Position numbers and translations under genes: made by a program. 64,000 nucleotides of DNA from NCBI RefSeq assembly GCF_963682185.1, contig NZ_OY821667.1, positions 2,802,501 through 2,866,500 on the forward strand. The letters run 5' to 3'. The notes under the pieces were generated by a model. That model was not told where the DNA came from. It did not search any database and worked only from the letters and a program-made list of their open reading frames with translations. The stretch is from an uncultured Cohaesibacter sp. GTDB taxonomy: Bacteria > Pseudomonadota > Alphaproteobacteria > Rhizobiales > Cohaesibacteraceae. Below are positions 1 through 64,000 of the stretch, piece by piece; the first letter of the stretch is position 1; the number at the start of each line of letters is the position of its first letter.

Positions 1-1658
<1,658 letters not shown>

Positions 1659-1670
1659 CAAAGGCAAACG

Positions 1671-1704
1671 GATCCGGCTCTCCCGTGATGAGCCGGATCT
1701 TTGC
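1671..1704 (+). terminator. Hairpin after the aldo/keto reductase
   Basis: A perfect 9-bp stem (GATCCGGCT at 1671-1679 with AGCCGGATC at 1691-1699) has an 11-nt loop and a short T-rich tail. It is a plausible rho-independent terminator, though the U-tract is short. Confidence 0.55.
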
Positions 1705-1737
1705 TCTCACTGTCAGATGACGGGAAAGGAAACAACA

Positions 1738-2396
1738 ATGACCCGCAAAGCCAGCACAGATATTACCGCGATGAGCAGCAGACGCAGCTTCCTGAAAGCC
1801 GCAGCCTCCATCGGCCTTTCGATCCCCTTCCTTGTGGAGAATGCGTGCGCCCAGCAGGCCGGCCAGGGGAGCAAAATTCTTGTCGCCTACTATTCTCGAA
1901 CCGGCAACACGCGCACCGTCGCAGAACAGGTTCAACAGCTCACCGGCGCAGACATCTTCGAGCTGAAGACGGTTCATTCCTATCCAGCCGAAAATCGCGC
2001 CACCACTGACCAGGCCAAACGCGAACAGCAAGAAAATTTCCGCCCTCAGCTGACAGCGCAGGTCGAGAATATGGCGACCTATGACGTGGTGTTTATCGGC
2101 TATCCCAACTGTGGGCAACCATGCCGATGGCCTTCTTTTCCTTTCTGGAGAGCTATAACTTTGCAGGCAAGACGATCGTTCCTTTCTGCACCCATGAAGG
2201 CAGCCGACTTGGCCGCAGTTTAGAAGATATCGAGGCCCTATGTACTGAGGCCACACTTCTGCATGGCTTTTCCCTACGCGGCGCGAGCGATGGCTCGATT
2301 AGAACGGCGTCTGCTGATGCGCAGGAAGCTGTGCGGGATTGGGTCGTCGGCGTTGGAATTCAAGGCAAACTTGAAGCGGGAGCTGTGTCTCAGTGA
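1738..2396 (+). pseudogene. Tat-exported flavodoxin, frameshifted
   Basis: FMN-binding flavodoxin-like protein with a twin-arginine leader (SSRRSFLKAAASIGLSI). The phosphate-binding loop YYSRTGNTRTVAE and the YDVVFIGYPN strand follow. After IGYPN the frame is wrong: the sequence reads CGQPCRWP, while the frame one base lower reads WATMPMAFFSFLESYNFAGK and continues EGSRLGRSLEDI to a TGA at 2394-2396. Homologues have YPNWWGTMP here, and one missing G near 2108-2112 restores it. ATG 1738 is preferred over 1717 because GGAAAGGAA lies just upstream. It follows the broken reductase, and such reductase-flavodoxin pairs are common in proteobacteria. A sequencing error is the alternative explanation. 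Confidence 0.85.
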
Positions 2397-2702
2397 ACAG
2401 GCATTTTCTGCTTCGCCTCACTTTGGATTTCATCGCGACCGCGCTGTTCATACTAGCACCCTCGTTTGAATGGTTTGGGTGCCTTGTTCACGAAATAATT
2501 GGCACGGTCTTTCTTTGGATTGTTGGTTGTCCATATCACCTTCAACCGGTGTTGGTTTGCATAGCTCTTCAAAGCCACGCACAACCGGCGTCGCTTCATT
2601 TCGACCGTAATCAATCTGAGCCTTGCTATGGCTGGCTCCGCTCTGATGATCACGAGCCTTATGATCTCGCGAGATCTTTTCTGGTTTCTTGGGCTGAACT
2701 GA
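2393..2702 (+). pseudogene. DUF4405-like membrane protein, frameshifted and truncated
   Basis: The GTG start overlaps the flavodoxin stop. The first 40 residues (HFLLRLTLDFIATALFILA, then a WFGCLVHEIIGT helix) resemble the opening of DUF4405 membrane proteins, which have His-containing transmembrane helices like haem b proteins. An extra T in the run near 2511-2517 shifts the frame. The continuation in the next frame is FFGLLVVHITFNRCWFA, a TAG at 2562-2564, then LFKATHNRRRFISTVINLSL and ...MITSLMISRDLFWFLGLN. The rest of the domain is missing, and homology ends where a dispersed repeat begins. DUF4405 genes often neighbour flavodoxins, so the three broken genes were probably one redox operon. 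Confidence 0.7.
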
Positions 2703-2715
2703 TATTTTCGCAAAT

Positions 2716-2789
2716 CAGCACTTCGTTCGATTGGCCGCAATTGGGAAACTGGCTTCTTGGAAGTAGCCTCCGGAGAACGGCCTGATTGG
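2716..2789. repeat. Dispersed intergenic repeat, copy A
   Basis: This stretch matches the core of the window-wide repeat family (TTCG-TTGGCCGCAA-GGGAAA-GGCTTCTTGGAAG, then GGAGAACGG). It is closest to the copy at 25750-25865. It begins where DUF4405 homology ends. Confidence 0.6.
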
Positions 2790-2841
2790 GCTGGCTGTCG
2801 CCTGAAGTGACTGAAAAATATGACAATTGCGAATGCGGGGG

Positions 2842-3702
2842 TTATTTCGTATTTCGCCACTCAGTCGGCGGGACACCTTTTTCCTTGCTGAAAAATTTCG
2901 AAAAATGAAACGTATTGGCAAATCCCAAGATAGCAGCAATCTCCTTGATTGACCGGTCACTATTTGCGAGCAGTTCGCAACCTCTCTGTAGTCTGATATT
3001 GAGCTGGAATTGCTTGATCGAAACGCCCGTCTGCTGGCGAAAGAGGCGCCGCAAATAGGAATAGCTGACGCCAAACCGGCGCGCCAGCTCATTGGGCGTC
3101 AGGTCATCTGCATGGTGTTCCAGAAGATACATGCGCACGCTATTCACGATCAGTTCGGATTTTCGTGCCACCTCTCCCTCGGGGCGCGACAGAACGGCTA
3201 GCAGCGACAATGCATATGTCGAGATAAGCGCCTGATTTTCAACCGCGTCATCCTGAGCCAACTGATGAATGCGCATGAACAGATCCGTGATCATCCCGTT
3301 GCTCTGAAACAGAGGGGTATCTGGCGAGAGAATGCCCCTGTCCTTAGCGATGTCGAAGGCTTTTCCCTTGCACTCGATCCAGTGTTCGGTCCAACCGGTC
3401 TGGGGAGATGGTTCGTAGCGGTGCCAAACACCCGGAAACAGAAGGAAAATGTCGCCTCCCTTTAAGCAGACTCGCTTGCGCTCCGGGCCATAGTCAAGCG
3501 TGCCGGAGCCTGCACTGACAAGAACAATCTGATAGGCCTGAAGAATGCGGCCGCTACGCCAGTCCAGTTGATGATCGTCCGGGTGTTTGCGTGGTGGATA
3601 GATCGTGTTGGAGGGAATGACCGTGTGTCCCATGGATATGGCAGTGCATTGCCATGCATCGCACAATCCATTGTCCGGTAAATAGAAAAAGTAGTTTTCC
3701 AT
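2842..3702 (-). CDS. AraC-family regulator of the rhamnose-type module
   Basis: Predicted 286-residue transcription activator with an N-terminal sugar-binding cupin (GDIFLLFPGVWHRYEP, beta-strand rich) and a C-terminal double helix-turn-helix. The DNA-binding signature runs from LTPNELARRFGVSYSYLRRLFRQ to IKEIAAILGFANTFHFSKFFSKEKGVPPTEWR. ATG 3702 is chosen because GAGGGAGTG precedes it. The frame stays open upstream to 4182 but that extension has no domain character. The gene is divergent from rhaT, so it probably senses rhamnose or a related deoxy sugar and activates rhaT-rhaM, as RhaS/RhaR do. The inducer is inferred from context. Confidence 0.85.
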   Translation of the reverse strand: MENYFFYLPDNGLCDAWQCTAISMGHTVIPSNTIYPPRKHPDDHQLDWRSGRILQAYQIVLVSAGSGTLDYGPERKRVCLKGGDIFLLFPGVWHRYEPSPQTGWTEHWIECKGKAFDIAKDRGILSPDTPLFQSNGMITDLFMRIHQLAQDDAVENQALISTYALSLLAVLSRPEGEVARKSELIVNSVRMYLLEHHADDLTPNELARRFGVSYSYLRRLFRQQTGVSIKQFQLNIRLQRGCELLANSDRSIKEIAAILGFANTFHFSKFFSKEKGVPPTEWRNTK

Positions 3703-4118
3703 GCACTCCCTCAAATAATCAGTTTTGATATCATAAAGATCAATTTGGAAAACATAACTGGTGCAATTACCTATTATTTTGCGCCAATCTTCAATATAGG
3801 CTTGATACTCACACAGATTGGGTTTGGAGGTCTGTGTATGTTTCAAAACAGATGCGACACAGTTCGTGGGAGGAATCTGGCAGCATGAAATCTGGCATGA
3901 TTTAGTTCTGAGCTCACCTGTCTGCACAGGTTTTGTCCCTTTTGGCCGAAAGGCAATTCGGACGACCTCTTGCAGCAGAGACTCCTCAAAAATTGCTAAA
4001 ATTGAGCAAACTGAGAGCTGGTCAGCAAAGCCGCAGCTTTTGGTGATGGGTCGATCTTTGCCTTGCTGCCTGCACTCCTTTACCTGCGGCCCATCAAGTG
4101 TTGGGAGGAAAAAGGAAA
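3703..4118. promoter_or_regulatory. Divergent promoter region, AraC regulator / rhaT
   Basis: This 416-bp region between two divergent starts is AT-rich near the regulator and must hold both promoters. I saw no clean direct-repeat operator. Open frames crossing it look like chance extensions. Confidence 0.5.
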
Positions 4119-5144
4119 ATGGAATTCTCTGCAAATCTGGGAATATTCTATCATTTACTGGGAGCCTTAGCGGCCTCTTCATTCTACATACCGATCTCTA
4201 TGGTCAAAAACTGGGAGTGGGAGGCCTCTTGGTTTCTCAATGGCATAGCCTCCTGGATCATAATGCCAATTTTGATATCTAGCCTTCTTTTACCAGATGT
4301 TGGAGCTTTTTATGCATCCATCCCGGCAAGCGTTTTGATCAAGACTTATTTGCTTGGCGCCCTGTGGGGGATCGGCGGACTGACCTTCGGCATGACCATG
4401 CGGTATCTGGGGCTATCCGTCGGCTATGGCGTGGCGATCGGCATCACGCTGGTTGTCGGCACCCTGATGCCCCCCATCATTGATCGCCAGATCGGGCATT
4501 TTGTATCGACCTCTTCGGGGCTGATCGCTTTGGGCGGTGTGCTGCTGGCCGTGGTCGGTATCTTTGTCTGCTCACAGGCCGGACGCCGCAAGGAAGCAGA
4601 GACCGGAGAGAAAAGCGATGAATTCAATCTCCGGAAGGGCATCATCATCGCCGTTATCTGTGGTATTCTGAGCGCCTTCATGGCCTTTGCCATCGAGGCA
4701 GGTCAGCCGATGCAGGATCTGGCAATCAAACTGGGCGTCGATCCGCTTTATCAGATCATGCCAAGCTATGTCATCATCATGCTGGGCGGTTTCACCACCA
4801 ACGCGATCTATTGCATCTACAAGGCTCGTCAGAACAACACGGTCCGGAAAATCCGTCAAGACCGCAGCGGACTCGTCCGAAATGCGCTTCTTTCCATGGC
4901 TGGTGGTGTGATCTGGTACCTGCAGTTTTTCTTCTACGGTTGGGGGCATGTCCAGATGGTTGGCTCAAATCTCGGCTTCATCAGCTGGACCCTGCATATG
5001 TCGTTGCTCGTCTTCTGCGGAGGGCTGTTCGGCTTCCTGATGAAGGAATGGGTCGGCAGCAGCACGCTTACCCGACGCATTCAATATGCGGGCATGTGCG
5101 TCATAATTTGCTCCACCATCGTTATCGGCATTGCAGCCAACTAG
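4119..5144 (+). CDS. rhaT: L-rhamnose/proton symporter RhaT
   Basis: Ten-helix secondary transporter of about 341 residues, close to the usual 344. It keeps the family landmarks: GIFYHLLGALAASSFYIP at the N-terminus, LWGIGGLTFGMTMRYLGLSVGYGVAIGITLVVGTLMPPI, EEFNLKKG-like DEFNLRKG, GVDPLYQIMPSYVIIMLGG, IWYLQFFFYGWGH and ISWTLHMSLLVFCGG. It imports L-rhamnose with H+ across the inner membrane. ATG 4119 has AGGAAAAAGGA just upstream. rhaM follows after 9 bp and an isomerase after that, so this is the first gene of a catabolic operon. Confidence 0.93.
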   Translation: MEFSANLGIFYHLLGALAASSFYIPISMVKNWEWEASWFLNGIASWIIMPILISSLLLPDVGAFYASIPASVLIKTYLLGALWGIGGLTFGMTMRYLGLSVGYGVAIGITLVVGTLMPPIIDRQIGHFVSTSSGLIALGGVLLAVVGIFVCSQAGRRKEAETGEKSDEFNLRKGIIIAVICGILSAFMAFAIEAGQPMQDLAIKLGVDPLYQIMPSYVIIMLGGFTTNAIYCIYKARQNNTVRKIRQDRSGLVRNALLSMAGGVIWYLQFFFYGWGHVQMVGSNLGFISWTLHMSLLVFCGGLFGFLMKEWVGSSTLTRRIQYAGMCVIICSTIVIGIAAN

Positions 5145-5153
5145 GAGGATCTC

Positions 5154-5468
5154 ATGAAACGCGATGCATTCAAGATGAAGCTGATCGGCGATGTTGCCAA
5201 GGAGTATCAGCGCCGCCATGCGGAAATCTGGCCAGAGCTGATCAAGCTTCTCAAGGACGCGGGCATTTCCGACTATGCCATCTATTTCGACGAAACAACC
5301 AATGAGTTGTTCGCAGTTCAGACGGTTTCCGCCGAGGCTGGTGCCGCTGATCTCGGCGCAGAGGAAATTGTGCAGAAATGGTGGACCTATATGGCAGACA
5401 TCATGGTAACCAACCCCGATGACTCGCCCGTCTGCACGCCTCTCAAAGAGGTGTTCTACCTCACTTGA
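5154..5468 (+). CDS. rhaM: L-rhamnose mutarotase RhaM
   Basis: A 104-residue ferredoxin-like-fold epimerase that interconverts alpha and beta anomers of L-rhamnose. Typical motifs are MKLIGDVAKEYQRRHAEIWPEL (active-site His), IYFDETTNELFAV and the C-terminal KWWTYMADIM followed by PLKEVFYL. The AGGAGG at 5142-5147 overlaps the rhaT stop region, showing tight coupling to rhaT. Its presence is the best evidence that the operon handles rhamnose or a very similar 6-deoxyhexose. Confidence 0.93.
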   Translation: MKRDAFKMKLIGDVAKEYQRRHAEIWPELIKLLKDAGISDYAIYFDETTNELFAVQTVSAEAGAADLGAEEIVQKWWTYMADIMVTNPDDSPVCTPLKEVFYLT

Positions 5469-5549
5469 AGACCCGCGCCAACGGGGCGGCCGCAACCGCG
5501 AGGCCGTCTCGGCTTATAGCAAAGCATTCAATTCTCAGGAGAAATTCAC

Positions 5550-6971
5550 ATGACAAACCTCAAGCTAGGCGTGTTCGGCATTGGTCTTGATACCTACTGG
5601 CCCCAGTTTGACGGCCTCAAGGCACAACTTGAAGGCTATCTTGATCAGGTTGGCCAGGCTATTGCCCGATCCGGCGTCGAAATCGTCAATGGGGGGCTGG
5701 TTGACAGCGTGGAAATGAGCGAAGGCGTTGAAGAACAGTTTCGCAACGCCTCCGTTGACGCCCTTGTGCTCTACATCACGACCTATGCGAAAAGCGGCTC
5801 CATCCTACCGCTGGTCCAGCATATAGGCAAACCGGTTCTCGTTCTTGCTTTGCAGCCGCAAACCCGCGTTCCCGTCAATGAAATCAACAGCGTGGAAGAC
5901 CGTGGCATCCGCACAGGCCAATGGCTCGCCCACTGTCAGGCCTGTACGGCGCCGGAACTGGCCAATGTCTTCAATCGCGCGGCCATTCCATACGAAATGG
6001 TGGTGGGACATCTGGAGGACGATGCAAGCTGGAACGAGATCTATGCCTACATCTCGGCGCTCAAGACGGTAAAGGCACTTGGCGTCACCAATGTCGGCAT
6101 TCTGGGGCACAGTTTCCAAGGCATGTATGACACTTACTCCGATGTCACCAACCTGTCGGCCCGCCTTGGCATTCGCTTCGATATTCTGGAGATGTGCGAG
6201 TTGCTCGAATATCGCAATGCCGTAACGCCAGAGCAGAAGAAGGCCAAGTATGAGGAGTTGCACGCGGTGATGAAGGTTGAGGATAGCTGCGACCTCGCCG
6301 AAGTGGACCGCGCGGTCGTTACCTCGTGTGCGCTTGACCGGTTGGTTGAGGAACATAGTCTTGGTGCCATGGCCTATTATTACGAGGGGCGTCCGGCCTC
6401 GCCCGAAGAGAATATCATTACCTCGGTCATTCTGGGCAATACCCTGCTGACCGCCCGCGACATTCCTGTCGCCGGCGAGGGCGAAATCAAGAATGTTCTG
6501 GCCATGAAAATCATGAGCCTGTTGGGTGCTGGCGGCTCTTTCTCCGAGCCATATGGCATCAATTTCGACGATGAGCTGGTGCAGTGGGGCCATGATGGTC
6601 CGGCCCATCCGAAAATTGCCGAAGGGGAAGTCAAGCTGGTCGAGCTTCCGGTTTATCACGGCAAGCCGGGCAAGGGCGTTTCCATCCAGATGTCCGTTGC
6701 AAACGGGCCGGTCACATTCCTGTCCGTGGTGGAAAAGCGCACAGGTGAAGTGGTGCTGCAATATGCTGAAGGACAGTCGGTTGCCGGTGACGTGCTGGAT
6801 ATCGGCAATACCAATTCGAACTATCGCTTTCCCATTGGAGCAAAGACCTTCACGAAAAACTGGAGCCTTGGCGGCCCTGCGCACCACTGTGCTATCGGGA
6901 TCGGCCACAAGGGAACCGAGATCGAGGCAATTGCCAAGATCCTCAAGATCGAAACAAACCGCATCTGCTAG
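5550..6971 (+). CDS. L-fucose/L-arabinose isomerase-like sugar isomerase
   Basis: A 473-residue protein of the L-fucose/L-arabinose isomerase superfamily, not the TIM-barrel RhaA family. An N-terminal Rossmann-like domain ([46 protein letters not shown]) is followed by a central domain ([19 protein letters not shown]). The C-terminal part carries [26 protein letters not shown] (an acidic metal-ligand region) and [13 protein letters not shown]. It probably converts the imported aldose to a ketose. It lies 82 bp after rhaM, with AGGAG at 5537-5541. No rhaB kinase, rhaD aldolase or dehydrogenase follows, so the pathway must be completed elsewhere. The substrate is inferred from rhaT and rhaM. 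Confidence 0.8.
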
Positions 6972-7012
6972 AAATACAACGAACAGAACTATAAGCTTCT
7001 GGTTTGATTGGT

Positions 7013-7048
7013 CCCGGTCGCATGTTGTAAGTGCGACTGGGCTTTCTC
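7013..7048 (+). terminator. Terminator of the rhamnose-type operon
   Basis: A 10-bp stem (7013-7022 with 7032-7041, one G-T pair) closes a 9-nt loop and is followed by a pyrimidine-rich tail (CTTTCTCCTT). It lies 42 bp after the isomerase stop. Confidence 0.6.
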
Positions 7049-7119
7049 CTTGGTGACGTGGCACTTAGTTGGTGAAACGAGGGGGCATGGTGTCATTTTA
7101 TCGGGTTTGGACTATGCGC

Positions 7120-7133
7120 GGCTCTGTTGCAAA
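7120..7133 (+). repeat. Isolated IS6-family terminal repeat
   Basis: GGCTCTGTTGCAAA is the same as the known terminal inverted repeat of IS6100-type IS6-family elements. No matching transposase or partner end lies beside it. The next 237 bp (7134-7370) hold no gene I can support, so this looks like the stub of a deleted element. Confidence 0.5.
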
Positions 7134-7370
7134 ATTCTTTAAATAGCACTCGAGAGGCTCCGTCTGCCTGCCACTTAGGCCAGAAAGCTCGATGTTCTTT
7201 TCTCGAGCAGAATTACAGCCCCCTCAAAGCACCAATACCAACACCAAAGGCGCGTTCGACAATCCAAGATTCTCCAAGGATGTCATTTGAGAGATTGAAA
7301 TGGCTCGCCTCACCCATTCTCAAGGCGCGCATGACCTTAATTCCTTGATGGTCGCATACGCTGTTTTAAT
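7134..7370. other. Non-coding debris between two IS6-type ends
   Basis: No convincing gene on either strand. The minus strand has a short stretch around GESWIVERAFG that faintly recalls the end of an IS5-type transposase, broken by stops. I treat it as insertion-sequence debris. Confidence 0.3.
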
Positions 7371-8180
7371 GGCATTGCCAAGTTGTTTGATGCTTTTGTT
7401 TTGTGTAGACCGGCAGCATGAAAATACCAAGCAGTTTTGCCCACCTGAAAGGGTTTCGTTTTCCTCGTGAGGTTATCGCCTATGCGGTGTGGGCCTATCA
7501 TCGGTTTGCATTGAGCACGGCCGATGTGGAAGACCTGCTTGCTGAGCGCGGGGTTATCGTTTCGCGCGAAACAGTCCGGCTCTGGGTCAATCGGTTTGGT
7601 GTTCATTTTGCCAGTTGCATTCGCAGAGACCGGCCCAAGCCGAATGACAAGTGGCACATGGATGAGGTCGTCATTACGATTGGGGCTAAGAAATTCTGGT
7701 TCTGGCGTGCAATTGATGCGGATGGCGAAGTTCTCGATATTCTGGTTCAGCCGCGCCGCAATAAGCAGGCGGCCAGGCGCTTCTTCTCCCGACTGGTCAA
7801 GCAATATGGTGAACCGCGTGTCGTCGTAACGGATAAACTTGGCAGTTACGTCAAGCCGATTGAGACCCTGGCTCCTGACGCCGATCATCGGGCTCATAAG
7901 GGCTTGAACAACAGAATAGAAAATTCTCACCGCCAAACCCGAAAACGCGAGAAAATCATGGGGCGGTTTAAATCACCGCGTCAGGCGCAACGTTTCTTGT
8001 CTGCCCACGACCAGATTAATACCATTTTCCGCCCTCGCCGATACAAACTTTCAGCTACCTCGTACCGCCATGCAAGAGCAGATGCTTTCAGTCTGTGGGA
8101 CGACTATACCGCAGAAATGGCGGCTTAAAATCTGCTGACCAATGACCTTGGCAATCAAACGCAAACAACTTGGCAATGCC
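7371..8180 (+). mobile_element. Complete IS6-family insertion sequence (810 bp)
   Basis: Perfect 19-bp terminal inverted repeats bound the element: GGCATTGCCAAGTTGTTTG at 7371-7389 and its complement at 8162-8180. It carries one transposase gene. The 8-bp flanks (GTTTTAAT left, ATTGTCGA right) do not match, so there is no target-site duplication. The right end runs directly into an IS481-like remnant. This points to an adjacent deletion or cointegrate rearrangement rather than simple insertion. Confidence 0.9.
7418..8128 (+). CDS. IS6-family DDE transposase
   Basis: A 236-residue transposase with an N-terminal DNA-binding part (FPREVIAYAVWAYHRFALSTADVEDLLAERG, HTH) and a DDE catalytic domain. 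The triad residues are D in KWHMDEVVI, D in VVVTDKLGSY and E in NNRIENSHRQTRKRE, with IMGRFKS downstream. The length is normal for IS26/IS6100-type enzymes and the frame is intact, so the element may be active. These enzymes move by replicative cointegrate formation. Confidence 0.95.
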   Translation: MKIPSSFAHLKGFRFPREVIAYAVWAYHRFALSTADVEDLLAERGVIVSRETVRLWVNRFGVHFASCIRRDRPKPNDKWHMDEVVITIGAKKFWFWRAIDADGEVLDILVQPRRNKQAARRFFSRLVKQYGEPRVVVTDKLGSYVKPIETLAPDADHRAHKGLNNRIENSHRQTRKREKIMGRFKSPRQAQRFLSAHDQINTIFRPRRYKLSATSYRHARADAFSLWDDYTAEMAA

Positions 8181-8312
8181 ATTGTCGATCTTCTTGGCGT
8201 GTGCAAATACCTGCTTCTTGCGGGCAATGTCACTGAGCGCTCGTTGTTCCATGAATTTTCCTTCCTCGGCATTAAGATTATCAAAATCTGCCAACCGAGG
8301 TCAGGAATTTCA
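8181..8312 (-). mobile_element. Remnant of an IS481-like element
   Basis: About 130 bp nearly identical to the right end of the element at 26134-27142. It holds the terminal repeat with GACCTCGGTTG(G/A)C and the first 38 or so codons of the transposase (MADFDNLNAEEGKFMEQRALSDIARKK...). The rest was removed when the IS6 element took its place. The mixed frame at 8088-8294 is only a fusion of the two elements. Confidence 0.85.
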
Positions 8313-8316
8313 TAGC

Positions 8317-8406
8317 TTAGGGATAAACAGTCGTTTGTCCCACGTACATGCCCAGCAAGACACATAAGCCATACATAATGACAAAAAGCAGGATCTCTTT
8401 TCTCAT
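8317..8406 (-). CDS. Possible 29-residue membrane peptide downstream of the RND operon
   Basis: ATG 8406 is preceded by a strong GGAGGAAT ribosome site. The predicted peptide is one transmembrane helix (MRKEILLFVIMYGLCVLLGMY, then VGQTTVYP). It lies 90 bp after the RND permease on the same strand and could be co-transcribed. Single-helix peptides such as AcrZ are known to bind RND pumps, so a pump partner is possible but unproven. The stop is only 4-6 bp from the end of the IS481 remnant, so the native C-terminus may have been cut off. Confidence 0.4.
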   Translation of the reverse strand: MRKEILLFVIMYGLCVLLGMYVGQTTVYP

Positions 8407-8495
8407 ATTCCTCCAAACAGCAAACGTATCTCACGATTGAGCCAATGCGTTTGCCAACTTGCGACACTTGTTTTGATTAAATTCGATATTGGATC

Positions 8496-11400
8496 TTACT
8501 CGGCTTTCGCTTGTGGGGTCCCCGTCATGATCCGTTTCAAAAAGATCAGGAAATCATCAACGAAGGTAAAAATGACCGGGATCACGATCAGGCTGAGAAA
8601 AGTGGAAGTGATCAGCCCGCCGATGACAACCGTCGCCATTGGTTGACGGAAGCTGGGATCCCCTCCTGTCATGTTGAGAGCCGCCGGAGCCATTCCACAG
8701 CCCATGGCAATGGTCGTCATGATGATTGGCCGGGCTCGTTTATGGCATGCATCAACGAGTGCCTCCATCCGGGGTTTGCCAGCGCGGATGGCCATAATGC
8801 CATATTCAACAAGGAGAATTGAGTTCTTTGTTACCACCCCCATGAGCATCAGCAGGCCAATGACTGCAGGCATCGAGAAGCTTGTACCCGTCAGGACAAG
8901 GGGCATCAAGGCTCCTCCCAGAGACAGGGGCAAGGCCATTAAAATGGTGAAGGGTTGCAGAAAGTCATGAAACAGCAGCACCAGAACCGCATAGATACAG
9001 AAGATGCCAATCGCCATTGCGGTTCCGAAGCTGCTGAATAGCTCGGAGCTACGCTGAAGGTCGCCTTGCTCAACCATCCGGACGCCTTTAGGCAAATTTT
9101 GCATTGTGGGGAGGAGCTTGGCTTCCTTGTAAACATCGCCGAGGATTAGGCCGTTGAGTTCCACGGATAGTGTGACATTGCGAGACCTGTCAATGCGGTC
9201 GATCTCTGATGCGCTGCCTCCAATCGAAATGTCCGCAATTGCCCCCAGATTGACGGCGCCATTGTTTCCATTGACCCTGAGATTCATGATGTCATCGAAT
9301 GATGAGCGGATTTTGGGATCGAAGCGGACTCGGATGGAAATCTGACGCTGTGGCAGGTTCAGTTTTGACATTGACGCTGAATAATCGCCATTCGTTGCGA
9401 CCCTGATTGCTTCAGAAATTGCTTCAGACGTCACGCCAAGTGCGGCTGCTCGTGCAAAATCCGGTTTGATCTGCAATTCAGGTGCCTGAAGTGCTGCACT
9501 GGACGTGACGGCTCCTATTCCTTGCAACGTGCGCAATTCCTTTTCCAGTGTGTCGGCCGTCTGCTCAAGGGTGCCGCTATCATCACTAGCCAAGGTGATG
9601 TCCAGGGCCGTTCCGGTTCCCCCAGAGCCAACTTCAACCCGCACCCCGGGCAGCACAGAAAGAGCGTGGCGGATATCATTCTCGATCGCGGACTGTTTAC
9701 GATCCCTCTCATCAATCGGGGTCAGATCCACAACAAGCGTTGCCGTCTTGACATCGCTTGTTGTTGAAGCTTCTGCGCCCATACCTGATGAAGAACTGCC
9801 GACTTTTGTGAATACGCTGGTTACGTCGTGCAGCTTTGCAATGATATTTGCTGCTTTGCTTGCAGTTGCGCTCGTTTGCTCGATCGTGCTGCCCGGTTGC
9901 AGCGTCAGGGTCACCTTTGTTTGAGCATCATCTGATGCTGGAAAGAACCCCGTGCTGAGAAGCGGAATGGTTGAAAGTGAAAGCCCAAGAAAAATGAACA
10001 CGCCAAGCAGGGTCAACTTTCGATGGGATAAGCAGGCTGAGACCAGCTTCAAATAGCTCCTCATCACCCAGCCGTCGCCCTTTTCTTCCAGAGGCTTGGC
10101 CTTCATCATGTAGGCCGCCATCATCGGGGTCAGAAGACGGGCAACAAGCAGAGAAGCCAGAACCGCAACAGATGCGGTAATGCCGAACTGTCGGAAAATC
10201 AGACCTGGAATGCCAGCCATAAAGGCTGTGGGAAGGAAAACGGCAACAAGCGTGAAGGTCGTCGCGATCACGGCCAGACCGATTTCATCTGCTGCAACAA
10301 GGGCGGCTTCCTTGGGCGACTTGGCAGACTTGAGGTGACGCGAAATATTCTCGATTTCAACAATCGCATCATCGACAAGAATCCCCACCACCAGTGATAG
10401 GGAGAGAAGCGTGACGGTATTAAGCGAAAATCCCCAAAGATAGATAGCCAAAAATGTCGGGATGACCGAAAGAGGAAGTGCTGTTGCTGCCAAAATGGTT
10501 GCCCGCCAGTCTCTCAAGAACAACCAAACAACGATGACCGCAAGCAATGCTCCCTCATAGAGCATATGCATGGACCCGTTATAGTTCTCGATAATCGGGC
10601 CGACTGTGCTGTAGGCCTCGACGATCTCTATATCGGTGTTGCTCTCGGAGAAGCTTTGCATGGCAGCGCGAATATCAGCGGCAACACCGGTATCCGAGAA
10701 CCCATTGGAACGTTTGACCTCGACGCCGATAACAGGCTGGCCGTTCAAATAGGCGATCGAAGATCTATCCGAAAAGCTGTCAGAAACCTTGCCAATCTCA
10801 TCAAGACGGACGAGTTGTCCATTTGAGAGAGGGATCTTGATCGTCTTGAGTTCATCAATCGAGGCAACAGCTCCAAGAGTCCGGATGGTCTGACGGTTTC
10901 CCCCGATCTCGGTTCGACCACCAGAGGCATTTTTTTGCACTGACTTAAGCTTGGAGGAAACGGATTCCGCTGTTAAGCCCAAAGACGTCATGAGCCGCGG
11001 ATCGAGGTCAACATGCACCTCGCGGTCTATGCCACCAACGCGCGATACATCGCCAACACCGGAGACCGAGAGCAGCGCTTTTGTCATTTCGTTATCGACA
11101 AACCAAGAGAGTTCCGTTTCGTTAAGGCGAGTGGATTTTACAGCAAAGGTGACCAACGGCGAGCTTTGCGTTGTCACTTTGGAAACACTCGGCGATTCCA
11201 TGTCCGATGGGAGGTCTGTTGTGCTGTCGACGGCGTTGCGGACTTCATTGAGAGCTTCTTCGCTATCCTTTTCAAGTTCGAAGGACACACTGATCGAAAC
11301 CGAACCATCCGTAATGGTCGTGGTGATATGGTCAAGAAGGTTGAGCGACGCCAGATTGTCCTCGATCTTTCGGGCAACCTCTGTCTCCAGCTGTGCTGGT

Positions 11401-11564
11401 GCAGCACCTTCAAGAGAGGCCGATATCTTGATCGTTGGCAAATCCATGTCTGGAAAATTTTGTACGGCCAATCGATCGAAGGCCAGAAGACCGCCAATTG
11501 TGAGCAAGGCAAAAAGCAGAATGGACGGAATTGGATTATGGATTGACCATGCTGAGAAATTCAC
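8496..11564 (-). CDS. RND efflux permease, AcrB/HAE1 family
   Basis: Inner-membrane drug/proton antiporter of 1022 residues, normal for the family. It starts with FSAWSIHNPIPSILLFALLTIGGLLAF (TM1). Two periplasmic porter halves and a second TM bundle follow, including SLVVGILVDDAIVEIENI with the TM4 acidic residues of the proton relay and LMGVVTKNSILLVEYG in TM11. The start codon overlaps the adaptor stop by ATGA, so translation is coupled. It should pump lipophilic compounds out through the adaptor and an outer-membrane factor, but the factor gene here is broken. Confidence 0.93.
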   Translation of the reverse strand: MNFSAWSIHNPIPSILLFALLTIGGLLAFDRLAVQNFPDMDLPTIKISASLEGAAPAQLETEVARKIEDNLASLNLLDHITTTITDGSVSISVSFELEKDSEEALNEVRNAVDSTTDLPSDMESPSVSKVTTQSSPLVTFAVKSTRLNETELSWFVDNEMTKALLSVSGVGDVSRVGGIDREVHVDLDPRLMTSLGLTAESVSSKLKSVQKNASGGRTEIGGNRQTIRTLGAVASIDELKTIKIPLSNGQLVRLDEIGKVSDSFSDRSSIAYLNGQPVIGVEVKRSNGFSDTGVAADIRAAMQSFSESNTDIEIVEAYSTVGPIIENYNGSMHMLYEGALLAVIVVWLFLRDWRATILAATALPLSVIPTFLAIYLWGFSLNTVTLLSLSLVVGILVDDAIVEIENISRHLKSAKSPKEAALVAADEIGLAVIATTFTLVAVFLPTAFMAGIPGLIFRQFGITASVAVLASLLVARLLTPMMAAYMMKAKPLEEKGDGWVMRSYLKLVSACLSHRKLTLLGVFIFLGLSLSTIPLLSTGFFPASDDAQTKVTLTLQPGSTIEQTSATASKAANIIAKLHDVTSVFTKVGSSSSGMGAEASTTSDVKTATLVVDLTPIDERDRKQSAIENDIRHALSVLPGVRVEVGSGGTGTALDITLASDDSGTLEQTADTLEKELRTLQGIGAVTSSAALQAPELQIKPDFARAAALGVTSEAISEAIRVATNGDYSASMSKLNLPQRQISIRVRFDPKIRSSFDDIMNLRVNGNNGAVNLGAIADISIGGSASEIDRIDRSRNVTLSVELNGLILGDVYKEAKLLPTMQNLPKGVRMVEQGDLQRSSELFSSFGTAMAIGIFCIYAVLVLLFHDFLQPFTILMALPLSLGGALMPLVLTGTSFSMPAVIGLLMLMGVVTKNSILLVEYGIMAIRAGKPRMEALVDACHKRARPIIMTTIAMGCGMAPAALNMTGGDPSFRQPMATVVIGGLITSTFLSLIVIPVIFTFVDDFLIFLKRIMTGTPQAKAE

Positions 11565-12658
11565 TGGGCTTCTCCCACGATCTTGACAAGAGCACCATCG
11601 GACAGGAATGCCCCTCCGGATTCGACAACATTGTCCGTATCTTCAACTCCGGAAAGGATCTCTACCTCATTGTTAAAGCGGCGGCCTGTCTTGACGAGGA
11701 GCCGTTTTGCACGTTTGTCGGACCCGATCGAGAAGACATAATTGATCCCGTCACGGAAAACCAAAGCCGACTCAGGCACAGTCAGGGCATCCTTGGATCC
11801 GAGCAAGATGACTCCGGTGGCATAAAGCCCGACACGCGGATTTTGCTCTTGGGGCAAGGATACGTAAATGATAGCTCTTCCCGTGTCAGTATCGACGGTC
11901 GGGCCAACCAGCCTTACCGTTCCCTTGATTTCGTTGCCGTCTGGTCCTTCGATAGCAGCATCTAGACCAGAGTTCAGGCGCGGGAGATAAAGTGCCGGGA
12001 CTTCGGCCTGCCACTCAACCTTGTTCTGGCGCAGCAAACGAAACAATTCTGTACCAGAGGAAACAACCTGTCCCAGTTGTGCAGAACGGGAAGTGATTTG
12101 ACCGTCATCCACGGCCCGGATCGTGGTCTGCTCAACCTGTATGCGTTGGCTCTCCAGATCAGCTTTTGCTGATTCAAGACTGGCTTCGGCAGTTTGTTCC
12201 GCAATCAGATATTCTGTAACTTTTTCATCTGAAAGCGCGCCGCTACCCTGAACCTTCCTTGCCCGATCGGCATTCGTTTTTGCTTTTGCCAAGTCCGCCT
12301 CAGCGGATTTAACTTGGGCTTCCTGCTTCTTGAGGTCAGCCAACACTGTTCCTTTGGCCAGATAGGCAAGCGGTTCGCCTTTCTTCACCTCCGAACCGAC
12401 ATCCGCCAGAAGTTCATCGATCCGCAATCCTCCGATCTCTGCTGCAATGATTGCTTCGTGCCAGGGTTTGAGCCATCCACCGACGGGGACAGTTTCCGGC
12501 CAATTGCGAACATGAGGCTGAACCAGTGATACAGTAAGCACGACGGCTTCTTCCACTTCTGCCTTCGCGGCCCCTTGAGCCAATGCTGGAGCGCTAGCGG
12601 CAAAACTGAAGACCGTCGCTCCGGCAACACATGCCGCGACTATTGTTTTGTAAGACAT
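11561..12658 (-). CDS. RND periplasmic adaptor (membrane fusion protein)
   Basis: A 365-residue adaptor beginning with a cleavable signal (MSYKTIVAACVAGATVFSFAASAPALAQ). A barrel-sandwich half (GGLRIDELLADVGSEVKKGEPLAYL), a coiled-coil hairpin (DLKKQEAQVKSAEADLAKAK...ASLESAKADLESQRIQ), the second sandwich half and a beta-barrel domain follow. It bridges the permease to the outer-membrane factor. ATG 12658 is chosen because the signal peptide starts there; the frame is open to 12733. It is the second gene of the operon and overlaps the permease by 4 bp. Confidence 0.9.
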   Translation of the reverse strand: MSYKTIVAACVAGATVFSFAASAPALAQGAAKAEVEEAVVLTVSLVQPHVRNWPETVPVGGWLKPWHEAIIAAEIGGLRIDELLADVGSEVKKGEPLAYLAKGTVLADLKKQEAQVKSAEADLAKAKTNADRARKVQGSGALSDEKVTEYLIAEQTAEASLESAKADLESQRIQVEQTTIRAVDDGQITSRSAQLGQVVSSGTELFRLLRQNKVEWQAEVPALYLPRLNSGLDAAIEGPDGNEIKGTVRLVGPTVDTDTGRAIIYVSLPQEQNPRVGLYATGVILLGSKDALTVPESALVFRDGINYVFSIGSDKRAKRLLVKTGRRFNNEVEILSGVEDTDNVVESGGAFLSDGALVKIVGEAQ

Positions 12659-12672
12659 GATTGCCTCTATCC

Positions 12673-14115
12673 TTATTTTTGACGGGAAGCGTTGTTCTTT
12701 GCTGGAAGCACAGAACCCATGTTGGATTGCCACCCTCCACCCAGCGCTTTGTAGAGCGCGATCCAGTAGCGGGTTGCATCTCGGCGAATTTCTATGAGGG
12801 TGACTTCTGCAGACAGAGCGGAGCGTCGGGCGTCTTCTCGATCCAACAGGCTGGCGTTTCCTGCCTTCCAGTTGGTGTCAATGGCCGTGAAGTAGGAGCG
12901 ATAGTTCTCTGCCGCATCTTTCACATCACCCATGCGCAAGCTTGTGCTGTTAACATGAACAAGCGCTGTCTCCACTTCCTGAACAGCACTGAGAACGCCA
13001 GACTTGTAAGAGGCAACCGCTGAATGATAATCGGCAATCGAGCTCTTGACAGCAGCTCTGCGAGTTCCTCCATCAAACAGTGGAAGCGACAAGGCGGGGC
13101 CGAACGACCATGGAGCGGATTGCCCGGTCAGGGTTGACGTCGAAAGTGTGATTGTTCCACCCAGGCTTAGGCTGGGATAAAGATCTGCATTTGCGGCCCC
13201 CACTTCTGCTATCGAGGCAGCAACTTCACGTTCCAGAGACTGGATGTCCGGCCGTTACCGCAAGGCATCTGCTGGCACTCTATTCACATTGAACTTTTTC
13301 GGATGTGGAATTGAGGTGCGCCCTTTGTTCAGCAGACTGATGACTTTGGCTTCATCGCCTCCGGTGAGCTGGGCGATTGTCTTTATCAGGATCTTGCACT
13401 CAGCTCTCTGTTCGGTGAGTGTTGACGCAGAAGAGGCTGCACTTGCTTTTGCCAATGCGAGATCCGATGAGGATGAGAAGCCGGACCCAACGGCTTTGGC
13501 GGTCGCATTGATGGTCTCCCGTTGGGAGACAAGCTCTTGCTGATAGACGCCGGCCAACTGTCGGCAAGCCCTATATTGAACATAGTCATCGGCCACTTCA
13601 GCCGCTAGAGAAACCCGGGCATCATGCCAATTCGCAACTTGCTCACTCAGACGTTCACGCGCGGCTTGCCGCGTGCTGCGGTTCTTGCCAAATAGATCCA
13701 GCTCCCAGGACGCGTCAAGGCTGCCACTTGTTGATGTCGATTCCTCGACACGGTTGGCATGGTCTCCTTCATTGCCAGCGACGTCGACAGCGCTAGAGCT
13801 GTCGACGGATGGCAATAGAGCCGCCCGTGAGGACGCAAAGGTTGCCCGAGCTTTCTCTATATCTGCAGCTGCCGAAGCCAGATCCGGATTCTCGTTTTGA
13901 GCCAACTCGATAAGTTGTAACAGAGAGGAATCACCAAAGCTTTTCCACCAGGACAGCATATTGTCAGACTGTCCACCATGCGGCAGAGTCTCGTGCCATT
14001 GCGCTGTAATTGCAAGCTCGGGCTGGCCCAAATCCGATGTCATGGTGCAACCCGACACCATCAAGCTGGCAGGTACGATGACCGGCAAAATGTGAGTGAA
14101 TCTAAGTGCCGTCAT
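12673..14115 (-). pseudogene. Outer-membrane efflux lipoprotein (NodT/OprM type), nonsense codon
   Basis: Type I outer-membrane factor with lipobox LMVSGC, then WHETLPHGGQSDNMLSWWKSFGDSSLLQLIELAQNENPDL and the helical repeats of the periplasmic tunnel. The frame runs to ...VNRVPADALR, hits TAA at 13255-13257, and resumes in the same frame as RPDIQSLEREVAASIAEVGAANADLYPSL to 12673, 480 codons in all. Homologues have LRxRPDI here, so CAA-to-TAA fits. The two halves match the two duplicated halves of this family. Without suppression the pump would need another outer-membrane channel. Confidence 0.88.
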
Positions 14116-14166
14116 ACCAATCCTCTGTCTGCTTGTGGCCCATGCTCGAGGATTAGACTATTGAAT

Positions 14167-14181
14167 GTAAAGTAGGGTCAA
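14167..14181 (+). promoter_or_regulatory. CpxR-like box in the divergent efflux/two-component promoter
   Basis: GTAAA-N5-GTCAA matches the known CpxR box GTAAA-N5-GTAAA at nine of ten positions. It lies between the divergent efflux operon and the cpxR-like gene. A small palindrome, GTTCG-TG-CGAAC, follows at 14204-14215. The response regulator could bind here to control both operons. Confidence 0.4.
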
Positions 14182-14264
14182 AGTTGCGTTAAGATATGTA
14201 AATGTTCGTGCGAACCGACGATCGGCCTGCAATATAGGCTGATAATTGTAAGGAGACACCCGGC

Positions 14265-14951
14265 ATGACTAGCGTTCTTCTGGTTGATGATGATACCGAG
14301 CTTACAACGCTTTTGAAGGAATATCTGATTGAGGAGGACTTCACGGTTCACACGGCCGAAGATGGTCGTACCGCCCTCAAATTCATTTCCCTGAATATCA
14401 TAGACATTATCGTGCTTGATATCATGATGCCTAAAATGAACGGCATTGAACTGTTGCAACGTATCCGAAAGACCAGTTCGGTTCCCGTCTTGATGCTGAC
14501 AGCAAAGGGGGATGACGCGGATCGTATTGCCGGGCTCAATCTGGGGGCTGATGATTATGTCACCAAGCCCTGCTCCCCTGGAGAACTGCTCGCTCGTCTG
14601 CGTGCCATTATGCGCAGGGTTGAGAGAATACACTCCTCCTTGGAGGTCATGCAGATTGGCAATTTGGTCGTCCATCCAGACCAGCGTACTGCGGAATGGA
14701 GAGGCCAGCCCCTGGAACTGACAGGTACCGAATTCAACTTACTTGAAGTCTTGGCGCGCAGTGCTGGACAGCTGATTTCCAAGCAGGATATTTCCAAACA
14801 GGCTTTCGGTCGTCCCTTGACCGCTTATGACCGCCGCATTGATGTCCACATCAGCAGCGTTCGGCAAAAGCTTGGCAGGAGGGCAGACGGGCAATCCTGG
14901 ATTCAGTCAGTTCGAGGGCAAGGCTACCAGCTGATAAGAGACAAAGAATGA
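14265..14951 (+). CDS. CpxR-like response regulator
   Basis: A 228-residue OmpR/PhoB-family regulator. The receiver domain has the acidic pocket LLVDDD, the phospho-acceptor Asp about residue 52 (VLDIMMPKMNG) and the conserved Thr/Lys (MLTAKGDD; DDYVTKP). The winged-helix domain follows (LTGTEFNLLEVLARSAGQLISKQDI...YDRRIDVHISSVRQKLG, RGQGYQL). RBS AAGGAG at 14251-14256. It overlaps the kinase by ATGA and is divergent from the efflux operon, which it probably regulates in response to envelope stress or toxic compounds. Confidence 0.9.
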   Translation: MTSVLLVDDDTELTTLLKEYLIEEDFTVHTAEDGRTALKFISLNIIDIIVLDIMMPKMNGIELLQRIRKTSSVPVLMLTAKGDDADRIAGLNLGADDYVTKPCSPGELLARLRAIMRRVERIHSSLEVMQIGNLVVHPDQRTAEWRGQPLELTGTEFNLLEVLARSAGQLISKQDISKQAFGRPLTAYDRRIDVHISSVRQKLGRRADGQSWIQSVRGQGYQLIRDKE

Positions 14952-16213
14952 ACAAGTTTTTCTGGAAATTCTTTCTGGTGATTTGGCTGACACTGACGGC
15001 TTCCGTAATGATGCTGTTCCTACTGACCAAGACATTGCAGCTAGCTCCGCTTCCTCAGGAAGTGGCGCACCAGAAGGAGCTCTTTGCCCTTGATGTTGCA
15101 GTGGCATTGGTGCGCGACAATGGACCGGAAGCAGCCAAAGCATTTATAGATAAGGCGGTGCAAACTTCTAATCCGCTATCCTTGCAGCTATATCCATTAA
15201 GACAGGCTTCGGATTGTCAAGAAAAGCTGTCTGAATACACAGCAAGAACCCCCTTTGCAGACAAGTGCTATCAGGTGACGGTTCAACCCATATTCGAAAA
15301 TTCACTTTCTCTTGCCTGGCTGCGTTTTGCGCCAATTACTTTTGTTCTGATTGGCGCTGCTCTTGCGGCCTTCTGGTTAGCCCGATATCTCACAATACCT
15401 ATTTTTAAAATCAGAATGGGATTGAAGAAGCTTGCTGGGGGACATTTCGATACACGTATAGCCCACACCCTTGGCCGACGGAATGATGAGCTGGTTGCCC
15501 TTGCCCATGATTTTGATGTCAGCGCCGAACATCTGGACAAATTCCAGAAATCCCGCGAAAGGCTCTTTCACGATGTTTCCCACGAACTCCGCTCTCCCCT
15601 GTCACGACTTCAGGCTGCCATCGGAGTGTTACAGCAAAATCCGGCCAAACTTGAAGCAATGCTTCTGCGCATGGAATCTGAAGTCGAGAGAATGGATGGT
15701 CTTATCGGCGAAATTCTCACGCTGGCCAGATTGACGAGCCGATCAAAAGAGGAGTTCGAAGTTCAGACGCTCGATATAATTGATTTATTAAATGACATCG
15801 TTGCGGATGCCGCTTTTGAAGCTCAAACACGGCAGATTTTATTAGAAATCCAAGGTGAAGGTTCCTTCATCGCCAAAGTCAATGGCGAGTTGATTTACCG
15901 CGCTTTAGAAAATGTCATCCGCAATGCAGTTAAGTATTCACCCGACAATGCTGTGGTCATGATCAGGTCTTTCGCTAAGGATCGTTGGCTTCATATCGAA
16001 ATCACGGATCAAGGAGCCGGGGTAAGAAGAGAAGAGTTGAGCAAGATTTTTCAACCCTTTTCCCGAGGAGAAGGTCACGGGAGCGGTTACGGGCTCGGAT
16101 TGGCCATTACCAAGCAAGCTATTGAAAGAAACGGCGGAAAGATTCGGGCAACATTGCCGGACAATGGTGGATTGACCGTCACAATCTCAATTCCAAATGA
16201 ACATTCAGTTTGA
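14948..16213 (+). CDS. CpxA-like sensor histidine kinase
   Basis: A 421-residue membrane kinase. TM1 is at about residues 7-29, a short periplasmic sensor domain contains three Cys (DCQEK, DKCYQ region), and TM2 is at about 117-140. A HAMP linker follows, then the dimerisation His box RERLFHDVSHELRSPLSRLQAAIG and an ATPase domain with N box (ALENVIRNAVKYSP), G1 (ITDQGAGV) and G2 (GSGYGLGLAI). It should phosphorylate the adjacent regulator. The cysteines in the sensor domain are of unknown significance. Confidence 0.9.
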   Translation: MNKFFWKFFLVIWLTLTASVMMLFLLTKTLQLAPLPQEVAHQKELFALDVAVALVRDNGPEAAKAFIDKAVQTSNPLSLQLYPLRQASDCQEKLSEYTARTPFADKCYQVTVQPIFENSLSLAWLRFAPITFVLIGAALAAFWLARYLTIPIFKIRMGLKKLAGGHFDTRIAHTLGRRNDELVALAHDFDVSAEHLDKFQKSRERLFHDVSHELRSPLSRLQAAIGVLQQNPAKLEAMLLRMESEVERMDGLIGEILTLARLTSRSKEEFEVQTLDIIDLLNDIVADAAFEAQTRQILLEIQGEGSFIAKVNGELIYRALENVIRNAVKYSPDNAVVMIRSFAKDRWLHIEITDQGAGVRREELSKIFQPFSRGEGHGSGYGLGLAITKQAIERNGGKIRATLPDNGGLTVTISIPNEHSV

Positions 16214-16220
16214 GATTAAC

Positions 16221-16562
16221 ATGATGCAAAACAAAATATGTGAACAGCTTGATCAGTTTTTCATCAAGCAGGGTCTTCTTCCTTTTGTTCAGAAAAATAA
16301 ATATCAGACCTCGTTAAAAATCTTTGGTGATGGAAAGAAGCATCATACAGTCGTTTTTTCGGATGACCATGATTTTCAAGCCGACCTGTCTTCTATATTT
16401 CAACCTTTTTCAGAAAGTCTGGCATGTCGGGGAGCCAGTCCGAATTCGGTCGCTAAACTTGTTTGTGTGGCATTGACCGGGATTAAAAAACTAGAACAAC
16501 CAGAAGACCAAGAGCGCCTGTACGGAACGCTGAAGGCTCTATTGGCAAGGCTCACTTACTAA
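16221..16562 (+). CDS. Hypothetical protein following the two-component genes
   Basis: About 113 residues from ATG 16221; an earlier ATG at 16197 would overlap the kinase by 17 bp. No recognised domain. It is a small soluble mixed alpha/beta sequence (EQLDQFFIKQGLLPFVQKN, then FSDDHDFQADLSSIFQPF). Tight linkage to the kinase suggests the same transcript. Function unknown. Confidence 0.5.
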   Translation: MMQNKICEQLDQFFIKQGLLPFVQKNKYQTSLKIFGDGKKHHTVVFSDDHDFQADLSSIFQPFSESLACRGASPNSVAKLVCVALTGIKKLEQPEDQERLYGTLKALLARLTY

Positions 16563-16618
16563 TCTGAGATTAGGAAATCTTTTTGGGATTTGAATTGCCT
16601 TTGCATTAAAATTACAGC

Positions 16619-16635
16619 TTCAAGCGAAGCTTGAA
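16619..16635. repeat. Short inverted repeat between convergent genes
   Basis: TTCAAGC-GAA-GCTTGAA is a perfect 7-bp stem with a 3-nt loop. It lacks a T-tract on either side, so I only note it as a possible weak terminator. Confidence 0.3.
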
Positions 16636-16669
16636 TGTGCTATATGTGTCAATTCCCTGGGCACGGATA

Positions 16670-17052
16670 CTATCTTTCTAAAATTTTATAGCTTTTCAGA
16701 AACATCGATACAGCTTCCTTAGCAATGGCTTCCGGTGAAGAAAAAGGTGCGTTGAGCTCGAGCAATTGGCGCCATAGTGTTGGCGCGTTAATGAGCCCAT
16801 AAACTGATAAGACGCGAGCAATGGATCCCGGCAGTTTAGAATGCCTTGCGACCGCATAGTCGCGATATAGCTAGAAAACCTTTCGTGATACGGATTGAGA
16901 ACTGATGCAAATGCTTCAGCTATCCAAAGAAAATGCCTTGCATCTGCGATCGACATCCTCGCTAACCCAGCAAACTGAGGAGAGCGCTTAAGCTCAAGAA
17001 TGGCTTCGGCAACCCTCTGTAATACACTCTCTAAATCTCCTTGAGTTTCCAA
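16670..17052 (-). pseudogene. C-terminal fragment of a TetR-family regulator
   Basis: The sequence from DLESVLQRVAEAILELKRSP through NPYHERFSSYIATMRSQGIL resembles the ligand-binding half of AefR-type TetR regulators. There is no N-terminal helix-turn-helix upstream. A frameshift near 16795 changes the frame after YQFMG; the other frame continues as INAPTLWRQLLELNAPFSSP, then EAIAKEAVSMFLKSYKI to TAG 16670-16672. It is a truncated and frameshifted relic. Confidence 0.65.
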
Positions 17053-17261
17053 ATCTGGGGCAACAGCTCACTGATTTGTGCTGACTGTTGATTCCCGCTG
17101 AGAATTGATGGAGTGGATGCCCCCTCCCGACGGCATCGAAATGTGCCAAAGTGATGTTTGCAACGTCACAAGAAGGAGAGAGCATCCATGGAGAACAGGA
17201 TTGTAGTCCTTACGCCAAGCCTCTAACTTTTCGGCAGAGTCAGACAGGCTCGTGCCGCAAA
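17053..17261. other. Intergenic debris, possible IS end
   Basis: The stretch 17085-17225 has a strong ribosome site (AGAAGGAGAG) before ATG 17189, but the frame closes after 12 codons. This looks like the left end and first codons of a lost insertion sequence. I cannot name the family. Confidence 0.25.
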
Positions 17262-17293
17262 CAAAAAAGCCGCCCCGGACAGTCCGGAGCCGC
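17262..17293 (-). terminator. Terminator of the xyloside operon
   Basis: On the minus strand GCGGCTCCGGA-CTG-TCCGGGGCGGC forms a stem with two internal mismatches and runs into TTTTTTG. It lies just after the alpha-xylosidase stop. Confidence 0.8.
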
Positions 17294-17319
17294 TGAAAGT
17301 CAAAGGAGAGAAAGGGGCT

Positions 17320-19638
17320 TCATAGCTTTACGGTAACATTTCCCCGACCTTCGAGGATGACGCCCTCGGCGGTTTCTTCAACGCTGGCACCTCCGGCGTC
17401 AGCGACCGAGGCGATATTCTGCAGTCGAAGGCGCCACGGACGTGTGGCCTCATCTGCCGTCACCAGCAACATATCGCCATTGCGGTAGACAGCAAGCTCC
17501 TGTTCCTTCACGCCTTTGTCAGCGAAGATGGTGGCCTTGGCCGTGTTGCCGTCTTCCAATGCATAAAGCGCAAACAGCGCACCGTCCGCATAGTCATAGA
17601 CCGGTTTGTCATCGACTGCACCCCAGACGATGAGGCTTGAGGGGCGGACATAGAGCGGCAGGCTCATGAAGTCGTGGTTTTCCACGCGCCAGCTTCCGCC
17701 CTCGACTTCTTCACCGCTTAGAAGATGCGTCCAACGTCCCTTCGGCAGGTAGATCTCGGCATCGCCGGATTTGTCCAGGACCGGCGCCACCAGAAGCTTT
17801 TCGCCGAGCATATACTGGCGATCGAGAACGTCGCAGGTCCGATCCTCAGGAAACTCCAGCATCATGGCGCGCATGACCGGAAGACCGGTTTTCGGCGCTT
17901 CGCAGGCAATCTCGTAAATCGCCGGCATCAGCTTCATCTTCAGTTTGGTGAAGAAGCGCAGAACGTCGACGGCTTCGTCGTCATAAAGCCACGGCACGCG
18001 GTACGACTTGGAGCCGTGCAGGCGTGAATGACTGGAGAGAAGTCCGAAGGCGCACCAGCGCTTGTAGACATCGGCCTCAGCCGTTGCCTCGAAGCCGCCG
18101 ATATCATGGCTCCAGAAGCCGAAACCCGAGAGGCCGAGCGACAGACCGCCGCGCAGGGATTCTGCCATGGATTCGTAGTCCGAATAGCAGTCTCCTCCCC
18201 AGTGAACGGGGAATTGCTGACCGCCGGTGGTGGCGGAGCGGGCAAAGAGCACCGCCTCATCCTCACCCTTTGTCTCCTGCAGGGCTTCATAAACGACCTT
18301 GTTGTACAGGAAGGTGTAGTAGTTATGCATGGTCTCGGCGTCGGAGCCATCGTGATAGGCGACCTCGACGGGGATGCGTTCGCCGAAATCGGTCTTGAAG
18401 CAATCAACGCCCTGCGCAACCAGATCCTTCAGATAGCCGGCATACCAGTCGCAAGCGTCGGGGTTGGTGAAATCGACCACGGCCTGGCCGGGCTGCCAGC
18501 GATCCCACTGCCAGACGGAACCATCAGGCCGCTTGATCAAATAACCGTTTTCCTTGCCCTCGTCGAAGAGCTTGGATTCCTGAGCGATATAGGGATTGAT
18601 CCAGACGCAAATATTAAGCCCGCGTTCTTTGTAGCGCTTCAGCATGGCCTCCGGTTCGGGGAAGGTTTCCGGGTCCCATTCGAAATCGCACCAGTGCAAG
18701 CCGCGCATCCAGAAACAGTCGAAATGGAAGACATGGAGTGGAATGTCCCGCTCGGCCATGCCGTCAAGGAAGCTGGTGACCGTTGCCTCGTCATATTCTG
18801 TAGTGAATGAGGTCGTTAGCCAAAGGCCGAAGGACCAGCGGGCTGGCAGCGCCGGGCGACCGGTGAATTTCGTATAGCGATCAATGACGCCCTTGGGATC
18901 CGGCCCGTCGATGACATAATAATCGAGGCTTTCGCCGGGCACGGAAAACAGCGCCTTGTGAGCCTTCTCCGAGCCCACTTCGAACTCCACTCGACCCGGA
19001 TTGTTGACGAAAACGCCCCAGCCGCGGTTGGTGAGGAAGAAGGGAATATTCTTGTAGGCCTGGTCGGTGTTCGCGCCGCCGTCGCGGTTCCAGATATCGA
19101 CCATCTGGCCGTTTTTGACAAATTCCGTGAAGCGCTCGCCGAGACCGTAGACCTTGGTGCCGACACCCAGGCTCAGGCGTTCGAACATATGGGGGCGGTC
19201 ATTGTCGTCATGGTCAATCGCGTGGCCGCCGGCCTTGTAGTCTGAACCGGTAATAGGCTTGCCATCGCGCAGGAATTCGAGGTTCCAGCGGCCGGTCATG
19301 GCGACGCGGGCCGTCAGGTTGCCGCTTTTCAGCGTCGCGAAGTCTTCCGTGATCTCGATTTCCGGGGCGAAGCCTTCATCCGGGTAAAGATCGAAATGCG
19401 GTCCTTTGTCGAGTACGCCGCGGAAATGCTCGCTCTTCACGCCAATCATGCCTTCCATTGGCGCAGAGAGTGTAAGGATGATCAGCCGGGCATTGATTTG
19501 GTTGGCGCGGTCATTGATCGGCCAGGTGGTGGCGCGGATAACCAGATTGCCGTCTTTTACGCGGGCGTCAAAAACCTCCAGCGGCTGATTGAGGTCAAAG
19601 TTCTGGCGCACATGCCAGTTGCCGTCCATGATTTTCAT
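17320..19638 (-). CDS. yicI: Alpha-xylosidase, GH31 (YicI-like)
   Basis: A 772-residue glycoside hydrolase family 31 enzyme that releases alpha-linked xylose, for example isoprimeverose from xyloglucan. An N-terminal beta-sandwich precedes the barrel, with substrate-loop PLHVFHFDCFWMRGLHWCDFEWD. The catalytic nucleophile is the Asp in VDCFKTDFGERIP, and the acid/base region is HWGGDCYSDYESM. Length is the same as E. coli YicI (772). No signal peptide, so it acts in the cytoplasm on imported disaccharide. It is the last gene of the ABC-importer operon and is followed by a terminator. Confidence 0.92.
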   Translation of the reverse strand: MKIMDGNWHVRQNFDLNQPLEVFDARVKDGNLVIRATTWPINDRANQINARLIILTLSAPMEGMIGVKSEHFRGVLDKGPHFDLYPDEGFAPEIEITEDFATLKSGNLTARVAMTGRWNLEFLRDGKPITGSDYKAGGHAIDHDDNDRPHMFERLSLGVGTKVYGLGERFTEFVKNGQMVDIWNRDGGANTDQAYKNIPFFLTNRGWGVFVNNPGRVEFEVGSEKAHKALFSVPGESLDYYVIDGPDPKGVIDRYTKFTGRPALPARWSFGLWLTTSFTTEYDEATVTSFLDGMAERDIPLHVFHFDCFWMRGLHWCDFEWDPETFPEPEAMLKRYKERGLNICVWINPYIAQESKLFDEGKENGYLIKRPDGSVWQWDRWQPGQAVVDFTNPDACDWYAGYLKDLVAQGVDCFKTDFGERIPVEVAYHDGSDAETMHNYYTFLYNKVVYEALQETKGEDEAVLFARSATTGGQQFPVHWGGDCYSDYESMAESLRGGLSLGLSGFGFWSHDIGGFEATAEADVYKRWCAFGLLSSHSRLHGSKSYRVPWLYDDEAVDVLRFFTKLKMKLMPAIYEIACEAPKTGLPVMRAMMLEFPEDRTCDVLDRQYMLGEKLLVAPVLDKSGDAEIYLPKGRWTHLLSGEEVEGGSWRVENHDFMSLPLYVRPSSLIVWGAVDDKPVYDYADGALFALYALEDGNTAKATIFADKGVKEQELAVYRNGDMLLVTADEATRPWRLRLQNIASVADAGGASVEETAEGVILEGRGNVTVKL

Positions 19639-19706
19639 ATCTGTATTCCTTTGAATTCCGGCGCAGCGCAGGCGGGGAGGCGCCTTCGCTGAGCGCGTTG
19701 GACCCG

Positions 19707-20774
19707 TCAGAGCCGGATGCCGGTCTCGCGGTCGAAGATGTGGATGAGTTCGGGGGCGATCCGCATGTTGAGTGGTTCACCAGGAATGACGGCGGCGCGG
19801 TCGTTGATGACAACGGCGATCTCCGGCTCACTGGCGGTGAACAGGAAGGTCGTCGCGCCTGTGGCTTCTGCAATCCTGAGCGGCAGGCTGAACTGGGCGT
19901 CTTGCGCCGAAACCAGTTCGAGATGCTCTGGTCTAAGCCCGACGGTTACTTTGCGGTTGGCCTCGAGCTTGCCCTCATAGGGCAGAACGTCGCCATTGCC
20001 CAGTTCCAGCTTGAGGCTATGGCCATCCTCGCCCACAATTGCCGGCAGGAAATTCATGGCCGGAGAGCCGATGAAGCCGGCAACAAACTGGTTTGCCGGG
20101 CTGTCATAGAGTTCCAGAGGCGCGCCTTGCTGTTCGATCCGGCCTTCCTTCATCAGGACGACACGGTCGGCCATGGTCATGGCTTCGATCTGATCATGGG
20201 TGACATAAACTGAGGTGGCGCCAAGGCGATCATGCAATGTGCGGATTTCCTTGCGCATGTGAACGCGCAACGCCGCATCGAGGTTCGACAGGGGTTCGTC
20301 GAAGAGGAACGCCTTCGGATCGCGGATAATGGCGCGGCTCATGGCCACGCGCTGCCGCTGACCACCGGAGAGTTCGCGCGGGTAGCGTTCCAGAAGATTG
20401 GAAAGCCCTGTGGTTTCTGCGACTTCGCGTGCCTTGACCTGGGCATCCGACTTCTTCATGCCGTGGGTGCGCAGGCTGTAGGTCAGGTTTTCCTCGACCG
20501 TCATATGCGGATAGAGCGCATAGGACTGGAACACCATGGCGATGTCGCGTCGTCGCGGCGGCATGTCGTTCATCAAATCACCGGCGATTTTTACCTCTCC
20601 GCCGGAGATTTTTTCAAGGCCAGCCAGAGTGCGCAAAAGCGTGGACTTGCCGCAGCCTGACGGGCCGACCAGCGCGACGAATTCGCCCTTTTCGATCGTG
20701 AGGTTGACGTTCTTGAGGGCGTGGTAGCGGCCGTAATACTTCTCGACCGCGTTGAATTCGATCTGGGTTGTCAT
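19707..20774 (-). CDS. Sugar ABC transporter ATPase (UgpC/MsmK type)
   Basis: A 355-residue ATP-binding subunit. Walker A GPSGCGKST, Q-loop VFQSYALYPHMTVEEN, signature LSGGQRQRVAMSRAI, Walker B FLFDEPLSNLD and H-loop YVTHDQIEAMT are intact. A C-terminal regulatory OB-fold domain (MNFLPAIVGEDG; VGLRPEHLEL) is present. ATG 20774 overlaps the upstream permease stop by 4 bp. It powers uptake by the two permeases; the substrate is inferred from the linked alpha-xylosidase. Confidence 0.93.
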   Translation of the reverse strand: MTTQIEFNAVEKYYGRYHALKNVNLTIEKGEFVALVGPSGCGKSTLLRTLAGLEKISGGEVKIAGDLMNDMPPRRRDIAMVFQSYALYPHMTVEENLTYSLRTHGMKKSDAQVKAREVAETTGLSNLLERYPRELSGGQRQRVAMSRAIIRDPKAFLFDEPLSNLDAALRVHMRKEIRTLHDRLGATSVYVTHDQIEAMTMADRVVLMKEGRIEQQGAPLELYDSPANQFVAGFIGSPAMNFLPAIVGEDGHSLKLELGNGDVLPYEGKLEANRKVTVGLRPEHLELVSAQDAQFSLPLRIAEATGATTFLFTASEPEIAVVINDRAAVIPGEPLNMRIAPELIHIFDRETGIRL

Positions 20775-21598
20775 TTCAAAGCTCCCGAGGTCAGGCCGGA
20801 GACAATTTTGCGCTGCAAAAGAACAAAGGCAGCGAGGATGGGGGTTACGTAGATCGAGGCATAGGCCATGATCCTGTTCCAATCGACCGAGTTCGGTCCC
20901 ATGAAGGTCGAAAGACCGACACTTGCTGGCTGAAGCTCGACATCCTGGATCAGCGATTTGGAGTAGACGAATTCGCCGAAGGCCTGCATGAAGATCAAAA
21001 GCGCGCTGACAAGGATGCCGTTGCGGGCAAGCGGCAGCACGATGTGGATGAAGGCACCGAAGCGGGAGTTGCCGTCCACAAGGGCGGCCTCTTCCAGCTC
21101 TGCCGGCACGTTCATGAAAGTGGCACGCACCAGCACGACGAAGAACGGCATGGCCTTGGCGGTAATCGCGATGATCACGGCGACGCGAGGATAGTCGAGC
21201 AGGCCGATCTGCGAGAAGCCGACAAAGATCGGGGTCACCATCAGCGATGCTGGCAGGACCTGTAGCATCAGCACCAGAAACAGGCCGACATCGACCCACA
21301 CGCTGCGATAGCGGGCCAGAACATAGGCGCAGCCCGAGCCGAGCGTGGCAATGAACAGGACCGCGCAGCTTGCGATGATCAGCGAATTCTTCAGATAAGT
21401 TGCCATGTGACGCTCGGCCCAGACGCCAGCAAAGACGTCCCATTGCGGATTCGGCGGCACGAAGCTCGGCGGCGCGGCAAACATCGCCGTACTGGTTTTC
21501 AGCGCGGTCACATACATCCAGTAGAGTGGGAAGAGATAAATGGCTGCCAATACCAGACCGCAGGCGATCAGCAGGGAGTTACGGGTTGTCGGGGTCAT
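20771..21598 (-). CDS. Sugar ABC permease, MalG type
   Basis: A 275-residue inner-membrane permease with six predicted helices, starting IACGLVLAAIYLFPLYWMYVTALK. The EAA loop that docks the ATPase is EEAALVDGNSRFGAFIHIVLPLARNG. Start and stop overlap both neighbours by 4 bp, giving a translationally coupled operon. Confidence 0.92.
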   Translation of the reverse strand: MTPTTRNSLLIACGLVLAAIYLFPLYWMYVTALKTSTAMFAAPPSFVPPNPQWDVFAGVWAERHMATYLKNSLIIASCAVLFIATLGSGCAYVLARYRSVWVDVGLFLVLMLQVLPASLMVTPIFVGFSQIGLLDYPRVAVIIAITAKAMPFFVVLVRATFMNVPAELEEAALVDGNSRFGAFIHIVLPLARNGILVSALLIFMQAFGEFVYSKSLIQDVELQPASVGLSTFMGPNSVDWNRIMAYASIYVTPILAAFVLLQRKIVSGLTSGALK

Positions 21599-22497
21599 CC
21601 GCGCACCTCATGGCGTGTCGAGCGCACGTAGAAGGCAGCCGCGATGATGACAAGGGTGATCATCAGCACCGAAACGGTTGCGCCACGTGCAAAATCGTAT
21701 TCACGGAAGGAAAGCTGCCATGCCCAGTATTGGGCAACATTCGAGGCATTGTTCGGGCCGCCATCGGTGATCGCGGCGAACAGGTCGAACTGCTGCAGAG
21801 TGAAGATCAGGCCAAGCGACAGAAGCGCGCCGATGGTCGGGCGCATCATTGGAAGCGTGATTGTGTAAAAGCGACGGAAGGCGTTGGCACCGTCAAGACT
21901 TGCGGCTTCATAAAGATCCTTCGGAATGGCGGCGAGGCCAACCGAAAGCAGGATCATGTTGAAGGCCGTTCCGAACCAGATATTGGTGATGATCACGCTC
22001 CACAGCGCAAAGTCGGGAGATGAGCGCCAGAAAATAGGATCATCAATGACGCCGATCGACTGCAGGAAGAAGTTGATCACACCGAAGTCACCGGCGAGAA
22101 GCCAGTTCCAGATTGCGCCAGTCACCAGCCCCGGCATCACCCAGGACACCAGAAACAGACCGCGCAGATAGGTCGATCCGGGAAATTGCATATTGAAGAA
22201 CAGCGCCAGGAAGAAGCCGAAGAGGAATTGGCCTCCAAGCGAGCAGAGGACGAAGATCAGCGTATTGCCAAAGATCGGCCAGGCTTGCGGGTCGGTGAGA
22301 ACCGCGATGTAGTTGTCGAGACCGACAAAGGGGCGGAAGAAGGTGCCGAGACTGAAGATATCGACTTCCTGAAAGCTCATGATCACATTGTAGACCAGAG
22401 CCGAACCGGAAATGGCGATCAGGAAGGCAAGTGGGATGCCCACCAATATCAGATCGAAACCACGGCCATCCCAGAGCGTTGAGAGCGCCTTGCGCAT
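21595..22497 (-). CDS. Sugar ABC permease, MalF/UgpA type
   Basis: A 300-residue permease with six helices (ILVGIPLAFLIAISGSALVYNVIMSF first). The EAA loop is YEAASLDGANAFRRFYTITLPMMRP. The start is placed at ATG 22497 (MRKALSTLWDGRG); the frame is open further up, but that part overlaps the binding-protein gene and looks non-coding. It partners the MalG-type permease. Confidence 0.92.
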   Translation of the reverse strand: MRKALSTLWDGRGFDLILVGIPLAFLIAISGSALVYNVIMSFQEVDIFSLGTFFRPFVGLDNYIAVLTDPQAWPIFGNTLIFVLCSLGGQFLFGFFLALFFNMQFPGSTYLRGLFLVSWVMPGLVTGAIWNWLLAGDFGVINFFLQSIGVIDDPIFWRSSPDFALWSVIITNIWFGTAFNMILLSVGLAAIPKDLYEAASLDGANAFRRFYTITLPMMRPTIGALLSLGLIFTLQQFDLFAAITDGGPNNASNVAQYWAWQLSFREYDFARGATVSVLMITLVIIAAAFYVRSTRHEVRG

Positions 22498-22559
22498 GGG
22501 GGTTGCTCCTAGGGCGATAAAACGGATGAAGGCCGGGATCGCAGGCAAGCCCTCCCCGT

Positions 22560-22582
22560 CCACGCCCTTGAAAGGGGCGTGG
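22560..22582 (-). other. Intercistronic hairpin after the binding-protein gene
   Basis: CCACGCCC-TTGAAAG-GGGCGTGG is a perfect 8-bp GC-rich stem in the 115-bp gap between the binding-protein gene and the first permease. Such hairpins commonly protect the binding-protein message and lower downstream expression. It has no T-tract, so it is not a full terminator. Confidence 0.5.
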
Positions 22583-22612
22583 CGGGATATCCCGGATTTC
22601 AGAAAAAGCAGA

Positions 22613-23842
22613 TTACTTTCCGGTGATCTTGTCGATCTGGGCCTGAGCCTGATTAAGCGCCTGCTGCGGCGACTGCGAGCCGGCAAGTGCCGCCTGCAGA
22701 GCCGTTTGGATAGCCTTGGAAATCTTTGGCCATTTCGGATGCGGACCACGTGGCTGGGAGTACTGCATCTGCTTCAGGAAGACCTGCAACGCTTCGTCCT
22801 TGGCCTCGTTGCCTGTCGGCGGGATCTTGATATCGTTGCGTGCCGGAATCTGACCGAAACGTTTAAACAGGTCCTTGTCCTGCTCGGCGAAGAATTCCAG
22901 CGCCTTGAAGGCTTCTTCTGGGTGCTTAGTGGAAGAGAAAATCACCCAGTTGTAGTCGCCCATAGCGGACGAACGTGGGGAACCTTCCGAAGGCGTCGGC
23001 AGGAGTGCTACACCCCAACTAAATTCCGCCTCATCGGCCATGCGGTTGATTTCCCAGGGGCCGGAAATCGCCATTGCCGCATTCCCAGCATTGAACGTTG
23101 CTGTCGAAGCCCACTGCGTGCGCGAAACTGTATCAGGAGAGGCAAGCCCCTCCTCAAGTAGCGTCTTGAAGAAGGTCAGTGCCTGGACGCCGCCCGCGGA
23201 ATTGATGTTATCATAGCTTCCGCCAGCCATCTGTACGAAAGGCAGGAACTGGAAGGTGCCTTCTTCCGATGCCTTGGCCGAGAAGGCGACGCCATAGACA
23301 TCGTTTTTCGGATCGTTAAGGATGCGGGCATCCTCGAGAAGCTCATCCCAGGTTTTCGGAGGTTCTTTGATACCGGCTGCCTTAAACATGTCCTTGTTGT
23401 AGTAAAGAGCAATGGTGTTGGTCGCCTTCGGCACGCCGTAGATGCGGCCATCCCAGGTGGCTGACGCCATCGGGCCTTCGAAATACTCATCAACATTGAT
23501 GATGTCGGACTTCTCGATCATGTCGGTCAGGTCCAACAGGGCGCCATTGGCGGCCAGCATCGCCGTATCGGGGTTGTCGACGGCAAACACATCCGGAGCA
23601 CGGCCAACAGAATAGGCGCGCATCGCCTCACTCATCAGGTCGGCGAAGTTGACCTCACGATAAACGACATCAATGTTCGGTTCACTTTCGTCAAATTCGC
23701 GTGCCAGGTCGGGCGTCGGCTGGCCGGTCTTGTCGACGGTCCAGATATTTAGCGTAACTGGTTCCTGCGCAAGCGTCGGAACAGCCGTTCCAAGGCTTAA
23801 AGCTACGGCAGAAACACACAACAAAAGTTTGGCGTGATACAT
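22613..23842 (-). CDS. Periplasmic sugar-binding protein, ABC importer family 1
   Basis: A 409-residue extracellular solute-binding protein with a Sec signal ([21 protein letters not shown]). Family marks are [58 protein letters not shown] and [23 protein letters not shown] precedes the start. It is the first gene of the operon and is divergent from a LacI regulator. It delivers the sugar to the two permeases, and an alpha-xylosyl disaccharide is the likely ligand because of the linked GH31 enzyme. Confidence 0.92.
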
Positions 23843-23999
23843 AAATTTAGCCTCCCGTATAGGTTTTACGACCGTCCTCGATCGGTCTCGACGGATTTTG
23901 TTTCAGGCGACACGGTATGAATTTCCTCTAGGATCCGCACAATAGGACGCCTAGTGACAAACATTGACTTTTAGTCCCGAGCTCTCTAAAACATGCTCC

Positions 24000-24011
24000 G
24001 TAAACGTTTAC
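24000..24011. promoter_or_regulatory. LacI-family operator
   Basis: GTAAACGTTTAC is a perfect 12-bp palindrome with the central CG typical of LacI/GalR-family operators. It sits between the divergent binding-protein and regulator genes, 63 bp before the regulator start, and could repress both. Confidence 0.75.
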
Positions 24012-24073
24012 GAAAATAGACATGGACCCATTCTGATGTCAATAGAGATACGAACCTAAAATTTGGAGACATC

Positions 24074-25132
24074 ATGACGGGCATTCGACAGCTGGCTAGC
24101 CACCTTCAACTTTCGATTGGTACGGTGTCGCGCGCGCTGAACGGCAAAGCGGACGTCAATGCGCAGACGCGCGATCGGGTTTTGAAGGCGGCCGTGGAGC
24201 TTGGCTATGTGCCCAATCAGTCGGGCCGCAGCCTCAGGAAAGGGACCACGGGCACGGTTGGTCTGATCCTGACCCAAGGCAACAGTTTGGGCGAGAATAA
24301 TGACAACTTCTTTTTTGGCGTGATCCACGGTCTGCAGACAGTATTGAGGAAACATGAGCTTGATCTTGTGCTTCTCCTGTGTTCGCGTGATGAAGACCCC
24401 GACAGTTTCCTCCAACGGATGGTCGCCCAGCGCATCGTCGACGCGGTGATTCTGACGGCAACCCGCACCCACGATGAGCGTTTTGATATCCTCAGGCGTG
24501 CAAATATGCCGTTCGTCACGCTGGGGCGCAGTGCCAGTCTTGGCGATGCCTCCTGGATCGACCTTGATTTCGAAGGGATCGCCTGCAGTTCCGTGGTGCG
24601 TTTGCACAGCCGGGGGCACCAGCGGATTGCCGTGGCTGTGCCGGTTGTCGATGCCAATCTCGGCCCACTGTTCCTAGAAGGGTATCGTCAGGGTCTGAAG
24701 GATTGTGGCCTGCCGTTTGATGAGAATATCGTCTTCCACGCCGAGACCAGCGAAGAGGGCGGGTATGATGTTGCCGGGAAGGTGCTTTCGACGCCAGACA
24801 GGCCGAGCGCTATTCTGCTGATTGCCGAGTTGATGTCGGTCGGGCTTTACCGCCGCTTGGGCGAAGCGGGGTTGACGCCCGGCCGCGATCTTGCCGTGAT
24901 TGCCGAGCGCGAAAGCCCGGTGGGTCGTTTCCTGCTGCCGCGACTGACCTGTTTTCGCCTCGATCTCGATGCGCTCGGGCGCATGCTCGGGGAAATGTTA
25001 CTCTCCAAACTGCCGGCCTTTGCCGAGGATTACAAGACGGCGCCGAAGAGCAAGATCTGGCCGCTAGAACTGGTTGAGGGCGAGAGCGATCCGCCCCTTC
25101 AGGTCGGGAGAACACAGCTGCAGGACGGTTAA
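24074..25132 (+). CDS. LacI-family repressor of the xyloside operon
   Basis: A 352-residue regulator. The N-terminal helix-turn-helix and hinge are GIRQLASHLQLSIGTVSRALNGKADVNAQTRDRV and AAVELGYVPNQSGRSLRKG. A periplasmic-binding-protein-like effector domain follows (TVGLILTQGNSLGENNDNFFFGVIHG, then PFVTLGRSASLGDASWIDLDFEG). It is divergent from the importer operon with a palindromic operator between. It probably represses in the absence of an alpha-xyloside. Confidence 0.92.
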   Translation: MTGIRQLASHLQLSIGTVSRALNGKADVNAQTRDRVLKAAVELGYVPNQSGRSLRKGTTGTVGLILTQGNSLGENNDNFFFGVIHGLQTVLRKHELDLVLLLCSRDEDPDSFLQRMVAQRIVDAVILTATRTHDERFDILRRANMPFVTLGRSASLGDASWIDLDFEGIACSSVVRLHSRGHQRIAVAVPVVDANLGPLFLEGYRQGLKDCGLPFDENIVFHAETSEEGGYDVAGKVLSTPDRPSAILLIAELMSVGLYRRLGEAGLTPGRDLAVIAERESPVGRFLLPRLTCFRLDLDALGRMLGEMLLSKLPAFAEDYKTAPKSKIWPLELVEGESDPPLQVGRTQLQDG

Positions 25133-25281
25133 TTTCATCGCAATAGGTCACGATGTGGAATCCGCGTCAAGCAAGAAAAGATTGCAGCAGGATCCAATCC
25201 ATAAAAATCCTTCTGATCGGCTCCACCGGCGGCTATTATGGGCTCCCGACGGCACCTCAAATTCCCTCTGACAGAGCCGTC

Positions 25282-25405
25282 TTGTCCCCCCACCTGTCAT
25301 CTGGTTGCGAAAAATGCTGCGGTTCGAGTGAACGGCAGGAATGAGGGAGATGGTCTGCGGCATTTGTTGACTTGCGAACGACGGCTCTGGGCCGCGACTA
25401 CATTC
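25282..25405. repeat. Dispersed intergenic repeat, copy B
   Basis: Shares the CCCC..CCTGTCATCTGGTTGCGAAAAATGCTGCG block and GCGAACGACGGCTCTGGGCCGCGACT with copies at 49660-49940 and 51060-51190. It fills most of the 335-bp gap after the LacI gene; the rest (25133-25281) has no supported gene. Confidence 0.75.
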
Positions 25406-25467
25406 GATAGTGTTAAGTTTGAATTGTTTCTTTATTGGTGTGTTCGTACAGAACACTGGAGAGGCCT

Positions 25468-25707
25468 ATGTTTGTTTTTGATTTTTTGCTTGAAGCTATC
25501 GGATATTCAACAGCTAGGGTTGTCCTGCCCATTATTTCATTTGGCTATCTTTCGGTCGAACCTGTCTCGTCTAAAGAAAAGGTATACAACTGGCTTGGTT
25601 TCAAGAGTTCAAACAACAGTAAGTATTTGTGCGAAGCCACGATGGCGGGTTGGTTGGGGTTAGTCCCATGGGTGGTCTTGATGATCCTAATATTCGCCAC
25701 GTGGTGA
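25468..25707 (+). CDS. Small two-helix membrane protein
   Basis: A 79-residue protein from ATG 25468, with GGAGAGG 4-10 bases before the start. An N-terminal hydrophobic segment (LLEAIGYSTARVVLPIISFGYL) and a C-terminal helix (GWLGLVPWVVLMILIFATW) flank a polar loop. No family recognised. It stands alone between two repeat copies. Confidence 0.55.
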   Translation: MFVFDFLLEAIGYSTARVVLPIISFGYLSVEPVSSKEKVYNWLGFKSSNNSKYLCEATMAGWLGLVPWVVLMILIFATW

Positions 25708-25749
25708 ATACGGCTTTCACTTTAGAAGCAGTATTCTTACCTCGGATGG

Positions 25750-25865
25750 ATGTTGCGCTTTGAACGAATGGCCGCAATGGGGAAGCTCGCTTCTTGGAAG
25801 GCCCTCCTAGAGAACGGCAGGAAAGGACCGCCATTGCAAATCACGATCTAGATGACTGCCCTCAA
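25750..25865. repeat. Dispersed intergenic repeat, copy C
   Basis: Contains TGTTGCGCTTTGAACGAATG followed by GCCGCAATGGGGAAG and CTTCTTGGAAG, then AAATCACGATCTAGATGA. The first block is identical to the copy at 51060-51190. Confidence 0.75.
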
Positions 25866-25915
25866 TCCGCTCGACAGGCGGCGGGTGTGTGCTTTGCGGT
25901 AGTATCAACGGTCCG

Positions 25916-26133
25916 TTATTCCAGCCCCTTTCTTTCTTCTACGCGACTGCCGCTCGGGGTCGAACGCACGTAAAACCCTTGTGAAATCGCCTCCTGCACC
26001 AGCCCGACGTGCGAGATCAGGCCCACAGCCCGGCTGCCTTCTGTCAGCGCAGCAAGGACCTGGATCACTTGGTCCAGTGTGCCCGCTCTGTTCTCTGTAT
26101 CGAGGCTGCCGAAGCCTTCGTCGATGAAAATTG
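25916..26133 (-). pseudogene. C-terminal fragment of SbcC-type exonuclease ATPase
   Basis: Codes for IFIDEGFGSLDTE, the Walker B and D-loop of the SbcC/Rad50 nuclease ATPase, then TLDQVIQVLAALTEGSRAVGLISHVGLVQEAI and a normal C-terminus. Three extra residues (RAG-like) follow DTEN. All upstream parts, including Walker A and the coiled coil, are missing. The IS481-like element begins where homology stops, so insertion plus deletion destroyed the gene. Confidence 0.8.
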
Positions 26134-27142
26134 TGATGTTTTTCACCTCGGTTGACGAACCATTTTAGACTTTTTCTGGCTGTGATTGAAGCTTTTCTCG
26201 AAGGACTTCGAATGGAGCCTTTCCTTTCAGGCCAGCATGTGGTCTGTGGCAATTGTAATAAACTTCCCACTCTTTCAGTTTTACCTTGATGGCAATGTCA
26301 TCAATATAGTCAACGAGCTGCCAAAATTCCTGCTTGTCGGTCCTGTGCGACCTCTCGACCTTGCCATTCAGATGCGGCGATCCTGGCTTGATATAGACAT
26401 GCCGAATGCCGAGATCCTCTCAATGCCAGTGGAATTTGGCCTGGAACTCGTGGCCATTATCGGTCTGGGTAGTGTGAATGCGGAATGGAAAAGTCTGCCG
26501 GATGTGGTCAATGAACTTGATGGCGTTTTCCTGCGTATGCCGATCATAAACCTGCAAGGCCCTGGCGCGCGTGGCGTCATCGATAGCAGTATATTGAAAG
26601 CGCCGGATCTTTTCGCCATTCTTGTAAAAAGTCAGGAACTTTACATCGACCTGAATCCGATGGCCGGGGACCTGCTTCTCATATCGTTTAAAGTCTTTTA
26701 TTGAGCGTTTGGGCGTTCCTCTGGGAAGCTTGTTCAGGCCATGGCGCTTCAAGACCTGGTAGACCCCCGAAGTGGATACCTTCATGTTGAAATAGCGCTC
26801 CAGCGACCAAGAAATCCGTTCGGGACCAAAGTGATAATTCTTGCGAAGGTGCAGGATTTTCTCTTCGATTGATTGAGGCACCCGGAGGGTCGGGTTCTCT
26901 GAACAAGGCTTGGAGTTGACAAGGCCTATGTCACCCTTCTCAGAAAAGCTCCTTTTCCATTTGTAATAAGTCTCACGGGAGATCCCAAAGTATCGGCAGG
27001 TTTTTGCAATATTGCCGATCTTCTTGGCGTGGGCAAACACCCGCTTCTTGCGGGCAATGTCACTGAGCGCTCGTTGTTCCATGAAATTTCCTTCCTCGGC
27101 ATTAAGATTATCAAAATCTGTCAACCGAGGTCAGGAATTTCA
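26134..27142 (-). mobile_element. IS481-like insertion sequence, about 1.0 kb
   Basis: The ends are imperfect inverted repeats sharing TGA and ACCTCGGTTGAC (left about 26134-26156, right about 27120-27142). It carries one transposase gene with a nonsense codon. The right end recurs as the remnant at 8181-8312. No target-site duplication is obvious, so the outer limits are good to a few bases only. Confidence 0.75.
26165..27124 (-). pseudogene. IS481-like transposase with in-frame TGA
   Basis: A 319-codon integrase-core transposase. An N-terminal HTH (FAHAKKIGNIAKTCRYFGISRETYYKWK) and a second HTH-like region precede the DDE domain: D in IQVDVKFL, D in TQTDNGHEF and E in NGKVERSHRTDKQEF. Translation stops at TGA 26420-26422 after KFHWH, then the same frame continues EDLGIRHVYIKPGSPHLNG to TAA 26165-26167. 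The stop removes the catalytic Glu, so the copy is probably inactive. Confidence 0.85.
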
Positions 27143-27607
27143 TAGATCAACAGGGGTACTCTTTCGCGCATTTCTCGATTGGCCTGCCAGGTCGTCACCA
27201 TCTGCGGAATGAAACCCAAGCTCTGAGCAAGCGTTCCATCAAGAACTCCAGATCAGGGGTTGGCAAGAAAACCTTCCCTCGGTTCCATGGGCGCGCGCGC
27301 CATCACACTCAACTCACCTATTGTCATGGGGACGTCGTCCACCGTATTGACCTACGGTTGTCCAAATCCCCTTTCAGGGCCATCTACACGAAGGTCGCAG
27401 CGTTGCCTCTATGACCGCGCGCGCAGCGAAGCGATATCTCTTGACCCAACCGCCGGTGGATTAATGGTGGCCAGTTTGCAAGTGAAAGCCTTTTTGTTTG
27501 CTACCTAACTATGTCAAGAAGAATTAGGTTGCCTCATTTAAATCATAATGCATCCCTCGCTTGTCCGTAAGAGGATCGCGCAAAGAGCCGGCATCCGCTC
27601 TGCATTG
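27143..27607. other. No supported gene; unrecognised coding debris
   Basis: The minus strand shows pieces with protein-like composition (for example LAQSLGFIPQMVTTWQANRE near 27165-27230) broken by stops. The plus-strand frame at 27260-27508 has no ribosome site or family. This may be what lay on the far side of the IS insertion. Confidence 0.3.
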
Positions 27608-27979
27608 TTAAAACTCCAGTTGGTCGGATTTTGCTCGCGCTTCTATCAGGCATGCAATCGCAGCAGTCAGGGTTTCTATTAGTGCAGTCTGCATTTTAGA
27701 AGAGCAAGTTGAAACCCGGATGCCCTCGCTTGCTAAAAGGGCAAATTTAACGACGCTTTCTACATCTTGCCCATGTTCGCTTAGCTCGATGGAGTATGGT
27801 TCCATCAATTCCGATAGAGCAGACTGGCAAACGGTACCAGATAGATCGTTTGTATTCTTGCAATGGGAGCTGTCTGGTTGACAATCAATTCTTGCATGTT
27901 CGTTCTGCCCCTGTTGAATGGAGCAGGTGACAGAACGATACAAGATCTGTTTCAGTGAATTCTCAAAGTCCGTGTTCAT
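27608..27979 (-). CDS. Small helical protein downstream of the DUF6781-like gene
   Basis: A 123-residue mostly helical protein with five cysteines. It overlaps the upstream 402-residue gene by 4 bp (ATGA), so the two are coupled. The pattern SVTCSIQQGQ... and LSGTVCQSALSELMEPYSIELSE faintly echoes repeats in its larger neighbour, so it may be a diverged paralogue. Function unknown. Confidence 0.6.
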   Translation of the reverse strand: MNTDFENSLKQILYRSVTCSIQQGQNEHARIDCQPDSSHCKNTNDLSGTVCQSALSELMEPYSIELSEHGQDVESVVKFALLASEGIRVSTCSSKMQTALIETLTAAIACLIEARAKSDQLEF

Positions 27980-29184
27980 TGCTTTTCTTCGTCACCGTTG
28001 GCGTGATCCTGCTGATGAATAGAGGTCTCTGAATTTGCTGCTTTTATCTTTGCGTTCAACGCGTCACGAGACCCTTTGATCATCCCGGCGGTTGCACCTT
28101 TAGCAATTTCAAAAAGGCTTTCCCCAAGAACAAGAGCTTCATTTGCTGTTGCTCGCAGAACCTTCTCTCCAAGTTCAAACGTTTCAACTCGAAGCGAACG
28201 CAATTGCTCAGAAATTGATTGGGCCGTATCCGCTGCTGTTTGCCGCAATCTCGAGCCAGCTTTCTGAGCATCATCGGCAATTTCATGGAGAGTTTCCTTT
28301 GCGATTTCATCAGAACGCTCGGCAACGGTTCTCAAAGCTCCGACGAACAAGTCTCCTGAATTCTCGATTTCCTCTTTCAATACGAGTAATCTTTTCGCTG
28401 AAGATTCTGAGAGATTCTGACCAGAGGCTTGGGCTTTTTTATGCGCATTGCTTATGGCCTTAACCAGCGCTTCTCGGATCCCATCAGAGGCTGCATTAGA
28501 GATTTCTCGAATTTGTTGATTTGCAGTCTCAGTTGCTTCAATGGCCGCAGATAGCACTTCCTCTGCTACTCGACGCGTCCGGTTCGCAGAAAACTCGGTC
28601 TCATGCAAAGCTTTCTGGGTCGCGTCGAATGCAATCCTGTGAACGGTCTGTTCAATCGCTTCGCCACGTTCAATTGAAAGCTGAACGGCTCGCTTCACCG
28701 TTTGATGAAGAAGCTCCATATTCTCAACGAACCGTACGCGTTCACGGGTACTGGCGGCTTCCAAATCTTCTCGTATCTGGTCGGGAAACTCAGTGGCAAC
28801 TTCACGAACATTGCATAAAGCTTGATCAATAATCTGATCGAGCTTGCTCGTTTCTAGAGCCAATCGTTCATTTGCAGCATCTATTTCGGCTTCATTCTGC
28901 TTGATCGTGTCAGAACTGGCTGCTTTCACTCCCTCTAGAGCACCCGAAACGATTGCCGTAATCTCGCTGCTGGTACAATTTCCAGCCTCCATGAGTTCTT
29001 GGATTGAAGCGCGGACAGTTATCTTCACTATATCCGATATATTTGTTGCGCCATCTTTTGAGCTTTCAAACATCGAAATAACTGAATCGTGGCAGATTTG
29101 CTGAATTGCTTCTGCACTTTTTGACGCATCTTGGATTGCTATCTTGATCTCATTGGAGAGTTTTTCCTGCAGTTCTCTCGACAT
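27976..29184 (-). CDS. Long helical DUF6781-like protein
   Basis: A 402-residue, almost wholly alpha-helical, acidic protein with no signal peptide or membrane span. The C-terminal third (ALRTVAERSDEIAKETLHEIADDAQKAG... then LGESLFEIAKGATAGMIKG) resembles DUF6781 proteins. Helical units recur, each ending in an AxxGxxEA-type turn, for example ASIQELMEAGN and AVQLSIERGEA. Such proteins look like phasins or amphipathic-helix proteins. RBS AGGAGG precedes ATG 29184. It lies just downstream of an RND operon but beyond its terminator. Function unknown. Confidence 0.65.
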   Translation of the reverse strand: MSRELQEKLSNEIKIAIQDASKSAEAIQQICHDSVISMFESSKDGATNISDIVKITVRASIQELMEAGNCTSSEITAIVSGALEGVKAASSDTIKQNEAEIDAANERLALETSKLDQIIDQALCNVREVATEFPDQIREDLEAASTRERVRFVENMELLHQTVKRAVQLSIERGEAIEQTVHRIAFDATQKALHETEFSANRTRRVAEEVLSAAIEATETANQQIREISNAASDGIREALVKAISNAHKKAQASGQNLSESSAKRLLVLKEEIENSGDLFVGALRTVAERSDEIAKETLHEIADDAQKAGSRLRQTAADTAQSISEQLRSLRVETFELGEKVLRATANEALVLGESLFEIAKGATAGMIKGSRDALNAKIKAANSETSIHQQDHANGDEEKQ

Positions 29185-29293
29185 GTTCGCCTCCTAAGGC
29201 TGGTCGGATTACGGAACGTGAATTTGGAACTTTTCACCCCAACATATAGTTCTTTTAGGAAGGCCGAGATGTATCCCAGGTAACAGGAAAGAC

Positions 29294-29322
29294 AAAAAAG
29301 CGGACATCTTTCGATGCCCGCT
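29294..29322 (-). terminator. Strong terminator of the second RND operon
   Basis: On the minus strand AGCGGGCATC-GAAA-GATGTCCGCT forms a 10-bp stem (one G-T pair) with a GNRA loop and runs directly into TTTTTTG. Confidence 0.9.
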
Positions 29323-29359
29323 CTGATTTAAACAAACAGAGAAGCCAAGACTCTCTGTC

Positions 29360-32300
29360 TTACGTCTTCATCCTGGATGCGTTGACATAGTAGAGGACCG
29401 GAACAACAAAGACTGTCAGCAAGGTCGACAAGATCGTCCCAAAAATGAGTGAAATTGCAAGACCTCCAAAAACTGGATCCGTTGTCATAATTGCCGTACC
29501 GAGAATGATGGCCAGTGTCGTGAGAAGAATGGGACGTAATCGCACGGCTCCGGCTTGTTTTGTCGCCTCGGACAGCACCATGCCTTGTTTGATATTGTCC
29601 TGGACAAAGTCGATGATCAAAAGTGAGTTACGGATGACGACACCGGAAAGAGCGATGATCCCGACCATGGAAGTTGCAGAGAAATCGGCGCCAAACAACC
29701 AGTGGCCAGGGAAAATTCCGATCAGTCCCAAGGGGACCGAAGACATTGCTATGGCAGGAATGCTAAAGGACTTGTAATAGGCAACCAGAAGCAAGAATAC
29801 AAGCGTTAGGGCTCCGCCCAAAGCAATCGCCATATCCCTATAGACATCAAGCGTCATGCGCATTTCACCGCCCCACAGAACCTGATACCCATCGACTGTA
29901 TCGGGAACGTCTCTGATCAGATTTAGATTTCCTGTTTTCAGAGAGCGCCCATCTGGCGCGGTTATTTCTTTAAGCCGTCGGTTGAGATCAATAACCGCAT
30001 AGAGTGGTACCGATTTGCCCATTTCTCCGCCGACAAATGTAGCCTTTTCGTTGTCTCTGTGGTTGATTGTTCTGTCCTGAATGGCATGAATATCACGAAC
30101 CAATTCCGAGAGTGGGACTTGATCACCGATCTGATTGGCGACATACAGGCTGTCAAGCTTCTCTGGATTGACTGCAAACCGCCTTGGCACAAATGCCCTG
30201 ATCAGGACTGCATTGGTTTCGTCGGGAAGATGGACACGGCCCAAGGTTTTGCCGCCATAGACAAGCCCCAAGACCTCGTTGATATCGGCGGTCGACACGA
30301 GAGAAAGCGCTGCTTTGTCCTTTTCTGGCATGAGCCTGTGTTCCAAGACATCTCTCGGCTCGGTATCAACCAAATCGACCATATCGTATGTGTTTTTGAA
30401 GGCTTCTTGTACCTGCTCGGACAATGCCCTCAATCCTTCCGGATCGGGTCCGTAAATTTCAGCCAGCACAGTAGAACGCAAGGGTGGTCCAGGAGGATCT
30501 TCTACCAGAGACACTCTCGCTCCTGGGTATTTCGAACGAATTTCTTCGATAAAAGGGCGGAGATCTTGAACTATTTCAATAGAGCTTTCTTCCCGCTCAT
30601 GCTTGTCGATGAGATTGACACGAATTTCTGCGACAGAATTGCCTGTACGGCCGGAATTCCCCTTGAATATGCCATTGAAGTCGGCCACGCCCGCTTTCCC
30701 TACCCAGGATTGATAGTTCTCAACCAATGGATTTGAAGACAATAGAGCACTTATTTCGCGGGTTAATTGATCTGTCTTTTCAAGCGGATCATCTGCCGCC
30801 ATATAGATCACGATATTGAATGTGTTTTTGTTGTCCTTCGGTAAAAAACCGATATTGACCCCAAATTCCGATTGAGGTCCGCCGACCCCTTGAGGACGGA
30901 TGAATTGCCAGGTCCCTTGCAACAGCGAACCAGTCATGAGCAGTAGGATGACGCACAGGAAGCCCATCTTGATAAGGTTCGAATTCTGAAGCGGGGTGTA
31001 CAGAAAGAGATAGGCGCGTTCGAGCCGACCCGGTTCCTGATGTTTGTCACCCTTTTGGTCTTCAAGATCATTCGCAGATTGTCTCGGATGCCACTTTACC
31101 CATCGGTTAGCCGCCCAAGGGGTAACGATATAGGCAACGAGGATAGAGCCTGCCATGGCAATGGGAACATTATAGGCGATAGGATAGAAATAATCCCCGG
31201 GCATTCCGGTAATCAAAAACAGCGATGCAAAGACAAGCATCACGGCCACGGTTGCCAGATTGGTCGCGTTCCCGATTTCATTCGTTGCCAGAATCGTAAC
31301 TTTGGTTTTGTCCACCCCGGCCCTCGCCTGCCCGTAATGTCGGTGAATGTTTTCGATTACCACGATTGCAGCGTCGACCAAGAGCCCCAATGACAGGATC
31401 AATGCAAACAAGGTGACCCTGTTGATGGTAACGCCACCCAGAAAGTCGCTGGCAAGCGTAAGGGAGAAGATCAGCGGGATGGTAACAGTAACAATGAGAG
31501 CTTCTCTCCATCCAAGAAAGACAATCAAAATACCACTCACAGTGACAACCGCTATCACCAGATGTTCCATAAGCATGTTGACGGCATCATCCGCTTTCTT
31601 GCCGTCGTTGCGCGTGACAATCACATTGATTTCGTTTGGAACCATGGATGTTTTCATCCGTTCAACGCGATCTATCACGGAGTCGGAAACCACAACTGCA
31701 TTTGTATTTTTCTTTTTTGACACCGCGATAGTGACTGCAGCCATGTCTCTGGTGTCTGCTTGTTGCGATCGTATGTCTCCTGATCCGAAGGAAAAGCGGC
31801 TGAAACTCTCCAATTCTTCTGGAGGCCCATCCCGAACGGTCGCTACATCTTTGACGTAAATCGGTCGGCCATCATTGACTGAGATGATAAGGTTTCGCAC
31901 CTCTTCCGCCGAAGAAAAAGCTCCACTGAGTTTAATTGCTTCCACTTTCTTCTGCTGAACAGTCGCATCATAGGGAACTGTCAGATTATTGGAGCTTATC
32001 GCTGCATAGGCTTGGCTAAGAGACAGGCCAAAAGCTTGAATTCGAACAGGATCCAGCTCAATCGAGATTTCTCGCGATCTGCCTTCATGCACAGTTACCA
32101 GTGACACATCCTTGGTGCTTCGCAAACGCTCAGCCATTCTGTCCGCCACTCTCTTGAGAGCAAAATCATCGAGGCTTCCAGATGCCAGAGTGATGGTTAT
32201 GATTGGCACGTCATCTGAATCAATGCCTTGAATAACTGGATCGCCAGCCTCGGCGGGTAGCAAGGATATATTCGAGCGGATACGGTCGTTGACTTTTACA

Positions 32301-32656
32301 AGAGACTCTTCTTTCGGCTGCCCAACCTTGAACATGACCGTCACAGTTCCCGCGGAATTCATCGCAGCACCATCTGTGTGATCAACACCGGAAATACCGG
32401 AAAGCAATCCCTCAAGAGGCGTCACAATGAGCTCTTCGACTTCTGCTGCAGACGCCCCGGGCATTGAGACAGTGACGCGTGCCGCAGGCATAATGATTTG
32501 TGGGTTTTCTTCTCTGGGTGTGAGCAAAATTGCCAAAATACCGCTCACGGCTATAGCGAGCACGAAAATAACGGTCAGTTTTGATTCAATGAAGAGCCTG
32601 GCCAGTTTCCCAGCCAGATTTTCGCGCACCGGATTATGTTGGTTTTGCATTGGCAT
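29360..32656 (-). CDS. RND family transporter, long form (1098 residues)
   Basis: AcrB-superfamily permease with two TM bundles. The N-terminus is LARLFIESKLTVIFVLAIAVSGILAILLTPREENPQI. TM4 has ALILSLGLLVDAAIVVIENIHRHY, and the second half ends FGGLAISLIFGTILSTLLTVFVVPVLYY. Several expanded periplasmic loops make it about 60-70 residues longer than AcrB. Its sequence type differs from the permease at 8496-11564, so substrates probably differ. It overlaps the adaptor stop by one base. No outer-membrane factor is linked. Confidence 0.9.
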   Translation of the reverse strand: MPMQNQHNPVRENLAGKLARLFIESKLTVIFVLAIAVSGILAILLTPREENPQIIMPAARVTVSMPGASAAEVEELIVTPLEGLLSGISGVDHTDGAAMNSAGTVTVMFKVGQPKEESLVKVNDRIRSNISLLPAEAGDPVIQGIDSDDVPIITITLASGSLDDFALKRVADRMAERLRSTKDVSLVTVHEGRSREISIELDPVRIQAFGLSLSQAYAAISSNNLTVPYDATVQQKKVEAIKLSGAFSSAEEVRNLIISVNDGRPIYVKDVATVRDGPPEELESFSRFSFGSGDIRSQQADTRDMAAVTIAVSKKKNTNAVVVSDSVIDRVERMKTSMVPNEINVIVTRNDGKKADDAVNMLMEHLVIAVVTVSGILIVFLGWREALIVTVTIPLIFSLTLASDFLGGVTINRVTLFALILSLGLLVDAAIVVIENIHRHYGQARAGVDKTKVTILATNEIGNATNLATVAVMLVFASLFLITGMPGDYFYPIAYNVPIAMAGSILVAYIVTPWAANRWVKWHPRQSANDLEDQKGDKHQEPGRLERAYLFLYTPLQNSNLIKMGFLCVILLLMTGSLLQGTWQFIRPQGVGGPQSEFGVNIGFLPKDNKNTFNIVIYMAADDPLEKTDQLTREISALLSSNPLVENYQSWVGKAGVADFNGIFKGNSGRTGNSVAEIRVNLIDKHEREESSIEIVQDLRPFIEEIRSKYPGARVSLVEDPPGPPLRSTVLAEIYGPDPEGLRALSEQVQEAFKNTYDMVDLVDTEPRDVLEHRLMPEKDKAALSLVSTADINEVLGLVYGGKTLGRVHLPDETNAVLIRAFVPRRFAVNPEKLDSLYVANQIGDQVPLSELVRDIHAIQDRTINHRDNEKATFVGGEMGKSVPLYAVIDLNRRLKEITAPDGRSLKTGNLNLIRDVPDTVDGYQVLWGGEMRMTLDVYRDMAIALGGALTLVFLLLVAYYKSFSIPAIAMSSVPLGLIGIFPGHWLFGADFSATSMVGIIALSGVVIRNSLLIIDFVQDNIKQGMVLSEATKQAGAVRLRPILLTTLAIILGTAIMTTDPVFGGLAISLIFGTILSTLLTVFVVPVLYYVNASRMKT

Positions 32657-33729
32657 TATCCTTCGATCAGCGTGACTGTGGTGCCGTCGATCAAATTTGC
32701 TTCCGGCGAGCGCAAAATTATTTCTCCAGCTTCCAACCCTGCAACAACCTCCACCATGCCGTCTTCTTCGATGCCTGTGCGGATCCAGCGAAATGCCACC
32801 TTATTCTCGGCTGATATGGTGTACACTCCAGTAAGGCCAGCCCTATCTGTAAGCGCCGATTTAGGGATCAAGATTGCGGTTTCATGACCATTGGGAATTG
32901 CTGCGCGGCCAAACATGCCCGGCACCAAACGGTCATCAGGAGGAAGTGCAATATCCACTTCATACCGCCGGGTGACCTTGTCTCCTGAAGGCACAACTCC
33001 TCTGACGCATCCTTGGATTTTCTGATCCTCAAGAGCATCGAGGCGGACGTCGATTTGTGAGCCTTCATGGATTTTACCCATAGCGCTCTCAGACACGAAG
33101 ATTTTAAAAAGCAGTAATTCCCTTGACTCAATGGTGAGGATCGGGGTTCCCGCTGTCGCCAATTCCCCACTATACAGATTTACATTCACGACAACGCCGG
33201 TTACAGGGCTTCGAACTTCTGTATATTTCCTCTGGGCCTTCGCCGCAGAAAGCGCCGCTTCCGCTTGTGCTTTTGCAGCGGTGTATACTCTCTCTTGCAT
33301 TTTGGCTTTTCTCAGATTTTCACTGGAAACAAAGCCTTTTGTAGAGAGCTTTTCGTATTTCTCGCGATCGGTGATGGCATCAGTGAGCTTTTCTTCGGCT
33401 TGAATAACGGCCTCTCTAGCTTGTCTGATTGATTCATCAACGTCATCGCTGTCAATCTGAACCAACAAGTCTCCCTTGTTGATGTGCTGCCCCGCGCGTA
33501 TATCAAGTTTTTCAATCACACCAACAACACGCGAAGAAATGTCAAGCCTCCGATCTGAAACGATTGTTCCTGGCACGACTGTCCCTGAAGGAAGCTGTTT
33601 ATTCTGAACCGTCAAACCTTGAGCACTGATAGAAGGGTATTCAGCGGCAACTATGTCGTGATCACGGTTGCAACCGGATAGGAAGGTCAGTGCTGACAGG
33701 AGGGCTATTGGCCAAATTTTTTTTAACAT
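32656..33729 (-). CDS. RND adaptor lipoprotein
   Basis: A membrane-fusion protein of about 357 residues with a lipobox (LSALTFLSGC). The first sandwich half is VVGVIEKLDIRAGQHINKGDLLVQI, then a coiled-coil hairpin (ESIRQAREAVIQAEEKLTDAI...AKMQERVYTAAKAQAEAALSAAKAQ), the second half YTEVRSPVTGVVVNVNLYSGE and a beta-barrel. ATG 33729 puts the lipobox at a normal distance; a TTG at 33744 is the alternative. It partners the downstream permease. Confidence 0.88.
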   Translation of the reverse strand: MLKKIWPIALLSALTFLSGCNRDHDIVAAEYPSISAQGLTVQNKQLPSGTVVPGTIVSDRRLDISSRVVGVIEKLDIRAGQHINKGDLLVQIDSDDVDESIRQAREAVIQAEEKLTDAITDREKYEKLSTKGFVSSENLRKAKMQERVYTAAKAQAEAALSAAKAQRKYTEVRSPVTGVVVNVNLYSGELATAGTPILTIESRELLLFKIFVSESAMGKIHEGSQIDVRLDALEDQKIQGCVRGVVPSGDKVTRRYEVDIALPPDDRLVPGMFGRAAIPNGHETAILIPKSALTDRAGLTGVYTISAENKVAFRWIRTGIEEDGMVEVVAGLEAGEIILRSPEANLIDGTTVTLIEG

Positions 33730-33852
33730 TAGGCGGTCTCGCAAACTGCTGATAGGTTGATCATTCGACCTTCGTCGAATTCATTTGCGAGTTCTTATAG
33801 TCGTCCTTGTCGTACCAGGATGTAACCCAGGTATCAGCAGACTGCTTTTTGA

Positions 33853-34584
33853 TCAGTATTTATCGGTGCTCGAAAACTGCTGTTGCGCTTTGTCGAGTAA
33901 GGTCTTGAGATCGGAGACTGACCAACGTCCCTTGGCATTCACAACAACATCTTCTTGTTTCCATTTCTGCCAATGGCGAGCGACAACAACCCGCACGGTA
34001 CCAATCATGGAAGCCAAGGTTTCCTGACTTAGATCATTGATCAGATTTATTCCATTTGTAGGAGATGAGTTCTCCGTCGCATGACGCAGAATCAAACGTG
34101 CCAACCTTGTCTCGGTATCATAGAGCGCGATATCTTCCACTTGATCGGCGAGATAACGCATCTGCTTGCCAATGTAGGGGAGAAGGGTTCTATTGAATTC
34201 GGGATTCTTTTCAATCCAATATCGGGCAACGTCAACCGGTACGGTGAGATAGTGAACTTCTTCCAATGCCGTTGCAATAGAGTCATGCCGCTCGCCATCC
34301 AACAATGAAATCATGTCAAATGCATCACCCGGACCGGCCAGAAACAGAATGTGCTCTCTGCCAGTTTCAGGATTGAACACAGATATTTTGCCTCGCCCCG
34401 ACAACAAAATATAGAACCGATGGTTTCCACCATCTGCCATGATGCTGGTATCACGAGCTTTGGCTGTCTCATAATGAAGAACACCCATCATGCTTTCCAT
34501 GGTATCATCAGCGACATCTTTAAACAGCGCCGATTGTCTTAAGGCCCTTACGCAGTAATCATAATGTGGGGATGTCTTTTTCAT
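33853..34584 (-). CDS. Crp/Fnr-family regulator
   Basis: A 243-residue regulator with an N-terminal cyclic-nucleotide-like beta-roll (FYILLSGRGKISVFNPETGREHILFLAGPGDAFDMISLLDGE), a long dimerisation helix and a winged HTH (LSQETLASMIGTVRVVVARHWQKWKQEDVVV). It lacks the FNR cysteine cluster, so it is not an obvious oxygen sensor. It lies 124 bp upstream of the RND adaptor on the same strand and probably controls the pump. Confidence 0.88.
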   Translation of the reverse strand: MKKTSPHYDYCVRALRQSALFKDVADDTMESMMGVLHYETAKARDTSIMADGGNHRFYILLSGRGKISVFNPETGREHILFLAGPGDAFDMISLLDGERHDSIATALEEVHYLTVPVDVARYWIEKNPEFNRTLLPYIGKQMRYLADQVEDIALYDTETRLARLILRHATENSSPTNGINLINDLSQETLASMIGTVRVVVARHWQKWKQEDVVVNAKGRWSVSDLKTLLDKAQQQFSSTDKY

Positions 34585-34721
34585 ATGGTCCTAAATCAGT
34601 GGTTTCATGTCTGTCGCCAAATCGCTTTCCAAAGCGGCAATATATGAAACTTTGGCTTCCTGCAGAAGTATAAAGAAGTCTGGGTCTTTGGCGCTTGCGA
34701 TCGCAGCGGCTATTCCGAATT

Positions 34722-35321
34722 CTACGCGTTCAAATTCGGGATAGCCGCTTCCAGCATCTCGAAACCGGAGAGGATGCTTTTGTCGTCCGGCGCGAGAAAA
34801 TGCTGCAGAGAAATTCCGAAAGATGCGGACAGAATGAATCTTGTCATGACTGCGGCAGAATGATTGATCTGGTCCTTGGCGCTTGATCTGTAAAGTCTTT
34901 CTTCGATCATATCCGAAATGTCAGCAACGAAACGCTCAACAAAGGGCAGGAAATCGGGAGAGCTCATGGCAAAATTGGAGAATTCAAGGAAATTGCGATA
35001 GATTTCCGGCTCTTCGAGCAAAAGAGAGCGATTGAAGGCAATCAGTTCTCGGGTGTGATCTTGCAGAGATCCGTCTTGCTGTAACCGGCCTTCCAGCTCT
35101 GTTATGTAATTTTCTTGCATGCGTTTCAGGACGGCCACGAACAGACCGTCCTTGTTGCCATAATAGTAGTTGAGCTGACTGAGAACGACACCCGCCTCCT
35201 TTGCGATTTCACGCAAGGTCACAGTGCCACACCCTTTGGTCGCGATTGCCTTCATCGCAGCGTCCAGTATCTTTTCTGCCGTTTCCTCTCCCTTGGGCAA
35301 AGCGGATGGGCTCTTTTTCAT
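34722..35321 (-). CDS. TetR-family regulator of the AAA ATPase operon
   Basis: A 199-residue repressor. The HTH is AEKILDAAMKAIATKGCGTVTLREIAKEAGVVLSQLNYYYGNKDGLF. The C-terminal domain is helical and of ligand-binding type. ATG 35321 is chosen for the upstream AGAGGAACG. It is the third gene of a same-strand set with the AAA ATPase and a multi-pass membrane protein. Two inverted repeats upstream of the set are candidate binding sites. Confidence 0.88.
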   Translation of the reverse strand: MKKSPSALPKGEETAEKILDAAMKAIATKGCGTVTLREIAKEAGVVLSQLNYYYGNKDGLFVAVLKRMQENYITELEGRLQQDGSLQDHTRELIAFNRSLLLEEPEIYRNFLEFSNFAMSSPDFLPFVERFVADISDMIEERLYRSSAKDQINHSAAVMTRFILSASFGISLQHFLAPDDKSILSGFEMLEAAIPNLNA

Positions 35322-35387
35322 TTTTCGTTCCTCTGGAGCATACAAGCGGGGAACTTGGGTTTCCCGCTTCTCTCGTTCGCGTTTCTG

Positions 35388-37538
35388 TTACCGTTTTACA
35401 TCGGCAAGGGCCTGTTGAAAATGGTGCATGGCCAGTTTGGTCGGCTCTCCACCCTGTTTCTGAGGTTCGGTGATGATTGCCTTGATCGCCAGCATTTTGG
35501 CTCTCTGGCAAAGCCCGGCGATATCAGCACCACTCATGCCCTCGGTCAGTTCGGCCAAGGCCTCGAAGGAAACGTCCGAGCTGATTTGGCTGGTTCGGCA
35601 ATGCACCTCTAGGATTTTCTGTCGGCTCATGGCATCCGGCAACTGCAGATCAAGGACCAGATCAAACCGACCCGGCCGCAACAGGGCCTGATCAATCCTG
35701 TCGGCCCGGTTCGATGCGCCAATCACAATCACTTCCGAGTGCGGGCCGAGGCTGTCAAGTTCAAGCAGGAACTGGCCAACCATTCGGTCTCCTATCTGCC
35801 CGTCTCCGTTGTCTGAACCCCGGGCAGGAACAATTGCATCAAGCTCGTCAAAGAAAATGATGGATGGAGCCGACTGGCGTGCCCGTCTGAAAGTCTCGCG
35901 AATGCCTCGCTCGCTGTCACCAACCCACTTTGAAAGCAGCTCCGGTCCTTTGACGGTGATGAAATTGACCTCCGTATTGGCGCCGACCGCGTGAGCCAGA
36001 AGGGTCTTGCCGGTACCGGACGGTCCGGTCAGCAGAATGCCGCGCGGAGCGGAAAGGCCCACTTCCGCGAAGTGATCTGCGTAAAGCCTCGGCCATTCCA
36101 GCGCTTCGGTCAGGCGCTGTCTCTCATCGTCTAGGCCACCAATATCTGCCCAGCTTGTTTCCGGAATATCAGAGTTGAGTTCTCGAATGGTTGAGAGCTT
36201 GAAATCCTCCAGAGCCTCCAGAAAATGGGACATGCCAACGAATGGCCTTGATATTGGGCGTGAAGGATTGCTGTGGTCAAGGCTTGCCGTCCTTGCGCAG
36301 CGCATGGCGGCCTCTCTGCAAAGGGCGGCCAGATCAGAACCAAGAAAGCCATGGGTGACTGCGGCAATGCGCTCCAGGTCCACATCAGCCGCCAGGGGCA
36401 TGAAACGGGTGTGGATGGACAGGATCTCGGCCCGACCTGCCTTGCCTGGTGGGTTGATGCCGATTTCCCTGTCAAATCGCCCCGGACGCCGCAATGCCGG
36501 ATCCACATTGTTGGGCAGGTTTGTGGCCGCCATGACGACAATATTGCCTCGGCTTGAGACACCATCCATCAGCGCCAGCAACTGGCCAACGACACGTTTT
36601 TCCACTTCGCCCAGAACCGTTTCCCGGTTGGGGGCCAAGGCATCGACTTCATCGATGAACAGAATGGCTGCCCTGTGCTTCTGGGCTTCTTCAAAGACCC
36701 GCCGGAGCAATTCCTCAGATTCGCCATAGTGCTTCTGGATCACTTCCGGTCCGTTGATCGTGAGGAACACGGCGTCTGTCTGTTCGGCAACGGCCCGGGC
36801 AATCAGCGTCTTGCCACATCCCGGAGGGCCATACATCAAAACGCCGCGCGGTGCATCAATACCGAGTTGTTCAAACAGCTCTGGATGGTTGAGCGGCAGT
36901 TCCACCATTTCCCTGACCTTGGCAACCTCCTGTGTCAGGCCGCCAATATCGTCATATCCGGTTCGTCGCCCATCAGGATCAAGAAAACGGAGTTCTGTGT
37001 TTTCCGAAATTACAACGGCTCTTTCGGGCACGGTTTCGATAACCTGAAGCGCCTGCTCTTGTTCTGAATTCAGAAACAGGAGATTACCCTTGAGCAGGGC
37101 TTGACCCAAAATCCGGGCCTCTATTGCGTCCCTGTCTGTCGTCGACGCTGTCCTGTGCCCCTGCTTGCTGTCAGATCTCCATTTGTCGAACAGGGAAACC
37201 TTTTGCGGTTCGGTCTTGGGCCGAGCTGTCCTTTTGCTGAAGGTGATACGCTCCGCCTCAACGAGAGCGACGGGATTGACGCGTATCGATCCGGTATCGG
37301 TCAGGCCGATATTGAAGGCCAGAGATGGAGAAATCTGCGCCTGCGCCCGTTCCTGATCGGGTGGCAGAACTTCAACTCTTGCAAGAGCTTCTCCCGTGAA
37401 GGTGACCAAAACAAAGTCTCCCTTCTTCAGGTTTGCCTCATCCATTATATATGCGGGAAGACCTATTATGTGATCACTTCCGCCCGCTGGGGCGGAAGTG
37501 ATTGCTGCATCAAGCTGCATCGTGGAAATTGCATCCAT
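35388..37538 (-). CDS. CDC48/p97-like double AAA+ ATPase
   Basis: A 716-residue protein with the full eukaryote/archaea-like CDC48 plan. The N-domain covers about 1-185 (double-psi barrel-like, YIMDEANLKKGDFVLVTFTGEALARVEVLPP). D1 has Walker A GPPGCGKT (about 237-244), Walker B LFIDEVD and RRPGRFDREI. D2 has GPSGTGKT (about 505-512), pore loop LLSKWVGDSERG, Walker B FFDELDA and RPGRFD. It should unfold or extract proteins as a hexamer. Such proteins are rare but known in bacteria. ATG 37538 is used; 37520 is possible. Confidence 0.92.
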   Translation of the reverse strand: MDAISTMQLDAAITSAPAGGSDHIIGLPAYIMDEANLKKGDFVLVTFTGEALARVEVLPPDQERAQAQISPSLAFNIGLTDTGSIRVNPVALVEAERITFSKRTARPKTEPQKVSLFDKWRSDSKQGHRTASTTDRDAIEARILGQALLKGNLLFLNSEQEQALQVIETVPERAVVISENTELRFLDPDGRRTGYDDIGGLTQEVAKVREMVELPLNHPELFEQLGIDAPRGVLMYGPPGCGKTLIARAVAEQTDAVFLTINGPEVIQKHYGESEELLRRVFEEAQKHRAAILFIDEVDALAPNRETVLGEVEKRVVGQLLALMDGVSSRGNIVVMAATNLPNNVDPALRRPGRFDREIGINPPGKAGRAEILSIHTRFMPLAADVDLERIAAVTHGFLGSDLAALCREAAMRCARTASLDHSNPSRPISRPFVGMSHFLEALEDFKLSTIRELNSDIPETSWADIGGLDDERQRLTEALEWPRLYADHFAEVGLSAPRGILLTGPSGTGKTLLAHAVGANTEVNFITVKGPELLSKWVGDSERGIRETFRRARQSAPSIIFFDELDAIVPARGSDNGDGQIGDRMVGQFLLELDSLGPHSEVIVIGASNRADRIDQALLRPGRFDLVLDLQLPDAMSRQKILEVHCRTSQISSDVSFEALAELTEGMSGADIAGLCQRAKMLAIKAIITEPQKQGGEPTKLAMHHFQQALADVKR

Positions 37539-37553
37539 CCTGTCGAATTCACA

Positions 37554-38303
37554 TCACTGACGCTGATTGCGGCTCAATGCCTGACCAATGCTGGGAACGG
37601 CGGGGATGCGAACACGCTTGATGTCGACCCCCATATAGTAGCTGGCAACCCCGGTGAATGCGCCGAAGAAGATGAAGACACCATGGAAGTTCCAGTAGCC
37701 ATTGAGAGCAAAAATGCCATCCTTGAAATAGGGAACGACGGTCAGGGGGATGAAGCTGAGACCGGCAAAAAGAGAGAACCAACCGACCCACTTGGGTAAG
37801 AGTGCAGGTTTCTCCTTGTCGTACAGAACAATCAGGAAAATCGCGATGCACTCAAGCGTCGTCACCCAATATGTGATGTCAAAAAGATACCACGCGATGA
37901 AATGCACCATCTTGATTGTCTCGGGATCAGCCGTGGCGGCATTCTCAGCACACCAAACCCACATAGCAGGTGGGAACATCACAACCCACGTGGTCAGAAT
38001 GGCACCTCCCAACTGAAGCAGGGAGAGGATTGGGAGCGGTTCCCGTCGCCACATCTGTACGGTGAGCTGCGTGCCCCATGTGAGATAGAGGATGCCCGAC
38101 GCCGCGTTCAGAACATGCCCCAACATGATGCGGGATTGGTATTTCAGATAGTAGTTGTCGACCAGCTCCTGCGCCGTAAAGGCCGGATCCGGGGGTGGGT
38201 AGTTCACCGGCAAAATGATGAAGCTGATGCCGTAGAGTACACAATAGGCAATCCCGCTATAGGCACACCATAGCTGGATCTTTCGTGAAAGCTGTTCGTC
38301 CAT
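37554..38303 (-). CDS. Multi-pass membrane protein upstream of the AAA ATPase
   Basis: A 249-residue protein with about seven predicted helices (AYSGIAYCVLYGISFIILP; LGHVLNAASGILYLTWG; ILSLLQLGGAILTTWVVMFP; WYLFDITYWVTTLECIAIFLIVL; VGWFSLFAGLSFIPLTVVP; FHGVFIFFGAFTGVASYYM). AAGGAGAT lies before ATG 38303; the frame is open to 38429 but without support. The AAA gene starts 15 bp later, so the two are co-transcribed. I do not recognise the family. It may be a substrate or an anchor for the ATPase. Confidence 0.75.
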   Translation of the reverse strand: MDEQLSRKIQLWCAYSGIAYCVLYGISFIILPVNYPPPDPAFTAQELVDNYYLKYQSRIMLGHVLNAASGILYLTWGTQLTVQMWRREPLPILSLLQLGGAILTTWVVMFPPAMWVWCAENAATADPETIKMVHFIAWYLFDITYWVTTLECIAIFLIVLYDKEKPALLPKWVGWFSLFAGLSFIPLTVVPYFKDGIFALNGYWNFHGVFIFFGAFTGVASYYMGVDIKRVRIPAVPSIGQALSRNQRQ

Positions 38304-38319
38304 TTCAATCTCCTTAATT

Positions 38320-38333
38320 CGGACGTCCGTCCT
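38320..38333. promoter_or_regulatory. Candidate TetR operator 1
   Basis: CGGAC-N4-GTCCT, an inverted repeat just upstream of the ribosome site of the membrane-protein gene. It shares arm sequence and spacing with the site 30 bp away. Confidence 0.6.
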
Positions 38334-38349
38334 ATTTTTTACCAAATAC

Positions 38350-38363
38350 AGGACAAGCGTCCT
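38350..38363. promoter_or_regulatory. Candidate TetR operator 2
   Basis: AGGAC-AAGC-GTCCT, a perfect 5-bp inverted repeat with N4 spacer, centred 30 bp (about three helical turns) from operator 1. The pair probably binds the TetR protein encoded in the same operon. Confidence 0.65.
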
Positions 38364-38450
38364 AATTTCAAGCCCCGAATAGAAGAATGCCTCGATGGTC
38401 GTCTTGGATGGTATGCCGGAAAATATCAATGAAAGACAACTTAAGGGAAA

Positions 38451-38479
38451 CGCCTTCGCGGCAAAGGATCGCGAAGGCG
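38451..38479 (-). terminator. Terminator after the alcohol dehydrogenase
   Basis: CGCCTTCGCG and CGCGAAGGCG form a perfect 10-bp stem with a 9-nt loop, 8 bp after the dehydrogenase stop. On the minus strand it is followed by TTTCCCTTAA. Confidence 0.75.
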
Positions 38480-38486
38480 CATATTG

Positions 38487-39698
38487 TCAGCTTTTCAGTG
38501 TGCTCATGTCGATGACGAAGCGATAGCGGACATCCTTGGCGATGACGCGATCCCAGGCAGCATTGACCTGATCGATGGCGATGACCTCGACTTCGGGCCG
38601 GATATTCTTGGCCGCGCAATAGTTCAGAAGCTGTTGGGTTTCCGGTACGCCCCCGACATTCGATCCGGCAATGGACCGGCGCCCCAGAACCAGCGGGAAG
38701 CCGTTGATCCCCTCGATCTGGCCGAGAACTCCGACATTGACCAGATTTCCGTCAACCTTGAGCAGAGGGACGAACAGATCGACCTTGTAGCTATGGGGAA
38801 CCGCCACAATGATGAAGTCGAAGTGACCGGACAGCTTGGCAAAAGCCTTTTCATCAGGCCAGACGACGGCCTGTCTGGCCCCCATGCGTGTGGCATCGGC
38901 GGTCTTTGCCGGTGTGGTCGTGAAGACGGTCACATCTGCGCCCCGCTCGACCAGAAATTTCAGCGCCATGTGGCCGAGGCCGCCAAGACCGACCACCGCC
39001 GTTTTCATGCCCGGTTCAATATCCCAGTGATTGAGCGGCGAAAAGGTCGTGATGCCAGCGCACAACAAGGGCGCAGCAGACCGCAGATCCATCCCTTCGG
39101 GGATATGATAGCCGAAATGCTCACGCACAACGAGCCGATCGGCATAACCGCCATAGACCTGCCCACCGTTGCGCCGGTCTGGCCCGTAGGTCCATGTCGT
39201 GCCATTGAGACAATATTGCTCAAGCCCGCGAACGCAATTTGCGCAAGTGCCGCAGCTGTCGACCATGGTTCCGACACCGGCAATGTCACCGACTTTGAAC
39301 TTGCTCACTTGCGGGCCTGTTGCCACTACGCGACCGACGATTTCGTGTCCGGGGACAATCAGCCCAGCGACGGGGCCCCAATCGCCACGCCCGGTATGAA
39401 TGTCGGAATGACAGATACCGGCATACATCACGTCGATCACGATATCATCTGCCCGCATGGGGCGATGGGAAAAATCGACAGGTTTGAGCGGCTCCCCGGC
39501 TTTGGTTAGGCCATAGCCATGTGCCTTGATAGGACTTCCCACCGCCAAGCCGCTCTGCGGTTGGGCGACAGCCTTTTGTGCGCCCAATGAGGTTCCGGCC
39601 GCGACCGCACCAAGAAGGGCCGCCCCGCCGCTCAGGATGGTTCGTCTGCTCAGGTCCGGAATATGGGGACTGGTGCCCTTTTTGCAATTTTCACACAT
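38487..39698 (-). CDS. Zinc alcohol dehydrogenase with a Tat leader
   Basis: A 403-residue MDR-family dehydrogenase close to the cinnamyl/YahK group. A twin-arginine leader (SRRTILSGGAALLGAVAAGTSLGA) precedes the enzyme. Catalytic zinc ligands lie in YAGICHSDIH and GHEIVG, structural zinc cysteines in DSCGTCANCVRGLEQYC, and the NADP site in VVGLGGLGHMALKF. It would reduce aldehydes with NADPH. The leader is odd because a cytosolic cofactor is needed; it may be exported after folding with cofactor, or the leader may not work. It heads a set with two SDRs opposite an AraC regulator. Confidence 0.88.
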   Translation of the reverse strand: MCENCKKGTSPHIPDLSRRTILSGGAALLGAVAAGTSLGAQKAVAQPQSGLAVGSPIKAHGYGLTKAGEPLKPVDFSHRPMRADDIVIDVMYAGICHSDIHTGRGDWGPVAGLIVPGHEIVGRVVATGPQVSKFKVGDIAGVGTMVDSCGTCANCVRGLEQYCLNGTTWTYGPDRRNGGQVYGGYADRLVVREHFGYHIPEGMDLRSAAPLLCAGITTFSPLNHWDIEPGMKTAVVGLGGLGHMALKFLVERGADVTVFTTTPAKTADATRMGARQAVVWPDEKAFAKLSGHFDFIIVAVPHSYKVDLFVPLLKVDGNLVNVGVLGQIEGINGFPLVLGRRSIAGSNVGGVPETQQLLNYCAAKNIRPEVEVIAIDQVNAAWDRVIAKDVRYRFVIDMSTLKS

Positions 39699-39718
39699 TC
39701 AACTACTCATCTCCGGGT

Positions 39719-40585
39719 TTATGCTCTCAGGTCAGATGGATGACATTCTTGCGGGAAATCGGTTGCAAGCCCCTGGCTCCTCCAGCGCGCGATATCGGCT
39801 GTCAGCTGCCCCAGATGGGCCTGCCACATGGCGTGGGCATCGGAGCCGAGAATGAGCCGCATCGGCGAATGGGGTGCCTCGACGGCCCTCACGATCACCT
39901 CTGCAGCCCGGTCCGGATCGCCCGGCTGGCTGCCAGCATGCGCTGACAGGCTCGCCTCTATCGGGCCGATGAGCGGGGCATAGTCGGCGAGCCTGTTCAG
40001 AGGCCTGATGATCTTGTCGCCCTCGAACTCGGTGCGAAAGGCTCCGGGCTCGACCAGCGTGCAGCGAAGGCCGAGACCTTCAATTTCTCCGGCGAGCGCT
40101 TCCATCCATGCTTCAAGGGCGAATTTCGATGCTGAATAGGCCCCGAGATCCGGCATGGACACCAGACCACAGATGCTGGTGACCGACAGGATATGCCCCG
40201 ACCGTCGCCTGCGCATGCCGGGCAACACAGCGCGTGTCAGTTCCACCGTACCAAAGAAGTTCAGCTCGAAGGCCTGTCGCAACTGTGTGGAGGACAGCTC
40301 TTCTCCGGCACCGTTTATGCCACGCCCGGCGACATTGGCGAGCACGTCAATCCTGCCAAAACGCGTCTCGGCAGCATCGATCGCCGATTGGCGCGACCCT
40401 TCATCTGTCAGATCGAGCGGAAGGGTCAGAACCCGGTCCGGAGCCAGATCGCGCAACGGCTGAAGACGCTCCGTGCGCCGCGCGCCGGCCACCAGACAAT
40501 GCCCCCGCGCGATGACTGCGCGGCAGATCGCCGCCCCTAGACCGGAGGAGGCTCCGGTAACAAACCAGATCTTTGGGGATGTCAT
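39719..40585 (-). CDS. Short-chain dehydrogenase/reductase
   Basis: A 288-residue classical SDR. Cofactor motif VTGASSGLGAAICRAV, NVAGRG strand, catalytic Ser in ILSVTSICG and YSASKFALEAW (Tyr and Lys). AAAGGAAA lies before the start. It is 20 bp upstream of the dehydrogenase gene in the same direction. The substrate is unknown; such enzymes reduce carbonyls or epimerise alcohols. Confidence 0.9.
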   Translation of the reverse strand: MTSPKIWFVTGASSGLGAAICRAVIARGHCLVAGARRTERLQPLRDLAPDRVLTLPLDLTDEGSRQSAIDAAETRFGRIDVLANVAGRGINGAGEELSSTQLRQAFELNFFGTVELTRAVLPGMRRRRSGHILSVTSICGLVSMPDLGAYSASKFALEAWMEALAGEIEGLGLRCTLVEPGAFRTEFEGDKIIRPLNRLADYAPLIGPIEASLSAHAGSQPGDPDRAAEVIVRAVEAPHSPMRLILGSDAHAMWQAHLGQLTADIARWRSQGLATDFPQECHPSDLRA

Positions 40586-40635
40586 GGGAGTTTCCTTTCA
40601 GCTCTGCCTTGTAGCGATTGCACCGCTATTGACGC

Positions 40636-41376
40636 TCAGAATTCCTGCGAAGTTGGACGCAATACGATGTCGTTGATGTCGACATTGTCTGCCTGCGAAA
40701 TCGCAAAGGCGATGGTATCCGCTATCGTCTGGGTCGGGATGGCGGTCTTGTAGAACTCGACCATGGCGGCAGCGGCTGCAGGGTCGGACGAGCCATATTT
40801 CAACTCGCTGTCCACCGCCCCCGGAGACAGGGTGGTTGTGCGGATGTTCGGTCCCGCTTCCACGCGCAAGCCTTCAGAAATGGCGTGAACGGCAAATTTG
40901 GTTCCGCAATAGACCACGCCACCGGGCGCAGAGACCTTGATGCCGCCAACCGAGGAGAGGTTGATGAAATGGCCGCTATTCTGCTTGCGGAAAACCGGAA
41001 GGGCAGCAGAGATACCATAAAGAACACCCTTGATGTTGATGTCGATCATCGCATCCCATTCTTCGACCTTGTCTGCATCCAGCGGTGCGATCGCCATCAG
41101 TCCGGCATTGTTGATCATCACATCGAGACGACCGAATTCGGACAGGGCGAGGTCAACCAGCCCCTGCACATCTTCCCGCTTGGTCACGTCGGTCTGGCGG
41201 TAGGCCGCATGTCCGCCAGCATCGCGAATGCTGCTACAGATATCGGCGAGACGCTCCTGCCGACGTGCACCAACCACGACCTTGGCACCAAGGCTGGCCA
41301 GATGACGGGCGGTACATTCACCAAATCCGCTTGACGCTCCGGTGATGACAACCACCTTGCCTGCAATATTTTCCAT
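40636..41376 (-). CDS. Short-chain dehydrogenase/reductase (YdfG-like)
   Basis: A 246-residue SDR with VVITGASSGFGECTARHLA, NNAGLMAIAPL, INLSSVGGIK and YCGTKFAVHAISEGLR. Start at ATG 41376 after AAAAGGAAAAAG. First gene after the divergent AraC promoter; 50 bp precede the next SDR. It probably acts on a 3-hydroxy or keto substrate together with its neighbours. Confidence 0.9.
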   Translation of the reverse strand: MENIAGKVVVITGASSGFGECTARHLASLGAKVVVGARRQERLADICSSIRDAGGHAAYRQTDVTKREDVQGLVDLALSEFGRLDVMINNAGLMAIAPLDADKVEEWDAMIDINIKGVLYGISAALPVFRKQNSGHFINLSSVGGIKVSAPGGVVYCGTKFAVHAISEGLRVEAGPNIRTTTLSPGAVDSELKYGSSDPAAAAAMVEFYKTAIPTQTIADTIAFAISQADNVDINDIVLRPTSQEF

Positions 41377-41498
41377 TTTCTTTTTCCTTTTTTGTTGATT
41401 GCTGTTGGCTCTCTGGACTACAAAATAGTGGCGTCTCATTCTGCGATGAAGGTCCGATACTGGCTATTATTTGCCTATTTCTGCTTTTGGAGAGAAAT

Positions 41499-42395
41499 AT
41501 GCCACTCGAGAAATTACTCAATGAGCTGCTGCGGCGATGCCTTGAGGAGGCACCGGCAGGGACACGCGATACGACCGTTGACGGGGTGAGACTGTTCTGG
41601 ACCAGCATGCCGACACCACCCGCACCGCTTCTTTATGAAGCCGGGATCGTCATCCTGCTACAGGGCCGCAAGGAAGGTCAGATTGCAGATCAACGCTTCA
41701 TCTATGACGAGAATAACTATCTGGTTCTGACATTGCCGATGCCGTTCCAGTGCGCCCATTTTGCCAGCCGGGAAGAACCGCTTTGCGGTCTGTTCATCAC
41801 CTTTTCCCGACAGGAGCTTGCCGACATGCTGGCACAGATGGAATCCTTCGGCGGTGTGCGTGCGGAAATCGGATTGAGTGCCTTGGCTCCCGCTCCCATG
41901 ACGGACATGATACGCAACACCATCACTCAACTTCTCAGCCTGCAGGATGAAGAGATGGCATCGCGCATCATCGGCCCGATGCTGAAGCTGGAAATCCTGT
42001 TCCATGCCCTGCGGGGGCCGCGCGGACCGGCGCTTGCGGCCTATGCCCAGCAGACCGGTGATGACGGCAAGTTCGACAGCCTGATCGAAACAATGCGGCG
42101 CGACATGGCAAAGCCTGTGCGCGTTGAAGAGATGGCCGATCAGGTTTCCATGAGCGTATCGGCCTTTCACAGAGGCTTCCGGCGCAGGACAGGGCAGTCA
42201 CCCTTGCAATATGTCAAACGGCTGCGCCTGCATGCTGCGCGCGCCCTGATCGTCTTCGAAGGTGTGCGTGTGGGAGATGCCGCCTATCGGGTCGGCTATG
42301 AAAGCCTTTCCCAATTCAGCCGCGAATATAAGCGCCTGTTCGAAGAAGCCCCGCTTGAGACCAGAAGCTTCAGCCGGGAACAAGGCGCCCTCTAG
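41499..42395 (+). CDS. AraC-family regulator (AraC_N type)
   Basis: A 298-residue regulator with the N-terminal domain seen in oxidoreductase-linked AraC proteins (TSMPTPPAPLLYEAGIVILLQGRKEGQI). The C-terminal double HTH is VRVEEMADQVSMSVSAFHRGFRRRTGQSPLQYVKRLRL with DAAYRVGYESLSQFSREYKRLF. ATG 41499 has GGAGAG upstream. It is divergent from the SDR-SDR-dehydrogenase set and probably activates it in response to an aldehyde-type compound. Confidence 0.9.
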   Translation: MPLEKLLNELLRRCLEEAPAGTRDTTVDGVRLFWTSMPTPPAPLLYEAGIVILLQGRKEGQIADQRFIYDENNYLVLTLPMPFQCAHFASREEPLCGLFITFSRQELADMLAQMESFGGVRAEIGLSALAPAPMTDMIRNTITQLLSLQDEEMASRIIGPMLKLEILFHALRGPRGPALAAYAQQTGDDGKFDSLIETMRRDMAKPVRVEEMADQVSMSVSAFHRGFRRRTGQSPLQYVKRLRLHAARALIVFEGVRVGDAAYRVGYESLSQFSREYKRLFEEAPLETRSFSREQGAL

Positions 42396-42414
42396 CTGCC
42401 CCTCCTGCATGATA

Positions 42415-42435
42415 CCAGCGTTGAGAATGCGCTGG
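42415..42435 (+). terminator. Weak hairpin after the AraC gene
   Basis: CCAGCG-TTGAGAATG-CGCTGG is a 6-bp stem 20 bp after the AraC stop, with only a TTGG tail. It overlaps the start of a dispersed repeat. Confidence 0.3.
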
Positions 42436-42600
42436 TTGGATCGAAGGGCAGGTATGGAGAAGGCTACTTTCAGAAGATGCTGCTTGGCGAGTGGCAGTAA
42501 AGGTCTGCCGAGTGCAAATCACGCGCCTGGATGAGAGTTTTCCGGTGATGACATGGTGCACCAGACAGCTGGGAGCTCTTTTAGAGCCTTTGAAAATTGA
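42431..42600. repeat. Dispersed intergenic repeat, copy D
   Basis: A diverged copy. Its best matches are AATCACGCGCCTGGATGA (like 49795-49812) and the following GATGACATGGTGCACCAGAC block. The rest of this 414-bp gap, to 42809, shows no supported gene. Confidence 0.6.
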
Positions 42601-42809
42601 AGGGTCGTTCGCGTTTGCAAACTAGCTACCCGAATATCCTTCACCTGAGCCGTAATTAGAACCCAAGTGGGTTTCACGCAACAACATCCCATTAGCGGCC
42701 AAATATAGCCTGACTAATCCGGCCACATATAACTTCGGCCTAGAAATTTCGATAGTCATTGCTCCCGCACTCAAGCTCATTTTGGGTCTAACTGTGGCCA
42801 TGGCTTGGC

Positions 42810-43310
42810 TTATGGAAGCAAAGGGTCGTCGGACACCAAAATGCCATCCTCATCGCTATAGATGCATTGGCCGGGCTCGAACAGGACATTGCCAAAGGCG
42901 ACGGGCACGTCAAGGGCACCAATGCCGGTCTTGCTGCTGCGAACCGGCGTCACGCCCAGTGCCTTTATGCCAAGATCAATATTGGCGAGTCTTGCAGAAT
43001 CCCTGACCACGCCATTGATGATGATTCCAGCCCAACCATTCTTCACCAGCAATGCGGCATTGAGGTCTCCCAGCATGGCTCTGCGAAAGGAGCCTCCACC
43101 ATCCAATATGATCACGCCGCCTTCGCCCGGAGTGGAAAACAGCGCCTGCTGGACCAGTTTGGTGTCTTCCATGGTGACTGCGGTGCGAATGCGGCCAGCG
43201 AAGCGACGTTTCTTGCCAAAGTCTTGAAAGGGCAGCATCACTTGGCGCACCCTGTCGTGATGCGCATCGTTGAGTTCCGTCGTTGGATGAGATGGTAGGG
43301 AATAGGTCAT
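42810..43310 (-). CDS. RraA/HMG-aldolase-family protein
   Basis: A 166-residue RraA-fold protein. The active-site region GEGGVIILDGGGSFRRAMLGDLNAALLVKNGWAGIIINGVVRD contains the GD and R...D motifs of class II pyruvate aldolases (HMG/CHA aldolase) and of oxaloacetate decarboxylases. ATGA overlap with the PrpF-like gene makes it the last gene of that operon. An aldolase or decarboxylase role fits better here than RNase E inhibition. Substrate unknown. Confidence 0.85.
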   Translation of the reverse strand: MTYSLPSHPTTELNDAHHDRVRQVMLPFQDFGKKRRFAGRIRTAVTMEDTKLVQQALFSTPGEGGVIILDGGGSFRRAMLGDLNAALLVKNGWAGIIINGVVRDSARLANIDLGIKALGVTPVRSSKTGIGALDVPVAFGNVLFEPGQCIYSDEDGILVSDDPLLP

Positions 43311-44488
43311 GGCTGGCTCTCCCATAGTGAGGCTGGAAAATGAACCACGCCGCTCATGATGCGGCGCTGGGTGCGAAAGGTGGTCGCTGACAGAGCTGTT
43401 ATTGCCTGACCTCCCATTGTCTGGCCTCCCATCGCTTGGCTCTCCATCGCGACCTTCGCCTCGACGGGTAATATGCCCGAGGGATTGGCCACAAGGATGC
43501 TACCGCCATCATCCGGCTTGACGATGGAATGCACAAGGGTTCCGGGCAAATGTGCCGCAACCGCCACACACATGGCTCCGGTCAGCGTTATCGCGCGGTG
43601 GACATTGCCCATCGAAACAAGGCGCACCGACAAATGGCCATCGGAAGGTGAATATTGGCTGCCATCCAGCGCCGTGAAGGCCGTAGAGGGCGCGACCAGT
43701 GCGATTTTCGGGTTGGACAACAGGGCATCCTCAGGGCTTGCCGCCATCCCCATCGCCACGGCCGCGGATCTGCGGATCCGATCGAGCCTCGCCATGAGGG
43801 CCTGATCCGCATCAATGCTTTCAGGGCTTTCTGTTCCATTGAGCCCCACATCCCGGGCACGGATGAAGGCAACCGGATTGGAAGCATCGACCATCGAAGC
43901 CTGAATCTCTTCCTCCCCCACGATCAGGCGGTCAATCACATTGCTTGTTGGCAGCAGCTTGCCCGTTGCTGCGCCGCCGGGGTCGAGAAAGTCGAGCTGG
44001 ATGCGCGCTCCGCGTTGGGAAATGCCCGGAATGGCAAAGTCCCCGATTTCAACGGCCTTGCCATTTGCCACCTCAAAATGGGCGTCAAACAGCTTGTTGG
44101 TGTTGGTATTGTGAATTCGGATTTTCATAATGCCATCATCGGCTTTGAGAATCCCCTCATCGATGGCAAAGGGGCCGACGGCAGAGGCCATGTTACCACA
44201 CATGGCGCCATAGTCCGCGACAGGCTTGTCGACGGCGATCTGCACGAAGGTGTAATCGAGATCGGCATCCTTGCGCGCGGACGGTTCGACGATGACCACC
44301 TTGGAGAGAGAGGACAGACCGCCGCCCATGCCATCAAGCTGACGGCCATAGGCGTCGGGGCTGCCCAACACATGCAGAAAAATCCTGTCTCGGCTTGCGC
44401 GGTCTTCAGGCAAGTCCGCACCATTGAACATCACCGCCTTGGAGGTGCCTCCACGACAGAATGCCGCTTTGAGTGTTGTGTTGGTCAT
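43307..44488 (-). CDS. PrpF-family isomerase
   Basis: A 393-residue PrpF-fold protein (FCRGGTSKAVMFNGADLP at the start; GGGLSSLSKVVIV; DYGAMCGNMASAVGPFAI with the catalytic Cys; VSMGNVHRAITLTGAMCVAVAA late). The family includes 2-methylaconitate cis-trans isomerase, aconitate isomerase and 4-oxalomesaconate tautomerase. It overlaps both neighbours by ATGA. Together with an aconitase-family enzyme it probably moves a double bond in an unsaturated tricarboxylate. A short repeated SQAMGGQTMGGQAI stretch near the C-terminus is unusual. Confidence 0.88.
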   Translation of the reverse strand: MTNTTLKAAFCRGGTSKAVMFNGADLPEDRASRDRIFLHVLGSPDAYGRQLDGMGGGLSSLSKVVIVEPSARKDADLDYTFVQIAVDKPVADYGAMCGNMASAVGPFAIDEGILKADDGIMKIRIHNTNTNKLFDAHFEVANGKAVEIGDFAIPGISQRGARIQLDFLDPGGAATGKLLPTSNVIDRLIVGEEEIQASMVDASNPVAFIRARDVGLNGTESPESIDADQALMARLDRIRRSAAVAMGMAASPEDALLSNPKIALVAPSTAFTALDGSQYSPSDGHLSVRLVSMGNVHRAITLTGAMCVAVAAHLPGTLVHSIVKPDDGGSILVANPSGILPVEAKVAMESQAMGGQTMGGQAITALSATTFRTQRRIMSGVVHFPASLWESQP

Positions 44489-47070
44489 GAAGAAGCCTCC
44501 GAAATGCAGGTGCGGAAAAATCGTGGCAGCAATCCGCCATGGCGGAAGGTTTCGCGTTCCGCGTCATTGTAAAGGCGCAGATCGAGAGCGACCTCGCTCT
44601 TGCTGCCATCCTTGCGATGAATGGTCATCCGTGCCGATAGCAGATCCTCGGCCAACGCAATGTCGAACAGTTCCGAGCCATCCAGTTTCAGGGAGAGGCG
44701 GCTCACCCCTTGCAGAAAACAGAGCGGGGCGATGCCCATATTGACCAGATTGGAGCGGTGAATGCGTTCGAAGCTTTCTGCGACAACCGCTCGGATGCCA
44801 GCAAGCCAGGGCGCTTTGGCTGCGGTGTCGCGTGAGGAGCCACATCCATAATCCTTGCCGCCGACGACAATCAGGGCCTGATTGCGCTTTTGATAGGTCT
44901 CTATGGCCTTGAAAATGGTCGTGATTTCGCCCTCAGGTTCGAGGCGGGTCCATGACCCTTCGTGATCCGGGACCATTTCATTCTTGAGCCGATTGTTGCA
45001 GAAGGTCGAGCGAATGACGATGTCTGATGACCCCCGCCGTGTTCCGAAGGAGTTGAAATCGCGCGGCTCCACACCGTGGGATATCAAAAATTGACCGGCA
45101 TCGCTGCCCTTGGGAATGCTGCCTGAGGGGGAAATGTGATCTGTGGTGATCGAATCTCCGAGCAGGCAAAGAGCGCGAAGGCCCTTAAGGGGATAAATGG
45201 GGGAGCGATCCTTGCCAATCTCCCTGATGAAGGGTGGGAAGGTGATGTAGGTTGACGGTGCCCACTGGTAACTGCCACAGCTGGGCTGCAAACCATTCCA
45301 ATGGGGATTGACCGTTGAAATATCTTGGTAATTGGCCTGATAGGCCTCCGGCAAGATGCAAGCGGCCATGATGGCATCAAGCTCGGATTGATCCGGCCAC
45401 AAATCGTCAAGCAAGACCGGATTGCCATCGGCGTCCTGTCCGAGCGGATCCGTGCCGATATCCGAAAGGACCGTTCCCGCCAGGGCATAGGCGATGACAA
45501 GCGGTGGTGAGGCGATCAGGTTACGGCTGGCAAGGGGATGTATGCGGCCGGGAAAATTCCGGTTGCCGGACAGGACTGCAACGCCCTTGATATCTTGCGC
45601 GACAATGGCCTTTTCATTGGCCGGATCAAGTGGGCCTGACATGCCGTTGCAGGTGGAACAGGAGAAGGCCACGGTATCAAAACCGAGTTGGGAAAGTGGC
45701 AGCAGCAGTCCTGCTTTTTCAAGATAGTGCGCAACCACGCGCGAGCCGGGGGCGAGCGAAGTCTTCACGTGCGGCCTGACTGCCATCCCTTTGGCCAGAG
45801 CATTGCGGGCGATCAGCCCTGCAGTGATCATGTTGCGGGGATTGGCGGTGTTGGTACAGCTTGTGATCGCGGCAATGATTACATCTCCATCCCCGATATC
45901 ATGCTTGCCTCCCTCGACCGCAACACGGCGTCCTTTTTCCTTTTCGTCTTTGTCAACCAGACGAGATGGGACAGCGCCGAGATCAATGCGCTCTTCGGGC
46001 TTTGACGGCCCGGCAACGGAGCGGGCGATCCGGCCAAGATCAAGGGTGATCACCTGATCATAGTCGATGCTGTGATTTTCCGGATCAAACCAGAATTGCT
46101 GTTGCTTGTTGTAGGCTTCAACAAGGGTTACATGGTCTGGCTTGCGCCCCGTTTCGCGCAGGTAACGCAAGGTGTGGTCATCGCAGGGACAGAAGAGCGT
46201 GGTAGAGCCATATTCCGGTGACATGTTGGCGATGGTGGCGCGATCTGCCACGGCGAGCCGATCATAGCCAGCGCCGAAAAGCTCGACGAAGCAGTCAACG
46301 ACGCCGACATTGCGCAATTTCTCGGCAATTGTCAGGGCAATATCCGTCGCTGTGATGTGATCTGGACGTGCACCAATCACCTCTAGGCCGATGACGCGCG
46401 GCACATTGAAGGTGGTAAATTCGCCAAACATGATGGCTTCGGCTTCCAGTCCTCCGATGCCCCAACCGAGCACAGAAAGCCCGTTGATCATGGTGGTGTG
46501 GCTGTCGGTGCCAAGACATGTGTCTGCTATCAGCAGATTGCTATCCTGCCCGTCGATGGAGACGACCTGCCCAAGATATTCCAGATTGACCTGATGCATG
46601 ATACCGCCACCGGGCGGGACGACCCTAAGATTGGGAAACTGCTCTTCGCAGGCCTTGATAAAGGCAAACCGCTCCCTGTTCACCTCGAATTCCCGCTTCT
46701 GGTTGAGCAACAGTGCGCTGGGGTCGGCCCAATGGGCAATGGTCATGGAATGGTCAACCATCATGTCCACCGGCAGGCGCATGTCGACCTTGGCGGGGTC
46801 GCCTCCAGCTTTTTCGATTTGGCTTCGCATGGCCATCATGTCCACCAGCAGAGGCAGGCCCAGCATGTCTTGCAGAATCAGACGGGAGGGACGAAAGGCA
46901 ACCGCCTGATTGGAGCGGGCGGCAACATGTTCGAGCTGGCCGATATCCTGCCGCATGACATTTTCGGCCAGAATTCGCAAGGAAATAGGAAGGCGTGCGG
47001 TTTGGGTTCCAATCGCTGCGGCATAGTCGGCTACAATGAAAGGCGTCCCAATAAGCGGTGTCTTTTGCAT
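44485..47070 (-). CDS. Aconitase-family hydratase (AcnA/AcnD type)
   Basis: An 861-residue 4Fe-4S hydro-lyase. Cluster ligands are Cys about 405 (AITSCTNTANP) and Cys about 471 and 474 (FSCSTCNGMSGP). Other marks are DTCLGTDSHTTMINGLSVLGWGIGG, GPRDFNSFGTRRG-like VEPRDFNSFGTRRGS and DYGCGSSRDTAAKAPWLAGI. The link to PrpF recalls acnD-prpF, where 2-methylcitrate is dehydrated, but no prpB or prpC is here. trans-Aconitate use or an oxalomesaconate-type route is equally possible. It is the first gene of the operon under a divergent IclR gene. Confidence 0.9.
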   Translation of the reverse strand: MQKTPLIGTPFIVADYAAAIGTQTARLPISLRILAENVMRQDIGQLEHVAARSNQAVAFRPSRLILQDMLGLPLLVDMMAMRSQIEKAGGDPAKVDMRLPVDMMVDHSMTIAHWADPSALLLNQKREFEVNRERFAFIKACEEQFPNLRVVPPGGGIMHQVNLEYLGQVVSIDGQDSNLLIADTCLGTDSHTTMINGLSVLGWGIGGLEAEAIMFGEFTTFNVPRVIGLEVIGARPDHITATDIALTIAEKLRNVGVVDCFVELFGAGYDRLAVADRATIANMSPEYGSTTLFCPCDDHTLRYLRETGRKPDHVTLVEAYNKQQQFWFDPENHSIDYDQVITLDLGRIARSVAGPSKPEERIDLGAVPSRLVDKDEKEKGRRVAVEGGKHDIGDGDVIIAAITSCTNTANPRNMITAGLIARNALAKGMAVRPHVKTSLAPGSRVVAHYLEKAGLLLPLSQLGFDTVAFSCSTCNGMSGPLDPANEKAIVAQDIKGVAVLSGNRNFPGRIHPLASRNLIASPPLVIAYALAGTVLSDIGTDPLGQDADGNPVLLDDLWPDQSELDAIMAACILPEAYQANYQDISTVNPHWNGLQPSCGSYQWAPSTYITFPPFIREIGKDRSPIYPLKGLRALCLLGDSITTDHISPSGSIPKGSDAGQFLISHGVEPRDFNSFGTRRGSSDIVIRSTFCNNRLKNEMVPDHEGSWTRLEPEGEITTIFKAIETYQKRNQALIVVGGKDYGCGSSRDTAAKAPWLAGIRAVVAESFERIHRSNLVNMGIAPLCFLQGVSRLSLKLDGSELFDIALAEDLLSARMTIHRKDGSKSEVALDLRLYNDAERETFRHGGLLPRFFRTCISEASS

Positions 47071-47132
47071 GGCTTGGTCCTCGAAATTTTGAGAGGAGCA
47101 TAGTTGACGCAGACCTTTGATATCAATAAAAA

Positions 47133-47146
47133 GAAACGGTCGTTTC
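47133..47146. promoter_or_regulatory. Candidate IclR operator
   Basis: GAAACG-GT-CGTTTC is a perfect 6-bp inverted repeat in the 92-bp gap between the divergent aconitase and IclR genes. Its size and T/A-rich outer arms fit IclR-family sites. Confidence 0.6.
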
Positions 47147-47162
47147 GTCAGGGAGAATACAT

Positions 47163-47843
47163 GTGGGGGCCATCAGAACCGAATCCGTTGAACGTGCCAT
47201 GTCGATCCTGCAGGCATTCTCAACGCAAAGGCCGCGAATGACTTTGGCGGATCTGGCTCGCGAAACAGGCCTGCACAAAAGCACGATCTTGCGTTTGACC
47301 AATTCCTTGCAGATTTACGGATTCATCAATCGCGATGAGGGCGGGGTTTATTCAATTGGTGCCAGCATTTGGCGGCTCGGCGTGATTTTCAGACAGGAAT
47401 TCAACGATGGCGAAGACATCCGCCCGTTGCTCCGCGAACTTGTCAAGCTGACGGGTGAAACGGCTTCCTTCTATGTGCGGGCTGGCAATGAGAGGGTCTG
47501 TCTCTATCGGGAAAATTCCCCCAATCTCATGCGCTTCCATCTTGAGGAAGGCATGCGCATGGATTTGTCCACCGGGGCATCCGGTATGGTCTTGCGGCGT
47601 TATTCGGGTGAGGCCGTTGAAGATTTGTACCTATTCAGCGACAGAGGAACGGTGCAGTCGGTTGGCAAGCGCAATCCCGATATCGCATCCATTTCGACGC
47701 CGGTCTTCAACTGTCACGGGGTCTTGCGCGGGGCCTTGACGGTATCCGGTCTGATCGAACGGTTTGATGCGCAAGCGCGGCAGGCCGTGATCGCCCCTCT
47801 AGAGCATTTTGCTTCCAGATTGCAGCAGATCCTGCCTGGTTAG
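47163..47843 (+). CDS. IclR-family regulator
   Basis: A 226-residue regulator. The winged HTH is SVERAMSILQAFSTQRPRMTLADLARETGLHKSTILRLTNSL and the effector GAF-like domain follows (RLGVIFRQEFN...MRMDLSTGASGMVL...SISTPVFNCHGVLRGALTVSG). GTG 47163 is chosen after GGGAGA at 47151-47156. Divergent from the aconitase operon, it probably responds to that pathway's acid. Confidence 0.88.
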   Translation: MGAIRTESVERAMSILQAFSTQRPRMTLADLARETGLHKSTILRLTNSLQIYGFINRDEGGVYSIGASIWRLGVIFRQEFNDGEDIRPLLRELVKLTGETASFYVRAGNERVCLYRENSPNLMRFHLEEGMRMDLSTGASGMVLRRYSGEAVEDLYLFSDRGTVQSVGKRNPDIASISTPVFNCHGVLRGALTVSGLIERFDAQARQAVIAPLEHFASRLQQILPG

Positions 47844-47979
47844 AGGTCTATCGAACCGACAGAACCCAATGTTGCTATTGTCTGGGTTCCACTTGAAATG
47901 GTCACGATTGCCAAAGCACGTCTAATGAGATCTCGAATGACCGCTTTAACCCGTGGGAAGCAGAGTTCTTGCGTAGGCG

Positions 47980-48290
47980 TCGAAGAATCACCCACCAAGT
48001 GTATCAGATGTCCGATACGCTTTGCTTGTAATGGTGGCTGACCTATATATCTCATGAATAGAGCTCCTAATGGTGAAGAGGGGTTAAACTACTTTTGCTC
48101 GGCCTATGAGCAGTTTTTCTTTCATGCAGATCCTTATCTTCACCGTCTTGCCTATCACATCGGTCACAACCAGTCTGACCGTCCTGTTAAGGAATGGGCG
48201 CAGGAGCAAGTGCGAGCTCTTGCAGCAACAGCCAAAACCGGGCGAAATAATCTATGTCCATGTGGCAGCGGTAAGAAGTTCAAAAATGCT
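47980..48290 (+). pseudogene. C-terminal fragment of anaerobic sulfatase maturase
   Basis: The frame encodes KCIRCPIRFACNGG, a TGA at 48039-48041 where homologues have the Cys of GGCP, then NGEEGLNYFCSAYEQFFFHAD and a SEC-C tail GRNNLCPCGSGKKFKN. This is the C-terminal cysteine-rich part of anSME-type radical SAM enzymes. The radical SAM domain is absent, an essential Cys codon is now a stop, and a dispersed repeat replaces the last residues. No sulfatase gene is nearby. Confidence 0.72.
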
Positions 48291-48450
48291 GTACTTCATT
48301 TGAACGGCCGCAGTGGGGAAGCCACTTTGCTGTAAATGTCAAAAGGTGAGTGTCCGGTATGGGCTGCGAATACCAATCGCGATCCTGGATGAGCGGTTTC
48401 GGGCAATGATGCGGCGCATCAGGCCGCTTTGAGCCCAAATTAGACATTTA
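48281..48450. repeat. Dispersed intergenic repeat, copy E
   Basis: Begins AAAAATGCTGTACTTCATTTGA then ACGGCCGCAGTGGGGAAG, parallel to AAAATGCTACAGCTCGTTTGAA at 49700. It ends in a CGCATCAGGCCGCTTTGAGCCCAAATTAGACATT block. Its first bases replace the end of the sulfatase-maturase frame. Confidence 0.72.
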
Positions 48451-48538
48451 TGCGACTGGTTTAGCGCACGGCTCCAGCATATCGCAATCATCGAAGACTT
48501 CAGCCGCACTGTTTATAGTGTTGATCAAACCGCCAACA

Positions 48539-48946
48539 CTAACTATGCATCTTTGCCCCTTTGGTGATTTTGTCGACGATTTTCTTATCTGCGCGCAGAG
48601 CGATTCCGACCGTGTTGAGCTCGTCTGGACCATGCTCGGCAAAAACGGCGCGATTGGCCTCGTCATGCCCTGTGGCAAACATCTCCTCGATATAGGCTAC
48701 GGTCTCCACCTCCCTGTCCCGCGCCCGTCTGCGAATATTGAGAAGCGTATTGGCTTCGGCGGACAAGACGATAACGGGTTGAACAGACATCGGCAGATGA
48801 TGATTGTTCTCGCTGTCTCTGTAAGGTGATCCGATGATGCCGGGATTGGCTCCGGTGATACCACTCATCAAGAAAGCGGTCACATTGAGCTTTTGCCAAG
48901 TGGCAAGGTCATCACGAACAATGATGGCAATCTTGGTATCAAACAT
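48539..48946 (-). CDS. DUF2000 family protein
   Basis: A 135-residue protein matching DUF2000: KIAIIVRDDLATWQKLNVTAFLMSGITGANP, IGSPYRDSENNHHLPMSVQPVIVLSAEA and EEMFATGHDEANRAVF. Structures of this family resemble peptidyl-tRNA hydrolase 2 folds, but the function is unknown. It is divergent from an Lrp/AsnC regulator 205 bp away, a pairing that recurs in other bacteria. Confidence 0.88.
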   Translation of the reverse strand: MFDTKIAIIVRDDLATWQKLNVTAFLMSGITGANPGIIGSPYRDSENNHHLPMSVQPVIVLSAEANTLLNIRRRARDREVETVAYIEEMFATGHDEANRAVFAEHGPDELNTVGIALRADKKIVDKITKGAKMHS

Positions 48947-49151
48947 GTTCGATTGTACTTTCCTGTTGCGAGCCGTGCGGAAGCGAGTGCGTCAGCACTT
49001 CAATCGCGTGAGAAGGTGAGAGGTGCTTATCTATAAATATTCGCCGCAATCTTTTACACTCCGAATAATATTCTGTCATTTACTCTTACAAACGTATATC
49101 ATTCAAATAAGATGACATCTATCGAAGTATTTTCGAAATCTGGAAGCAATA

Positions 49152-49646
49152 ATGGCTGTTGACCGAACAGATCGTCGCATTTTGGCACTTCTATCGAAGA
49201 ATGTGCGGATGACCAACAAAGAGCTCGCATATGAGGTCGGTTTAGCCCCATCAAGCCTTCACGAGCGACTGAAGCGACTTCAGGAAAGCAATTTGATAGC
49301 GGGCGCACATGCGGATATTCGCTTGGAGCATATGGGGCTTGCACTGAAAGCCTTGATGTTCATCCAGATGGCAGAGCACAAAAAGAACGACCTCGATCAG
49401 TTTCTCAGGGAAGTTTTGAAAATTCCAGAGGTTCGGGCTGGCTGGATGATCAGTGGCCGCTTTGATGCGGTCGTTGAAGTGGTCACCAAAAACACTGCCC
49501 ATCTGCACCGGCTGGTGGTAGAGCAGTTTTCATCTCGAAAAGAGATAAGCCGCATCGAAACATCAATTGTCTTCGAAAGCGTGGTGCAGAATGATCTCTC
49601 TGAAACCCTCAATCTGATTGACGAAGAACAACAAGAAACGGTTTGA
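49152..49646 (+). CDS. Lrp/AsnC-family regulator
   Basis: A 164-residue regulator with the N-terminal HTH (DRTDRRILALLSKNVRMTNKELAYEVGLAPSSLHERLKRLQESNLI) and a RAM effector domain (FIQMAEHKKNDLDQFLREVLKIPEVRAGWMISGRFDAVVEVV). It probably senses an amino acid and controls the divergent DUF2000 gene and itself. Confidence 0.9.
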   Translation: MAVDRTDRRILALLSKNVRMTNKELAYEVGLAPSSLHERLKRLQESNLIAGAHADIRLEHMGLALKALMFIQMAEHKKNDLDQFLREVLKIPEVRAGWMISGRFDAVVEVVTKNTAHLHRLVVEQFSSRKEISRIETSIVFESVVQNDLSETLNLIDEEQQETV

Positions 49647-49659
49647 CACGGGTGTGGCA

Positions 49660-49940
49660 AATGTCCCCTCCGTCCGTCCGCCCGTCACCGGGTTCATGAA
49701 AATGCTACAGCTCGTTTGAATGACAGGAATGGGGAAGTTGCCTTGTGGTAGGTGCTGACCGGCGAACGGCGGCTCTGGGCCGCGACTGCTATTCACGCGC
49801 CTAGATGATCGTTTCTCATTGATGATGCACTGCACCAGACTGCTCCGAGCCCAAGGTGGACATTGAAAATGGTGGAACTTTCGCATGCGCGAAAGAAGTG
49901 CCCGGGAACTGCCGCCCAAAGCGGTCATTAGGTGTCGCTC
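49660..49940. repeat. Dispersed intergenic repeat, copy F (longest)
   Basis: The fullest copy. In order it has ATGTCCCCTCCGTCCG, a GAAAATGCT core, GGAATGGGGAAG, GGCGAACGGCGGCTCTGGGC, CACGCGCCTAGATGA, GATGCACTGCACCAGACTGC and CGAGCCCAAGGTGGACATTG. Parts recur in all other copies. It fills the gap between the Lrp and TetR genes. Confidence 0.8.
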
Positions 49941-49981
49941 AAATAAAGTCCGCCCAGCACATTTAAGTTGCGCGACATTAA

Positions 49982-50001
49982 AATCGATCATATGATCGAT
50001 T
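49982..50001. promoter_or_regulatory. Perfect 20-bp palindrome before a TetR gene
   Basis: AATCGATCATATGATCGATT is a perfect inverted repeat ending one base before the TetR start codon. Binding there would block translation start or transcription, so autoregulation is likely. Confidence 0.8.
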
Positions 50002-50002
50002 C

Positions 50003-50623
50003 ATGGAAAAGACTAACACCCCTCAACATTACATGCGCGGAGACAATCGCCGTATCGAGATAGCCTGCGCCGCTCGGACAGTGATTGTGGAGAAAGGTTA
50101 TGCTGCGCTGCGAACCCGCGATGTTGCTTCGCGCGTTGGAATCAGCATTTCCACGATGCATTTTCATGTACCAACGAAAATCGATCTTATTGTGCTGGTC
50201 GCCGAAACGACGTTGGATGAGTTCATAAGGCTGTTGCCTTCGCCCCCCATCCCCGAAGTTGCGGCGCGCGACCAACTCAGAGCCGAAATAGAGGCATACT
50301 ACAACAGCTTAAATGAGCGGGAAGAACTGGCGGCATGCTATATCCAGTTAACCCACGTTGCCCGCTACGAACCCCAAATTGCGACCATCCTTGATGCCTT
50401 TGAGCAAGGCTGGTGTCAGCGATATGTCGAAATTCTCGAAATAGGTCGTAGGCAGGGGGCCTTTCGTGCAGATTTATCGCCATTGCCTGCTGCGCTTGTT
50501 ATCACCGGTGCTCTCACGGCCTTTGGTACGAGAGGGCCTCAAAAATTGGAAATGTTTTGGCCTGTATTTGACGAAATCGAACGCGGCTTTCTGAGCCATA
50601 GCCAAGAAGGAAAAGCCCTATGA
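50003..50623 (+). CDS. TetR-family regulator
   Basis: A 206-residue repressor. HTH: RRIEIACAARTVIVEKGYAALRTRDVASRVGISISTMHFHVPTKIDLI. The C-terminal half is helical (YIQLTHVARYEPQIATILDAFEQGW). There is no clear Shine-Dalgarno because the palindrome occupies that place, so a leaderless message is possible. The stop overlaps the DUF1992 start by ATGA. Confidence 0.88.
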   Translation: MEKTNTPQHYMRGDNRRIEIACAARTVIVEKGYAALRTRDVASRVGISISTMHFHVPTKIDLIVLVAETTLDEFIRLLPSPPIPEVAARDQLRAEIEAYYNSLNEREELAACYIQLTHVARYEPQIATILDAFEQGWCQRYVEILEIGRRQGAFRADLSPLPAALVITGALTAFGTRGPQKLEMFWPVFDEIERGFLSHSQEGKAL

Positions 50624-50937
50624 AGTTCTCCGATCTTGCGGAAAGGCAGATTTTAAAAGCGCAATGTGAGGGACAGTTCGATAATCTCAAAGGGGCGGGA
50701 AAGCCGCTCAATTTGGAGAACAGCGCAGGCGGAACCGTTGCGGTTGGCTTTCGCATAATGGCAGAGTCTGGAGCTCTGCCACGTGAAATCGAACTGCGCA
50801 AAGCTGTAGAAAAACAATCCGCCAAAATAAGAGATGCTGCTGATGACGAGGAACGCAGACGAGAAACAAAAACACTCGCTGAACTCCAGCTTCGTCTGGA
50901 TATCGAACAGGAAGCGCGCAAGCGGTTTGGCTTATAG
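50620..50937 (+). CDS. DUF1992 family protein
   Basis: A 105-residue protein of the DUF1992 (DnaJC28 conserved domain) family: FSDLAERQILKAQCEGQFDNLKGAGKPLNLEN is the family signature, followed by a long helical region (LRKAVEKQSAKIRDAADDEERRRETKT). Function unknown. ATGA overlap with the TetR gene implies coupled expression. Confidence 0.88.
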   Translation: MKFSDLAERQILKAQCEGQFDNLKGAGKPLNLENSAGGTVAVGFRIMAESGALPREIELRKAVEKQSAKIRDAADDEERRRETKTLAELQLRLDIEQEARKRFGL

Positions 50938-51059
50938 ACACGCCGACATCTGACCGGCAGGATTGTCGGGTGTATGTTTTGAGCAACACAGCGAAGGTCA
51001 TCTTCCCGCCTTTTTGCCAGAAGCGCACACCGGCGCTATGAAATTTCGGCACTGCATCG

Positions 51060-51190
51060 AATGTCCCCTCCGTCCGCCCATCCGCCATCTGGTCGAAAAA
51101 ATGTTGCGCTTTGAACGAATGGCCACAATGCGGAAGCGGGCTTCGGGGATGTAACTTCTGCCGAGAGTCCGGTAAGGGCCGCAAAGGTAA
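51060..51190. repeat. Dispersed intergenic repeat, copy G
   Basis: Shares ATGTCCCCTCCGTCCG exactly with copy F and TGTTGCGCTTTGAACGAATG exactly with copy C, so it links the two halves of the family. It fills the 311-bp gap between DUF1992 and the aldo/keto reductase. Confidence 0.8.
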
Positions 51191-51248
51191 GTCATTCCCC
51201 AGACCAGTTTCCTGATCTGAGGATTTCGGTTTTATAGCTTTCTGCAGG

Positions 51249-52076
51249 TCAATCCCATTCCGGGGCAAGGTCGGATGGCGAGACAATCCGTCCATCCGGT
51301 TTCGCCATAGCGTGGATGGCTTGCATCTCTGAGGCTGTGAGTTCGAAATCGAAGATGCCGAAGTTCTCAGGCAGGCGAGACAGCTTGGCTGTTTTGGACA
51401 GGGCAATCACGCGTGGTTGCTGGACAAGCCAGCGCAAAGCAACCTGCGCTGCGGTCTTACCGTGGGCTGCGCCAATCTCTGAAAGGCATTCGTCCTGCGG
51501 AACCAATCCATCCGCCATGCCGAAATAGCTGGTGATTGACATGTCGAGCTGCTCGCATGCTTTCAGCACCGGGGCCTGCGAGAGGTAGGGATGATATTCG
51601 ACCTGATTGGTGACGATAGGTGCCTTGCTCAGAGAGGCGGCTTTCTGCATCTGGGCCACGGTGTAGTTACTGACACCAATATGGCGGGTCATGCCTCGTT
51701 CAACCGTCTTGTTCAGTTCCTGTATCTGCGTCTCCATCGGCACGTCGCTACCGTGGGGCCAGTGAAGCAGCAACAGATCAACATGGTCGACATCGAGCTT
51801 TTTGAGACTTTCTTCGACAGAAGGGATAAAGTCGGCAGGATCGAACTTCGTGACCCACACCTTGGTGGTGAGAAAGATTTCGTCCCGGGCCACGCCGGAT
51901 GCCTTGATCGCCGCGCCAACGGCGGCTTCATTGTTATAGACCTGTGCCGTGTCGATATGTCGAAAGCCAAGCTTGATCGCTTCGGGCAGCACTTTCATGA
52001 CTTCTGCGTCATTCATCCGGTATGTACCAAATCCCAGAGACGGGATCGCGGCACCATTTGCGATTACATTGTGCAT
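51249..52076 (-). CDS. Aldo/keto reductase (2,5-diketogluconate reductase type)
   Basis: A 275-residue AKR5-like enzyme. GFRHIDTAQVYNNE (Asp, Tyr), IFLTTKVW (Lys) and LLLLHWPHGSD (His) form the tetrad; IGVSNYTVAQM and NQVEYHPYL follow, with cofactor region ALSKTAKLSRLPENFGIF. Full length and intact, unlike the reductase at 675. ATG 52076 or 52079 is used because AAGGAGCA is at 52081-52088; it sits inside the end of the upstream SDR gene. Confidence 0.9.
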   Translation of the reverse strand: MHNVIANGAAIPSLGFGTYRMNDAEVMKVLPEAIKLGFRHIDTAQVYNNEAAVGAAIKASGVARDEIFLTTKVWVTKFDPADFIPSVEESLKKLDVDHVDLLLLHWPHGSDVPMETQIQELNKTVERGMTRHIGVSNYTVAQMQKAASLSKAPIVTNQVEYHPYLSQAPVLKACEQLDMSITSYFGMADGLVPQDECLSEIGAAHGKTAAQVALRWLVQQPRVIALSKTAKLSRLPENFGIFDFELTASEMQAIHAMAKPDGRIVSPSDLAPEWD

Positions 52077-52087
52077 CATTTGCTCCT

Positions 52088-52888
52088 TCATGATTGAGGA
52101 CGACTTCCCGGACGAGCCTGCTGTGCGTGGCGCCGGGCTTTTTCTTCTTCACTGGTGACGAGATGGTCTCGACCGGCTGCCTGAGTGGCTTCGTCACCAC
52201 CGGTTAGGCTCGTCACGCCTGCCATCAGGGCATCGAAGCCTTGACGAGCGACAAGTACCGGATCATTCTTCCAGCTATTGTCTCCAAACGCAGTGGTGCC
52301 CATCCCTGCACGGGCATGAAACTCTGTGGCGGTCGCTCCGGGATGCAGCAAAGTCACTGTGATGCCGGTATCCCGCAATTCTTCCCGCAAACCATGGCCA
52401 AAGGAGGTCATAAAGGCTTTCGAAGGGCCATAAACACTCTCGAACGGTGTTGGCGTTGTAGCCGGCAGGGAACTGACCATCAGCACCTTGCCTTTGGCTG
52501 CGATAACCTGTGGCAACAGAGCATGGCACAGGCGCACCGTAGACATGATGTTGAGATCAAGCAGGTGAAGATGCTTCTCCAGCGGCAGATCCAAAAAGGC
52601 ACCACCGACAGCAATCCCGGCATTGAGCACCAACACGTCTAGGGTATCGCCGGAACGCTTAATCGCCTCGACGAGCGCTTCCACGCCCGAGGAATTTGAC
52701 AGATCTGACTGAACAGCCACCACCTTGCCACCGTAAAACCTGAGGTCTTCTGCGGCTTGGTGCACGCGTTCGCTTGCTCCACTGATGATGAGGTCATAGC
52801 CTTCGGCTGCAAGCAATTTTGCAAGTTCAAGCCCTATCCCGGCGGATCCCCCTGTAACCAGGGCGCGGGGTTTTAGGATTTCATCCAT
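52088..52888 (-). CDS. Short-chain dehydrogenase/reductase
   Basis: A 266-residue SDR: ALVTGGSAGIGLELAKLLA, LVLNAGIAVGG, VLMVSSLPATTP and YGPSKAFMTSFGHGLREEL. It overlaps the upstream SDR by 16 bp, so the three-gene set (SDR, SDR, aldo/keto reductase) is one operon opposite a LysR gene. Substrate unknown. Confidence 0.9.
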   Translation of the reverse strand: MDEILKPRALVTGGSAGIGLELAKLLAAEGYDLIISGASERVHQAAEDLRFYGGKVVAVQSDLSNSSGVEALVEAIKRSGDTLDVLVLNAGIAVGGAFLDLPLEKHLHLLDLNIMSTVRLCHALLPQVIAAKGKVLMVSSLPATTPTPFESVYGPSKAFMTSFGHGLREELRDTGITVTLLHPGATATEFHARAGMGTTAFGDNSWKNDPVLVARQGFDALMAGVTSLTGGDEATQAAGRDHLVTSEEEKARRHAQQARPGSRPQS

Positions 52889-53718
52889 TTCTCGAATGCT
52901 CCTTTGAAGTTGTTATGCCAGCGCGACAGGGCTGGCCGATTGAAAATCATGTCTTCGATGGCCCAGCGCATGCGCCTTGCGTCCATGTCAGTGGTCACCT
53001 CACCATCGGGACAGAGAATGTAGAAATCCCCTTTCCGCAAACGGGCCAGAAAATGCTCCACCGTCTGCTCCGCCGTCCAGGCTGCGTCAGGCTTTTCGCT
53101 GCCTTTCGGCTTGTGTGCCGCGTTCATCGGCGTCCAAGTGTAACCCGGAACGAACAAATGGGCGGAAACGCGACCATCCGTGGTATTGCGCAATTCGTGT
53201 TCCAATTGTTCCGTCAGTACCTTGATGGCGGCTTTGGAAACAGAATAGGCTGCATTGCCGGGCGGCGTGGTGATGCCTTCCTTGGAGCCGAGGTTGATGA
53301 TTGCGGCGGGCTCATCAGATGCAATCATGGCCGGAACAAACAGATGCTGCATGGCGAGGGCTGAGGTGAAATTGACATCAAGCACCTGCTGCCAGTCTTC
53401 AGGCGAATCCCACGGTCCGGCCTTTTTGCCCATGCCCACATTGTTGACGAGCAGTTGCACGGCGCCAAATCGCTCAATCGTGGCGGAATGGAACCGACGG
53501 AGATCATTCCGGTCAGCAGCATTTCCAAAGACGATCAGTGTTTCGGTCTGCAAAGTTGAGGCCAAGGACGTTAGGGCTTCTTCATTGCAATCAAAGAGCG
53601 CCAGCTTCATGCCCTGTTGCGACAAGGACCGAGCCAGTGCGGCGCCCAAGCCGGCTGCCGCTCCAGTGATCACCGCCACGTTGCCTGCTGCAATGATGGT
53701 ATCCATTCGTGGTGACAT
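52873..53718 (-). CDS. Short-chain dehydrogenase/reductase
   Basis: A 281-residue SDR: AVITGAAAGLGAALARSLS, LLVNNVGMGKK, IINLGSKEGITT (Ser at the usual place is shifted) and YSVSKAAIKVLTEQLEHEL. GGAGAG lies before ATG 53718; an upstream TTG at 53757 is unlikely. First gene of the set divergent from LysR. Confidence 0.88.
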   Translation of the reverse strand: MSPRMDTIIAAGNVAVITGAAAGLGAALARSLSQQGMKLALFDCNEEALTSLASTLQTETLIVFGNAADRNDLRRFHSATIERFGAVQLLVNNVGMGKKAGPWDSPEDWQQVLDVNFTSALAMQHLFVPAMIASDEPAAIINLGSKEGITTPPGNAAYSVSKAAIKVLTEQLEHELRNTTDGRVSAHLFVPGYTWTPMNAAHKPKGSEKPDAAWTAEQTVEHFLARLRKGDFYILCPDGEVTTDMDARRMRWAIEDMIFNRPALSRWHNNFKGAFEKWMKS

Positions 53719-53797
53719 CGGGCTCTCCTTTTTCGATATGGGGTGTCCTGCTGACAAGATATGAGGTGGCGAATGGATTGATAAGTTGCATGAATAT

Positions 53798-53808
53798 ACA
53801 CACGGTGT
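53798..53808. promoter_or_regulatory. Possible LysR site
   Basis: ACAC-ACG-GTGT lies in an AT-rich ATATACACACGGTGTTTATA context between the divergent SDR and LysR genes. This fits a T-N11-A type LysR box but is short. Confidence 0.35.
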
Positions 53809-53862
53809 TTATATCAATTCACCAATTGTGTTGTTCGGGGATTGCTGGATGGAAAATGGACA

Positions 53863-54762
53863 ATGGCTATGAAACTGACCAGAAGTGATTTGGGCGATCT
53901 CAATCAGTTCCGATGTATCGCTGAAGCCGGCGGTTTCCGCAAAGCTGCAAAAGAACTTGATATAAACCCCTCGGCACTCAGTCACGCCATGCGAGGGCTT
54001 GAGGAACGCACGGGCGTGCGCCTGTTCAACCGCACCAATCGGAGCGTGACCCTGACACCTGCTGGCGAGGATCTACTCAAGGAAATCCAGACCGGATTTT
54101 CCGCTATCGCAAGCGGACTTGAAGCCCTTAACCGGTATCGCGATCGGCCTGCTGGGCATTTACGTCTCAATGTACCGACCGATGCAGCCAGACTGGTCTT
54201 GGCTCCAATTCTGTCCGATTATTGCCGAACCTACCCCGATGTCCGACTGGAGATGGTGATCGAGGACCGCATGGTCGATATCGTCAAAGACGGTTTTGAT
54301 GCGGGCATTCGCTATGGCGATGCCGTGCCTCAGGACATGATTGCCATTCCGTTGGGGCCTGAGCTGAACTGGATCATGGTCGCATCCCCGGACTATCTGG
54401 AAGCGTTTGGTTCTCCGGAAAAGCCATCAGATCTGAAGGAACACCGATGTATCGGCATGCGCATGGGAAACGGGGCTCTCTATCACTGGGAACTGGAGCG
54501 CGACGAAGAGGCCATCCTGCTGAATATCGACTGGCACCTTATTACCAACGAGACCAATGTGATCGTACAACTCGCCCAGACCGGCGCAGGGGTTGCCTAT
54601 GTTCTGGAAGCGAGGGTCAAAGAGCAGTTGGCATCAGGGCAACTGGTGCAAGTGTTGCCCGAATGGTCGTCCATGGGCCCAGCCTTCTTTCTCTACTATC
54701 CCAGCCGCCGACAACTGCCTGAAGCCCTCAGGGCGCTGATCGATATAGCAAAGCAGAAGTGA
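53863..54762 (+). CDS. LysR-family regulator
   Basis: A 299-residue regulator with HTH LNQFRCIAEAGGFRKAAKELDINPSALSHAMRGLEERTGVRLFNRTNRSVTLTPAG and a periplasmic-binding-like effector domain (LNVPTDAARLVLAPILSDYCRTYPDVRLEM). Start at MAMKL 53863; a TTG at 53842 is open but weak. Divergent from the SDR/AKR operon that it should regulate. Confidence 0.9.
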   Translation: MAMKLTRSDLGDLNQFRCIAEAGGFRKAAKELDINPSALSHAMRGLEERTGVRLFNRTNRSVTLTPAGEDLLKEIQTGFSAIASGLEALNRYRDRPAGHLRLNVPTDAARLVLAPILSDYCRTYPDVRLEMVIEDRMVDIVKDGFDAGIRYGDAVPQDMIAIPLGPELNWIMVASPDYLEAFGSPEKPSDLKEHRCIGMRMGNGALYHWELERDEEAILLNIDWHLITNETNVIVQLAQTGAGVAYVLEARVKEQLASGQLVQVLPEWSSMGPAFFLYYPSRRQLPEALRALIDIAKQK

Positions 54763-54782
54763 TAACAGGATACGGTATCGCG

Positions 54783-55631
54783 ATGGATCAAACACAACTT
54801 GACGAATGGATCGGCAAATCGAAGACTCATGAAGACGACATTTCGTCTTTTCCTGCCAATGCCCTTGCTGCCACGCTGAATCGGGATGATCCAGAATACA
54901 GCGTTGGGTCAGCCTTGCCGCCACTTTGGCACTGGCTCTATTTCCTGCCCATTTTCAAGCTCTCAGACGCGGGATATGACGGTCATAAGGCTCTTGGTGG
55001 CTTTCTGCCTCCTGTTCCGCTACCGCGCCGGATGTGGGCGGGCAGCCGAGTGACCTTTCTGGGGCCAATGTCCATCGGTCGCCGGCTTCGCAAGGTCTCG
55101 ACCATCAAGTCGGTCAGGGCGAAGAAAGGGCGATCCGGACAGTTGGTCTTTGTAACCGTCGGACATCGGGTGTTTGATGGTGAGGATCTCGGGATCGATG
55201 AGGAGCACGACATCGTTTATCGTGAAAAAGCCGCTCCGGGCGCGGTACCACCACCTCCTCCAGTGGCGCCGGAAGGCTGCGCATTCTCACGCGAGATCAA
55301 GCCTGATCCGGTTCTGCTGTTTCGCTATTCTGCCCTCACATTTAACGGGCATCGCATTCACTATGATCATCCCTTCTGCGTTGGTTCCGAGGGATACAAG
55401 GGATTGGTGGTGCATGGGCCACTGATTGCGACCTTGCTTCTTGATCTCTTGAGACGTGAACTTCCAGAAGCAGTCGTCAGAAGGTTCGAGTTCCAGGCGG
55501 TTTCAACGATCTACGATTCTGAAACCTTCTCTCTGCATGGCAAACCGGAAGCGGGTGGTAAAAGCTTCAAGCTCTGGGCCAAAAGAGAGGATGGAGCGTT
55601 GGCGATGGAAGCCACAGCTCTGATCGCCTAA
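54783..55631 (+). CDS. MaoC/HTD2-type hot-dog dehydratase (mesaconyl-CoA hydratase-like)
   Basis: A 282-residue double hot-dog protein. The N-terminal half is FAS1-like (PPLWHWLYFLPIF; LGGFLPPVPLPRRMWAGSRVTF) and the C-terminal half has the hydratase signature FRYSALTFNGHRIHYDHPFC with GYKGLVVHGPLIATLLLDLL. This matches mesaconyl-C4-CoA hydratases and hydroxyacyl-thioester dehydratases. It starts 20 bp after LysR on the same strand. The true substrate is open because no CoA ligase or lyase is next to it. Confidence 0.82.
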   Translation: MDQTQLDEWIGKSKTHEDDISSFPANALAATLNRDDPEYSVGSALPPLWHWLYFLPIFKLSDAGYDGHKALGGFLPPVPLPRRMWAGSRVTFLGPMSIGRRLRKVSTIKSVRAKKGRSGQLVFVTVGHRVFDGEDLGIDEEHDIVYREKAAPGAVPPPPPVAPEGCAFSREIKPDPVLLFRYSALTFNGHRIHYDHPFCVGSEGYKGLVVHGPLIATLLLDLLRRELPEAVVRRFEFQAVSTIYDSETFSLHGKPEAGGKSFKLWAKREDGALAMEATALIA

Positions 55632-55637
55632 CAAGCG

Positions 55638-56414
55638 TCATCCAAGATCCAGCTTCTCTCTATGCCTTATGAAGGCAGAATGAGCCGGAGCGTCTGGAAT
55701 GATGTGACCGTCACCCCCCCACTCTTCCATCCTGTTGAAGGGTATCTTTGAACGGGAAGACAGCTGCGAGATTGATTTTTGCAGTTCATCTGTTATGGCC
55801 TGGAGGCGCTGTTCGACCTCTTCAGCGGATGAATATCGAAGCCCCGCTTCGACGCCATAGGAAATGAATGGCTCCAGAACATCAAAACCGACATAGGCGA
55901 GATTGAAGTTCACCGGCCAGAGCATCAGATCAATGTCGCCGCTGCGGCCGTTATACTCATAGGTCTCACGGCTCGTTCCAACTGTCACCGAAAGCATGGC
56001 TTTCTTGCCTGTGAAGGCGCCATTCTCGAACCGCTTCTTGCTGGTGTAAACCGAGCCGTAAATGAAGACACGATCCATCCACCCCTTGAGGATGGCGGGT
56101 GGCAAGTGCCACCACATGGGATATTGCAGGATCACCAGATCAGCCGCTTCTAGGCGGGCGATTTCCTCCTGAATATCAATCGGAATAGCCCCGGCCGATG
56201 ATGCATGGCGCTGTTCGCTCTGAACATCGAAACGATCCGGAGCGATGCGATCAGAATAGTGGCTGGCCCGCTCGCAAGGATCAAATCCCATGGCGTAGAG
56301 ATCCGAGACGGTGACCGAATAACCTTCTCGTTCGAGCTGATTCCGAGCGATCTTGACAAGATGGGCGTTGTAGGATTGCGGCTCGGGGTGAGCGAGAACA
56401 ATATGCGCTTTCAT
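55638..56414 (-). CDS. NAD(P)H quinone reductase, flavodoxin-like fold
   Basis: A 258-residue flavodoxin_2-family FAD/FMN enzyme (MdaB/KefF/NQO1 type). KAHIVLAHPEPQSYNAHLVKIA is the phosphate-binding start; LVILQYPMWWHLPPAILKGWMDRVF and KKAMLSVTVGTSRETY follow. It reduces quinones by two electrons. It overlaps the EamA gene by ATGA. Confidence 0.9.
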   Translation of the reverse strand: MKAHIVLAHPEPQSYNAHLVKIARNQLEREGYSVTVSDLYAMGFDPCERASHYSDRIAPDRFDVQSEQRHASSAGAIPIDIQEEIARLEAADLVILQYPMWWHLPPAILKGWMDRVFIYGSVYTSKKRFENGAFTGKKAMLSVTVGTSRETYEYNGRSGDIDLMLWPVNFNLAYVGFDVLEPFISYGVEAGLRYSSAEEVEQRLQAITDELQKSISQLSSRSKIPFNRMEEWGGDGHIIPDAPAHSAFIRHREKLDLG

Positions 56415-57370
56415 ACTGCGATCTCCTGATCTGTGTTGCGGTGACGATGGGCGTGAAGAAACCTCCCGATCCAGGGGCTGGCGCTGACGGTTATGATGCC
56501 AATCAACACCCCGGCAGATCCTGTCAGGAATGGGGTCGTCAGAGGCTCATGAAGCAGGAAAGCGCCTAGAATGACACCAAACAACGGTGTCAGAAAGGAA
56601 AAGACGCCCAACTGCGAGGCCTTGTAACGGGTCAGCATCCAGAACCAACAAAGGAAGCTCGCGAAAGCGACAATGATGGTTTGGAAAGCAAGGTTCCAGA
56701 AGAGCGGAGCTGAAGGAATAATCGCAATTTGCTGCGTCAGAACCGCAATCACGATCAGAACAATCGAAGTGACCGAAAGCTGATAAAAAAGCACATGTGA
56801 CGCGGGCAAGTCGCTGAGATCGGCCGTCCGGATCAGAACGGTCGTTGCACCCCACACTGCAGCTGCCGCGAGCGCCATGGCATCTCCCATCAATGTTGGA
56901 GTAGAGCTTGTCGCTTCAGCCTGAACCTCAGATGGCATCAGAAATGCATAGGCAATGCCGACGACGGCGATGAGAATGCCGCCCCACTGGACGGATGACA
57001 GACGCTCTGTCGGCAGTTTCAGATGCAAACCAAGAGCCGCAAAAACCGGCGCGGTATAGAGGAAAACAACCACATGGGATGCCGTGCTATATTGTAGAGC
57101 TTTACCGATAAGGAAGAACTCAAGCGAGAAGAATAGGCCCGCCACCGCTCCGAGGAAAGCGGTTTTCCCCCAAAAGACCGGTCGGTTTTGCTGAACCGAA
57201 GTCAAAGCATAAAGGCAGACCGCCGCAAGCCCGGAGCGAATGCCGATCTGAAGCACAGAGGAGGCATAGCTGTCTGTTGCCTTCAGGCCTATTTGCTGCA
57301 TGGCCCAGATTACGCAGATAAAAATCATCAGGCCAATGGCCGTCAGATCGAGAGGTTTGCGGTGATCCAA
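56411..57370 (-). CDS. EamA/DMT-family transporter
   Basis: A 319-residue drug/metabolite transporter with ten predicted helices in two EamA halves (LTAIGLMIFICVIWAMQQIGLKA...; LFWNLAFQTIIVAFASFLCWFWML...LTPLFGVILGAFLLHEPLT). A TTG at 57370 is the likely start because AAGGAG lies 7 bases before it; the frame is open to 57406. It forms an operon with the quinone reductase and is divergent from an AraC gene. Confidence 0.85.
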   Translation of the reverse strand: MDHRKPLDLTAIGLMIFICVIWAMQQIGLKATDSYASSVLQIGIRSGLAAVCLYALTSVQQNRPVFWGKTAFLGAVAGLFFSLEFFLIGKALQYSTASHVVVFLYTAPVFAALGLHLKLPTERLSSVQWGGILIAVVGIAYAFLMPSEVQAEATSSTPTLMGDAMALAAAAVWGATTVLIRTADLSDLPASHVLFYQLSVTSIVLIVIAVLTQQIAIIPSAPLFWNLAFQTIIVAFASFLCWFWMLTRYKASQLGVFSFLTPLFGVILGAFLLHEPLTTPFLTGSAGVLIGIITVSASPWIGRFLHAHRHRNTDQEIAV

Positions 57371-57397
57371 AATCCTACTCCTTGTAATTTCCAAGGA

Positions 57398-57451
57398 CGA
57401 TAGCAATTGTCACCAAATGCGTATATATTGAATTTATGACAGTTGCTATCG
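57398..57451. promoter_or_regulatory. 15-bp inverted repeat spanning the AraC start
   Basis: CGATAGCAATTGTCA (57398-57412) is repeated inverted with one mismatch as TGACAGTTGCTATCG (57437-57451), with a 24-bp spacer. The right arm covers the AraC start codon region and the left arm lies before the EamA gene. It probably binds the AraC protein and represses both genes. Confidence 0.65.
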
Positions 57452-58263
57452 AGAATCTGACAGGCCGTTCGGGCAAACCGCATTTTCATGATGCGCCGTT
57501 TCGGGAACAATTGCCGCAACCGCTATATTTCCGGTCAGCGCAGATGCCCAAGAACGCGATTTATCCGCGCCACAGCCACCCATGGGGTGAATTGGTTTAT
57601 TCCTACAGTGGCGTAATGGAGATCAGTCTCAAGGATGGCTACTTTCTCGCCCCGCCCCAATATGCGGTGTGGCTACCGCCAAACATGGAGCATCAGGGGC
57701 TCAACAGGCAGGCCGCCGTCCATTGCTCCCTCTATGTCTCTCTCGATCTGTGTGCACCTTTGCCATTGAAAACCACAGCTCTTGAGGTTAGTCCGTTGCT
57801 GCGCACCATGCTGGAACATCTAAGGGAAACGGAAGGAACCGATCCGGCAGATCCGGCACATCTTCGTTTTCTGCAGGTGGTCGTCGATCAATTTGCTGCA
57901 GGACGAATGGTGGGCTCTTTCCTGCCGTGGTCGACGGATGGTTTGTTAGAGCCTATCCTGCAGCATCTTCAGGACAATCCCGATGACAATCGATCTCTTG
58001 CGGAACTGGCTCGACTTCATGAGACGACAGAACGAACCCTGATGCGCCGTTGTCAGCGCGATCTGGGCATTCCTTTTGCCGAATGGAAGCAAAGGTTGCG
58101 CGTATTGAAAGCGATGCCGATGCTAGAGGCAGGCGAGGCCGTGCAAAGCATCGCTGTCGGCCTCGGATATGGTAGCGCCTCTTCCTTCATCGCGATGTTC
58201 AGGCGGATGACCGGAAAAACCCCAGATGACTATCGCAAGTCGGTCATGAAATTCAAAAGCTAG
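57436..58263 (+). CDS. AraC-family regulator with cupin domain
   Basis: A 275-residue regulator. The N-terminal cupin has metal-type histidines (YPRHSHPWGELVYSYSGVMEI; LPPNMEHQGLN). The C-terminal double HTH is RSLAELARLHETTERTLMRRCQRDLGIPFAEWKQRLRV with SIAVGLGYGSASSFIAMFRRMTGKTPDDYRK. Divergent from the EamA-quinone reductase pair, which it probably controls. Confidence 0.88.
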   Translation: MTVAIENLTGRSGKPHFHDAPFREQLPQPLYFRSAQMPKNAIYPRHSHPWGELVYSYSGVMEISLKDGYFLAPPQYAVWLPPNMEHQGLNRQAAVHCSLYVSLDLCAPLPLKTTALEVSPLLRTMLEHLRETEGTDPADPAHLRFLQVVVDQFAAGRMVGSFLPWSTDGLLEPILQHLQDNPDDNRSLAELARLHETTERTLMRRCQRDLGIPFAEWKQRLRVLKAMPMLEAGEAVQSIAVGLGYGSASSFIAMFRRMTGKTPDDYRKSVMKFKS

Positions 58264-58326
58264 ACCGAAGGGAGTTAGTGAAAACCATGTATATCAGTGT
58301 GTACGTTTTCTGCAGGATTGAATAAA

Positions 58327-58590
58327 TCACTCCGACTCAGATTGATGAGATTGATAGTAGGCCCGCAACACAGCATTCATTCGGGTCAAATGCCCTTTTC
58401 CCTGTGATTTGAACCATTCTAGAACATCTTCATCAACACGAAGGGAAATCGACCTTTTCCCCGATCCTGTTGGCATCACGATACGTGCGTTCTTGAAAAA
58501 CTTATCACCCAGTTCAGGAATATCAGAAGTATCAATATCCGCATCCTTGATAGCCTCTATTTCAGCCAAGCGTTTTTTCGATATGGTCAT
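58327..58590 (-). CDS. brnA: BrnA-type antitoxin, without a working toxin
   Basis: An 87-residue antitoxin: a helical N-terminus (SKKRLAEIEAIKDADIDTSDIPEL) and a ribbon-helix-helix DNA-binding end (KRSISLRVDEDVLEWFKSQG, NAVLRAYY). ATG 58590 follows a strong GGAGGAT site. The frame is also open into the broken toxin gene upstream. BrnA normally blocks the BrnT RNase and represses the operon; here it seems to remain alone. Confidence 0.85.
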   Translation of the reverse strand: MTISKKRLAEIEAIKDADIDTSDIPELGDKFFKNARIVMPTGSGKRSISLRVDEDVLEWFKSQGKGHLTRMNAVLRAYYQSHQSESE

Positions 58591-58853
58591 GATCCATCCT
58601 CCTTTCCCTTTTGTTGCTTTTCTTGCGCTGATTATCCTGAACTTCTTAATTCGATCTACATGACCCAAAGCAAGAACGATAGTTGCGCCAACCAGTCCCA
58701 AACTGAATGCCCGGTACTCCCCGCTTTGGTCATGAAATTGCAGTTCAGACAATATAGGGCCCTCAAAAATCTCGACGGCTTCCTAGAACGCGATACCATG
58801 CTTATTCAGGTTTGACTGGTTTTGAATTCAACCCATTCAAAATGGTCAATCAT
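58591..58853 (-). pseudogene. brnT: BrnT toxin, frameshifted and with a nonsense codon
   Basis: ATG 58853 begins IDHFEWVEFKTSQT, as in BrnT (FEW..K...N). A missing base near 58810-58815 breaks the frame; the next frame gives LNKHGIAF, a TAG at 58783-58785, then EAVEIFEGPIL...GLVGATIVLALGHVDRIKKFRIISARKATKG. All BrnT motifs are recognisable but no complete frame exists, so the RNase toxin is dead. The last part now runs in frame into brnA. Confidence 0.8.
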
Positions 58854-58862
58854 GCAAGCCTC

Positions 58863-58888
58863 TTTGTATATATTAATGTATATACAAA
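58863..58888. promoter_or_regulatory. Inverted repeat upstream of brnTA
   Basis: TTTGTATAT and ATATACAAA, 9-bp arms with an 8-bp spacer, lie 10 bp before the brnT start. This is where BrnA would be expected to bind to autoregulate. Confidence 0.6.
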
Positions 58889-59051
58889 CTTGCAAAAATC
58901 ATATTGCAAATTTTTAGAAGTGAGACGGTCATATGTTGGTCGAATATCCATAAAATACAGAAAATGCACTCTACAAATTCTATCTGGAACAACAGCAAAA
59001 GGCGCTTCTCAGCGGCCATTGAAGGTTGGCTGGCAGTGACAAAGATCCTTA

Positions 59052-60299
59052 TCACAGGGCCAGCGCCCTTGTCAGATCTTCATGCTCGAAGGCACTCGCC
59101 ATGCGCTTGATCTCGGCCGGACGCGCGCCGACAGCTCTGGCTGTCTCGCGCCAGGTTACGGTCACGGTTGCCACTTCCTTGATGATGGCGCGAGCTTGTG
59201 CCAGCGTCAGAGCAAAATATTCTGAAGCCTCTTCCAAAAGATCAATCGAACAAGTGCTCTCGTCGAGATCGATGTTGGTTGACAGCACTCGAGCCTTGAC
59301 GTCGGCGGGCACCGGATTAAGGTCATATGCAGGAGAGAGTGACCAGCCGGATTTTCCAGACCAAAGAAAGCCGTGGTTACGCAGATGATCGTCCACATTG
59401 GAGATCATCACGTTGAAGACGACGCGACGATAGAGCGCCTGCGCATCGGTCTTTCCCTGAGCGCCATGTTCGGCAAGAACGTCAACGATCTCGGGATAGC
59501 TGCCGCGCTCACCATCCTTGGCACCCATCATGGCCATTGCGGATAAAAAAGGAATTCGGACTGCACCATTGCGATCAAAACGACGCGACAACATCACTTT
59601 CTTGCCCGCGACATCGACGAGTTCATGCATTGGAGTAACGATGCCTGCATCTTCTGCCAACCGCAGGGCGATCTCCTCCCACGTCTCTATGCTGTAATCA
59701 TCGGCCTCCTTGGGAAACTTGGCGATGGAGAGATGGCCATGCTGGTCGACCACCGACGCCTTGGGCCGGGCACCGCCCAAGGAAGAGCCGGGGGCAAAGA
59801 TGAGTTGAAGGTCTTCGTCGGTTTCTTCATCCAAGAGAATCCGTTCGGTAATCTGAAGCAAACGGTCAAGTTCGATGATCGCAGGCACTCCCGTCTGGAT
59901 AGGTGCCAGGAATGTTTCTCCTCCGACCCTGCGGAATCGCAGTGCGCCAAGCCGGGTCTCATCGGCGACACCAAGAAGATAATCACTCTCGGTGAGCGTT
60001 CGGACGGTTCGGCCTTCTCGTTCGGCAAGGCGACGTTCTGAGCGTTGCATCAAACGGCGCCCCCATGTGTCGGGTGCAGAATCCCCGATAGAACCGAAGG
60101 TTGCGAACCCAGCAGGTGGTGCGAAAGCGCCGCGGCTCAAAGCAAGGGCGGGCTCCAGAGAAAACCTGGCGGGATCATCCAACCACGCATCGTCGTATTC
60201 AAAAAGAATGGTCTCTGTACCACGAACACGATTGCTCCGCGCCAGCCCTATCTGTCGCGTGCGACCATCCAGATCGATATGGACTTCGAAATCAGTCAT
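59052..60299 (-). CDS. hipA: HipA-family serine/threonine kinase toxin
   Basis: A 415-residue HipA-like kinase. An N-subdomain 1 (HIDLDGRTRQIGLAR...LEPALALSRG) precedes the kinase core: Gly-rich phosphate loop GSSLGGARPKASV (about 171-183), ATP-binding Lys in LSIAKFP, catalytic loop MISNVDDHLRNHGF (about 299-311) and metal site LSPAYDLNP. E. coli HipA phosphorylates glutamyl-tRNA synthetase and causes persistence. It overlaps hipB by 8 bp. All key residues are present, so the toxin should work. Confidence 0.9.
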   Translation of the reverse strand: MTDFEVHIDLDGRTRQIGLARSNRVRGTETILFEYDDAWLDDPARFSLEPALALSRGAFAPPAGFATFGSIGDSAPDTWGRRLMQRSERRLAEREGRTVRTLTESDYLLGVADETRLGALRFRRVGGETFLAPIQTGVPAIIELDRLLQITERILLDEETDEDLQLIFAPGSSLGGARPKASVVDQHGHLSIAKFPKEADDYSIETWEEIALRLAEDAGIVTPMHELVDVAGKKVMLSRRFDRNGAVRIPFLSAMAMMGAKDGERGSYPEIVDVLAEHGAQGKTDAQALYRRVVFNVMISNVDDHLRNHGFLWSGKSGWSLSPAYDLNPVPADVKARVLSTNIDLDESTCSIDLLEEASEYFALTLAQARAIIKEVATVTVTWRETARAVGARPAEIKRMASAFEHEDLTRALAL

Positions 60300-60627
60300 T
60301 TCGCGACGATCCGGTTAATCGCTTGAGATGGGCGTGTTTCGGCAGATCTGCACTGGACAGAGCTTGCCCAACACTATCATTGCTGATGTCGGCGATTTGG
60401 TTCAATCCATCCAGTAGCCCGAGAGCTTGCAAAACGCTGGCATAGATACCAATGCTGACGTTGGTGTCGCCAGCTTCGACCCTTTGCAAGGTGGAACGAG
60501 AGGTAAAGGCGCGTTCTGCAACAACGGCCATAGGAAGCCGTCGGCGTCGGCGCGCGTCATGAATGTCAGCCCCGAGCTTGCGCAACGCACGTCGTACGGC
60601 GGCAGGAGGATTGTGTGGCGTTGGCAT
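60292..60627 (-). CDS. hipB: HipB-like antitoxin (XRE family)
   Basis: A 111-residue protein with an XRE HTH (RRALRKLGADIHDARRRRRLPMAVVAERAFTSRSTLQRVEAGDTNVSIGIYASVLQALGLL). It precedes and overlaps hipA, the usual type II antitoxin-toxin order. It should bind DNA as a dimer, repress the operon and neutralise HipA. Confidence 0.88.
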   Translation of the reverse strand: MPTPHNPPAAVRRALRKLGADIHDARRRRRLPMAVVAERAFTSRSTLQRVEAGDTNVSIGIYASVLQALGLLDGLNQIADISNDSVGQALSSADLPKHAHLKRLTGSSRND

Positions 60628-61157
60628 TTTGACACCTTCGTTTTACATATTAGCCAAATATGTAGCACGAAGATTACATTTCTTCAAGAAACCTTTCAGC
60701 CGTCTTCTTCAATAGGGAACGAAGGTTAGATCCTACCGTCACCTCAAGAATATCAAACGAGATGCTCCGGACTGCAGCAATAGTGACGATCGTCAGTTTC
60801 ACGTCTGAGGTCTCGCTGGAACGGCCATCAATTTGAATGAAGAGACCATCCGTCTCGGTATGCAATCGTTCGAGAGGCAATCGGGAACAAAGAAATGGTC
60901 ACGCTCAGATCGGGTCATCTCGATATTTATGGTAAAATAGCAGCTCAGTTTAGCTGCGCGGCGGGCATCTGACGAGAGACGAGCGGTCCAAGGGAAATAT
61001 AGGAGCTTCTTAAAGATAACCCTCAAATGCGGGGCGAAGTTATCCAACGGTTGAAACCGCATGCTGAAACGCGGCAGAAACCTAATCTCTGCATCAAACG
61101 GGAATTTTAGAATGGCTGATGCCTCCGCCCTGATCTTGCGACCGGACGGAGGAAGGC
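60628..61157. other. No supported gene
   Basis: Minus-strand frames at 60674-60880 and 60799-61197 are open but begin at poor start codons, lack ribosome sites and match no family. The first could encode a 68-residue protein; I give it little weight. The hipB promoter lies at the left edge. Confidence 0.35.
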
Positions 61158-61409
61158 TCACCAATAATAGTCGTGAGGTTTGTGATTGAGTGGCCAAGCA
61201 ATATTATCAGGGTCGGCCCCTCTCAGTATTTTGTGTTCAAGGCCGCGACGGTGGGCTCGAGCAGGGCCTGTGTGACGCACCTTGTCCCACCAACGGGGAT
61301 AGTTGGAGAGCCAATCGTAATTCCCACTCTTTATGCGACGATCGAGTTCACGCGCTGAATAGCCTTTTGACGCGGAAGTTCGAGGGTATTTACGTTTGAA
61401 ATGAGCCAT
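61158..61409 (-). CDS. Small basic protein, unknown
   Basis: An 83-residue, strongly basic, Trp/Tyr-rich protein (HFKRKYPRTSASKGYSARELDRRI; YDWLSNYPRWWDKVRHTGP; KPHDYYW at the end). ATG 61409 follows GGAGACC. Composition suggests nucleic-acid binding. I do not recognise the family; proteins of this look occur on plasmids and phages. Confidence 0.55.
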   Translation of the reverse strand: MAHFKRKYPRTSASKGYSARELDRRIKSGNYDWLSNYPRWWDKVRHTGPARAHRRGLEHKILRGADPDNIAWPLNHKPHDYYW

Positions 61410-61713
61410 ATAAGGTCTCCTTGAAGATTGGTACTTACATGGCACACCTCCTTTTGATGATGTTTGCGCTCAGTTTGAGCAGAATAATTGAAATGTAGTT
61501 GCCTTTACAGGCAGATCCTGAATGTTGGCCCGCAAACATAGCAATAACGAATACACCATCCGATATAGATGCACTGGGCGATTTTCATCTCGATATGACG
61601 ACGGATGCTTGATAAGCCGCCATATATCGCAAATCTGTTTTGAAATACCAGCGATACCCAATCTGGCAACCAAAGTTCAGACCTACAGAGCAATTCGGAC
61701 CGCCGAGAAAGAG

Positions 61714-61731
61714 AAGGGGCCTAAGCCCCTT
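61714..61731 (-). terminator. Terminator of the 255-residue gene
   Basis: AAGGGGC-CTAA-GCCCCTT is a perfect 7-bp stem 4 bp after the stop, followed on the minus strand by CTCTTTCTC. Confidence 0.65.
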
Positions 61732-61734
61732 ACA

Positions 61735-62502
61735 CTATGCAACTGCAACAGAGTCATCAATCCCTGCTTCTTCGTAGAGATCCTTGGCGAGCCAATCATA
61801 GCCGAAGAAATCTTTCACCTGATCAAGAGTGTCGCAAACCTTGGCCGAATAGAAATCGCGTTCGCCGTCCCTGGCTGTGTAGTCAATGCGGCGGCAGATA
61901 TATTTGCCGCCTTGGGTCTTGTAAAGGCCATAGCTCCTACAACGATCGCGTTGGTCACTATAGTCAAGACCTGCAGCCTGATTGTCAGAGCTTGCAACAC
62001 TCGCAAGACACTGGCCGGTAAAAAGCAAGCTCGGAGCATCATCAACCTTGAGTTTGTAGGTCGCCACTTCTGAGTTTTCATCGACATCAATGTCGGTTAC
62101 CTGCTCAATGATCAACTTGCTATAATCGACGTCTGAAAATGCGCAAGGCAGATTGGGCGCGAGCTCATCGATGTCCATTTCAGACCCGTTGTCGTCGATT
62201 ATCGACGCTCCTTTCAAAACCCAGACGTCGCCTATACCATCTGTTGTTGTTGTAAGGGAGGCCGGATCGTGATCGTCGTAGCCAAAGTACTCTGAATAGG
62301 TAACTTCAATACCTCCGTGCTCTGAGACTTTGGATGCCCAACCCAAGACACGAGGGATCACGACATCCCTGTAGACCTGCTTCTGACCGTCCCATGTTGT
62401 GCTGTGATGTTTAAATTCGTCCATAACCTCGTGGAATTGGCTCTGGTTCCAGTCACCGCGGGCAAGCATTTGTTTGAATTCTTCGAAAGGGATTTGTCTC
62501 AT
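61735..62502 (-). CDS. Acidic protein of unknown function near the origin
   Basis: A 255-residue acidic protein (pI clearly low from D/E content), no signal or membrane span. It starts RQIPFEEFKQMLARGDWNQ and ends FFGYDWLAKDLYEEAGIDD. Two cysteines lie in FTGQCLASVASSDNQ and YICRRIDYTARDGERDFYSA. RBS AGGACA, own terminator. I do not recognise the family. Closeness to the replication gene suggests a plasmid maintenance or DNA-related role, but nothing in the sequence proves it. Confidence 0.6.
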   Translation of the reverse strand: MRQIPFEEFKQMLARGDWNQSQFHEVMDEFKHHSTTWDGQKQVYRDVVIPRVLGWASKVSEHGGIEVTYSEYFGYDDHDPASLTTTTDGIGDVWVLKGASIIDDNGSEMDIDELAPNLPCAFSDVDYSKLIIEQVTDIDVDENSEVATYKLKVDDAPSLLFTGQCLASVASSDNQAAGLDYSDQRDRCRSYGLYKTQGGKYICRRIDYTARDGERDFYSAKVCDTLDQVKDFFGYDWLAKDLYEEAGIDDSVAVA

Positions 62503-62705
62503 CGTTTTGTCCTATTCCCGGAATTTCCGCCGGAGCAGTTGCAGAATTATTCCTGCAATCAGGAAGTAGGTCCGTTTTGATTCAAACAAAAATAATTATT
62601 AATATTTTTTTAAATTTCGAATGGTGCTTTGATTTATAATGATTTTTTTGGATCAATTGTCTTGTCTCTACGATTTTTCAGGCGAGGCAGGCTCTGGTAT
62701 GGGTT
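62503..62705. other. AT-rich spacer
   Basis: Very AT-rich around 62578-62650 with A/T runs. It probably carries the promoter of the 255-residue gene and the 3' end of the initiator message. No gene seen. Confidence 0.4.
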
Positions 62706-63467
62706 TTATTTTGCTGCCAATGCGGAGCTTTTGGCGTCAGGCTGGTAATTTCTGATCGAAATGACGATTTTCTCGTTCTTGTTTAAATATTTTTTCTTCT
62801 TCACGGAGTATATAAGGTCATATCCTATGATCTTGTTAAGTCTTGAAACGGACCTTTGCACCTTTTGAGTGACCGCTGGGTTTCTGGAAATTCCATATTC
62901 TTCCTTTAATGTGTCTACATTTAAGATAAATTGCTTGTTGCTCATATTTTTTACGATTGTTGCCTTGAGATATATTTTGATATCAAAAATATCTGTGATC
63001 TCTACAATATCTCTCAACTCGACATATGCATAATTTGATGGGGCAATCATCTCCGCCTTGATGGTTTCCTGCACATCCCATTCAAGGTAATCGACACCCT
63101 CTTCTTTCACAAAGCGAATGGTATGAAGCAGAGGGTCGCTTTCCAATTCGGCCCGTCTGTTGCAAATGTCGATGAGGACGTGAATTTTCTTGATCAGCTC
63201 GCAATTTGAACGATAGGCTGCAAACCCCGATGCTTTTCGCAGGAATCCCAGATAGATCCGATAGGGTGGGATCACATCTCGCCGGAGATTATGACTGCTG
63301 AACCAAAGCAATGCGATTAATATGCGGGTAGCTGGCCCATTTAGGCCCGTCATGGAATGGATGATGTTGCAAACCATGCCGGGCAACGGATAACTAGGTT
63401 TGATATTAAGCTCTTGAGCGACGTATTCCAGCGAGGTCGAGGATAGTGATTTATTGCGTGATGCCAT
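62706..63467 (-). CDS. Putative plasmid replication initiator
   Basis: A 253-residue protein from ATG 63467 (GTG 63491 possible). The middle (VRQ-like LIALLWFSSHNLRRDVIPPYRIYLGFLRKASGFAAYRSNCELIKKI) and the C-terminal half (VELRDIVEITDIFDIKIYLKATIVKNMSNKQFILNVDTLKEEYGI and a basic KKKKYLNKNEK tail) resemble the two winged-helix domains of Rep_3/RepB-type initiators. Five 21-bp-spaced repeats lie upstream on the far side of its start. An initiator binding those iterons is the best reading, but the family match is weak by eye. Confidence 0.6.
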   Translation of the reverse strand: MASRNKSLSSTSLEYVAQELNIKPSYPLPGMVCNIIHSMTGLNGPATRILIALLWFSSHNLRRDVIPPYRIYLGFLRKASGFAAYRSNCELIKKIHVLIDICNRRAELESDPLLHTIRFVKEEGVDYLEWDVQETIKAEMIAPSNYAYVELRDIVEITDIFDIKIYLKATIVKNMSNKQFILNVDTLKEEYGISRNPAVTQKVQRSVSRLNKIIGYDLIYSVKKKKYLNKNEKIVISIRNYQPDAKSSALAAK

Positions 63468-63822
63468 GTCTTTGTCCAGAATTCTTGTCACTCATGCTAC
63501 ATGGGGTCGTTTCAGTGGCAAACAAAACAGTATTTACATCCTGAACCGGAAAAAGCTGCCTTGCTGCGAATCCGAGAAGATGTGTCCTCAAAAGCCTCTT
63601 TCTCCAAGACACATTACCTAGTTAGGAAATGAAGGTGCCATGTAACAATTACCAAGGACAAGAACACATCCTTTCTCATCGCTTCTGTGTATTCTTATAT
63701 ATTCGGTTTGATTCTGAACAATTATAAAATCATTTAATGAGTTGAGATTTAACAATAGATCCAAATGTATACGGAAGAATTGGTCACAATTTTCTTACTT
63801 TCTGTCACAGTTTTGAAGCATT
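63468..63822. other. AT-rich region between initiator and iterons
   Basis: Holds the initiator promoter. An inverted repeat ATGTGTC/GACACAT (63580-63586, 63608-63614) could be an autoregulatory site. The stretch 63690-63765 is strongly AT-rich and is a candidate strand-opening element. No clear DnaA box was found by eye. Confidence 0.45.
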
Positions 63823-63927
63823 CGATCAAGCTTTTTAGCCATTGGATCAATCTTTTTTCAGAACGGATCAACCTTTTTTCAGAACGGATCAATCTTTTTT
63901 CGGAATGGATCAAACTTTTCCGCGTAG
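63823..63927 (+). repeat. Five iterons with 21-bp period
   Basis: (C/G)GATCAA cores begin at 63823, 63844, 63865, 63886 and 63907, each exactly 21 bp apart. Each is followed by (N)CTTTT(TTC) and, in the inner copies, an AGAAC or GGAAT linker. The spacing of two helical turns puts all sites on one DNA face, as in iteron plasmid origins. The translated frame across it (63765-63962) only reflects the repeat. Confidence 0.85.
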
Positions 63928-64000
63928 GCCTTATTTTTAGACCAGGCTTTCGGTATTGCTGAATAACCGGCGTGTAGTATGTTCTTCGGATGGGAGGAAC

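Follow-up and report, generated by a model that had tools for sequence, protein, structure and literature searches.

Degenerate intergenic repeats as probable recombination sites bounding mobile gene cassettes in Cohaesibacter chromosomes

The DNA analysed here, referred to as the window, is a stretch of 64,000 nucleotides from the uncultured Cohaesibacter sp. contig NZ_OY821667.1, and it contains seven dispersed, degenerate repeats (A to G) with genes lying between them. The initial annotation had claimed at least seven such copies from shared sequence blocks, and a profile built without any sequence of this genome recovered exactly these seven places (E 1e-59 to 5e-11). The next-best match of this profile in the window reached only E 0.25, and no match at E ≤ 0.1 appeared in any of 20 versions of the window shuffled in three-base blocks. 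With copy F as the sole nhmmer query against the window and seven loci of the same genome, copies E, B, D, G and C were matched at E 1e-15 to 1e-5, and copy A most weakly at E 0.002. The features are as follows, with positions in the repeat model given where they define the extent of a copy:

2716-2792, + strand: copy A, partial arm (model 48-124; profile E 4.8e-11); middle core ~2742, inner core ~2788
about 25277-25402, + strand: copy B, arm (model 8-133); middle core ~25343, inner core ~25389
25750-25865, + strand: copy C, model 45-161, an arm running on into the centre; cores ~25779 and ~25825
about 42418-42625, + strand: copy D, arm and centre (model 36-242); cores ~42456 and ~42502
about 48281-48450, + strand: copy E, arm and centre (model 40-209); cores ~48315 and ~48361, the latter being the inner core and the left edge of the putative DUF2000/AsnC cassette
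48362-49777: putative E-F cassette, from the inner core of E to that of F
48539-48946, - strand: DUF2000 gene (PF09391, E 7e-43), inside the E-F cassette
49152-49646, + strand: Lrp/AsnC-family regulator gene, inside the E-F cassette
about 49658-49935, + strand: copy F, arm, centre and the first part of a second, inverted arm (model 1-278); outer core ~49672, middle core ~49731, inner core ~49777, inverted core ~49916
49778-51176: F-G segment, from the inner core of F to that of G
50003-50623: TetR-family gene, within the F-G segment
about 51050-51200, + strand: copy G, one arm, oriented as A-F; outer core ~51072, middle core ~51130, inner core ~51176
51177-54753: AKR-SDR-SDR-LysR module, right of the core of copy G

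Elsewhere in the window, a lone core-like site at 47948 (14.9 bits) stands without a recognised repeat around it, and 35388-37538 encodes a bacterial CDC48-type double AAA ATPase of 716 aa that scores 697 bits to TIGR01243, below the cut-off.

The repeat unit consists of an arm of ~131 bp with three direct copies of a core, followed by a centre and, in some copies, by an inverted second arm. The family described in the initial annotation stands; the unit is longer than the blocks listed there. The core follows the consensus CGAATGnCnGCWWT|GGGCCGCG, with the outer copy ending in ...|GTCCGCC, and its inner form spans 22 bases (CGAATGnCnGCWWTGGGCCGCG). In copy F, the region ~49870-49910 is the remainder of the centre and the final ~25 bp are the beginning of the inverted arm. 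Among 173 repeat hits of at least 30 bits in the fetched loci, 75 were a single arm, 68 an arm with the centre and 14 carried both arms, the remainder being centre with right arm (8), centre only (7) and one other; single copies thus do hold different subsets, as had been noticed, and arm and centre appear to behave as separate modules. The repeats are mutually ~60-80% alike with short exact matches, and their best conserved stretches include the cores, the inner core above all. A relic of a lost host gene, one of the origins proposed earlier, was rejected: a Pfam family was found for none of six ORFs that run into a copy (A, B, F or G; 25238-25663 is one of the six), and the conserved parts are short, directly repeated cores. 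No known transposase was found inside the repeats, in agreement with the initial annotation.

Folding analysis gave a consensus that is more suggestive than the individual copies. The consensus of the 13 copies with inverted parts forms a near-perfect palindrome (-210 kcal/mol over 414 nt), and good folding is still present in some single copies. On neither strand did copy F fold better than its shuffled versions (z 0.24 and 0.20), RNAalifold kept 6 pairs on the repeat copies, none of them covarying, and along an 80-pair helix in 18 copies the paired fraction was 62.2% vs 61.9% after partners were shuffled among copies, with 175 of 500 shuffles reaching the observed pairing. Since the pairing of the arms equals the shuffled level, second arms behave like modules obtainable from elsewhere; for the same reason a conserved hairpin is unsupported, and an attC-like folded site, attractive from the consensus, was dropped. 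An RNA element was likewise rejected, as copy F folds like shuffles and Rfam gave 0 matches in the window at the gathering score. Conserved folding, which the initial annotation had named as a feature to look for, was thus not found in these copies.

Profile searches of the same genome and of related genomes found many further copies. The source genome (5.39 Mb, one contig) holds 41 matches at E ≤ 0.01 to a model built partly from its own copies, and at least 50 at E ≤ 1 when 150 of 1345 first-look candidates were scored; most are clustered. Of 30 relatives examined, 17 were Cohaesibacter congeners and 16 of these contain copies, with 1-82 each, and outside the genus 1-2 weaker matches occurred in 3 of 13 genomes. 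The core is also matched in Cohaesibacter marisflavi (NZ_FOVR01000009.1). One 195-base copy queried for a plasmid source gave no match. At the level of titles and abstracts we found no published announcement of these repeats, and a description in print is possible. Taken with the copy structure, these results support a dispersed, mosaic family spread by recombination, as had been suspected. Separately, an 8-kb stretch that contains repeats is 99.9% identical between two loci (L075, G000:245000-253000; L119, G009 C23) whose species are 89.8% alike at the reference locus, and this stretch is a recent transfer.

The repeats are polar along the chromosome. All seven copies in the window point in one direction, and of 89 pairs of neighbouring repeats 0.1-4 kb apart, both-armed copies excluded, 76 agreed in direction (p 2.7e-12 on the assumption of independence, which does not hold for all pairs, as some loci share transferred DNA). 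An array at 1660-1760 kb of the congener genome G013 consists mostly of single genes between repeats and includes a repeat-free stretch of ~28 kb. Its 29 same-direction gaps of at most 3.5 kb measure 549-2194 bp in all cases except one overlap, and the 34 genes of at least 120 aa within the G013 gaps are split evenly, 17 along and 17 against the repeat polarity. When 30 array ORFs were compared with Pfam, 7 had no family; the content includes three GNAT acetyltransferases, TetR, AraC and LysR regulators, an aldo-keto reductase, EamA, SDR and epimerase genes and two transposases. One cassette of the G013 array (L081:9873-10805) is a phosphotransferase-family gene (Pfam APH).

Within the window, homology to other genomes breaks at the cores of E, F and G. 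The block at 48351-49789 is 76% identical to G012 (L110:7848-9259) and G013 (L080:6789-5378), and this homology stops within ~12 bp of the inner cores at 48361 (E) and 49777 (F). Because 76% is close to the window's background identity to G012 (75.3%; 85.6% to G013), we claim no recent transfer of the E-F block. Its counterpart in G012 and G013 is itself part of a 99.45% block shared by these two genomes. To the right of copy G, homology to the AKR-SDR-SDR-LysR module starts at 51163 (G006), 51169 (G016) and 51175 (G014), that is at the core of G, and the left neighbours of the module differ among the three congeners. At the module start there is a repeat in G016, a very weak one in G014 (E 0.11) and a core-like word in G006. 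In G014 and G016 a repeat stands 24 bp away from the far end of the module, and in G006 and the window the module continues into further common DNA. The DUF2000 and AsnC pair also occurs in G007 with no repeat and at a second G013 place with one weak repeat. As the pair and the AKR-SDR-SDR-LysR module both vary in how they are bounded by repeats, the way in which cassettes first arise is accessible to direct comparison here.

Comparison between congeners extends this pattern to recently exchanged DNA. G013 (L080) and G012 (L110) share a block of 4182 bp at 99.45% identity with CGGCCC at both edges, past which blastn identity between the two loci does not continue. At a reference locus, picked for its conserved Xer-type recombinase, the same genomes are 73.8% identical over 7.4 kb, so the block has moved between species recently. 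A stretch of 775 bp is 99.1% identical between G013 and G003, whose background is 80.4%, and its edges are an inner and an outer core. Three locations were recorded for each of two acetyltransferase cassettes (the first in L079, L080 and G012 L085, the second in L080, L081 and L083). Across the comparison, in which L145 and L005 were left out as duplicates and the IS-bearing loci L120, L121, L140-L144 and L147-L149 were not compared with each other, 35 of 61 clusters of block ends fell inside a repeat in at least one partner and 26 elsewhere, against a chance of 3.9% per random position and ~7.6% per pair under a null of random positions in the same loci, these loci having been chosen for holding repeats and clusters that join several pairs having more chances than the ~7.6% allows. 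Within 10 bp of a strong core lay 19 of the 61 clusters. The ends inside repeats have preferred positions: 18 of the 35 lie at folded model 105-135, where the inner core is at ~120, and 6 at 14-30, at the outer core. Five distinct blocks have a core at both ends, direct in four and inverted in one (L080/L085); the core-likeness of edges and flanks was partly judged by eye. The comparison yielded no clean single-cassette empty site.

We found two tyrosine recombinases and two IS families associated with the repeats. An IS91-like element of 2569 bp encodes an HUH transposase (NF033538, 433 bits) and a tyrosine recombinase ORF (PF00589, PF13495), and G001 carries seven identical copies of it (L120:11653-14221, L121 and L140-L144). 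All seven have CCTT or CCAA at the end of the left flank and WWnn(C/G)nG at the start of the right one, which is core-like; four lie within a recognised repeat and the other three in look-alikes judged by eye. Relatives at 74-91% identity (L147-L149) show partial core-likeness of the flanks, and copies in the source genome and G007 begin at the outer core of a repeat (L070 7702 and L151 228; model 361). Compared with the usual target of its family, that of the G001 element seems unusually specific. An IS110-family copy is present at three places (L084:13402-14773, L150:4973-6344, and L082:1-928 with L081:19557-20000) that are 99.2-99.7% alike, and its right end coincides with the inner core position, a strong core being called in two of the three.

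The second recombinase is a small protein of ~212 aa in which only the catalytic domain PF00589 was found, and which is weakly similar to XerD among solved structures. It occurs in 14 copies in 9 of 18 genus genomes, several of them fragments or broken by stops. A repeat lies within 200 bp of 10 of the 14 copies (crude chance 8e-15), 3 of these 10 repeats being weak hits of 14-18 bits. At E ≤ 1e-20 the gene is absent from the source genome and from G002, G003, G004, G006, G007, G008, G014 and G016. Several of the genomes without it are rich in repeats, so the protein acts in trans, is often lost or is not the enzyme. The gene is carried by G012 and G013, the two genomes with the youngest large shared block, and neither has the IS91 transposase.

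Taken together, comparison of these sequences suggests that mobile gene cassettes on the chromosomes of Cohaesibacter probably have the repeats as their boundaries, each repeat being a worn recombination-site module. We are more confident that the cores serve as block edges than we are of this whole reading, and less confident about the enzyme. The sites, their polarity, the many block edges at cores, the transfer between species and the use of the same point by the IS91-like element all emerge from the genome comparisons; beyond them we infer a site-specific joining reaction, a tyrosine recombinase as its enzyme and movement of the cassettes via a circular form. In the proposed mechanism, DNA would be broken and rejoined in or next to the G-C box where the core consensus carries its bar, a block flanked by two cores of the same orientation would leave, pass through a circular intermediate and enter another core or a look-alike, and the outcome would be gene arrays separated by repeats of one polarity. 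Exchange among the several cores of an arm would produce mosaic and truncated copies. The most likely enzyme would be the ~212-aa single-domain recombinase or the recombinase of the IS91-like element. Such a cassette-boundary reading would explain the degenerate repeat family and would offer candidate recombinases.

The main rival, which we regard as unlikely, is that the repeats are old and inert and that imported DNA joins by RecA or microhomology wherever bases are best conserved. Passive crossover of this kind would need no special enzyme, which suits those repeat-rich genomes that have no candidate recombinase, and the cores, especially the inner one, are indeed among the best conserved stretches. 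However, repeats with so limited a likeness and such short exact matches offer little for it to act on, the partner of window position 51176 in G006 has a core-like word and no recognised repeat, and the polarity, the insertion of IS elements at the same point and the adjacency of the recombinase would all have to be coincidences.

Two further explanations derive the repeats from transposable elements. That they are ends or non-autonomous relatives of the IS91-like rolling-circle element, whose blocks would move in a Helitron-like manner, seems improbable to us. The element does sit at core-like points in all seven G001 copies and partly in its relatives, it begins at the outer core in the source genome and in G007, and its transposase, found in 8 of 18 genus genomes, has an uninterrupted frame in the source genome. 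Yet its ends bear no resemblance to the repeat by eye, one IS subfamily having been compared, and transposase searches gave no hit in the other 10 of 18 genomes, including G003, G012, G013, G006, G014 and G016, among which are those sharing the youngest blocks. A decayed MITE or long-palindrome element with inverted arms of ~131 bp, close to the non-autonomous element that the initial annotation had considered, is very hard to sustain as the main reading: the palindromic consensus and the well-folding single copies speak for it, but both arms are present in only 14 of the 173 hits, the arms neither covary nor are more complementary than shuffled ones, and block edges inside the element would be left unexplained. 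No target-site duplication was seen by eye and no empty site was found.

To our knowledge, no well-described system other than integrons keeps and reshuffles single genes in arrays of cassettes, and clusters of attC sites without an integrase are termed CALINs. The Cohaesibacter loci resemble them in having arrays of mostly single-gene segments separated by one-polarity repeats, blocks common to several genomes with many of their edges at favoured positions in the repeat, adjacent tyrosine recombinases and acetyltransferase genes among the content. IS1111-type elements insert into attC, and the IS110-family copy similarly ends at the Cohaesibacter site. In contrast to integrons, the arms hold several direct cores, and a classical integron was rejected: IntI (TIGR02249) exceeded its cut-off in 0 of 18 genus genomes, paired attC boxes (RYYYAAC and GTTRRRY) occurred in 1 of 173 repeats vs 3.05 expected in shuffles, no conserved hairpin was found and genes lie evenly on both strands. 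The repeats probably work like a gene-cassette system that is, by the tests made, not an integron.

Other known systems share single features with these loci. ISCR elements carry neighbouring genes, and the core-like targets of the Cohaesibacter IS91-like element recall the IS91/ISCR group, whereas the repeats contain no IS genes and, by eye, no IS ends. BIMEs and RIMEs are mosaic intergenic repeats, and like these and MITEs the Cohaesibacter repeats are short, dispersed, mosaic and nearly limited to one genus; unlike them, they mark the edges of transferred blocks and are polar along the chromosome. FimB and FimE are small catalytic-domain tyrosine recombinases, to which the small recombinase is comparable in size (~200 aa) and in its lone detected domain, but it matched none of the NCBIfam invertase models at E ≤ 0.001.

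More tentatively, and with a probability that we would put somewhat short of even, the loci could represent a second natural cassette system independent of integrons, with cores repeated on exchangeable arms, no conserved hairpin, a single-domain tyrosine recombinase that itself travels as a cassette, a capacity to take up ordinary chromosomal genes on either strand and a presence beyond Cohaesibacter in further families of its class. The case for the small recombinase as the enzyme also draws on genomes outside the genus, where 8 of 23 loci have a core no further than 350 bp from its gene at p < 0.05, 4 of them at p < 0.01, and core proximity is not significant in the other 15; 3 of 26 loci were skipped in this test, and some of the 23 come from one genome. 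In a sample of the class, a strict core word, chosen after the 23-locus test, was present in 8 of the 12 genomes that have the gene and in 46 of the 373 that lack it (Fisher 3e-5, uncorrected for genome size); a reversed control word was present in 2 of the former and about 25 of the latter. A genome of another family, G023, carries four small-recombinase copies (L173, L181, L185 and L188) with flanks alike by eye, perhaps a sister system with other arms, and at two of these four loci a core word lies within 165 bp of the gene.
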